DNA of 32,446 nucleotides from Acidobacteria bacterium ADurb.Bin340 (GTDB taxonomy: Bacteria; Acidobacteriota; Holophagae; Holophagales; Holophagaceae): NCBI GenBank assembly GCA_002068835.1, contig MWBB01000006.1, forward strand, positions 1 through 32,446. Reading direction: 5' to 3'. Position numbers and translations under genes: made by a program. Below are positions 1 to 32,446 of this stretch, piece after piece. Numbering within the stretch: position 1 is the first letter of the stretch; every line of letters starts with the position of its first letter. Under the pieces are notes generated by a model that saw nothing but the letters and a program-made list of their open reading frames with translations, made no database searches and was not told the DNA's origin.

Positions 1-116
1 GGGAAGCGGAGCAGCTTGGTCGGGGCGGCCAGGGGCGCGGCCTGGGCAGAACCGAGGGCCGAGCCGAGGGCCGAACCCAGGGCCAGCAGCCCTGCGAGAC
101 GGGTGAGGCGATGCAT
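1..116 (-). CDS. Exported protein, 5' end only (possibly tricorn-like S41 peptidase)
   Basis: Only the first 38 codons lie in the window; the gene continues past position 1. The ATG (complement of 114-116) is preceded by a GGAGG ribosome binding site at 121-125. The translation begins MHRLTRLAGLLALG, a typical signal peptide with arginines, a hydrophobic core and an alanine-rich cleavage region ending near AQAAP. The core contains a tandem ALGS repeat encoded by an imperfect 12-bp DNA repeat (about 52-88). The mature start, TKLLRFP, resembles the first beta-propeller strand of tricorn-type S41 proteases, which often open with LLRFPD or similar. That identification rests on seven residues and is a guess. 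The gene is divergent from xseA. Confidence 0.6.
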   Translation of the reverse strand, partial: MHRLTRLAGLLALGSALGSALGSAQAAPLAAPTKLLRF

Positions 117-218
117 GGAACCTCCAATCGAGGGGCCCGGATGGGCGGGGGCGGATGATGCATTGTAAGACGAGGCTAGGCCCCGGGCCTTTCTTTCCGG
201 CCGTGCGATCATGCGGCC

Positions 219-1529
219 ATGGATGCTCCGCTCTCCGTCAAACGCTTCCTGGAGCAGGTCAAAGCCAAGGTGGAGCCCGGCTTCGCCGCCTGCTGCCTGG
301 TGGGGGAGGTGTCCAACGCGCGCACCTCGGGACGCCACTGGTACTTCACCCTCAAGGAGGAGGGCGCGGCCCTCTCCTGCGCCGTGTGGTCCAGCCAGCA
401 GCGATTTCTCAAGGCCACCCCCAAGGACGGCCAGCGGGTGGTGGTGAAGGGCAGCCTGGGGCTCTACGTGCCGGGCGGCAGCCTGACCTTCGCCGTGACC
501 CACCTGGAGGCGGCGGGCACCGGGGACCTGCAGCAGCGGCTGCGGGAGCTGGAGGCGGCCCTGCGCGCCGAAGGGCTCTTTGAACGGCCCAAACGGTCCC
601 TGCCGCGGGTGCCCCGGCGCCTGGGCGTGGTGGCGGCCCTGGGGGGCGCGGCCCTGCATGATGTGCTGGAGGTGGCCGGACGCCGGGCGCCGGGCCTCCC
701 GATCCTGGTGGCCCCGGCTGCGGCCCAGGGGGACCGCTGCGTGCCGGAGGTGCTGGCGGCCCTGGCGGCCCTGCAGGATCCGGCCCTGGGCTGCGACGTG
801 CTGCTGCTGGTGCGGGGCGGGGGCAGCCTGGAGGACCTCTGGGGCTACAACGATCCGGCCCTGGTGCGGGCCGTGGCCGCCTGCCGCCTGCCGGTGGTCA
901 CGGGCGTGGGCCACGAGATCGATACCACCCTGGTGGATCTGGCGGCGGACCTCCGGGCCGCCACCCCCAGCCAGGCGGCGGAACGGGCCACCCCGGACCG
1001 GGCCCATCTGGCTGCGGAGCTGCGGCGCCGGTTCGAAGCCTTGCAGCGGGCCATGGAATGGCGGCTCCAGGGCCTGGAAACGGAACTGAACCTGCGGGTG
1101 GACCACGGCCTGCTGCGCCTGGCCCCTGACGGCCCCGCCCGGATCCGCCTGGAGGCGCTGGTGCAGCGGCTGGAGCGCAGCCACCCCCAGCGCCGCCTGG
1201 ACCAGGCCCTGGCCCGCCTGGCCGTGCTGCGCCAGCGGCTGCGCCACAGCGCCGACCGGGCTTCCGGCGAAGCGGACCGCCTGCGGGTGCGGGAAGCCCA
1301 GCGGCGGATGCATCCCGCCCTTCAGCGCAGCCTCGAAGCCCGGGCCCGGCGCCTTGAAGTGCTCGGGGCCCGCCTTCGGGGCCTGGACCCCCGCGCGCCC
1401 CTGGACCGGGGCTTCGTGCTGGCCCTGGATGGCCACGGCCAGCCCGTCATTTCCGCCCAGAGCCTCCCCCCGGGAAGCCCCCTGGACCTCCAGTGGAAGG
1501 ACGGGCGGCGACGGGCGCGGGTGGAGTAG
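219..1529 (+). CDS. xseA: Exodeoxyribonuclease VII large subunit
   Basis: Large, catalytic subunit of exonuclease VII, which degrades single-stranded DNA in both directions to short oligonucleotides during repair; it acts in the cytoplasm with multiple small XseB subunits. The 436-residue product has the usual length. Residues 1-100 form the OB-fold nucleic-acid binding domain (VSNARTSGRHWYFTLKE, then CAVW). The catalytic core follows, with LLLVRGGGSLEDLWGYND, then GVGHEIDTTLVDLAAD with His at about 232, and TPSQAAE. The last 170 residues are arginine- and leucine-rich helices, as expected of the coiled-coil stalk, ending with a PLDRGFVLAL motif. The ATG at 219 gives the expected N-terminus MDAPLSVKRFLEQ. 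No xseB is visible here. The 3' end overlaps the convergent hydrolase gene by 83 bases. Confidence 0.95.
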   Translation: MDAPLSVKRFLEQVKAKVEPGFAACCLVGEVSNARTSGRHWYFTLKEEGAALSCAVWSSQQRFLKATPKDGQRVVVKGSLGLYVPGGSLTFAVTHLEAAGTGDLQQRLRELEAALRAEGLFERPKRSLPRVPRRLGVVAALGGAALHDVLEVAGRRAPGLPILVAPAAAQGDRCVPEVLAALAALQDPALGCDVLLLVRGGGSLEDLWGYNDPALVRAVAACRLPVVTGVGHEIDTTLVDLAADLRAATPSQAAERATPDRAHLAAELRRRFEALQRAMEWRLQGLETELNLRVDHGLLRLAPDGPARIRLEALVQRLERSHPQRRLDQALARLAVLRQRLRHSADRASGEADRLRVREAQRRMHPALQRSLEARARRLEVLGARLRGLDPRAPLDRGFVLALDGHGQPVISAQSLPPGSPLDLQWKDGRRRARVE

Positions 1530-2439
1530 CCCCCCAGGCTTCGAGCCGCTGCCGGGCCCAGGCGCCCCATCCCCCGGGCAGGCGGTTGCCGGCCTGGCAG
1601 TGCCCCGCGCCGGGGACCACGGTGAGGTCCGGGTGATGGGCCGCGATGCGCCGGACCCCAGTCAGGGGCGTCTCCCGGTCCGCATCCCCCGTGACCAGGG
1701 CGATGGGGGTGCGAAGGCCCCGGGCGGCTTCGATGGCCGAAACCTGATCCGGGTCGAAGCCCGCCAGGGCGCCCGTGCGGCGGACGGCCACTGCCTGGGC
1801 GGGCCGGGTGAGGGGTTCGAGGAAGCCCGCCTGGAGCCGGATGTGGTCCGAGGCCGCCGCCCTCAGGTCCGCGAAGGGGCATTCCAGCAGGGCGCCGCCC
1901 AGGGGGCCGCCCCCGGCCTCAAGGTCCGCTAAGGCCAACAGGGCCGTGCCCGCGCCCATGCTCCAGCCCGCCAGCACGATGCGGGACCGCTCCGTGCCCC
2001 GGGCTTCCAGGGCGCGCACCACGGCGGCCACATCGGCCCGCTCCCAGGCTCCTAGCGTGCAGGGTCGGCTGGGATCGCGGTCCCGTCCGCGGAAGGTGAA
2101 GCCCACCGCGTCCCAATCCGGCAGGTCGGCGGCCCGGGGCAGGGTGCCCCAGGCGTCATCCCCGAAGCCATGGAGGAACAACACCACGCCCTTGGAGTTG
2201 GCCCGCTTCAGGTGCCAGACCTCCAGGGATGCCCCCTGGCCTCCGGCCACCCGGAAGGATTCCCAGCGCCCCCCGGGTTGCCGGAGGCGGGTCCGCAGGG
2301 ACTCCCGCTGGGGTTCCGTGCGGCTGGGCGTGGGCACCCCCAGCAGCATGGGTGGCAAGAACCACCACCCCGCCGCCAGGCTGGCGGCCAGGTAGAACCC
2401 CAGGAGGAGGGCGGCGGAAACCAAGCATCGTCGGCGCAT
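1447..2439 (-). CDS. Alpha/beta hydrolase, membrane-anchored
   Basis: A 330-residue serine hydrolase of the alpha/beta fold, similar to BAAT/YfhR-like esterase or acyltransferase proteins; the substrate is unknown. Residues 5-28 are one hydrophobic segment (signal anchor), placing the catalytic domain outside the cytoplasmic membrane. VVLFLHGFGDD (85-95) is the oxyanion region. The nucleophile elbow is GWSMGAG with Ser160; the acid is in TGDADRETP (Asp252 or 254) and the base is His280 in GAGHCQ. The last 30 residues are low-complexity Pro/Gly/Ala and are encoded antisense to the end of xseA, so they are probably a disordered tail. No strong ribosome binding site is visible before the ATG (only a weak GTAGGG). 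It lies downstream of the DUF4143 ATPase on the same strand. Confidence 0.85.
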   Translation of the reverse strand: MRRRCLVSAALLLGFYLAASLAAGWWFLPPMLLGVPTPSRTEPQRESLRTRLRQPGGRWESFRVAGGQGASLEVWHLKRANSKGVVLFLHGFGDDAWGTLPRAADLPDWDAVGFTFRGRDRDPSRPCTLGAWERADVAAVVRALEARGTERSRIVLAGWSMGAGTALLALADLEAGGGPLGGALLECPFADLRAAASDHIRLQAGFLEPLTRPAQAVAVRRTGALAGFDPDQVSAIEAARGLRTPIALVTGDADRETPLTGVRRIAAHHPDLTVVPGAGHCQAGNRLPGGWGAWARQRLEAWGATPPAPVAARPSTGGPGGFPGGGSGRK

Positions 2440-2475
2440 GGAAGCCCTACGGGAGGCGCTCGGGACCGTTGATCC

Positions 2476-3720
2476 CTACGCCTGTTCTCCCAGGTCCCAG
2501 GGCAGGGACCAGTCCTGTTCGCTGAGGCGTTCCATGCGCTCGCAGGGTGCGATGACGAGGCCCGGGGCGATGGACAGGTGGGGATAAGCCTCGCGGAAGG
2601 CGCGGATGCCCCGGGCATCGGCCCGGGAGACCCGGGTCTTGGCCTTGATCTCGATGGGGAAGAACCGGCCATCCCGTTCCAGCAGGAGGTCCACCTCCGC
2701 CCCGCCCGCGCTCCGCCAGTGGTGGAAGCGCGGCGCCAGGGACAGGGTGGCGGCCTGCTTGCGGAGGTCGGCCACCACGAAGCTTTCGAACAGGGGGCCC
2801 CACAGGGGATGGCCCCCCAGGGCCGCGGGGCTGGAGAGGGCCTGGGCCCAGCAGGCCAGGCCCGTATCCGCCAGATGGCCTTTGGCTTTCCCTGAAACCC
2901 GCTTGAGGGCGTTGCCTGCGAAGGCGGGCACTTCGAACCACTGGAAGGTGGCCACCAGGAGGTCCAGCCAGCGCCGGGCCGTCTGGGGCGTGAGGCCCAG
3001 GTCCCGCCCCAGTTGGCTGGCGTTGATTTCCTGCGCAGTCAGGGCGGCGGCCAGGCGGACGAAGCGGCCGAAGGCGTGCCAATCCGAGACTTCGGTGAGC
3101 AGGCGCACATCCCGCTCCACATAGGTGCGGAAGTAGGCGGACCAGAATTCGGGCACGACCTCCAGGGGCAGGCGTGCCGGTTCGGGAAGGGTGCCCCGCC
3201 ACACCGTTTCGAAGGCCGGGGCGGGCAGGGGCAGGCGCTCCCGGGGCTGGGCCGGGAACCCTTCCGGATCCTGGAGCCAGGCTTCCAGCCAGGGGGCCTC
3301 CGCTGGTGGCGCGGCCAGTTCGCCGAGGGCGAAGCCCTCCAGGTCCAGGAACACCGCCCGTCCGGCCAGACTCTCCGCAAGGTTGCGGAGCACATGCCAC
3401 TGCTGGGAGCCGGTCAGGAGGTACTGCCCGGGGGTGCGATCCCGGTCGATGCGCCGCTTCAGCGCCGCCACCAGCTCCGGAACGAACTGGATCTCATCGA
3501 GGATCACGGGGGCCGGGTGGTTGTCCAGGAACAGGTCCGGATCCCGCCGGGCATTGCCGATGTCCTGGACGGGATCGAAGACCACCATATCTGCGACGGC
3601 CCCGAAGGCCTGCTTCAGGAGGGTGGTCTTGCCCACCTGGCGGGCCCCCGAAACCACCACCACCGGGAAGGTCCGGGCCAGTCGTTCCAGGCGTGGGCGC
3701 AGAAGGCGGGGGGTCAACAT
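2476..3720 (-). CDS. AAA ATPase with DUF4143 domain
   Basis: A 414-residue protein of the widespread AAA_14/DUF4143 family. Residues 25-32 form the Walker A loop (GARQVGKT) and 71-76 the Walker B strand (VILDEI); YLLTGSQQ is sensor-like. The DUF4143 part follows, with the family signature YVERDVRLL, a winged-helix-like stretch (GRDLGLTPQTARRWLDLL) and ADTGLACW. The C-terminus carries a PD-(D/E)xK nuclease-like signature, Asp344 then Glu357-Ile-Lys359 (AEVDLLLE ... FPIEIKAKT). The cellular role of this family is not settled; such genes are typically solitary, patchily distributed and exchanged between genomes. Here too it stands alone, with an AT-rich palindrome directly before its start codon. 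The ATG lacks a clear Shine-Dalgarno sequence. Confidence 0.9.
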   Translation of the reverse strand: MLTPRLLRPRLERLARTFPVVVVSGARQVGKTTLLKQAFGAVADMVVFDPVQDIGNARRDPDLFLDNHPAPVILDEIQFVPELVAALKRRIDRDRTPGQYLLTGSQQWHVLRNLAESLAGRAVFLDLEGFALGELAAPPAEAPWLEAWLQDPEGFPAQPRERLPLPAPAFETVWRGTLPEPARLPLEVVPEFWSAYFRTYVERDVRLLTEVSDWHAFGRFVRLAAALTAQEINASQLGRDLGLTPQTARRWLDLLVATFQWFEVPAFAGNALKRVSGKAKGHLADTGLACWAQALSSPAALGGHPLWGPLFESFVVADLRKQAATLSLAPRFHHWRSAGGAEVDLLLERDGRFFPIEIKAKTRVSRADARGIRAFREAYPHLSIAPGLVIAPCERMERLSEQDWSLPWDLGEQA

Positions 3721-3726
3721 TCCATT

Positions 3727-3751
3727 AATTTGATGATGCCATCATTAAATT
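3727..3751. promoter_or_regulatory. AT-rich palindrome before the DUF4143 ATPase, candidate operator
   Basis: Two 11-base arms (3727-3737 and 3741-3751) are inverted copies with one mismatch, separated by GCC. The site starts 7 bases upstream of the ATPase start codon and stands out as AT-rich in GC-rich DNA. Its position, covering where a promoter or ribosome binding site would be, suggests an operator for autoregulation or control by an unlinked regulator; this is inference. Confidence 0.4.
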
Positions 3752-3776
3752 GCAAGACTTTTGTCCCTGTCCATCC

Positions 3777-3806
3777 AAAAACCGGCCCGGGTCGCCCCGG
3801 GCCGGT
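3777..3806 (-). terminator. Intrinsic terminator of fabG
   Basis: A perfect 11-bp stem (ACCGGCCCGGG at 3781-3791 with its complement at 3796-3806) around the loop TCGC, followed on the minus strand by a run of five T. It lies 20 bases beyond the fabG stop codon. Confidence 0.85.
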
Positions 3807-3826
3807 TCAGGCGGGCGCTGGGCCCT

Positions 3827-4579
3827 TCAGGGCATGAGCATGCCGCCGTTCACGGAGATGGTGCAGCCGCTGATGTAGCCGGCCTCTTCGGTGGCCAGGA
3901 AGCTCACGGCGGCGGCGATGTCCTCGGGGGTGCCCATGCGGCCCAGGGGGATCTGGCGGTTGAACTCGGCTTTCACCTCATCGCTCAGCTTGTCGGTCAT
4001 GGCGGTGGCGATGTAGCCGGGGGCCACGGCATTGCAGGTGATGTTGCGGCTGGCCAGCTCCCGGGCGGTGGTCTTGGTGAGGCCGATCAGGCCGGCCTTG
4101 GAGCTCACGTAGTTGGCCTGGCCCGCGTTGCCCATCTGGCCCACCACGGAGGCGATGTTGATGATGCGGCCCCAGCGCTGCTTCATCATGGGCTTGGCCA
4201 CGGCCTGGGTGGCCAGGAAGGCGCCCTTCAGGTTGATGTCCATGACCAGATCCCACTCCTCCTCCTTCATCTGGATGAGGAGCTTGTCCTTGGCGATCCC
4301 GGCGTTGTTCACCAGGATGTGCAGCCCGCCGTGGCGCTTCACCACCTCGTCCACCGCCGCGCGGATGCTGTCGCCTTCGGCCATGTTCAGGAGCACGTAG
4401 TCGCCCTTCTGGCCCGCGGCCTGGATGTCGGCCACCACGCGCTTCAGGTCGTCCTCGGTCATGGGCAGGGAAGCGCACACCACCGTGGCCCCCTGGGCGG
4501 CCAGGCGCTTGGCGATGACTTCGCCGATGCCCTGGCTGGCGCCGGTGACGAGGGCGATCTTGCCGTTCAGCTGGAACAT
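3827..4579 (-). CDS. fabG: 3-oxoacyl-[acyl-carrier-protein] reductase
   Basis: NADPH-dependent reduction of 3-oxoacyl-ACP to (R)-3-hydroxyacyl-ACP in fatty-acid elongation; cytoplasmic tetramer of the short-chain dehydrogenase family. The 250-residue product has the usual FabG length. TGASQGIG at 12-19 is the nucleotide-binding glycine motif, NNAG the structural motif, and Ser144, Tyr157 and Lys161 (in NYVSSK) the catalytic set. The end, YISGCTISVNGGMLMP, matches the FabG signature for substrate binding and the tetramer interface. The chosen ATG has a strong AGGAGG site (complement of 4584-4589); the frame stays open upstream but that extension has no homology-like content. A run of eight T lies in the leader just before the ribosome binding site. 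No other fab genes are adjacent, so it may be an extra FabG-type reductase. Confidence 0.9.
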   Translation of the reverse strand: MFQLNGKIALVTGASQGIGEVIAKRLAAQGATVVCASLPMTEDDLKRVVADIQAAGQKGDYVLLNMAEGDSIRAAVDEVVKRHGGLHILVNNAGIAKDKLLIQMKEEEWDLVMDINLKGAFLATQAVAKPMMKQRWGRIINIASVVGQMGNAGQANYVSSKAGLIGLTKTTARELASRNITCNAVAPGYIATAMTDKLSDEVKAEFNRQIPLGRMGTPEDIAAAVSFLATEEAGYISGCTISVNGGMLMP

Positions 4580-4766
4580 GGAGCCTCCTGCGAAAAAAAA
4601 CAGGATACCAGCCGGTCCCGGATCCCCCTGGCGTCCGCCTCTCAACGGCCCACACCGAGAACGTTCCATCCCGAAACGAATCCCAGTGACACGGAATACA
4701 GGAAAAGTCATGGAATGAAATAATATTTATGGATATTTTTTGATCATTATGTATCTATTGTTTTTA

Positions 4767-4800
4767 AACCAGTGATGCACGGTGGTTCACGGTGATAAAT
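4767..4800. repeat. Degenerate ACGGTG-type intergenic repeat
   Basis: The stretch has two spaced copies of CACGGTG (GCACGGTGGTTCACGGTGAT) flanked by A/T runs. It resembles the intergenic repeats built from units like CACGGATGAACACGGAT seen in many bacterial genomes. The function of such repeats is unknown. The match is by eye and loose. Confidence 0.35.
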
Positions 4801-4852
4801 ATGATTGAAATCATTTTTTATGGTTTAAGTGTTTTGTTTTTTATTTTGTCTT

Positions 4853-4884
4853 TTCTCTGTGTCCTCCGTGTCTTCGTGGTGAAA
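4853..4884 (-). repeat. Degenerate 'CACGAAGACACGGAGGACAC' intergenic repeat
   Basis: Read on the minus strand this is CACCACGAAGACACGGAGG followed by ACACAGAGAAAA: a string of near-repeats of about nine bases (ACGAAGAC, ACGGAGGAC, ACAGAG). The same wording, giving spurious peptides like HEDTEDTEK, occurs just after genes in many unrelated bacteria. Here it begins six bases after the hydrolase stop codon. A related element follows the S9 peptidase gene at 18700-18726. Confidence 0.5.
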
Positions 4885-4889
4885 CTTTT

Positions 4890-5903
4890 TTAATTTATCT
4901 GTTTCAGCCAGGTCGCCAGGGGGGTGAGGTCGGCCTGGGGGGTCTCGTCGCTGTAGGCTTCGGTGGCATTGAGGGCGCTGAGGTCCACCCGGGGGCGGGG
5001 TTCCTTTTTCAGGAGGTGGTTGGCGTCCTTCAGGTCGATCACGGTGCCGGGAAAGGTGGGCGGGATCGCGTCCGGCTTGGGGGTCTGCACGTCCTTGTCG
5101 CCCCAGGCGGCGGCCAGGGGCACGGTCACGCGGGCCGCGAGGGGCCAGGGGTCCAGGTCCAGGGTGGCCTTCACGAAGGACAGGCTTTCGGGCTGCATGA
5201 GGCTGCGGCCCAGCATCACCAGGCCCGGGAACACCTGGGGCGATCCGGTCGGCTGGGGCTTGTCCTCCCGCACGGCCTGGAGGACCGAGGCCAGGTAGGC
5301 CAGGTTCGCGGGGGCCTGTTCCGGCGGAAGCTGCGCCCGCACCTGGGCTTCGATGGTCCGGGCCATGGTCTGCCCCGGCAGACCCAGCAGCAGCAGCGCA
5401 TCGGCTCCCTGGGCCGCCAGCAGGCTCAGGAGCGCCCCTTCGCTGTGGCCCACCAGCAGGAGCTTCTTCCCCTTGGCTTCGGGCAGGGTGCGGGCAAAGG
5501 CCAGGGCCGCTTTGAGATCGCCCACCTGGGCATCCAGGCTGATGTCCAGCTTGGGATCCTTGGAGCCGATGAAACGCTTGTCCCACCGCAGGCTGCCCAG
5601 GCCCTGGGAGGCCAGCCAGGCCGCCAGGTCCCGCCCCCCGTGGCTGGGAAGGCGCTGGCCCGTGCGGGGATCCCGGATGAGGGGGTTGGACCAGTCCCGG
5701 TCCGTGGGGCCGCTGCCCGCCATGAGCACGGCGAAATATCCGTGGCCCTGGGCGGCCCGCACGCTGCCCTTGAGGGGGAAACCGTTGAAGCCCGGGAAGG
5801 AGGCCTCGCGGTTCTCCGGCGATGGCGAGGCAGCGGGGGCCGGCGGTGGCGCGGGCGCCGTATGGACCAGGGCGGGCAGCAGAAGCAGGGGCAGCAGGGA
5901 CAT
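4890..5903 (-). CDS. Exported alpha/beta hydrolase
   Basis: A 337-residue secreted or periplasmic serine hydrolase. Residues 1-15 are a short hydrophobic signal peptide (MSLLPLLLLPALVHT), followed by a Pro/Ala-rich linker to about residue 29. The core has the MAGSGPTDRDW motif (61-71), typical of the dienelactone-hydrolase/S9-like exported hydrolases that also contain SLRWDKR. The nucleophile elbow is VGHSEGA with Ser154, the acid Asp269 or 271 in WGDKD, and the base His296 in DANHLLK. The reaction is unknown; relatives are esterases or peptidase-like. A GGAGG site (5908-5912 complement) supports the ATG. The gene is divergent from the C69 dipeptidase, sharing a 125-base control region. Confidence 0.88.
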   Translation of the reverse strand: MSLLPLLLLPALVHTAPAPPPAPAASPSPENREASFPGFNGFPLKGSVRAAQGHGYFAVLMAGSGPTDRDWSNPLIRDPRTGQRLPSHGGRDLAAWLASQGLGSLRWDKRFIGSKDPKLDISLDAQVGDLKAALAFARTLPEAKGKKLLLVGHSEGALLSLLAAQGADALLLLGLPGQTMARTIEAQVRAQLPPEQAPANLAYLASVLQAVREDKPQPTGSPQVFPGLVMLGRSLMQPESLSFVKATLDLDPWPLAARVTVPLAAAWGDKDVQTPKPDAIPPTFPGTVIDLKDANHLLKKEPRPRVDLSALNATEAYSDETPQADLTPLATWLKQIN

Positions 5904-5942
5904 GGGGCCTCCGCCTCCACCATGCCATCGTCGGGGCCGTGG

Positions 5943-5971
5943 TTCCGCCCGGGGGATGGAACCCGTACAAT
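5943..5971 (+). promoter_or_regulatory. Candidate promoter of the C69 dipeptidase gene
   Basis: A near-consensus -10 element TACAAT (5966-5971) lies 17 bases after a weak -35 element TTCCGC (5943-5948). Transcription would start about 50 bases before the dipeptidase ATG. Identified by eye only. Confidence 0.4.
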
Positions 5972-6028
5972 CCGGACAACCATCGCATTGCGATGATCCC
6001 TCCCACCCTGCAATTGAAAGGACCCGGC

Positions 6029-7672
6029 ATGAGGAACCTGCTCCGCACCGCCGCGGCGGCGACCGTCCTGACGGCCACGGTGGCCGCGCCCCGGCTCGAA
6101 GCCTGCACCAACATCCTGGTGACCAAGGGCGCCAGCAAGGACGGCGCGCCCATGATCGCCTACACCGCCGATGCCCACGTGCTCTACGGCGAGCTCTACT
6201 TCAAGGCGGGTGGCCGCCACGCTTCCGGCGCGATGCGCGACATCATCGAGTGGGATACGGGCAAGTTCCTGGGCCGCATCCCCGAGGCGCCGGTCACCTA
6301 CACCCGGGTGGGCAACATCAACGAGCACCAGGTGGCCATCGGTGAAACCACCTTCGGGGGCCGCCGGGAACTGGGCGATCCCACGGGCATCGTGGACTAC
6401 GGCAGCCTGATCTACATCGCCCTGGAGCGTTCCAAGACCGCCCGCGAAGCCATCCAGGTGATGACCCAGCTGGTGGAGGAGTTCGGCTACGCCAGCAGCG
6501 GCGAGAGCTTCAGCATCGCGGACACCAACGAAGTCTGGATGCTGGAGATGATCGGCAAGGGCAAAGGCCAGAAGGGCGCCGTGTGGGTGGCCGTGCGCAT
6601 CCCCGATGGCACCATCGCCGCCCACGCCAACCAGGCCCGCATCCGGCAGTTCACGCACCTGAAGGCCGACGAGGTCATGTATTCCAAGGACGTGATCTCC
6701 TTCGCCCGGGAAAAGGGCTGGTTCAAGGGCTCCGACAAGGCCTTCAGCTTCGCCGATACCTACGCGCCCCTGACCTTCGGCGCCCTGCGTGGCTGCGAAG
6801 CCCGGGTTTGGAGCATCTTCAACCGCGCGGCCAAGGGCGCGGGCGTCAGCATGGATTTCGTGAAGGCCGTGCCCGGCGCCAAGCCCATGCCCCTCTTCGT
6901 GAAGCCGGACCAGAAGCTGGATCCCCGGGATGTGATGACCCTGCTGCGGGACCACTACGAGGGCACTGAATTCGACATGACCCAGGATGTGGGCGCAGGC
7001 CCCTTCAAGTCCCCCTACCGCTGGCGCCCCATGGGCTTCAAGGTGGGCGACCAGGCCTATGTGCACGAGCGGGCCATCAGCACCCAGCAGACCGGCTGGT
7101 CCTTCGTGAGCCAGAGCCGGGGCTGGCTGCCCAACCCCATCGGCGGCGTGCTGTGGTTCGGGGTGGATGACACCGCCACCACCACCTACTTCCCCGTGTA
7201 CTGCGGCATCAAGGAAGTCCCCAAGCACTGGGCCCAGGGCCACGGGAGCATGCGGGAATTCAGCTGGGACAGCGCCTTCTGGGTGACCAACGCCGTGACC
7301 AACTGGGCCTACAGCCGCTGGTCCGACATGATCGGGGACGTGCAGAAGGTCCAGCAGGAGCTGGAAGGAACGTTCATCTCCGAGCAGGCGGAGATCGATG
7401 CCCAGGCCGCCTCCCTCTTCAAGCAGAGCCCCGGCCAGGCCCGTGACTTCCTCACCGCCTACACCGCCCGCCAGGGCGAGCGGGTCTACAACAGCTACCG
7501 GAAGCTCTTCGAGCACCTGATGTGGAAGTACCTGGACGGCAACGTGCGCGACGAGATGGGCAACGTGAAGCACCCGGCCTATCCCGCCGACTGGTACAAG
7601 CGCATCGCCGACGAGCGGGGCGAAATCCTGAAGGTCAAGAAGGTCCAGGGCCTCGCCCAGGACGAGGAATAG
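6029..7672 (+). CDS. C69-family dipeptidase, exported
   Basis: A 547-residue Ntn-hydrolase of peptidase family C69 (PepD-like), which cleaves dipeptides. Residues 1-25 form a signal peptide or propeptide, and Cys26 in EACTNILVTKGAS is the expected N-terminal catalytic nucleophile exposed by processing. YTADAH follows, matching the family pattern after the cysteine, with NINEHQVAIGETTFGGR and DYGSLIYIALERSKTAREAI as further family blocks. SFSIADTNEVWMLE and the ending region LNS-like NSYRKLFEHLMWKYLDG also fit. The ORF continues upstream in frame, but the ATG at 6029 has an AAAGGA site six bases before it and starts the signal peptide. Probably periplasmic, supplying amino acids from dipeptides together with the downstream peptidase-transporter pair. 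Confidence 0.92.
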   Translation: MRNLLRTAAAATVLTATVAAPRLEACTNILVTKGASKDGAPMIAYTADAHVLYGELYFKAGGRHASGAMRDIIEWDTGKFLGRIPEAPVTYTRVGNINEHQVAIGETTFGGRRELGDPTGIVDYGSLIYIALERSKTAREAIQVMTQLVEEFGYASSGESFSIADTNEVWMLEMIGKGKGQKGAVWVAVRIPDGTIAAHANQARIRQFTHLKADEVMYSKDVISFAREKGWFKGSDKAFSFADTYAPLTFGALRGCEARVWSIFNRAAKGAGVSMDFVKAVPGAKPMPLFVKPDQKLDPRDVMTLLRDHYEGTEFDMTQDVGAGPFKSPYRWRPMGFKVGDQAYVHERAISTQQTGWSFVSQSRGWLPNPIGGVLWFGVDDTATTTYFPVYCGIKEVPKHWAQGHGSMREFSWDSAFWVTNAVTNWAYSRWSDMIGDVQKVQQELEGTFISEQAEIDAQAASLFKQSPGQARDFLTAYTARQGERVYNSYRKLFEHLMWKYLDGNVRDEMGNVKHPAYPADWYKRIADERGEILKVKKVQGLAQDEE

Positions 7673-7682
7673 ACCTCCGCGC

Positions 7683-7720
7683 ACGCAGGAAGGGCCGGGC
7701 TTGCCCGGCCCTTCCTGCGT
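7683..7720. terminator. Long perfect hairpin after the C69 dipeptidase
   Basis: An 18-bp perfect inverted repeat (7683-7700 and 7703-7720) with only two bases between the arms, ten bases beyond the stop codon. It is followed by GAAAAG, not a T run, so it is either a terminator that does not need a U tract or an RNA 3'-end protector. Confidence 0.7.
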
Positions 7721-7825
7721 GAAAAGCCCTTCGTCCCGGGCTGGGAGGCCTGGAATAATCGAAGGTTCACCGTCTGTTTTCCAACCTGCGACCGGCGCGC
7801 GCTTTCCAGCGCCCGGGGAGGCCCC

Positions 7826-9607
7826 ATGACCCGCATCGATCCCCATTCCTACTTCGACGACGCCCAGCCCCGTACCGGTCGCTGGCACCTGCGCCTGCGG
7901 GTGGATTTCGACCGCAAGGTGCTGGAGGGGGAGGCCACGCTGATCTTCCCGGAGCCTGTGGAGGGGCCGCTGGACCTGGACACCAAGGGCCTCGCCATCC
8001 ACCGGGCCCATGTGACCGCCAACATGACCAAGGTGCCCTTTGAACTGGGGCCCGAGGACCCGATCCTGGGCCGCCGCCTGCGCTTGAACCTGCCCGCCGG
8101 AACCCTGGGCGTGACCGTGGCCTACGAGACCAGCCCCGAAGCCATCGGGCTGCAGTGGCTGGCTCCCGAGCAGACCGAGGGCAAGCGCAAGCCCTTCCTC
8201 TTCAGCCAGTGCCAGGCCATCCACGCCCGGACGCTGATGCCCTGCCAGGACTGCGCCGTGGCCCGGGTGGCCTACGATGCGGAGATCACGGTGCCGGCGG
8301 GCCTTACGGCCGTGATGAGCGCCGGTCCCGATGGGGATCATCCGGCCGGTTCCGGATGGCACACCTTCCGCTTCAAGATGCCCCAGCCCATCCCCAGCTA
8401 CCTGCTGGCCCTGGCCGTGGGCGAGCTGGAAGGCCGCGATGTGAGCCCGCGCGTACGCGTGTGGGCCGAGCCCGCCACGGTGGAGAAGGCTGCCTGGGAG
8501 TTCGCGGAGACCGAGAGCTTCATCCAGAAGGCCGAGGGGCTCTTCGGGCCCTACGACTGGGACCGCTACGACATGCTGGTGCTGCCGCCCTCCTTCCCCT
8601 ACGGCGGAATGGAGAATCCCCGGATGACCTTCCTCACGCCCACGCTGCTGGCGGGGGACCGGAGCCTGGTGGATGTGGTGGCCCACGAGCTGGCCCACAG
8701 CTGGACCGGCAATCTGGTCACCAATGCCACTGCCGAGCACTTCTGGCTGAACGAAGGCTTCACGGTGTGGGCCGAGCGGCGCATCCTGCGGGCCCTCAAG
8801 GGCGAGGAGGCCGCGGCCCTGAGCTGGGCCCTGGGGCAGAAGTCCCTGGACGAGAGCCTGGACCGCTTCAAGGACCAGCCGGAACTCACCAAGCTGCGCA
8901 CCCACCTGGAGGGCGTGGATCCGGACGATGCCTTCAGCAGCATCCCCTACGAGAAGGGCGCGCGGCTGGTGGTGAGCCTGGAGCGGGCCGTGGGCGAAGC
9001 GGCCTTCGACGGCTTCATCCAGGCATACATGAAGCACTTCCGCTTCCAGTCCATCACCACGGAGCAGTTCTGTGCCTTCGCGGAGGCGCAGTTCCCGGGC
9101 GTCCTGGCCAAGGTCAAGGCCGATGCCTGGCTCCACGAACCTGGCATTCCCGCCGATGCGCCCCGCTTCGCCAGCCCGAAGCTGGAGGCCCTCACGGCCC
9201 TGGGGGCGGGCTGGGACGCCGCGAAGCGGGCTTCCGCCGAGGAGCTGAAGGCCCTCACGCCCACCGAGCTGCTGATCCTCCTCCAGAACCTGCCCCGGCC
9301 CCTGCCGGAGCCGGAATGCGCGTGGCTGGAGGCCCAGCTGGGCCTCACGGCCCGGGGCAACTTCGAGATCCTGGTGGAGTGGCTCTGCATCGCCGCCGCC
9401 AGCGGCTTCGCCCCGACCTTCCCCCGCATCCGCGAGGTGCTGGCTACCGTGGGCCGCATGAAGTACGTCCGGCCCCTCTACAAGGCCCTGGGCCAGACCG
9501 AAGCCGGCCGCACCCTGGCCCGGGAGGTCTTCGCCGAAGCCTCGCCCCGCTACCACGCCCTGACCCGCCGCGTGGCGGAAGGGGTCCTTGCCGCTTATTC
9601 CGCCTAG
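7826..9607 (+). CDS. M1 aminopeptidase, leukotriene A4 hydrolase-like
   Basis: A 593-residue zinc aminopeptidase that removes N-terminal residues from peptides. There is no signal peptide, so it acts in the cytoplasm. The whole protein follows leukotriene A4 hydrolase: N-terminal beta domain with QCQAIHARTLMPCQD, the exopeptidase motif GGMEN (260-264), the zinc site HELAH (287-291) with the third ligand Glu310 in WLNEG, and the catalytic Tyr375 in SSIPYEKG. An alpha-helical C-terminal domain of about 150 residues, starting after the linker WLHEPGIPAD, completes the family architecture. The bacterial relatives are aminopeptidases; epoxide hydrolase activity cannot be judged here. The ATG has a GGGAGG site. 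Ten bases separate its stop from the OPT transporter, indicating one operon. A weak promoter-like TTCGTC/AATAAT pair lies at 7730-7759. Confidence 0.95.
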   Translation: MTRIDPHSYFDDAQPRTGRWHLRLRVDFDRKVLEGEATLIFPEPVEGPLDLDTKGLAIHRAHVTANMTKVPFELGPEDPILGRRLRLNLPAGTLGVTVAYETSPEAIGLQWLAPEQTEGKRKPFLFSQCQAIHARTLMPCQDCAVARVAYDAEITVPAGLTAVMSAGPDGDHPAGSGWHTFRFKMPQPIPSYLLALAVGELEGRDVSPRVRVWAEPATVEKAAWEFAETESFIQKAEGLFGPYDWDRYDMLVLPPSFPYGGMENPRMTFLTPTLLAGDRSLVDVVAHELAHSWTGNLVTNATAEHFWLNEGFTVWAERRILRALKGEEAAALSWALGQKSLDESLDRFKDQPELTKLRTHLEGVDPDDAFSSIPYEKGARLVVSLERAVGEAAFDGFIQAYMKHFRFQSITTEQFCAFAEAQFPGVLAKVKADAWLHEPGIPADAPRFASPKLEALTALGAGWDAAKRASAEELKALTPTELLILLQNLPRPLPEPECAWLEAQLGLTARGNFEILVEWLCIAAASGFAPTFPRIREVLATVGRMKYVRPLYKALGQTEAGRTLAREVFAEASPRYHALTRRVAEGVLAAYSA

Positions 9608-9617
9608 GAGCCGCTCC

Positions 9618-11654
9618 ATGAGCCACGACGTCCCGGCCGAGATCAAGGGCCTGCCCGAGAACGCCCGCACGCCGCTGAAGCCCGGCGAGACCTACATCCC
9701 CCTGGTGCCCATGGACGGCGTGCCCGAGGTGACGCCCCGCAGCGTGATCCTGGGCCTCGTCTTCTGCGCCATCTTCTCCATGGCCGCCGCCTACCTGGCC
9801 CTGAAGCTGGGGCAGGGCATCGAGGCGGCCATTCCCATCGCCATTCTGGCCGTGGGGCTCTCCCGCTTCTTCCCCCGCAAGAACACGATCCTGGAGAACG
9901 TGATCATCCAGAGCATCGGCGCCAACTCCAGCCACGTGGTGAGCGGCGCCGCCTTCACCATTCCGGCCCTGTACATCCTGGCCAACACGCCGAACAGCGG
10001 CGTGCCCACGCCCACCCTCTGGCAGGTGGTGCTGGTGAGCTTCCTGGGCGGCTGCATCGGCATCCTGTTCCTGGTGCCCCTGCGCCGCCACTTCATGGTG
10101 GAAAACCACGGCATCTTCCCCTGGCCCGAGGCCACGGCTACGGCCGAAATCCTGGTGACGGGCGAGAAGGCCGGGAACCAGGCGAAGGAACTGGCCGTGG
10201 CGGCGGGCATCGGCGCGGCCTACGACGGCCTGGTGAGCGTGGTGCGGGCCATGGGCGAGCACCTGCGCCTGGAGCATGTCTACGTGGGCAAGGCCCTGCG
10301 GGAGAAGTTCCTGAGCTTCAACTTCCTGAACAGCGCCGCCACCATGGGCATCGGCTACATCATCGGCCTGCGCTACTCCGCCGTGATCGCCGCCGGTTCC
10401 ATCTTCAGCATGTTCGTGCTGGTGCCCCTCTTCCACGCCATCGGCCAGCACGTGCCTGCGGTGGTGGCGCCGGGCGGCATCCTCATCAAGGACATGACCC
10501 CCGAGCAGGTCTTCTTCGCCTACGTGCGCATCATCGGCGTGGGCGCCATCGCGGGGGCCGGCGTGATGGGCGTGCTGGCCTCGCTGCCCAACATGCTCCG
10601 CAGCATCCGCAGCAACCTGAAGGCGCTCAAGAACCGCGACGTGGCTGCGGAAGCCAAGGCCACGGCCCGCACGGACCGCAGCCTCTCCGGCACCCTCACG
10701 GCCGCCGGGCTGGTGACGGCCACGGCGGGCACCCTGCTCTTCCTGAGCTTCGGCCTGGGCATCAAGGAGGCCCTCGTGCCCGCCCTGGTGGGCACGGCCC
10801 TGGTGATGGTGATCGCCTTCTTCTTCGCCCCCGTGGCGGCCCGGGCCATCGCCACCATCGGCACCAACCCCATCAGCGGCATGACGATGCTCACCCTGGT
10901 CATCACGGGCTTCGTGCTGCTGAAGCTGAACTTCTCGGGCGGCTACGGGATGTTCCTCACCATGATGGTGGGCGGCATCGTGTGCACGGCCCTGGCGGCC
11001 AGCGGCGCCTTCGCCACGGACCTGAAGATCGGCCACTGGATCGGCGCCACCCCGGCTCGCCAGATCGCCTGGAAGTTCGTGGGCACCCTGGTGGCGGCGA
11101 TCTTCACGGGCATCGCCATGTGGCTGATGGCCAAGCAGGTGAATGTGGACGGCTCCATGGCCCTGGGCACCAGCATCCCGGCGCCCCAGGCCAGCGCCAT
11201 GAAGGCGATCCTGGAAGGCATCTTCGGCAGCGAAGCCATGCCCCTGCGCTGGTACTGCTTCGGCCTGGGCGTGGTGCTCTCCCTGGTGCTGCGGATGGTG
11301 GAGCTGCCCGCCCTGGGCTTCGCCCTGGGCATGTACCTGCCCATCGAACTGAACATGCCCCTCTTCCTGGGCGGCCTCCTCTCCCACTGGGTGAACCGGC
11401 CCAAGCCCGGCACCTCCGAGGCGGATGCCAAGGCCCGGGAAAGCCGCGGCGTGCTCATCGCCAGCGGCCTCATGGCCGGGGGCGCGATCATGGGCGTGGT
11501 GGCGAGCTTCATCAAACTGAAGTGGACCGAAGGCTTCCCGATCCTCACCCAGGAACAGGCCCAGGGCGCTCCGGGCGAGTGGATCGGCCTGCTGGCCCTG
11601 ATCGCCCTCTGCACCTACGTGGTGGTCTACAGCCGCCGGGCCAAGGCCGCGTAG
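9618..11654 (+). CDS. OPT-family oligopeptide transporter
   Basis: A 678-residue inner-membrane protein of the OPT superfamily, which imports oligopeptides (some members move metal chelates) using the proton gradient. The sequence shows many hydrophobic segments, roughly fourteen to sixteen, starting at SVILGLVFCAIFSMAAAYLALKLGQG. Conserved blocks include SIGANSSHVVSGAAFTIPALYIL, the HGIFPWPEATATAEIL region, NPISGMTML, and ATDLKIGHWIGATPARQ, all typical of the bacterial TIGR00733-type group. The ATG at 9618 is set by TAGGAG at 9605-9610; an in-frame upstream extension has no site. It follows the M1 aminopeptidase by ten bases, so the pair likely imports peptides and trims them. A perfect palindrome ends the unit. 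Confidence 0.95.
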   Translation: MSHDVPAEIKGLPENARTPLKPGETYIPLVPMDGVPEVTPRSVILGLVFCAIFSMAAAYLALKLGQGIEAAIPIAILAVGLSRFFPRKNTILENVIIQSIGANSSHVVSGAAFTIPALYILANTPNSGVPTPTLWQVVLVSFLGGCIGILFLVPLRRHFMVENHGIFPWPEATATAEILVTGEKAGNQAKELAVAAGIGAAYDGLVSVVRAMGEHLRLEHVYVGKALREKFLSFNFLNSAATMGIGYIIGLRYSAVIAAGSIFSMFVLVPLFHAIGQHVPAVVAPGGILIKDMTPEQVFFAYVRIIGVGAIAGAGVMGVLASLPNMLRSIRSNLKALKNRDVAAEAKATARTDRSLSGTLTAAGLVTATAGTLLFLSFGLGIKEALVPALVGTALVMVIAFFFAPVAARAIATIGTNPISGMTMLTLVITGFVLLKLNFSGGYGMFLTMMVGGIVCTALAASGAFATDLKIGHWIGATPARQIAWKFVGTLVAAIFTGIAMWLMAKQVNVDGSMALGTSIPAPQASAMKAILEGIFGSEAMPLRWYCFGLGVVLSLVLRMVELPALGFALGMYLPIELNMPLFLGGLLSHWVNRPKPGTSEADAKARESRGVLIASGLMAGGAIMGVVASFIKLKWTEGFPILTQEQAQGAPGEWIGLLALIALCTYVVVYSRRAKAA

Positions 11655-11667
11655 CGAACCACCGGCG

Positions 11668-11711
11668 CGAACAGGAAGAGGGCCCGCGATCGCGGGCCCT
11701 CTTCCTGTTCG
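11668..11711. terminator. 44-bp perfect palindrome, bidirectional terminator
   Basis: Every base from 11668 to 11689 pairs with its partner in 11690-11711, a perfect 22-bp inverted repeat without spacer. It separates the convergent OPT transporter (stop at 11654) and inositol monophosphatase (stop at 11722), so it can stop transcripts from both sides. No T run flanks it. Confidence 0.8.
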
Positions 11712-11721
11712 ATGGCAGGCC

Positions 11722-12498
11722 TCAGGCGTTGAACGCGTCCACCAGCTCCTGGTGCACCCACAGGTTGCCGGCCACCACATCGCCGGTCTTGAACCAGGTG
11801 TCGCCGCCTTCCCAGTCGGTGATGAAACCGCCGGCTTCCTGCACCAGCAGGGCGCCTGCGGCGAAATCCCAGGGCTTCAGGCCCATTTCGAAGAATCCGT
11901 CGAAGATGCCGCAGGCCACGTGGGCCAGGTCCAGGGCGGCGCTTCCGGCCCGGCGGATGGCCTTGGCCCGGTAGAAGGCGGTGCTCAGGGCCTTGTTGTA
12001 GGCGTGGAAGCGTTCCCCCAGTTGCCAGGCGAAGCCCGTGGCCAGGAAGGCGCCATCCAGCCCGCCATGCTGGGCGATGGTCATGGGATGCCCGTTCCAG
12101 GTGGCCCCTTCGCCCCGCACCGCCAGGAAGAGATCCTGCCGCAGGGGATCCCAGATGCAGCCCACGGCGGGGCCTTCGGCATCGTGCAGGGCCACGGAAA
12201 CGCACCAGTGGGGAAAGCCCTGGACGAAGTTGAGGGTGCCGTCGAGGGGATCCACGATCCATACGCGGTTGCCGTCGCCGCTGGCGCCTGTCTCCTCGCC
12301 CAGGAAGGCGTGCTGGGGGAAGCGGCGGGCCAGCTCCGCCTTGATGGCCGCTTCGGATTGCCGGTCCGCTTCGCTCACCAGGTCGTTCTTGGATTTCTCC
12401 GTGACGGTGGCGGGGTCCAGCTTCCGGAAGTAGCGGAGGAGCACATCCCCTCCAGCCCGGGCCGCGGCCTCCGCCGCCTCGCGTTGTGCTTCAAGCAT
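11722..12498 (-). CDS. Inositol monophosphatase family protein
   Basis: A 258-residue Mg2+-dependent phosphatase of the IMPase/SuhB/FBPase fold. Metal ligands are visible as Glu68-Glu69 in FLGEETG, the signature WIVDPLDGTLNF with Asp83 and Asp86, and the C-terminal KPWDFAAGALLVQEAGG with its aspartate. Members hydrolyse myo-inositol phosphates, 3'-phosphoadenosine phosphate or sugar phosphates; SuhB-like members also bind the transcription machinery. The substrate here cannot be read from sequence. The frame stays open 54 codons upstream but that part is antisense to the Nfu gene region; the ATG at 12498 has a GGAG site eight bases ahead and gives MLEAQREAAEAAARAGG, the usual first helix. It is divergent from the Nfu-type gene and convergent with the OPT gene. 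Confidence 0.92.
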   Translation of the reverse strand: MLEAQREAAEAAARAGGDVLLRYFRKLDPATVTEKSKNDLVSEADRQSEAAIKAELARRFPQHAFLGEETGASGDGNRVWIVDPLDGTLNFVQGFPHWCVSVALHDAEGPAVGCIWDPLRQDLFLAVRGEGATWNGHPMTIAQHGGLDGAFLATGFAWQLGERFHAYNKALSTAFYRAKAIRRAGSAALDLAHVACGIFDGFFEMGLKPWDFAAGALLVQEAGGFITDWEGGDTWFKTGDVVAGNLWVHQELVDAFNA

Positions 12499-12604
12499 GT
12501 CCAAGACTCCAGGGGGGATTGTCTCACACCTCCCGAGGCGGTCGCCGGAGCGCAGGGTGGATGAATCCGACGATTTTGGTAAACTTTGCTTCCCGAGGCC
12601 ACCG

Positions 12605-13147
12605 ATGCCCAAAGTCATCAACATCGAACCGACGCCCAATCCCGACGCCCTGAAGTTCATCCTTCAGCGCCCTCTGCTGCGTTCCGGGGTCCGCTCCTTC
12701 CGCGATTTCGCTTCGGCAGTGGGGGATCCCCTGGGCTCGGCCCTGTTTGCCCTGGGGCCGGTGACATCGGTCTTCTACATGGACCGCTTCGTGACCGTGA
12801 ACAAGGAGCCTGCGGCGGATTGGAGCGATCTCATCGATACAGTGTGCGAAACCATCGAGGCGCTGGAAGAGGCCGAGCCCCAGGAGGGGCAGGGCCCCTC
12901 CGGCGTCGAGGTTTCGCCGGACGAGAAGCTGCAGCGCATCCACGAGGTGCTGGATGCCAGGATTCGGCCGGGCCTTGCGGGGGATGGGGGCGGCGTGGAG
13001 GTGGTCTCCTTCGACGGCACCACCCTTGAGATCAGCTATCACGGGGCCTGCGGTTCCTGTCCCAGCGCCACCGGAGGCACCCTGCACTACATCGAAGGGC
13101 TGCTCCAGGAAGAAGTGGATCCCTCCATCCGCGTGATCAGCTACTGA
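12605..13147 (+). CDS. Nfu-type iron-sulfur cluster carrier
   Basis: A 180-residue protein with the two-domain Nfu layout. Residues 1-85 are the Nfu N-terminal domain (IEPTPNPDALKF near the start), and residues 100-180 the NifU-like C-terminal domain with GACGSCPSA, whose Cys149 and Cys152 bind a bridging [4Fe-4S] cluster between two subunits. It delivers clusters to apo-enzymes in the cytoplasm. RIRPGLAGDGGGVEVV-type wording (ARIRPGLAGDGGGVEVVSFD) is typical. The upstream in-frame extension is rejected because the ATG at 12605 has GAGG six bases ahead and gives the conserved MPKVINIEPTPNP start. It begins a co-directional run up to sppA. Candidate clients nearby include the [4Fe-4S] aldehyde oxidoreductase, though they are not linked in one operon. 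Confidence 0.93.
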   Translation: MPKVINIEPTPNPDALKFILQRPLLRSGVRSFRDFASAVGDPLGSALFALGPVTSVFYMDRFVTVNKEPAADWSDLIDTVCETIEALEEAEPQEGQGPSGVEVSPDEKLQRIHEVLDARIRPGLAGDGGGVEVVSFDGTTLEISYHGACGSCPSATGGTLHYIEGLLQEEVDPSIRVISY

Positions 13148-13218
13148 CTTCCGGCCACAATGCAGGGGCGGCTCCGGAAGGGCCCCGTTCCTCCGCGCCG
13201 CGCCGGAGGGTCTGAGCA

Positions 13219-14154
13219 ATGAAACGGTCCCGTCAGCGGAAACCGCAAGCCGTGGCCGAGGGGCATCTGGGTGCCCTGGGGCGGCTGGTGGATGGCGCCT
13301 TCCCGGATCCGACCCAGTTCTTCGACCACGGGCTGGCCCTGCTGGTCCAGCAGCTGGGCGTGGACCGGGCCGTGATGGCGCGGATCACGGACCTGGGGTG
13401 GGAGGCCTTCTGGTGGGCCACGGCCGAAGGCACCGGCGCCCTGGGGCTGCGGGGGTTCATCGGGGCGCCCCTGGTGATGTCCGATCGGTTCCTGGGCGTC
13501 CTTTCCGCCTCCAGTTCCCGTCCCAAGGCGTGGACCCGGGCGGAGGTGGCCATGGTGAAGGCCCTGGCCAACCTCTTCAGCAAGACGCTGGAGGTGGAAA
13601 ACCTCAAGCACGAGCTGCGGGTCACCCGGGATGCGCTGGATCTCACCTCCGCGGTGGTGGAGGACAGCGCCCTGGAGAGTTCCGCCACCCGCCTGCCCAC
13701 CCGGCCCTACCTGGACATCTGGCTGAAGGCGAACCTCTACCTGGCCCGCCGTCGAGGCGAGGCGATGGCCGTGGCCCAGTTCCAGCTGGAACTGAGCCCG
13801 GATCGGCGACGGAGGCTGAAGGAGGTGGCCGAGGCCCTGCGGGGCGAAGACCTGCTGGTGGATCTCGGGCACCAGGCGTTCCTGCTGCTGCTGCCCCGCA
13901 CGCCCCAGGAAGGCGCCCAGATCCTGCTGGACCGCATCCGTCAGCGTCTGGGAGCCGTGCCCATGGGGGCGACCCTTTGGAACCCCCTCCACCGGACGGA
14001 TCGGGACGATCTCGCCCTGAAGAAGGCCAGCCACCGAGTGGCCCTGGCTTTGGGGCGCAGCCAGGAATTATTCCGGAATGGAGCATCTCAGGTGGTGTGG
14101 GATGTCCTCCCCCTGAACCCCGAGGACCTCGCCGATACAACGAACCCGTGGTGA
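13219..14154 (+). CDS. GAF domain plus degenerate GGDEF domain protein
   Basis: A 311-residue soluble protein. Residues about 30-125 look like a short GAF sensor domain: its second half (LRGFIGAPLVMSDRFLGVLSA, then AWTRAEVAMVKALANLFS) is clear. A helix with coiled-coil character (124-150) leads into a GGDEF-like domain: LPTRPYLDIWL (159-169) stands where diguanylate cyclases have LPNRRYF, and LLLLPRTPQEGAQILLDRIRQRL (222-244) matches the usual stretch after the active site. The active-site loop itself reads GHQAF (217-221) in place of GGDEF, and the metal-binding DxDxFK segment is lost (FQLELSPD). It should therefore not make c-di-GMP; a ligand-binding or scaffold role is possible. GGAGGG at 13205-13210 sets the start. 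It lies between the Nfu and E1 genes, 37 bases before E1. Confidence 0.75.
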   Translation: MKRSRQRKPQAVAEGHLGALGRLVDGAFPDPTQFFDHGLALLVQQLGVDRAVMARITDLGWEAFWWATAEGTGALGLRGFIGAPLVMSDRFLGVLSASSSRPKAWTRAEVAMVKALANLFSKTLEVENLKHELRVTRDALDLTSAVVEDSALESSATRLPTRPYLDIWLKANLYLARRRGEAMAVAQFQLELSPDRRRRLKEVAEALRGEDLLVDLGHQAFLLLLPRTPQEGAQILLDRIRQRLGAVPMGATLWNPLHRTDRDDLALKKASHRVALALGRSQELFRNGASQVVWDVLPLNPEDLADTTNPW

Positions 14155-14191
14155 GCGCCCGGCGCTCCGCTCCACCCTGGAGGTGATGACT

Positions 14192-16252
14192 GTGGAAACC
14201 CCGACGATGGTGAAGGCCGCCCTGGCTGCGTTGGCCCCGGAGGTCCCCGCGGATCCCGGAACCCTGAAGCACCTCTACCAGATCATGCACCTGGGCCGGG
14301 TGCTGGATGACAAGGCTCCCAACTACCTCAAGCAGGCCGTCGGATGGTCCTACCACGCCCCCTGCGCGGGCCATGACGGCATCCAGCTGGCCCTGGGGCT
14401 CAGCTTCCGGGCCGGGAAGGACTACCTCTTTCCCTACTACCGCGATCTGCTCACCTGCCTAGCTGCGGGCCTCACGCCCTTGGAGATCATCCTCAACGGC
14501 ATCTCGAAGAAGGATGATCCCTCCAGCGGCGGCCGGCACATGTCGAACCACTTCGGGAAGCCGGAGATTGGCATCCAGAACGTCTCCAGCCTCACGGGGA
14601 ACCACACCCAGCACGCCACGGGCCTGGGCCGGGCCGTGAAGCACTACGGCTCCGACGCCGTGGTGTTCTCCAGCCAGGGCGAGTCCAGCCTCAGCGAGGG
14701 CTACTGCTACGAGGCCATCGTGGGCGCCGACAAGGAGAAACTGCCCGTGGTCTTCGTGATCCAGGACAACGGCTACGGCATCTCCGTGCCCAAGCGGGAT
14801 CAGGCCGCCAACGAGCACCTGTGCGACAACTTCGCCGGGCTGCCCAACCTGCGCATCGTGAAGTGCGATGGCCTGGATGTGATGGACAGCCTGCGGGCCA
14901 TGAACGAATCCATCGCCTACGCCGCCTCTGGCGCCGGTCCGGCCATGGTCTACGCCACCTGCGTGCGCATCGGATCGCACTCCAACTCCGACCGCCATGA
15001 CTGGTACCGGGACGAAGCGGAACTGGCGGAGGCCCGGGCCCAGGATCCCCTGCCGCGCTTCCGCGCCCACTGCCTGAAACACGGCGTTTCCGAGACGGAC
15101 CTCCAGGCCCTCGAAGCGGAGAACCTGGCCGCCTACAACGAAGCCTCCGACAAGGCCCTGCGGGCCGCGGATCCCGATCCCGCCAGCATCTTCGACTTCG
15201 TGGTGCCCGAAGGCTGGGTGAGTGATCGCTACCCCGAAGGACTCCACCACGAGGAGGGCACGCCCATCACGCTGCTCCAGGCCCTGAACCAGACCCTGAA
15301 GGAGGAGTTCCGCCACAACCCCGACACCTTCATCTGGGGCCAGGACATGGCCAACAAGGAGAAGGGCGGCATCTTCAACGTGTCGAAGGGCATGCAGCAG
15401 GAGTTCGGCAAGGCGCGGGTCTTCAATGCTCCCATCGCCGAGGACTTCATCGTGGGCACGGCCAACGGCTTCTCCCGCTTCGACGACAAGATCCGCGTGG
15501 TGGTGGAGGGCGCCGAGTTCGCCGACTACATCTGGCCCGCCGCGGAGCAGATCGTGGAGTGCAGCCACGACTACTGGCGCAGCAACGGCAAGTTCGCGCC
15601 CAACATCACGCTTCGCCTCGCCAGCGGCGGCTACATCGGCGGCGGCCTCTACCACAGCCAGAACGTGGAGGCCTGGCTCACCAGCCTGCCCGGCATCCGG
15701 GTGGTGGTGCCCGCCTTCGCGGATGACGCTGCGGGCCTGCTGCGCATGGCCATGCGCTCCCGGGGCATGACCCTCTACCTGGAGCCCAAGTTCCTGTACA
15801 ACTCCAACCTCGCCAAGGCCGTGGTGCCCGAAGGCTTCGCCGTGCCCTTCGGCAAGGCCCGCCTCCGCCGCGAAGGCAAGGACCTGACGATCCTGGCCTA
15901 CGGCACCCCGGTGCACTTCGCCCTGGAAGCCGCTGAAACCCTGGCCAAGGAAGGCGTGGAGGTGGAGGTCGTGGACCTGCGCAGCCTGCTGCCCCTGGAC
16001 ACCGAAACCATCTTCGCTTCCGTGAAGAAGACCCACCGGGTGCTGGTGGCCCACGAGGACAAGGTCTTCGGGGGCTTCGGCGGCGAGGTGGCGGCCCAGG
16101 TCTCGGAAGCCTGCTTCCCCTGGCTGGATGCGCCCGTGGGTCGGGTGGGCTCCACCTTCACCCCCGTCGGCTTCAACCGCATCCTGGAGCGGGCCGTGCT
16201 GCCCAGCACGCCCAAGGTGCTCGAGGCGGCCCGGAGGGTGCTGGCCTTCTGA
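14192..16252 (+). CDS. 2-oxoacid dehydrogenase E1, fused alpha and beta subunits
   Basis: A 686-residue thiamine-diphosphate enzyme that decarboxylates a 2-oxoacid (branched-chain 2-oxoacids or pyruvate) and passes the acyl group to a lipoylated E2. Residues 20-340 are E1-alpha: HDGIQLALGLSF, RHMSNHFG, and the thiamine diphosphate motif from Gly163 (GESSLSEG) to Asn193 (QDNGYGISVP). The usual GDG is GES here. Residues 355-686 are E1-beta: TLLQALNQTL, APIAEDFIVGTANG carrying the conserved glutamate, and the C-terminal transketolase domain (VDLRSLLPLDTETI). Alpha-beta fusion is common in Bacteroidota and some Acidobacteriota. I chose the GTG at 14192 because GGAGGT (14179-14184) lies seven bases before it; GTG 14183 and ATG 14186 are too close to that site. 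No E2 or E3 gene is nearby. Confidence 0.9.
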   Translation: METPTMVKAALAALAPEVPADPGTLKHLYQIMHLGRVLDDKAPNYLKQAVGWSYHAPCAGHDGIQLALGLSFRAGKDYLFPYYRDLLTCLAAGLTPLEIILNGISKKDDPSSGGRHMSNHFGKPEIGIQNVSSLTGNHTQHATGLGRAVKHYGSDAVVFSSQGESSLSEGYCYEAIVGADKEKLPVVFVIQDNGYGISVPKRDQAANEHLCDNFAGLPNLRIVKCDGLDVMDSLRAMNESIAYAASGAGPAMVYATCVRIGSHSNSDRHDWYRDEAELAEARAQDPLPRFRAHCLKHGVSETDLQALEAENLAAYNEASDKALRAADPDPASIFDFVVPEGWVSDRYPEGLHHEEGTPITLLQALNQTLKEEFRHNPDTFIWGQDMANKEKGGIFNVSKGMQQEFGKARVFNAPIAEDFIVGTANGFSRFDDKIRVVVEGAEFADYIWPAAEQIVECSHDYWRSNGKFAPNITLRLASGGYIGGGLYHSQNVEAWLTSLPGIRVVVPAFADDAAGLLRMAMRSRGMTLYLEPKFLYNSNLAKAVVPEGFAVPFGKARLRREGKDLTILAYGTPVHFALEAAETLAKEGVEVEVVDLRSLLPLDTETIFASVKKTHRVLVAHEDKVFGGFGGEVAAQVSEACFPWLDAPVGRVGSTFTPVGFNRILERAVLPSTPKVLEAARRVLAF

Positions 16253-16300
16253 ATGGGGCCTTTGGTCAACCACTTTCAGGACGTTCGGGCGAAATGACTC

Positions 16301-16329
16301 TTGCATGACATTTGGCAGATCGCCATGAT
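16301..16329 (+). promoter_or_regulatory. Candidate sigma-70-type promoter of the response regulator
   Basis: TTGCAT (16301-16306) and CATGAT (16324-16329) are spaced by exactly 17 bases in the 98-base gap after the E1 gene. Initiation would fall about 15 bases before the ATG of the response regulator. Identified by eye. Confidence 0.4.
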
Positions 16330-16350
16330 TGTTCCATTCACGGGACGATC

Positions 16351-16722
16351 ATGGCGACCCTGTTGCTGGTGGAGGACGAAGCCTCGATCCGGGAACTCCT
16401 CTTCGAGTTCCTGGTGGGGTGTGGCCACAACGTGGTGGCCGTGGGGCATGGCCGCGAGGCCCTGGCATGGATGGACCGGGCCCCGGGCGGCCCCGATGCG
16501 GTCCTGACGGACATCGCCATGCCCGAGATGGATGGCCTGGAGCTCATCACGGCCCTTCGGGGGCGCAACCCCGGGCTTCCCGTGATCGCCATGAGCGGGT
16601 CAACCGCCGGAGGCTACCTGACCTTGGCCCAGCGGCTGGGGGCCCGGGCGGTTCTCGCCAAGCCCTTCCGGTTCCAGGATCTAGAACGGCGCCTGGAGGA
16701 TCTGCTCGTTCCCGTGGCCTGA
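16351..16722 (+). CDS. Single-domain response regulator (CheY-like)
   Basis: A 123-residue receiver domain without output domain. The acidic pocket is Glu8-Asp9 (LLVEDE), the phospho-acceptor Asp54 (LTDIAMPEMDG), the switch Ser82 (AMSGS) and the conserved Lys104 (AKPF). It receives phosphate from a histidine kinase and probably acts by protein-protein contact, as CheY or Spo0F-like proteins do. The kinase is not in this window. An in-frame TTG at 16312 would add 13 residues but the ATG at 16351 gives the normal start MATLLLVEDE; its ribosome binding site is weak. Its own promoter is likely. It sits between E1 and sppA without clear functional link. Confidence 0.93.
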   Translation: MATLLLVEDEASIRELLFEFLVGCGHNVVAVGHGREALAWMDRAPGGPDAVLTDIAMPEMDGLELITALRGRNPGLPVIAMSGSTAGGYLTLAQRLGARAVLAKPFRFQDLERRLEDLLVPVA

Positions 16723-16788
16723 AGGCCGATCGTTTGCGCCGGGGAAACCTCGTCATGCGATGATGGAGGATTCTTTCCGGAGCCGAAC

Positions 16789-18579
16789 ATGAGGGACTTC
16801 TTCAAGACCCTGTTGGCCTCGCTGGTGGCGCTCGTCCTCTTCAGCGGCATGGCCTTCCTGATCTTCCTGGGGGTGGTGGCCTCCATGGGGCCCGCCACGC
16901 CCACGGTGCCCGCCAAGGCCATCCTGGTCTTCGACCTCTCCCAGCCCATCCCGGATTCCGCCCAGGAGGCGGGGCCCCAGGAGGCGATCCAGCGGGCCCT
17001 GGCGGGCGGCGGCTCTGACGGCACGCCCCTGCCGGTGCTGCTCAACACCCTGGAAAAGGCCGCGAAGGACAAGAACATCGCTGCCCTCTACCTCACGGGC
17101 AATGTCCAGGGCGCCGGCTATGCCAGCGGTCCCGCGGCCCTGCGGGAACTGCGCGAGGCTCTCCAGCGCTTCAAGCAGGAGAGCGGCAAGCCCGTCATCG
17201 CCTACAACCTGAATTTCGGCAAGCTGGACTACTACCTCTGCGCCGGGGCCACCACGGTGTACCTCCACCCCTTCGGCGGGCTGGATGTGACGGGCCTCGC
17301 CTCGGAGCCCATGTTCTACGCCGGCGCCATGAAGAAGTACGGCATCGAGATGCAGGTGACCCGCGTGGGCAAGTACAAGAGCGCGGTGGAGCCCTACTTC
17401 CTGGAAAAGATGAGCGACGCCAACCGCGAGCAGACCGCCCGCTTCCTGGGCGACATCTGGGAGGAGTGGAAGTCCATCGTTGCTGCGGACCGCAAGAAGA
17501 CGCCGGAACTTATCCAGCAGCTGGCCGACGAGAAGATGGCCCTGATGCCCAAGGAGGCCCTGGAAACGGGCTTGGTGGACAAGCTGGCCACGCCGGACGA
17601 GGTGCTGGACGAACTGAAGAAGCTTGCGGGCAAGCAGGCCAAGGATCGCGACTTCCCTCAGATCGCCCTGGAGACCTACGCCAAGATCCCCTCCGAAGCC
17701 AAGGGCAAGCACCGCATCGCGGTGGTGTACGCCGAAGGCGCGATCGTGGACGGCGAAGGCGCCGGCAACCAGGTGGGCGGCGATCGGGTGAGCCGCGAAC
17801 TGCGCCGCCTGCGCCTGGACAGCAAGGTGAAGGCCATCGTGCTGCGGGTGAACAGCCCCGGCGGCAGCGCCACGGCTTCCGAGCTCATCCAGCGGGAAGT
17901 GATCCTCTGCAAGGCCGCGGGCAAGCCCGTGGTGGTGAGCATGGGTTACGTGGCGGCCTCCGGCGGCTACTGGATCAGCACCTATGCGGACCGCATCTTT
18001 GCACAGCCCAACACCATCACCGGCTCCATCGGCGTGTTCGGAACGCTGCCCAACGTGAAGAAGCTGGCCAACGACCACGGCATCACCTGGGACAGCGTGC
18101 AGACCGCCAAGCTGGCGGCGCCCTCCCTGGCCCGGCCGCGCACCCCGGAAGAACTGGCCCGCATCCAGTCGCTGGTGGATGACATCTACGATCAGTTCCT
18201 CGCCAAGGTGGCCGAAGGCCGCAAGATGCAGAAGGAGGCCGTGCACGAGATCGCCCAGGGCCGGGTGTGGAGTGGCAAGGAAGCCCAGAAGCTGGGCCTG
18301 GTGGATGAGATGGGCGGCCTGCGGGATGCCATCGCCCACGCCGCCAAGCTGGCCAAGATCGAGGGCGACTACAAGGTGGATGCTCCCGAAGCCGCCAAGC
18401 CTCCCATCGAGAAGATCATGAAGATGCTGGGCGGCAGCGAGAAACGGAAGATCGTCCGCGCCAAGGGCCCCGCCGAACAGCTCAAGGCCGAGTTCGAGCA
18501 GATGCTGGCTGGGCTCTCCGCGCTCAATGACCCGCGCGGCGTCTACGCCCGCATGCCCTTCGACCTGAACATCAAGTAA
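16789..18579 (+). CDS. sppA: Signal peptide peptidase SppA, long (67K) type
   Basis: A 596-residue membrane-bound S49 serine protease that degrades cleaved signal peptides and membrane remnants. Residues 5-35 form one N-terminal transmembrane segment with the body outside. The protein has the duplicated long form, as in E. coli: the first S49 repeat supplies the general base Lys197 (GKYKSAVEPYF) and the second repeat the nucleophile Ser360 (NSPGGSATAS). MGYVAASGGYWISTYAD and GSIGVFG complete the second-repeat signature. Both halves appear intact. The ATG has GGAG six bases ahead. It closes the co-directional plus-strand run and converges with the S9 peptidase across an inverted-repeat terminator. 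Confidence 0.95.
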   Translation: MRDFFKTLLASLVALVLFSGMAFLIFLGVVASMGPATPTVPAKAILVFDLSQPIPDSAQEAGPQEAIQRALAGGGSDGTPLPVLLNTLEKAAKDKNIAALYLTGNVQGAGYASGPAALRELREALQRFKQESGKPVIAYNLNFGKLDYYLCAGATTVYLHPFGGLDVTGLASEPMFYAGAMKKYGIEMQVTRVGKYKSAVEPYFLEKMSDANREQTARFLGDIWEEWKSIVAADRKKTPELIQQLADEKMALMPKEALETGLVDKLATPDEVLDELKKLAGKQAKDRDFPQIALETYAKIPSEAKGKHRIAVVYAEGAIVDGEGAGNQVGGDRVSRELRRLRLDSKVKAIVLRVNSPGGSATASELIQREVILCKAAGKPVVVSMGYVAASGGYWISTYADRIFAQPNTITGSIGVFGTLPNVKKLANDHGITWDSVQTAKLAAPSLARPRTPEELARIQSLVDDIYDQFLAKVAEGRKMQKEAVHEIAQGRVWSGKEAQKLGLVDEMGGLRDAIAHAAKLAKIEGDYKVDAPEAAKPPIEKIMKMLGGSEKRKIVRAKGPAEQLKAEFEQMLAGLSALNDPRGVYARMPFDLNIK

Positions 18580-18613
18580 CGGGCACCACGAACGGCAGGG
18601 AGATCAAGAAGGC

Positions 18614-18685
18614 AAAACAGGATGGCAGGATGACCAGGATAAAAGAGTATTGCTTTTAATCCTGTCCATCCTGCCATCCTGTTTT
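18614..18685. terminator. Inverted pair of CAGGATGG repeats, bidirectional terminator
   Basis: The arms 18614-18645 and 18653-18685 are inverted copies differing at about four positions, with a seven-base loop. Each arm is itself made of near-direct repeats of CAGGATG-type units (CAGGATGG, CAGGATGA, CCAGGAT). Runs of A and T flank the stem on both sides, so the structure can terminate both sppA and the convergent S9 peptidase gene. The repeat wording is a familiar intergenic one across bacteria; its origin is unknown. Confidence 0.7.
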
Positions 18686-18699
18686 TATTGTCTTTTTTT

Positions 18700-18726
18700 G
18701 AGTTCCTTTGTGTTCTTGTGGCTCCT
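18700..18726 (-). repeat. Degenerate 'CCACAAGAACACAAAGGA' intergenic repeat
   Basis: On the minus strand this reads GAGCCACAAGAACACAAAGG followed by AACTC, spaced nine-base near-repeats of ACAAGA/ACAAAGGA. It starts four bases after the S9 peptidase stop codon, the same placement as the related element at 4853-4884 after the alpha/beta hydrolase. Confidence 0.45.
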
Positions 18727-18729
18727 TTT

Positions 18730-21111
<2,382 letters not shown>

Positions 21112-21228
21112 GGAACCTCCGGTGGGAAACCCCCGCAGTATGCCACGAGTTACGAGGTATGGTCGGCCCGATGACGTCCAGGGCCGGTGGTACGGGACAA
21201 TGAAGGTCCGTCCTTGAAGGGAGCAATG

Positions 21229-22677
21229 ATGCGTCTGATCCGGAACGGCCTGCCTGGCTGCGCCATGGGCCTGGTTTGCCTGGGCCTGGTTTCCTTGGGC
21301 CTGGGGGCCAATGATGGTTTCGACCGCTATCGCAAGCAGGTGCCCCACACCCTTCGGCTGTTTCCGCTGCCCGCCTCGCCGGAGGCCGGCTACCTCATGC
21401 TGGATCGGGACATGGAGGGGGGGGCGGACGGCGACATCCGCCACCGCTGGGCCCAGCCCCATGCCGTGGCCCTGGTCCAGTGCTGCGCCCGGGCGGTGGC
21501 CCGGGACCTGGGGCCGGGCCCGCACCCCATGGTCATCATGGATGCCAGTTCCGAGAACGGGGACACGCCGGTGGAACTGGGCGCCACGCCGCGGGGGCGG
21601 CATCCCGGGGGCAGCCACGATGGCGGGCTCAATCTGGATCTGGGCTACTACCTCACCAGCCTGAAGGGCCAGGTCCACACGCCGGATTTCGCCGCCTGCA
21701 CCAACCACTACCGCCTTCAGGACGGGAAGCTCCGGGACACCTACCAGTGCCTGGAGTCCGCGGACCGCCTGGATGTGCCACGCACCACCCGCTTTTTCGT
21801 GGAGCTGGCCGCCTTCAACCGGGATCTCTTCAACGGGGACCTGCTGGAGCAGGTCGGCGTCGATTTCCAGGTGCGGAAGGCCGTGCTGGCCCAGGCCCAG
21901 GCCTGGGCCCGGGAGCGGCGCTACGGTGTGGACACCGTGCTGGTGGGGGATCTGGAGCGCATCCTCACCAGCGATGAAGCCGATGGCTGGGCCCGGACCC
22001 ATCACCACCATCTGCACCTTCGCCTTCGGGACTTCCCGCTCCATGGCGCCCACCGCAAGGCTCTGGACCACCTGATGGCCACCGCGCGCCAGGAGGAGGG
22101 GCTGCTTCGGAAGGTCACCCAGGCCGGACCCGCGCTGGTGGTGGCCCTCCACAGCGTGGACCTGCAGCGCAGCCTGGAGGTGGAGCTGCAGCCTTCGCAC
22201 CTGGAGGTCCAGGACCTGCAGTTCCGCGTGGACGAAGGCCCCTGGCGGAAGGCCCAGCCGGGGGACCCCAGGAATCGGGCCGTGCTGGATCTGGCCGCGC
22301 CCTTCAAGGCCACCGCCAAGGTCGAAGCCCAGGGCACCCTGAAGGGGAAACCGCTTTCCTTGAGCTGCGTCATCGAGCTGCCCGAGCAGTCCCCGCGCCT
22401 CGGAATTGCCATCGAAGCCGCTCACCTCAAGGCCGAAGTCCAGGAGGAAGGCGGCGCCCTGGCCTTCGATCTGAAGGTGCCCCGGACCTACCAGGCATGG
22501 GTGACGGAATATGCCCTGGTGCTGCATCGCCCTGGCCAGAAGCCCGAGCGGTGCGTGCTGCCCCCGGAGGGCCGCCTGAAGCTGCCCAAGGAGGGTCTGG
22601 TGAAGGTCGAGCTGGAGGCCCTCTGCTCCTCCCGGCGGGCGATCCGCGTGCCGGTGTGGCTGGATGGGCGGATCTGA
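21229..22677 (+). CDS. Exported MepA-like (LAS-type) zinc metallopeptidase with large C-terminal region
   Basis: A 482-residue exported protein. Residues 1-26 are a signal peptide (ending LGLGAND). Residues 110-265 carry the zinc pattern of LAS peptidases such as the murein endopeptidase MepA: GGSHDGGLNLDLGYY with His130 and Asp137 (H-x6-D), and THHHHLHLRLR with His261 and His263 in the late H-x-H position, matching the MepA-type HDHHFHVR. A role in cutting peptidoglycan cross-links is therefore likely. Residues 290-482 are unassigned, rich in beta-strand-like pattern and suggesting one or two immunoglobulin-like folds. There are two adjacent ATG codons; the second (21229) is five bases from GGAG and is preferred. 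Ends at a strong terminator. Overall family recognition is by motif, not by full alignment. Confidence 0.7.
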   Translation: MRLIRNGLPGCAMGLVCLGLVSLGLGANDGFDRYRKQVPHTLRLFPLPASPEAGYLMLDRDMEGGADGDIRHRWAQPHAVALVQCCARAVARDLGPGPHPMVIMDASSENGDTPVELGATPRGRHPGGSHDGGLNLDLGYYLTSLKGQVHTPDFAACTNHYRLQDGKLRDTYQCLESADRLDVPRTTRFFVELAAFNRDLFNGDLLEQVGVDFQVRKAVLAQAQAWARERRYGVDTVLVGDLERILTSDEADGWARTHHHHLHLRLRDFPLHGAHRKALDHLMATARQEEGLLRKVTQAGPALVVALHSVDLQRSLEVELQPSHLEVQDLQFRVDEGPWRKAQPGDPRNRAVLDLAAPFKATAKVEAQGTLKGKPLSLSCVIELPEQSPRLGIAIEAAHLKAEVQEEGGALAFDLKVPRTYQAWVTEYALVLHRPGQKPERCVLPPEGRLKLPKEGLVKVELEALCSSRRAIRVPVWLDGRI

Positions 22678-22699
22678 AACGGTTCAGGCCTCCCGCAAC

Positions 22700-22729
22700 G
22701 CAAGAAGCCCCCGGAAGGGGGCTTCTTGC
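22700..22729 (+). terminator. Terminator of the MepA-like gene
   Basis: A perfect 13-bp stem (22700-22712 with 22717-22729) closed by GGAA, 22 bases after the stop codon, with only a short T pair after it. It resembles the rpsA terminator at 22930-22959. Confidence 0.8.
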
Positions 22730-22734
22730 TTGGA

Positions 22735-22793
22735 TCCGAAGACCTCCGTCTTCGCGCTTCGCCTGGGCGAAGGCGTCTGCCAGGGTGGCCTTC
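22735..22793 (-). repeat. Duplicate of the rpsA 3' end
   Basis: Fifty-eight of 59 bases equal 22965-23023, the last 15 codons of rpsA and the bases after them. The single difference (C at 22747 for A at 22977) turns the rpsA stop TGA into GGA. The preceding terminator hairpin is also alike in both copies, so about 100 bases were probably duplicated. The copy is not part of a gene. Confidence 0.85.
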
Positions 22794-22823
22794 CTCTTCG
22801 CATCCTGCGGATGCTCAGACCCC
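22794..22823. repeat. 30-bp repeat with GCATCC hairpin, copy 1
   Basis: Identical over 30 bases to 22892-22921. It contains the stem GCATCC-TGC-GGATGC and lies directly against the rpsA-tail duplicate. It may be a copy of a dispersed palindromic element. Confidence 0.75.
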
Positions 22824-22891
22824 TCACGCGATCCTCTTGGTTGGCCGACAGGAACATCCTGGGGGAAGGTCGGTGCGGCCTGATCGTCGTT

Positions 22892-22921
22892 CTCTTCGCA
22901 TCCTGCGGATGCTCAGACCCC
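22892..22921. repeat. 30-bp repeat with GCATCC hairpin, copy 2
   Basis: Second copy of the 30-base element at 22794-22823, 98 bases away in the same direction, next to the rpsA terminator. The bases between the copies (22824-22891) show nothing else recognisable. Confidence 0.75.
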
Positions 22922-22929
22922 CCCAAAAC

Positions 22930-22959
22930 GAAAGAAGCCCCCTTTCGGAGGCTTCTTTC
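22930..22959 (-). terminator. Terminator of rpsA
   Basis: Ten-base arms GAAAGAAGCC (22930-22939) and GGCTTCTTTC (22950-22959) pair perfectly around a ten-base C-rich loop. On the minus strand the stem is followed by CGTTTTGGGG, a short T run. It lies 15 bases past the rpsA stop. Confidence 0.75.
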
Positions 22960-22974
22960 TCGGGTCCGAAGACC

Positions 22975-24735
22975 TCAGTCTTCGCGCTTCGCCTGGGCGA
23001 AGGCGTCTGCCAGGGTGGCCTTCTTGAACGGCTCCATCTTGGCGCGGGCGTCGTCCATTTCGCCCTTTTCGAGGTCCATCTCGTACTGCTTCACGGAGAG
23101 GCCGATGCGGTGCTCGGTGGGATCGAGCTTGACGATCTTCATGGTCAGCTCCTGGCCCGCGGCGAACTCCTTCTGGATGTCCTCCACGCGCTTGCGGCTG
23201 ATCTCGGAGACGTGCACCAGGCCCTCGATGCCCTCGCCGAGGTCCACGAAGGCGCCGAAGTCGGTGAGGCGGGCGATCTTGCCGGTGATGACGGCGCCCA
23301 CGTGGTGGTTCTGGAAGAAGATCTCCCAGACGTTGGGTTCCATCTGCTTGATGCCGAGGCTCATGCGCTGGGCCAGGGGATCCAGGTTCAGCACCTTGGC
23401 GGTGATGCTGTCGCCCTTCTTCATGAGCTCGGCGGGGTGCTTGACCTTCTTGGTCCAGCTGAAGTCGGAGATGTGGATCAGGCCGTCGATGCCCTCCTCC
23501 AGCTCCACGAAGGCGCCGAATTCGGTCACGTTGCGCACGGTGCCGGTGACGATCTGGCCGGGCTGGTACTTCTCGGCCACCGCCATCCAGGGGTTGGGCG
23601 TGATCTGCTTCATGCCCAGGCTGATGCGGCGGTTCTCGATGTCCACGGCCAGCACCACGGCCTCCACCTGGTCGCCCAGGTTGACCATGCCCTTGGCGGA
23701 CTTGACCTTCTTGGTCCAGCTCATCTCGGAGACGTGCACCAGGCCTTCCACGCCGGGTTCCAGCTCCACGAACGCGCCGTAGTCGGTGATGGAGACGACC
23801 TTGCCCTTCACGCTGGCGTTGGGGCCATAGCGCTCCTCAACGGAGAGCCAGGGATCGGGGAACTTCTGCTTGTAACCGAGGCTGACGCGCTCGGTGTCCT
23901 TGTCGTACTTGAGGATGGCGACCTCGACCTTGTCGCCCACCTGGAACATCTCGCTGGGGTGGTTCAGGCGGCCCCAGCTCATGTCGGTGATGTGCAGCAG
24001 GCCGTCCACGCCGCCCAGATCGATGAAGGCGCCGTATTCGGTGATGTTCTTCACCTGGCCTTCGACCAGCTTGCCTTCCTCGAGGCCCGCCAGGGTCTCT
24101 TCCTTGAGGCTGGCGTTGATGGTCTCCAGGAACAGCTTGCGGGACAGCACGATGTTGCCCCGGCGGCGGTTCACCTTGATGACCTTCATGTCGAAGGACT
24201 TGCCGATGAAGGGGTCCAGGTTGCGGACGGGCTTCACGTCCACCTGGCTGCCGGGCAGGAAGGCGCGGATGCCGATGTCGACCGCCAGGCCGCCCTTGAC
24301 CTTTTCCAGCACCACGCCGTGGACGGTGAGGTTGGCCTTGAAGGCCTTCTCCACTTCGTCCCAGATCTTCATCTTTTCGGCGCGCTCGCGGGAGAGGCGA
24401 ACGTTGCCGTTCACATCCTCGAGGTGCTCCACGAGCACTTCGACCACATCGCCCACGGCCACGCCCACGGTGCCGTCAGGGTTGCGGAACTCGTCCACGT
24501 TGATCGTGCCCGACCCCTTGTAGCCGATGTCGACGATGACATCGCGGCCGCGGAGTTCGACCACGACGCCGCGGACGACCTCCTCCTGACGGAGGGCGCG
24601 GGTCTCGCCTTGGAGGGCTTCCAGGAATTCCTGGGTATCCGGCGTCTCGTCGCCCAGGAAGCTGGCGTCCAGCACGCGGATCTTGCCCACCTGCTTGGAG
24701 GCGTGGCCTTTGATGGTGTTGAGAAGTTTGGACAT
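22975..24735 (-). CDS. rpsA: 30S ribosomal protein S1
   Basis: A 586-residue protein with six S1 RNA-binding domains, at about residues 51-117, 134-200, 220-289, 305-376, 392-463 and 478-549. It binds mRNA leaders on the 30S subunit and helps start translation. Domains 3-6 carry the strong motif (ITEYGAFIDL, ITDYGAFVEL, VTEFGAFVEL, LTDFGAFVDL), while domains 1 and 2 are more divergent, as usual for the ribosome-binding part. The tail after domain 6 is charged and ends ATLADAFAQAKRED. The start has GAGGTGG upstream (complement of 24742-24748) and gives MSKLLNTIKG; the longer open frame upstream is rejected. A 142-base gap with its own terminator and promoter-like sites separates it from the aldehyde oxidoreductase gene. 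A copy of its last 59 bases lies downstream. Confidence 0.96.
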   Translation of the reverse strand: MSKLLNTIKGHASKQVGKIRVLDASFLGDETPDTQEFLEALQGETRALRQEEVVRGVVVELRGRDVIVDIGYKGSGTINVDEFRNPDGTVGVAVGDVVEVLVEHLEDVNGNVRLSRERAEKMKIWDEVEKAFKANLTVHGVVLEKVKGGLAVDIGIRAFLPGSQVDVKPVRNLDPFIGKSFDMKVIKVNRRRGNIVLSRKLFLETINASLKEETLAGLEEGKLVEGQVKNITEYGAFIDLGGVDGLLHITDMSWGRLNHPSEMFQVGDKVEVAILKYDKDTERVSLGYKQKFPDPWLSVEERYGPNASVKGKVVSITDYGAFVELEPGVEGLVHVSEMSWTKKVKSAKGMVNLGDQVEAVVLAVDIENRRISLGMKQITPNPWMAVAEKYQPGQIVTGTVRNVTEFGAFVELEEGIDGLIHISDFSWTKKVKHPAELMKKGDSITAKVLNLDPLAQRMSLGIKQMEPNVWEIFFQNHHVGAVITGKIARLTDFGAFVDLGEGIEGLVHVSEISRKRVEDIQKEFAAGQELTMKIVKLDPTEHRIGLSVKQYEMDLEKGEMDDARAKMEPFKKATLADAFAQAKRED

Positions 24736-24808
24736 GAAGTCCACCTCGAAATTAGTTGCCCCGCTCGTGGGGGCTGGATTCCCGGCACGTGCGTCCGGCA
24801 GAACCCCC

Positions 24809-24837
24809 AGGCTATCGCACGAGCCCAGGTGGACCAA
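24809..24837 (-). promoter_or_regulatory. Candidate rpsA promoter
   Basis: On the minus strand TTGGTC (24832-24837) and TAGCCT (24809-24814) are separated by 17 bases. The resulting leader would be about 65 bases. It lies just after the terminator of the upstream gene, so rpsA is probably transcribed on its own. Confidence 0.35.
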
Positions 24838-24839
24838 GG

Positions 24840-24872
24840 AAAAACCCCGAAGAAACCGCGTTTCCCCTGGGG
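24840..24872 (-). terminator. Terminator of the aldehyde oxidoreductase gene
   Basis: On the minus strand CCCC pairs with GGGG and an inner GAAAC pairs with GTTTC around GCG, with a small internal loop, followed by five T. It starts six bases after the stop codon of the upstream gene. Confidence 0.65.
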
Positions 24873-24877
24873 CGGGT

Positions 24878-26755
24878 TCAAAAGAAGGCCCGCAGGCTTT
24901 CGTCGATGCCCTTGCGCAGCTCGTACCACCAGGACAGGGCTGCTTCCTGGGGATCGGCCTCGAAGGCTTCGATCCAGCGGGCCAGTTCGGGGGAGGCGTC
25001 GCCTTCGATGTCCCGGCGGCGGCGGAGGAAGGTTTCCAGGAAGGCGAGGTTCCGCTCGGATTCCCAGTACACCGAGGCGTTGCGGCTGTTGATGCGGCTG
25101 GCGGCCACGGCGAGGCCATCCAGGAAGGGCTTCCGGGCGCCGTAGAGGGCCTCGACGATCTCGGGGAGCATCTCCTCGGCCCAGCCCCGGTGGAAGCGGC
25201 ACACACCCAGGTTGTCCATCACCAGTTCCGCCTTGAAGCGCTCGGCGCAGACCCGACCCAGGGTGCGGGGCGGCACGAAGTCCGGCCCGTAGAACATGTA
25301 GTACTTGCCCATGATGGGCATGGGAGCCAGCACCCCCGGGGTCCAGTACTGGTTGGGCACCATCCAGCCCCGGCGGCCGTGGGCGGTGTGGAGGAAGGTG
25401 TCCAGGAGGCGATGACCCCGCTCCCGGTGGAGGCGTCGGCCCCACTTGCGGGGGCCCTCGGAAAGGTCCAGGCCGCCGCGGCGGTGGAGGATCGCCTCGA
25501 TCAGTTCCAGGCCCAGCTCCGCGTTGTGGGCGCTGTCCTCCACCACCCGGAAGGCAGCGGGATCCCACCGGGGCGTGCGGGTGATCCCCAGATCCTCGGG
25601 ATCCAGGCTGCTGTCCACGAGGCATTCCATGAGCCAGGCCAGCACCCCACCCAGGCTGATGGCGTCGAAGCCCGCGGCATCCCCCGCGCGGTTCAGCCGC
25701 TCGGCCGCACGCTGGTCGAAGATCCCGCAGAGGGGGCCCAGGGTCTGGTAGGGCTCGTAGTCCTTCTTGAAGACGTCGCGGGTCTTCTTGCAGAGGGCCG
25801 CGCAGGGTTCGCCGCAGGTGGACTGGCTCTTGGTCTGGATGGTTTCTTCGTTGAACTGGCGCAGGTAGTGGTCCACAACCCAGTGCTGGTGGCGCTCCAG
25901 GCGCTCCGCCTCGCTCCAGCCCAGGCTGCGGCCGTTGAAGGCCAGCATCCGGCCCTTGAGGGTGGCGAAGTTCACGCCGAAGGTGCCGCCCGTCTCGAAG
26001 GCCGGATCGAAGCGGTACTTGGTGGTGGCTTCGAAATCCTTGGCCGCCAGCTTCTTGCGGTACTTTTCCTCGAACCAGCCATCGGCCACCGTGCGGTCGC
26101 GGAAATCCTCGTCCAGGAAGGTGCCGCCGTAGATGATGGCGGCCAGGCCGTGCTCCTGGAGCAGCTTGGAGCCGAAGCCCCCCCGGCCCGCCCAGGTGTC
26201 CGCGGCCGTGATCTGGCCCTTCACGATGGGGGCGCTGCCGATGGCGCCGAAATCCGTGGACCGGGCCGCGGGGCCCACCGCCAGGATGCGGGGATCGCTC
26301 TCGTAGCGGTGCCGGAAGCGCGCCAGCACCGTCTCCATCAGCCCGTAGACCCCGCCTTCGCCGCGGGCCCAGGCCGCCTCCAGGTCCAGGGGGTGGACTT
26401 CGACTTCGATCTCCTCGCCGTGGGTGCGGTTCAGGTAGAGCACGGAGGGCGCCGAGGCCTTGCCTACCAGGGACACCAGGTTGATGCCCAGGTTGTCGAA
26501 GACCAGGCCCGCGCCTCCCATGCTGGAGATGTAGAAGCCGCGCCAGCAGGGCGAGAAACCCGTGAAGATCAGCCGGTTCGAGCCCGGCAGGATGGACCCC
26601 GCGAAGAGCCCGGTGCCGAAGTTCAGGCTGCGGTGGCGGTCCGAAAGGTGCAGCCCCAGGTCTACGGGGCCGAAATGGGGCCCCACGGGGTAGCGCTTCA
26701 GGCGGTAGAACCCGGTGGAAGGATCCACGAAGAGCACACGCTGGACGGTATCCAT
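24878..26755 (-). CDS. Aldehyde ferredoxin oxidoreductase-family protein
   Basis: A 625-residue enzyme of the tungsten/molybdenum bis-pterin AOR family, which oxidises aldehydes to acids with ferredoxin or a partner subunit. Near the N-terminus are FGTGLFAGSILPGSNRLIFTGFSP and ISSMGGAGLVFDNLGIN, matching the AOR N-terminal pterin-binding domain. The [4Fe-4S] ligands appear as Cys314, Cys318 and Cys322 (TCGEPCAALCKK) and Cys519 (NLGVCRFHRGW). The first group is C-x3-C-x3-C, whereas the classical enzyme has C-x2-C-x3-C. LCGIFD and GFDAISLGGVLAWLMEC are standard family blocks. GGAGG (complement of 26761-26765) sets the ATG; upstream open frame is antisense to the lipoprotein gene. No ferredoxin-like partner subunit is adjacent. 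It may oxidise aldehydes from amino-acid breakdown. Confidence 0.9.
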   Translation of the reverse strand: MDTVQRVLFVDPSTGFYRLKRYPVGPHFGPVDLGLHLSDRHRSLNFGTGLFAGSILPGSNRLIFTGFSPCWRGFYISSMGGAGLVFDNLGINLVSLVGKASAPSVLYLNRTHGEEIEVEVHPLDLEAAWARGEGGVYGLMETVLARFRHRYESDPRILAVGPAARSTDFGAIGSAPIVKGQITAADTWAGRGGFGSKLLQEHGLAAIIYGGTFLDEDFRDRTVADGWFEEKYRKKLAAKDFEATTKYRFDPAFETGGTFGVNFATLKGRMLAFNGRSLGWSEAERLERHQHWVVDHYLRQFNEETIQTKSQSTCGEPCAALCKKTRDVFKKDYEPYQTLGPLCGIFDQRAAERLNRAGDAAGFDAISLGGVLAWLMECLVDSSLDPEDLGITRTPRWDPAAFRVVEDSAHNAELGLELIEAILHRRGGLDLSEGPRKWGRRLHRERGHRLLDTFLHTAHGRRGWMVPNQYWTPGVLAPMPIMGKYYMFYGPDFVPPRTLGRVCAERFKAELVMDNLGVCRFHRGWAEEMLPEIVEALYGARKPFLDGLAVAASRINSRNASVYWESERNLAFLETFLRRRRDIEGDASPELARWIEAFEADPQEAALSWWYELRKGIDESLRAFF

Positions 26756-26829
26756 GGGGGCCTCCGCAGCTGATCCTTCCACACTCCTGCGGACCGGGGA
26801 TGGGGTATCCTCCCGCCCGGAGGTTTCCC

Positions 26830-27120
26830 ATGCGCTGGATGGTGGTTCCCGCCCTGATCGCCCTGGCTGCCCTTGGCTGCAAGGACCAGGAGAAGATCGA
26901 CCTCCAGCGGAGGACCGAGCGCCAGGCCTCGCAGCTCCGCCGGGCCGCCGAGGCCCTGGAGGAGGCCCGGGCGGGTCTGGAGCAGGCGGAGCTGAGCCTT
27001 TCCTTCCTCCAGACGGAGGCCCGCAACCCTGTGCAGGTTCATGCACGCACCGCCGCCGCCCGGGAGGCCCTGCGGAAGTCCAGCCAGGGCCTCAAGGAGG
27101 CCCGGGAGGCGGTGAAGTAG
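26830..27120 (+). CDS. Small coiled-coil lipoprotein
   Basis: A 96-residue protein. Residues 1-17 are a lipoprotein signal peptide ending LAALGC, with Cys18 as the probable lipidated residue (the box is slightly atypical at -3/-2). The rest is almost wholly helical and charged, with heptad-like leucines and alanines (LRRAAEALEEARAGLEQAELSLSFLQ), indicating a coiled coil in the periplasm. I do not recognise a family. GGAGG lies six bases before the ATG; a start 30 bases upstream would not give a signal peptide. It is divergent from the aldehyde oxidoreductase and its stop is three bases from the end of the convergent PPK2 gene. Confidence 0.8.
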   Translation: MRWMVVPALIALAALGCKDQEKIDLQRRTERQASQLRRAAEALEEARAGLEQAELSLSFLQTEARNPVQVHARTAAAREALRKSSQGLKEAREAVK

Positions 27121-27123
27121 GTT

Positions 27124-27990
27124 TCAGCTCTCCAGCACCCGCTGGCGTTCCACCTCGGGATCGAAGCTGGGTGCGGGCCATCGGGGAGCCACTTCCCGCA
27201 GGTGCTCGATGAGCAGGCGCTGCACCGCCAGGCGGGCGTACCACTTCCGGTCCGCGGGCACCACGTGCCAGGGCGCTTCCCGGGTGGAGGTGCGATCGAA
27301 CACCGCCTGGTAGGCCTCCATGTAGGCCTCCCAGCGGGTCCGCGCATCCACATCCCCGGGGTTGTACTTCCACTGCTTGTCCGGGCGTTCGAGCCGTTCC
27401 AGCAGCCGTTTCTGCTGCTCCTCCCGGGAGAGATGCAGCATCACCTTCACGGGCGTGATGCGGGTCCCGACCACCTCCCGCTCGAAGGCGTTGATGGCCG
27501 CGTAGCGCTTGGACCAGACCGCCCTGGGCGCCAGGTCGTTCACCCGGACCACCAGAACATCCTCGTAGTGGGAGCGGTCGAAGATCCCGATACGGCCCGG
27601 GCGGGGCAGGGCCCTGCGGATGCGCCAGAGGAAATCATGGCTGCGCTCCTCATCGGTGGGCGCCTTGAAGGCCGTGATCTGAAGGCCCTGGGGATCCACC
27701 AGGCCCGCCACATGGCGCACGATGCCGCCCTTGCCGGCCGTATCCATGGCCTGGAGGATCAGCAGCACTGCTTCCGGCGCTCCCGCCGTGGCCTGGGCGT
27801 GGAGCCGCTCCTGGAGGTCGTCCAGTTCCGCCTCTCCCGCCGCCAGGGCCCTGCTCCCGTCCGCCTTGCCCCCCTGGAAGCCCGGCGTGGAGGCCGGATC
27901 CAGGTCCGCCAGCCGGAATCCCCTGGGAATCTTCAGGGCCTCCCGGAAGGAGGGTTCGTGCTTCCAAGGCAGGCGGGCGGGTTTGGACAT
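27124..27990 (-). CDS. ppk2: Polyphosphate kinase 2 family protein
   Basis: A 288-residue PPK2-family enzyme, which moves phosphate between polyphosphate and nucleotides (usually making NDP or NTP from NMP or NDP with polyphosphate). The P-loop-like motif is AMDTAGKGG with Asp83 and Lys87; IFDRSHYEDVL (137-146) is the second conserved block with Asp138-Arg139; NPGDVDARTRWEAY and ADRKWYARLAV are the further family motifs. The single-domain size and the N-terminal extension (LADLDPASTPGF) fit the class I/III group; the nucleotide preference cannot be told. No clear Shine-Dalgarno precedes the ATG. It is encoded three bases from the convergent lipoprotein and downstream of the amidotransferase-like gene on the same strand. 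Confidence 0.93.
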   Translation of the reverse strand: MSKPARLPWKHEPSFREALKIPRGFRLADLDPASTPGFQGGKADGSRALAAGEAELDDLQERLHAQATAGAPEAVLLILQAMDTAGKGGIVRHVAGLVDPQGLQITAFKAPTDEERSHDFLWRIRRALPRPGRIGIFDRSHYEDVLVVRVNDLAPRAVWSKRYAAINAFEREVVGTRITPVKVMLHLSREEQQKRLLERLERPDKQWKYNPGDVDARTRWEAYMEAYQAVFDRTSTREAPWHVVPADRKWYARLAVQRLLIEHLREVAPRWPAPSFDPEVERQRVLES

Positions 27991-28051
27991 GGCGGAAGGA
28001 TGGACTCAAAGGGGCCATGCGGCCAGATGGAACGGTGGATGAAATACGGCT

Positions 28052-29212
28052 TTACCGCCCGTGGCTCATGGCCGACAGGGCCTTGAGGCAGCGCTCCAGT
28101 CCTTTCCGGGTGGCGGGATCGGGCTCCGTGGCCACGGCGGCCTTGAGATCCTTCAGGGCGGCGGTGTGCTCCAGCTCCACCAGGGCTTCCGCGGCGGCGA
28201 GGCGCAGGGCGGGATCGTTCTCTCGCAGGCAGCCTTCGATGCGCTCCTTGGCGCCCCAGCTGCGGATCTCCAGCAGGGTGGCGATGGCTGCACGCTTGCG
28301 GTCCGGGTCGCCGGGGAAGGCCAGCAGGTCCTCGAAGCAGGCCCGCTCGCGGGCTTTCAGGGGCTTGTCGAACAGAACCTCCGCGCGGTTGCGCGTCACC
28401 CGCACCACATCCTTCCCGTAGGGGATCAGTTCCTTCCGGAGGGTCCAGCGCACCATGCGAGGCAGCATCCACCGCATCCCCGGCGTGTTCTCGGGATGCC
28501 CCACGGCCAGGAACACGCGGCCCTTGCCGGCTTCGCTCCAGGCCAGGAAGGTCTTGCCGTTGGTCATGTTGGCGGGGGCATCGTTCTTCAGGTGGACATC
28601 GCTCTGCATCACGGCCATGGGCACGGCCGCGCCGCCCTTGGCGGGGACCAGCACCGGGCCTTCGTAGTACTGCATGAAGGCCTGTTCCATGCCCTTGAAC
28701 TCGGGAAAGACCGAGAAGGTTTCGGGGGTGAACGTGAAGCGCACCATGCCGTTGCCCCGTTCGTCATGCTCCCGGTCGATGGCCTCCAGGCCCCCCAGGT
28801 GGAAGCAGGCATAGTCCGGCGTGTCGGACAGCATGTAGGCTCCGGCGCAGAGGCCCACCACGCCCCGGCCCCGTTCCTTCACGAAGGCCAGCACCTTCGC
28901 CTGGCCGCGGGCACCCAGGTTGGCCATCTGCCGGGCCCCGCCGCCGCCGGGCAGGACCAGGGCATCGCAGGCCTCCAGACCGCCTTCCAGGATGTCGGCG
29001 GCCGTAAGGATCCGGGGCTCGATGGCCGGATCGATCTTCAGGGCCTCCACCGCGTCCGAGAGGCATTCGGGATCGGCCCCGAGGCCCTTGAAGACTCCCA
29101 CCCGGAGGAGGGTGCCGGGGGTGCCCTTCGCGGGGGCTGCGGCAAGGTGGGAGGTCGCGCCCAGCAGAAGGCCCAGAAGGGCGAGGAAGAGGCGGGATGC
29201 AGATGGACGCAT
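28052..29212 (-). CDS. Exported BPL_N/amidotransferase-like protein with HEAT-like repeats
   Basis: A 386-residue exported protein. Residues 1-26 form a signal peptide (RLFLALLGLLLGATSHLAAAPA). Residues 34-260 belong to the class I glutamine amidotransferase-like group related to the biotin-protein-ligase N-terminal domain: LVLPGGGGARQMANLG (85-100) and GLCAGAYMLSD with Cys122 as the putative nucleophile, then an AVGHPENTPGMRWMLPRMVRW block with the histidine. Residues about 300-386 are helix pairs rich in Ala, Leu and Glu, like HEAT or PBS-lyase repeats (ALRLAAAEALVELEHTAALKDLKAAV). The activity is unknown; a periplasmic amidase or hydrolase is possible. GGAG at 29219-29222 sets the start; the upstream frame is rejected. 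Confidence 0.82.
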   Translation of the reverse strand: MRPSASRLFLALLGLLLGATSHLAAAPAKGTPGTLLRVGVFKGLGADPECLSDAVEALKIDPAIEPRILTAADILEGGLEACDALVLPGGGGARQMANLGARGQAKVLAFVKERGRGVVGLCAGAYMLSDTPDYACFHLGGLEAIDREHDERGNGMVRFTFTPETFSVFPEFKGMEQAFMQYYEGPVLVPAKGGAAVPMAVMQSDVHLKNDAPANMTNGKTFLAWSEAGKGRVFLAVGHPENTPGMRWMLPRMVRWTLRKELIPYGKDVVRVTRNRAEVLFDKPLKARERACFEDLLAFPGDPDRKRAAIATLLEIRSWGAKERIEGCLRENDPALRLAAAEALVELEHTAALKDLKAAVATEPDPATRKGLERCLKALSAMSHGR

Positions 29213-29540
29213 GAACGACTCCAGGAACCCGGGACCGGCTGGATGGGAGCAGGATGCCATGGCGGGCGGGATCCTGCGGTTCCGAAAGGGCGTACCGGAT
29301 GCTGATGGCGCAGGCCCTGTTCGGCTTGCATGGTTCACAGCACCTGCTGCCCCGGCAACCGACGCTTTCCCGTATCCTGACCCCGCACTTCTGAAGGGAT
29401 TCATGGCCATGCACCGGCCTGCCCGGCCCCGGGATCATCCGATGGGGCCACCGGTGACAGGCCATTCCGCGCAACACGCGAGGTCGCTTCGCGCCCATCG
29501 TCAACCACCCGCCCGCTCGGGCACCTCAGCCGGAGGCACC
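29213..29540. other. Divergent control region (328 bases)
   Basis: Holds the upstream regions of the amidotransferase-like gene (minus) and the LysM gene (plus). I see no certain promoter; CGTATCCT at about 29372-29379 is a weak -10-like site on the plus strand. An in-frame ATG at 29403 with AAGGGA before it could extend the LysM protein by 46 residues, but that part is Arg/Pro-rich and shows no signal peptide. Confidence 0.4.
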
Positions 29541-29771
29541 ATGTCCGATACACCTCAGAATCCCGATTTTTCGGATGTGACCGGAGGTTCATCCTCCACC
29601 GCATCCCAGGAATACACCGTTGCGAGCGGTGACTCCCTGTCCAGGATCGCCAAGCGCTTCTATGGCGACGCCAAACTCTGGCCCCTGATCCACGAGGCCA
29701 ACAAGGAACGCATCAAGAACCCGGACCTGATCCAGGTCGGCTGGACCCTCACCATCCCTCCCAAGCCCTGA
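29541..29771 (+). CDS. Small LysM-domain protein
   Basis: A 76-residue protein consisting of a short Ser/Thr-rich N-terminus and one LysM domain (residues 24-75: YTVASGDSLSRIAKRFYGDAK, then NPDLIQVGWTLTIP). LysM binds N-acetylglucosamine-containing glycans such as peptidoglycan. There is no signal peptide with the ATG at 29541 (GGAGG four bases ahead). Like the YgaU/Kbp family it may therefore be cytoplasmic, or exported by an unseen route. Twelve bases separate it from the lipoprotein gene, so both are probably co-transcribed and end at the hairpin after 30236. Confidence 0.88.
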   Translation: MSDTPQNPDFSDVTGGSSSTASQEYTVASGDSLSRIAKRFYGDAKLWPLIHEANKERIKNPDLIQVGWTLTIPPKP

Positions 29772-29783
29772 AAAGGAGATCCC

Positions 29784-30236
29784 ATGCGCATGCGCACCCT
29801 GGTTCTGCTTCCGCTCCTCCTCGCGCCCCTCGCCTGCGGCAAGAAGGAGGCGCCCCAGCCTCCCCCGCCCGCTCCCATGCCCGCGCCTGCCCCGGTGGTG
29901 TTCGCCGTGAGCAGCGTCACCCTCGGCAAGGCCCTGGGTTCGGACAAGAAGATCGTGGAGGCCACGAGCACCTTCGGCGTCAAGGACACCATCTACGCCA
30001 GCGTCGAAACCGTGGGCACCGCCGACAAGGCGCGCCTGGAGGCCAAGTGGACCTTCACCGGTTCCAAGGGCCCCGTTTCCGTGAACGACAATTCCATGGA
30101 ACTGGTGAACCTCGCGGGCCCCTCGGTCAACGAATTCCACATCACCAAGAAGACCGATTGGCCCAAGGGCGCCTACCAGGTGGAGATCCTCCTGAATGGC
30201 GCCAGCGCAATGAAGAAGGACTTCACGGTCCAGTAG
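29784..30236 (+). CDS. Putative lipoprotein with C-terminal beta domain
   Basis: A 150-residue envelope protein. Residues 1-17 are a signal peptide ending LAPLAC with Cys18 as the likely lipidation site, followed by a Lys/Glu and then Pro/Ala-rich linker to about residue 37. Residues 40-150 form a beta-rich domain with a pattern like immunoglobulin folds (IYASVETVGTADKARLEAKWTF and the end AYQVEILLNGASAMKKDFTV). That ending resembles domains that bind ligands at the envelope surface, but I do not assign a family. A strong AAAAGGAG site precedes the ATG. It is the second gene of the LysM unit. Confidence 0.8.
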   Translation: MRMRTLVLLPLLLAPLACGKKEAPQPPPPAPMPAPAPVVFAVSSVTLGKALGSDKKIVEATSTFGVKDTIYASVETVGTADKARLEAKWTFTGSKGPVSVNDNSMELVNLAGPSVNEFHITKKTDWPKGAYQVEILLNGASAMKKDFTVQ

Positions 30237-30250
30237 GACCTGCTCGAACA

Positions 30251-30286
30251 AGGCAAAAGCGGGGGCGCAGGCCCCCGTTTTTGCCT
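30251..30286. terminator. Bidirectional terminator between the lipoprotein and YpfJ-like genes
   Basis: Arms of 16 bases (30251-30266 and 30271-30286) pair with one G-T wobble around GCAG. The stem contains AAAA on the left and TTTTT on the right, giving a T run for plus-strand transcripts and, in part, for the convergent minus-strand gene. Confidence 0.8.
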
Positions 30287-30298
30287 TCAGGGGACCTG

Positions 30299-31159
30299 CT
30301 ACAGGGTCCGGGCCGAGAAGGTGTCCCCCTGGGTGATGTCCCCGGTCTGGAAGCCCTTCAGGAACCAGCGTTGGCGCTGCTCCGAAGTGCCGTGGGTGAA
30401 GCTGTCGGGGTTCACATACCCCTGCTGCTGGCTCTGGATGCGGTCGTCGCCCACGGCACTGGCGGCATTCAGCGCCTCTTCCATGTCCCCGGGCTCCAGG
30501 ATGCTCTTCATCCGCTGCGCATGGTGGGCCCATACGCCCGCGAAGAAATCCGCCTGGAGTTCCAGGCGGACGTTCAACTGGTTGTAGTCCGCTTCGGAAA
30601 GCCGGGCGCGGGCCTGTTCCATCCGCTGCAGGGTGCCCAGCGCCTTCTGCACGTGATGTCCCACTTCGTGGGCGATGACGTAGGCTGCCGCAAAGTCTCC
30701 CGGCGCCTTGAGGCGGTTCTGGAGTTCGGCCAGGAAGCGCAGGTCGATGTAGACCTTCTCGTCGGCGGGGCAGTAGAAGGGCCCCGTGGAGGCGCCCGTG
30801 GCGCCGCAGCCCGAATCCGTGTGGCCGCTGTACAGCACGAGCCTGGGCTCCCGGTAGGCCCGGCCGTGGGCCTGGAAGAGGGCCTTCCAGACATCCTCCG
30901 TATCCGCCAGGACCACCGCCGCGAATTCGCCCGCGGCACGATCCTCCGGCGTGAGCTCCCCCTGGGGGGCCGAGGTCGACTGGACCTGCCCCTGCTGAGA
31001 GCTGACCACCCGCAGCACATCCTTCAGATCGCCGCCGAACAGCAGCACCAGCACCGCGATGAGGATCGTTCCAAGCCCGCCCCCCAGAGCCAGCCTCCGG
31101 CCGCCGGCCCCGCGGGCATCCTCCACATTGCTGCTCTGGCGTCGGCCTTGCCATTTCAT
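30299..31159 (-). CDS. YpfJ-type neutral zinc metallopeptidase
   Basis: A 286-residue membrane-anchored protein of the YpfJ (zinc metallopeptidase, DUF/PF04228) family. Residues 24-42 are a single transmembrane helix (ALGGGLGTILIAVLVLLFGG) with a basic N-terminus inside. The zinc motif is HEVGHH (His164, Glu165, His168) and the further conserved block ELQADFFAG supplies a Glu/Asp. SGCGATGASTGPFYCPADEKVYID is the family signature before the helix. The substrate is unknown; the active site faces the periplasm. AGGAGG at 31165-31170 (complement) sets the ATG. Confidence 0.93.
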   Translation of the reverse strand: MKWQGRRQSSNVEDARGAGGRRLALGGGLGTILIAVLVLLFGGDLKDVLRVVSSQQGQVQSTSAPQGELTPEDRAAGEFAAVVLADTEDVWKALFQAHGRAYREPRLVLYSGHTDSGCGATGASTGPFYCPADEKVYIDLRFLAELQNRLKAPGDFAAAYVIAHEVGHHVQKALGTLQRMEQARARLSEADYNQLNVRLELQADFFAGVWAHHAQRMKSILEPGDMEEALNAASAVGDDRIQSQQQGYVNPDSFTHGTSEQRQRWFLKGFQTGDITQGDTFSARTL

Positions 31160-31338
31160 GGAAACCTCCTGATGCGAGGGGGGGGCGTGACGGGGTGTTC
31201 ATGAAGCGCGGGATCTGGCGCCATGATCGCATCCCCAGGGGCGAAGGGCTCCTGCGGGTGTGGGGGATTCCTCAGGTTCGCGGCAGGTCCCTGGGCATCC
31301 CGGGGCCGCTATCATGAATGCCTTTCCCCAGGATCCCC

Positions 31339-31866
31339 ATGGATCGAACTGCCCCCCGGGATTTCATCCGCGTGGACGCCTCGGCCATCCACGGCCTCGG
31401 TGTGTTCGCGAAGCGCGACATCCCCAAAGGCACCCGGGTGATCGCCTACACGGGGGAACGGACGACCCGGGCGCGACTGGTGGAGGAGGCCCGCACCCGG
31501 GGCCGGGACCTCACCTACGTGCTCCATGTGGATGAGGGTCACGTCATCGATGGGGCGGTGGGCGGCAACGAAGCCCGCTTCGTGAATCACGCCTGTGCGC
31601 CCAACTGCGAGATCTACGTCTTTGACGGGGTTCCCTACCTCTATGCCCGCGAGGACATTCCTCCCGGGGCGGAACTGACCTTCGATTACCAGCTCCAATC
31701 CATGGCGCGTGAACGCCTGTCGCTCCGCCTGGCCCGCCTGCGCCATCCCTGCACCTGCGGATCCCCTGATTGCCGGGGGACCCTGCTTTCCGCCGAGGCC
31801 CTCCGACCCCGGTTCTACCGACACACACGGGGCCTCAGCCCCAAAGTTTTCCAGGGGGAACCATGA
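31339..31866 (+). CDS. SET-domain protein lysine methyltransferase
   Basis: A 175-residue bacterial SET-domain protein, a class of S-adenosylmethionine-dependent lysine methyltransferases more familiar from eukaryotic chromatin enzymes. The N-terminal GLGVFAKRDIPKGTRV motif (19-34), the cofactor-pocket motif NHACAPNC (83-90) and the terminal tyrosine motif FDY (115-117) are intact. A post-SET zinc cluster follows: Cys138, Cys140 and Cys145 (HPCTCGSPDC), completed by Cys90. The target is unknown; relatives in Bacteria methylate ribosomal, histone-like or host proteins. I use ATG 31339, five bases after AGGA, over ATG 31318, though the latter is possible. The stop overlaps the start of the next gene as ATGA, so the two are translationally coupled. 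Confidence 0.88.
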   Translation: MDRTAPRDFIRVDASAIHGLGVFAKRDIPKGTRVIAYTGERTTRARLVEEARTRGRDLTYVLHVDEGHVIDGAVGGNEARFVNHACAPNCEIYVFDGVPYLYAREDIPPGAELTFDYQLQSMARERLSLRLARLRHPCTCGSPDCRGTLLSAEALRPRFYRHTRGLSPKVFQGEP

Positions 31867-32348
31867 CCCGCACCCTTCGCCTCACGCCCCGCCAGATGGC
31901 CATCCTCGCCGCGGGCTTCACCCTGGCGACCCAGGGCCTGGGCCTGTCCGCCGCGCCTCCCGCCCAGGCGCCCGCAGGCAAAACGAAACCCCAATCGCCC
32001 GCCTTCAAGTACGCGGGGAAGTTCATCAAGTTCAAAGGCCAACTCACGGTCGCAGGACTGCTCAACGGTTCGCCCGTGTTCCGGAACGCCCGGGGCGAGT
32101 GCTTCCGTGTGGAAGCCGGCACCGGCGACCTGAAGTTCCTGGATCCCGCATCCCTGGGACAGGCCAAGGCGGGCGCCACCCAGCGATCCTCGGCGGTCAT
32201 GGGGAAGTTCATCAAGTGGGACAAGCCCGGCGCCGGAAGCCGCGTGAGCATCCTGGGCCTGGACGACCAGGGCCGCGTCATCCAGGAAAATGCCCGCGGC
32301 GAGCGGTTCTACCTCGATCCGAACGGCGACATGGTGTTCGTGAAGTAG
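31863..32348 (+). CDS. Secreted protein with two tandem repeats
   Basis: A 161-residue protein that I do not recognise. Residues 1-31 are a Sec signal peptide (MTRTLRLTPRQMAILAAG, cleavage near LSAAPP). A Pro/Ala/Lys linker follows. The rest is two copies of a unit of about 50 residues: the first starts KYAGKFIKFKG and contains VFRNARGECF; the second starts VMGKFIKW and contains VIQENARGERF. Shared features are GKFIK[FW] and NARGE-x-F, then a strand ending LKFL or MVFVK. The lysines are not shared at every position. Its start overlaps the SET-gene stop by four bases (ATGA) with AGGGGG at 31853-31858. It could be a substrate or partner of the methyltransferase, but an exported protein would need to be modified before export. 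Confidence 0.8.
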   Translation: MTRTLRLTPRQMAILAAGFTLATQGLGLSAAPPAQAPAGKTKPQSPAFKYAGKFIKFKGQLTVAGLLNGSPVFRNARGECFRVEAGTGDLKFLDPASLGQAKAGATQRSSAVMGKFIKWDKPGAGSRVSILGLDDQGRVIQENARGERFYLDPNGDMVFVK

Positions 32349-32446
32349 GCACGCCCCCCTCCGAAAGGCTGCATTGGGCCGGATCAACACCTGCTTACCG
32401 TGCCGGTCGACGACCTCCAGGCCGCCGCCATCGGCGGCGAGGGCGG
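32349..32446. other. Last 98 bases: nothing supported
   Basis: No complete signal is visible. On the minus strand one frame remains open and could be the end of a gene extending beyond the window, but the residues are not diagnostic. Confidence 0.4.

Follow-up and report, generated by a model that had tools for sequence, protein, structure and literature searches.

Bacteria are known to methylate lysines of proteins that they export. In Acinetobacter sp. Tol 5, KmtA methylates many lysines of the cell's own exported surface protein AtaA, as PKMT1 and PKMT2 of Rickettsia do on OmpB (PMC11784438, in the part of that paper available to us), and in Salmonella, the exported flagellin is lysine-methylated by FliB through a [4Fe-4S]-mediated reaction rather than by a SET domain (PMC8598068, likewise available in part). 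KmtA and PKMT1/2 are OM PKMTs, a family different from the SET-type enzymes, and the term "SET domain" goes unmentioned in the accessible text of the KmtA paper (PMC11784438); as far as these texts show, none of these methylators of exported proteins is a SET enzyme. For SET enzymes of free-living bacteria, few physiological substrates have been established, and in our reading the part of a 2014 review that we could consult presents these enzymes as acting on chromatin, be it of a host or of archaea (PMC3980110). According to the same part of the review, Go1-SET from Methanosarcina mazei is a prokaryotic SET enzyme that acts in vitro on a protein of its own cell, MC1-α, which binds DNA as part of that cell's chromatin and is not exported (PMC3980110).

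Here, we describe a two-gene locus in which a SET-type enzyme is encoded beside a small, putatively exported protein that we call SEC. We think it reasonably probable, from comparative sequence analysis, that the two form a self-contained cassette in which the enzyme is dedicated to one substrate, the exported SEC. Such a cassette would resemble KmtA-AtaA, PKMT1/2-OmpB, and FliB-flagellin in that a bacterial enzyme would modify an exported protein of its own cell. It would differ from the OM PKMT systems in its enzyme family and in its substrate: theirs are large outer-membrane proteins, whereas SEC has about 160 residues and is encoded adjacent to the enzyme gene. Moreover, no sequence consensus was found for KmtA (PMC11784438, in its accessible part), whereas SEC, which judging by its sequence appears exported and multi-lysine, has a lysine motif.

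The window, by which we mean the whole 32,446-nucleotide stretch of DNA analyzed, is contig C6 of a 2.8-Mb assembly whose relatives are Holophagaceae (Acidobacteriota). The two-gene unit sits at its right end, with both genes on the + strand. The upstream gene (31339..31866; ATG at 31339, stop at 31864-31866) encodes a SET-domain protein lysine methyltransferase of 175 aa, an assignment resting on Pfam, on the closest solved structures, and on the orthologs found 5′ of SEC in relatives. The initial annotation had called it a short SET methyltransferase with an intact post-SET cluster, and we agree. The protein matched the Pfam SET family PF00856 with 76.5 bits (cut-off 22.4), and its SET core (31393..31692, +) has all four motifs, GxG, YxG, RFxNHxCxPN, and ELxFDY, as HGLG at residue 18, YTG at 37, RFVNHACAPNC at 80, and ELTFDY at 112. 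The post-SET cysteine cluster CTCGSPDC follows at residue 138 (31750..31773, +) and, together with C86 of the core, presumably forms the Zn site expected for the family. The only other Pfam match above cut-off was SAF, over 13 residues (21.5 bits against 21). Besides SET, Pfam matched the protein to no methyltransferase family, and this family-level comparison did not place it among the OM PKMTs.

The closest solved relatives of the window SET are the SET domains of KMT2A, ASH1L, and NSD2, the alignment covering both the SET and the post-SET region through its cysteines. These are histone enzymes and parts of large proteins, whereas the window SET is a stand-alone protein beside a putatively exported partner; it also has Phe at the Phe/Tyr switch position, where KMT2A has Tyr. 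This kinship with histone methyltransferases could mean that the SET is an effector directed at eukaryotic chromatin, like those of Legionella and Chlamydia, and SEC an accessory, the more so as its sole NCBIfam match was the T4SS effector AnkI/LegAS4. That match, however, reached only 38.1 bits against an equivalog cut-off of 550 and covered only part of the SET region, no signal peptide or other secretion signal was apparent in the SET, and the carriers of the pair include named Geothrix isolates, which are free-living. We therefore consider an effector role highly improbable.

Across the 15 paired SETs, the motif residues are mostly invariant or nearly so, the exception being the SET of the Holophagaceae metagenome-assembled genome (MAG) G033 (L044 6264-6704), which has neither the YxG stretch nor one of the post-SET cysteines and may be decaying or misassembled. 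The Phe of ELxFDY, at the switch position, is kept in 15/15. At this position, Phe is associated with the addition of several methyl groups and Tyr with that of fewer, a rule to which Set1 shows that exceptions exist (PMC3585878, available in part). Because this Phe is invariant, we infer that the enzyme is a di- or trimethyltransferase.

SET genes had also been described as scarce in bacteria. This stands for the well-known genomes that we used as controls, only one of 14 having a SET domain above the Pfam cut-off, but not for the family to which the relatives belong, in which 18 of 77 genomes have one, nor for bacteria at large, since more than 500 bacterial genomes with SET had already been counted in the 2014 review (PMC3980110, available in part). 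In the genome of the window, no second SET gene was found.

SEC (31863..32348, +; ATG at 31863, stop ending at 32348) has 161 aa. Its first segment (31863..31970, +) reads as a putative Sec signal peptide followed by the start of a linker, with an uncertain cleavage point; this agrees with the annotated signal peptide and was judged by eye from a basic start and a hydrophobic stretch followed by A-x-A or A-Q, cleavage-like sites that the aligned homologs also show. Downstream lie a conserved lysine, K49 (32007..32009, +), and two repeats, which were delimited by their mutual alignment and by lysine conservation. Repeat 1 (32016..32144, +) runs through GKFIKF (residue 52), NARGECF (75), and TGDLKF and contains K56, whereas repeat 2 (32202..32345, +) runs through GKFIKW (114), NARGERF (143), and GDMVFVK and contains K118 in FIKW and K161 in the C-terminal FVK. 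The repeat structure first read from the shared GKFIK[FW] and NARGE-x-F is borne out by a local alignment of the two halves, whose score of 52 was matched by none of 2000 shuffles, the best of which came close at 50.

Searches of SEC against Pfam, NCBIfam, PHROGs, PADLOC, and the PDB returned no family above cut-off; as judged by these libraries, from which it is absent, SEC is a new protein family. The best match, to PBCV_basic_adap in the Verrucomicrobia SEC (L057), was rejected, as it fell below cut-off (19.6 against 20.4 bits) and spanned 17 residues only. Two AlphaFold2 models of modest quality (mean pLDDT 59.4 and 62.7) both predict two beta units of about four strands each. With either model, Foldseek found nothing in the PDB at E ≤ 0.001, and weak matches to the beta-propellers BamB and YxaL were set aside as meaningless at such scores.

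A SEC gene is present in 11 of the 77 Holophagaceae genomes searched, with two copies in one of them, G015. In all 11, a SET ortholog lies directly upstream on the same strand. Strong SET matches (E ≤ 2.4e-30) came from 12 Holophagaceae genomes, of which only G018 is without SEC. Beyond the family, five genomes yielded SEC, one of Verrucomicrobia and four of Bacteroidota, and SET directly precedes it in these as well: the order is SET then SEC in the Verrucomicrobia locus L057 (43 nt between the genes) and in the Bacteroidota loci L058 (37 nt), L070, and L071, and at L059, where the contig start falls inside SET, the SET C terminus is kept just 5′ of SEC. A scan of 84,980 species genomes gave 12 SEC loci. 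Nine of these are from Holophagaceae, including Geothrix campi, Geothrix oryzisoli, Geothrix paludis, and Geothrix terrae, and the other three are from MAGs, one of Verrucomicrobia and two of Bacteroidetes. A profile search of 395 Bacteroidota genomes gave SEC in the genome of L058 and in two more. Among 396 Acidobacteriota genomes, the eight with SEC were all Holophagaceae. In 393 genomes of the order of L058, 387 genomes of the phylum of the Verrucomicrobia MAG, and eight genomes of the family of G1434, SEC was present only in the genome from which each search had started. SEC was found by profile or by seed patterns, so these counts may miss diverged members. The open-licence literature yielded nothing in print on a SET-SEC pairing.

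Altogether, SET adjoins SEC at 16 of the 17 SEC loci, over three phyla, and order and strand are kept across these phyla at SEC identities to the window protein of 33 to 36%. The repeat-start lysine K56 is likewise conserved in the homologs, being Lys in 17/17 aligned SECs, and K49 is Lys in 16/17, with a gap in the remaining one, in an alignment whose most distant rows are gapped around both positions. The initial annotation had proposed a shared function for the two genes and had named separation of the genes in relatives, or loss of these lysines, as observations that would speak against it; because neither was seen, a shared function is strongly supported. The one unpaired SEC is the second copy in G015, a genome with a complete pair elsewhere, and a short stretch resembling the end of a SET gene remains at its locus, as though SET had been lost there. 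This copy (L035 5552-6061, contig 32, the same as L054) has kept all five lysine motifs.

The manner in which the two genes adjoin is less constant than their order. In the window, they overlap by a shared ATGA (SEC start at 31863, end of the SET stop at 31866), as annotated. The Holophagaceae relatives, however, have gaps of 26 to 31 nt at nine loci, with a GGAGG-like site 5′ of SEC, and of 96 nt in G033, and the overlap is therefore particular to the window genome. For the same reason, we set aside translational coupling as an explanation of the pairing. Seven Holophagaceae loci have the SET stop codon in the loop of a hairpin-like GCCGCA-loop-TGCGGC sequence (L034 3767-3785 and the corresponding positions in L036, L038, L039, L040, L041, and L043), which may be a regulatory RNA element; the same sequence lies 5′ of the SEC copy without SET (L035, near 5510-5528), and the window is without it. 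At L058, a small ORF (4073-4453), whose product is rich in lysine and begins like a signal peptide, ends just 5′ of SET.

The lysines of SEC recur in a hydrophobic setting. With the pattern [FYWHILVTM][ILVMF]K and then either [FWYILM] or the C terminus, the 17 SECs, their mature parts cut by a simple A-Q/A-K rule, had 66 Lys versions and no Arg version, counts that, as the copies are homologous, describe a pattern at about five positions and not 66 independent events. In 22 other window proteins, which were ORFs picked by hand, the same motif occurred in three Lys and 21 Arg versions. Twelve SEC representatives below 70% identity had 43 Lys and 0 Arg sites, a count on which we put no weight in the form of Fisher p-values, since these take homologous sites for independent ones. 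Thirteen mature SECs had 51 sites against a shuffle mean of 3.3 and a maximum of 11. There are up to five copies per SEC, three of them in the window protein, and in the Geothrix SEC at L051 five of the seven lysines of the mature part lie in the motif. A C-terminal lysine is present in 16/17 SECs; the SEC of the Bacteroidota genome G1430 ends in Arg, which led us to reject the view that a lysine is always needed there. The second model puts the motifs around residues 13-22 and 65-92 mostly in segments of pLDDT below 50 that flank the two beta units. The N-terminal and inter-repeat motif segments are predicted to be mostly flexible, although the low pLDDT at the motifs may reflect a shallow alignment (13 rows). 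As a sequence pattern, Lys and never Arg favors methylation of the SEC lysines.

Pairing nevertheless demonstrates a shared function and not that SEC is the substrate. The SET could methylate another cytoplasmic protein, while SEC, itself unmethylated, would serve the same pathway, for instance by binding or sensing something after export, and would owe its conserved lysines to ligand binding or strand packing. A structural role is indeed conceivable for K56 and for the C-terminal lysine, FVK lying in a predicted strand, and MC1-α, a known prokaryotic SET substrate, is a cytoplasmic DNA-binding protein (PMC3980110, available in part). Against this stand the rarity of the Lys motif in the other window proteins and the lack of Arg at its sites in SEC, as well as the gene context: at L037, the Geothrix locus examined, the pair sits between two genes on the opposite strand, so there is no third gene in the operon. 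We take these flanking genes to encode a DUF900-like hydrolase and a patatin-like lipoprotein. On balance, a different cytoplasmic substrate seems to us unlikely, though it is the alternative that we take most seriously.

SET and SEC have been inherited together. Their pairwise distances correlate (r = 0.895 over 15 pairs, a value that none of 5000 label shuffles attained), and their trees agree. Both trees place G033 together with G100 (Verrucomicrobia) and G1430 (Bacteroidota) (support 0.920 for SET and 0.896 for SEC), an apparent movement of the pair between phyla as a unit, although the G033 contig could be contamination in a MAG that is 76% complete. With midpoint rooting, the SET tree separates the 15 paired SETs from 16 unpaired ones (support 0.873), the latter taken from 36 loci (7/8 bacterial and 9/28 viral). 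Stand-alone SET genes of another branch are found in G018 (L045 9330-9782) and G059 (L047 411-812), and 28 viral-contig loci (L074-L101) encode relatives of the paired SET; SEC is absent from the DNA examined at all of these.

A patchy distribution, with 11/77 genomes in Holophagaceae and few elsewhere, and the apparent transfer between phyla would also suit a mobile or selfish unit whose two genes travel together without a direct functional link. Yet a tblastn search of plasmids and phages with one SEC query (L058) gave no match, the viral contigs searched contained no SEC, and the conserved order and strand at this SEC identity speak against such a unit. Several Geothrix, moreover, share a syntenic chromosomal location for the pair. 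In G060, the corresponding location retains no more than the SET start and scraps of the SEC end, from which we conclude that a deletion removed most of both genes there. A unit without a functional link is thus improbable in our estimation.

Under the cassette reading that we prefer, the SET would stay in the cytoplasm and methylate lysines of newly made SEC, probably to the di- or trimethyl state, at repeated hydrophobic motifs of the form [FYHT][ILMV]K[FWYILM] in the flexible N-terminal and inter-repeat segments. SEC would then be exported through Sec, and its methyl-lysines would alter the binding, folding, or protease resistance of this small beta-rich protein outside the cytoplasm. Methylation before export fits the sequences, as the SET has no apparent signal peptide and SEC has an apparent one. 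Several observations weigh against the cassette: a lysine flanked by hydrophobic residues also fits an amphipathic beta strand, the Verrucomicrobia SEC keeps one motif copy and that at L050 two, one G015 copy has no adjoining SET, and the paired SET of G033 is incomplete.

This could be the first case of a SET enzyme dedicated to methylating an exported bacterial protein, in a cassette that moves horizontally and whose substrate has a readable recognition motif in flexible segments, a reading to which we give even odds. In either case, a conserved neighbor with a lysine motif is a concrete candidate substrate for a bacterial SET enzyme, and it is present in named Geothrix strains. If the cassette reading is true, the enzymes that methylate lysines of bacterial exported proteins would no longer be limited to OM PKMTs and FliB, and a sequence motif would be available where the KmtA study, in its accessible part, reported none (PMC11784438). 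A SET enzyme would then be writing marks on a protein that goes on to work outside the cytoplasm.
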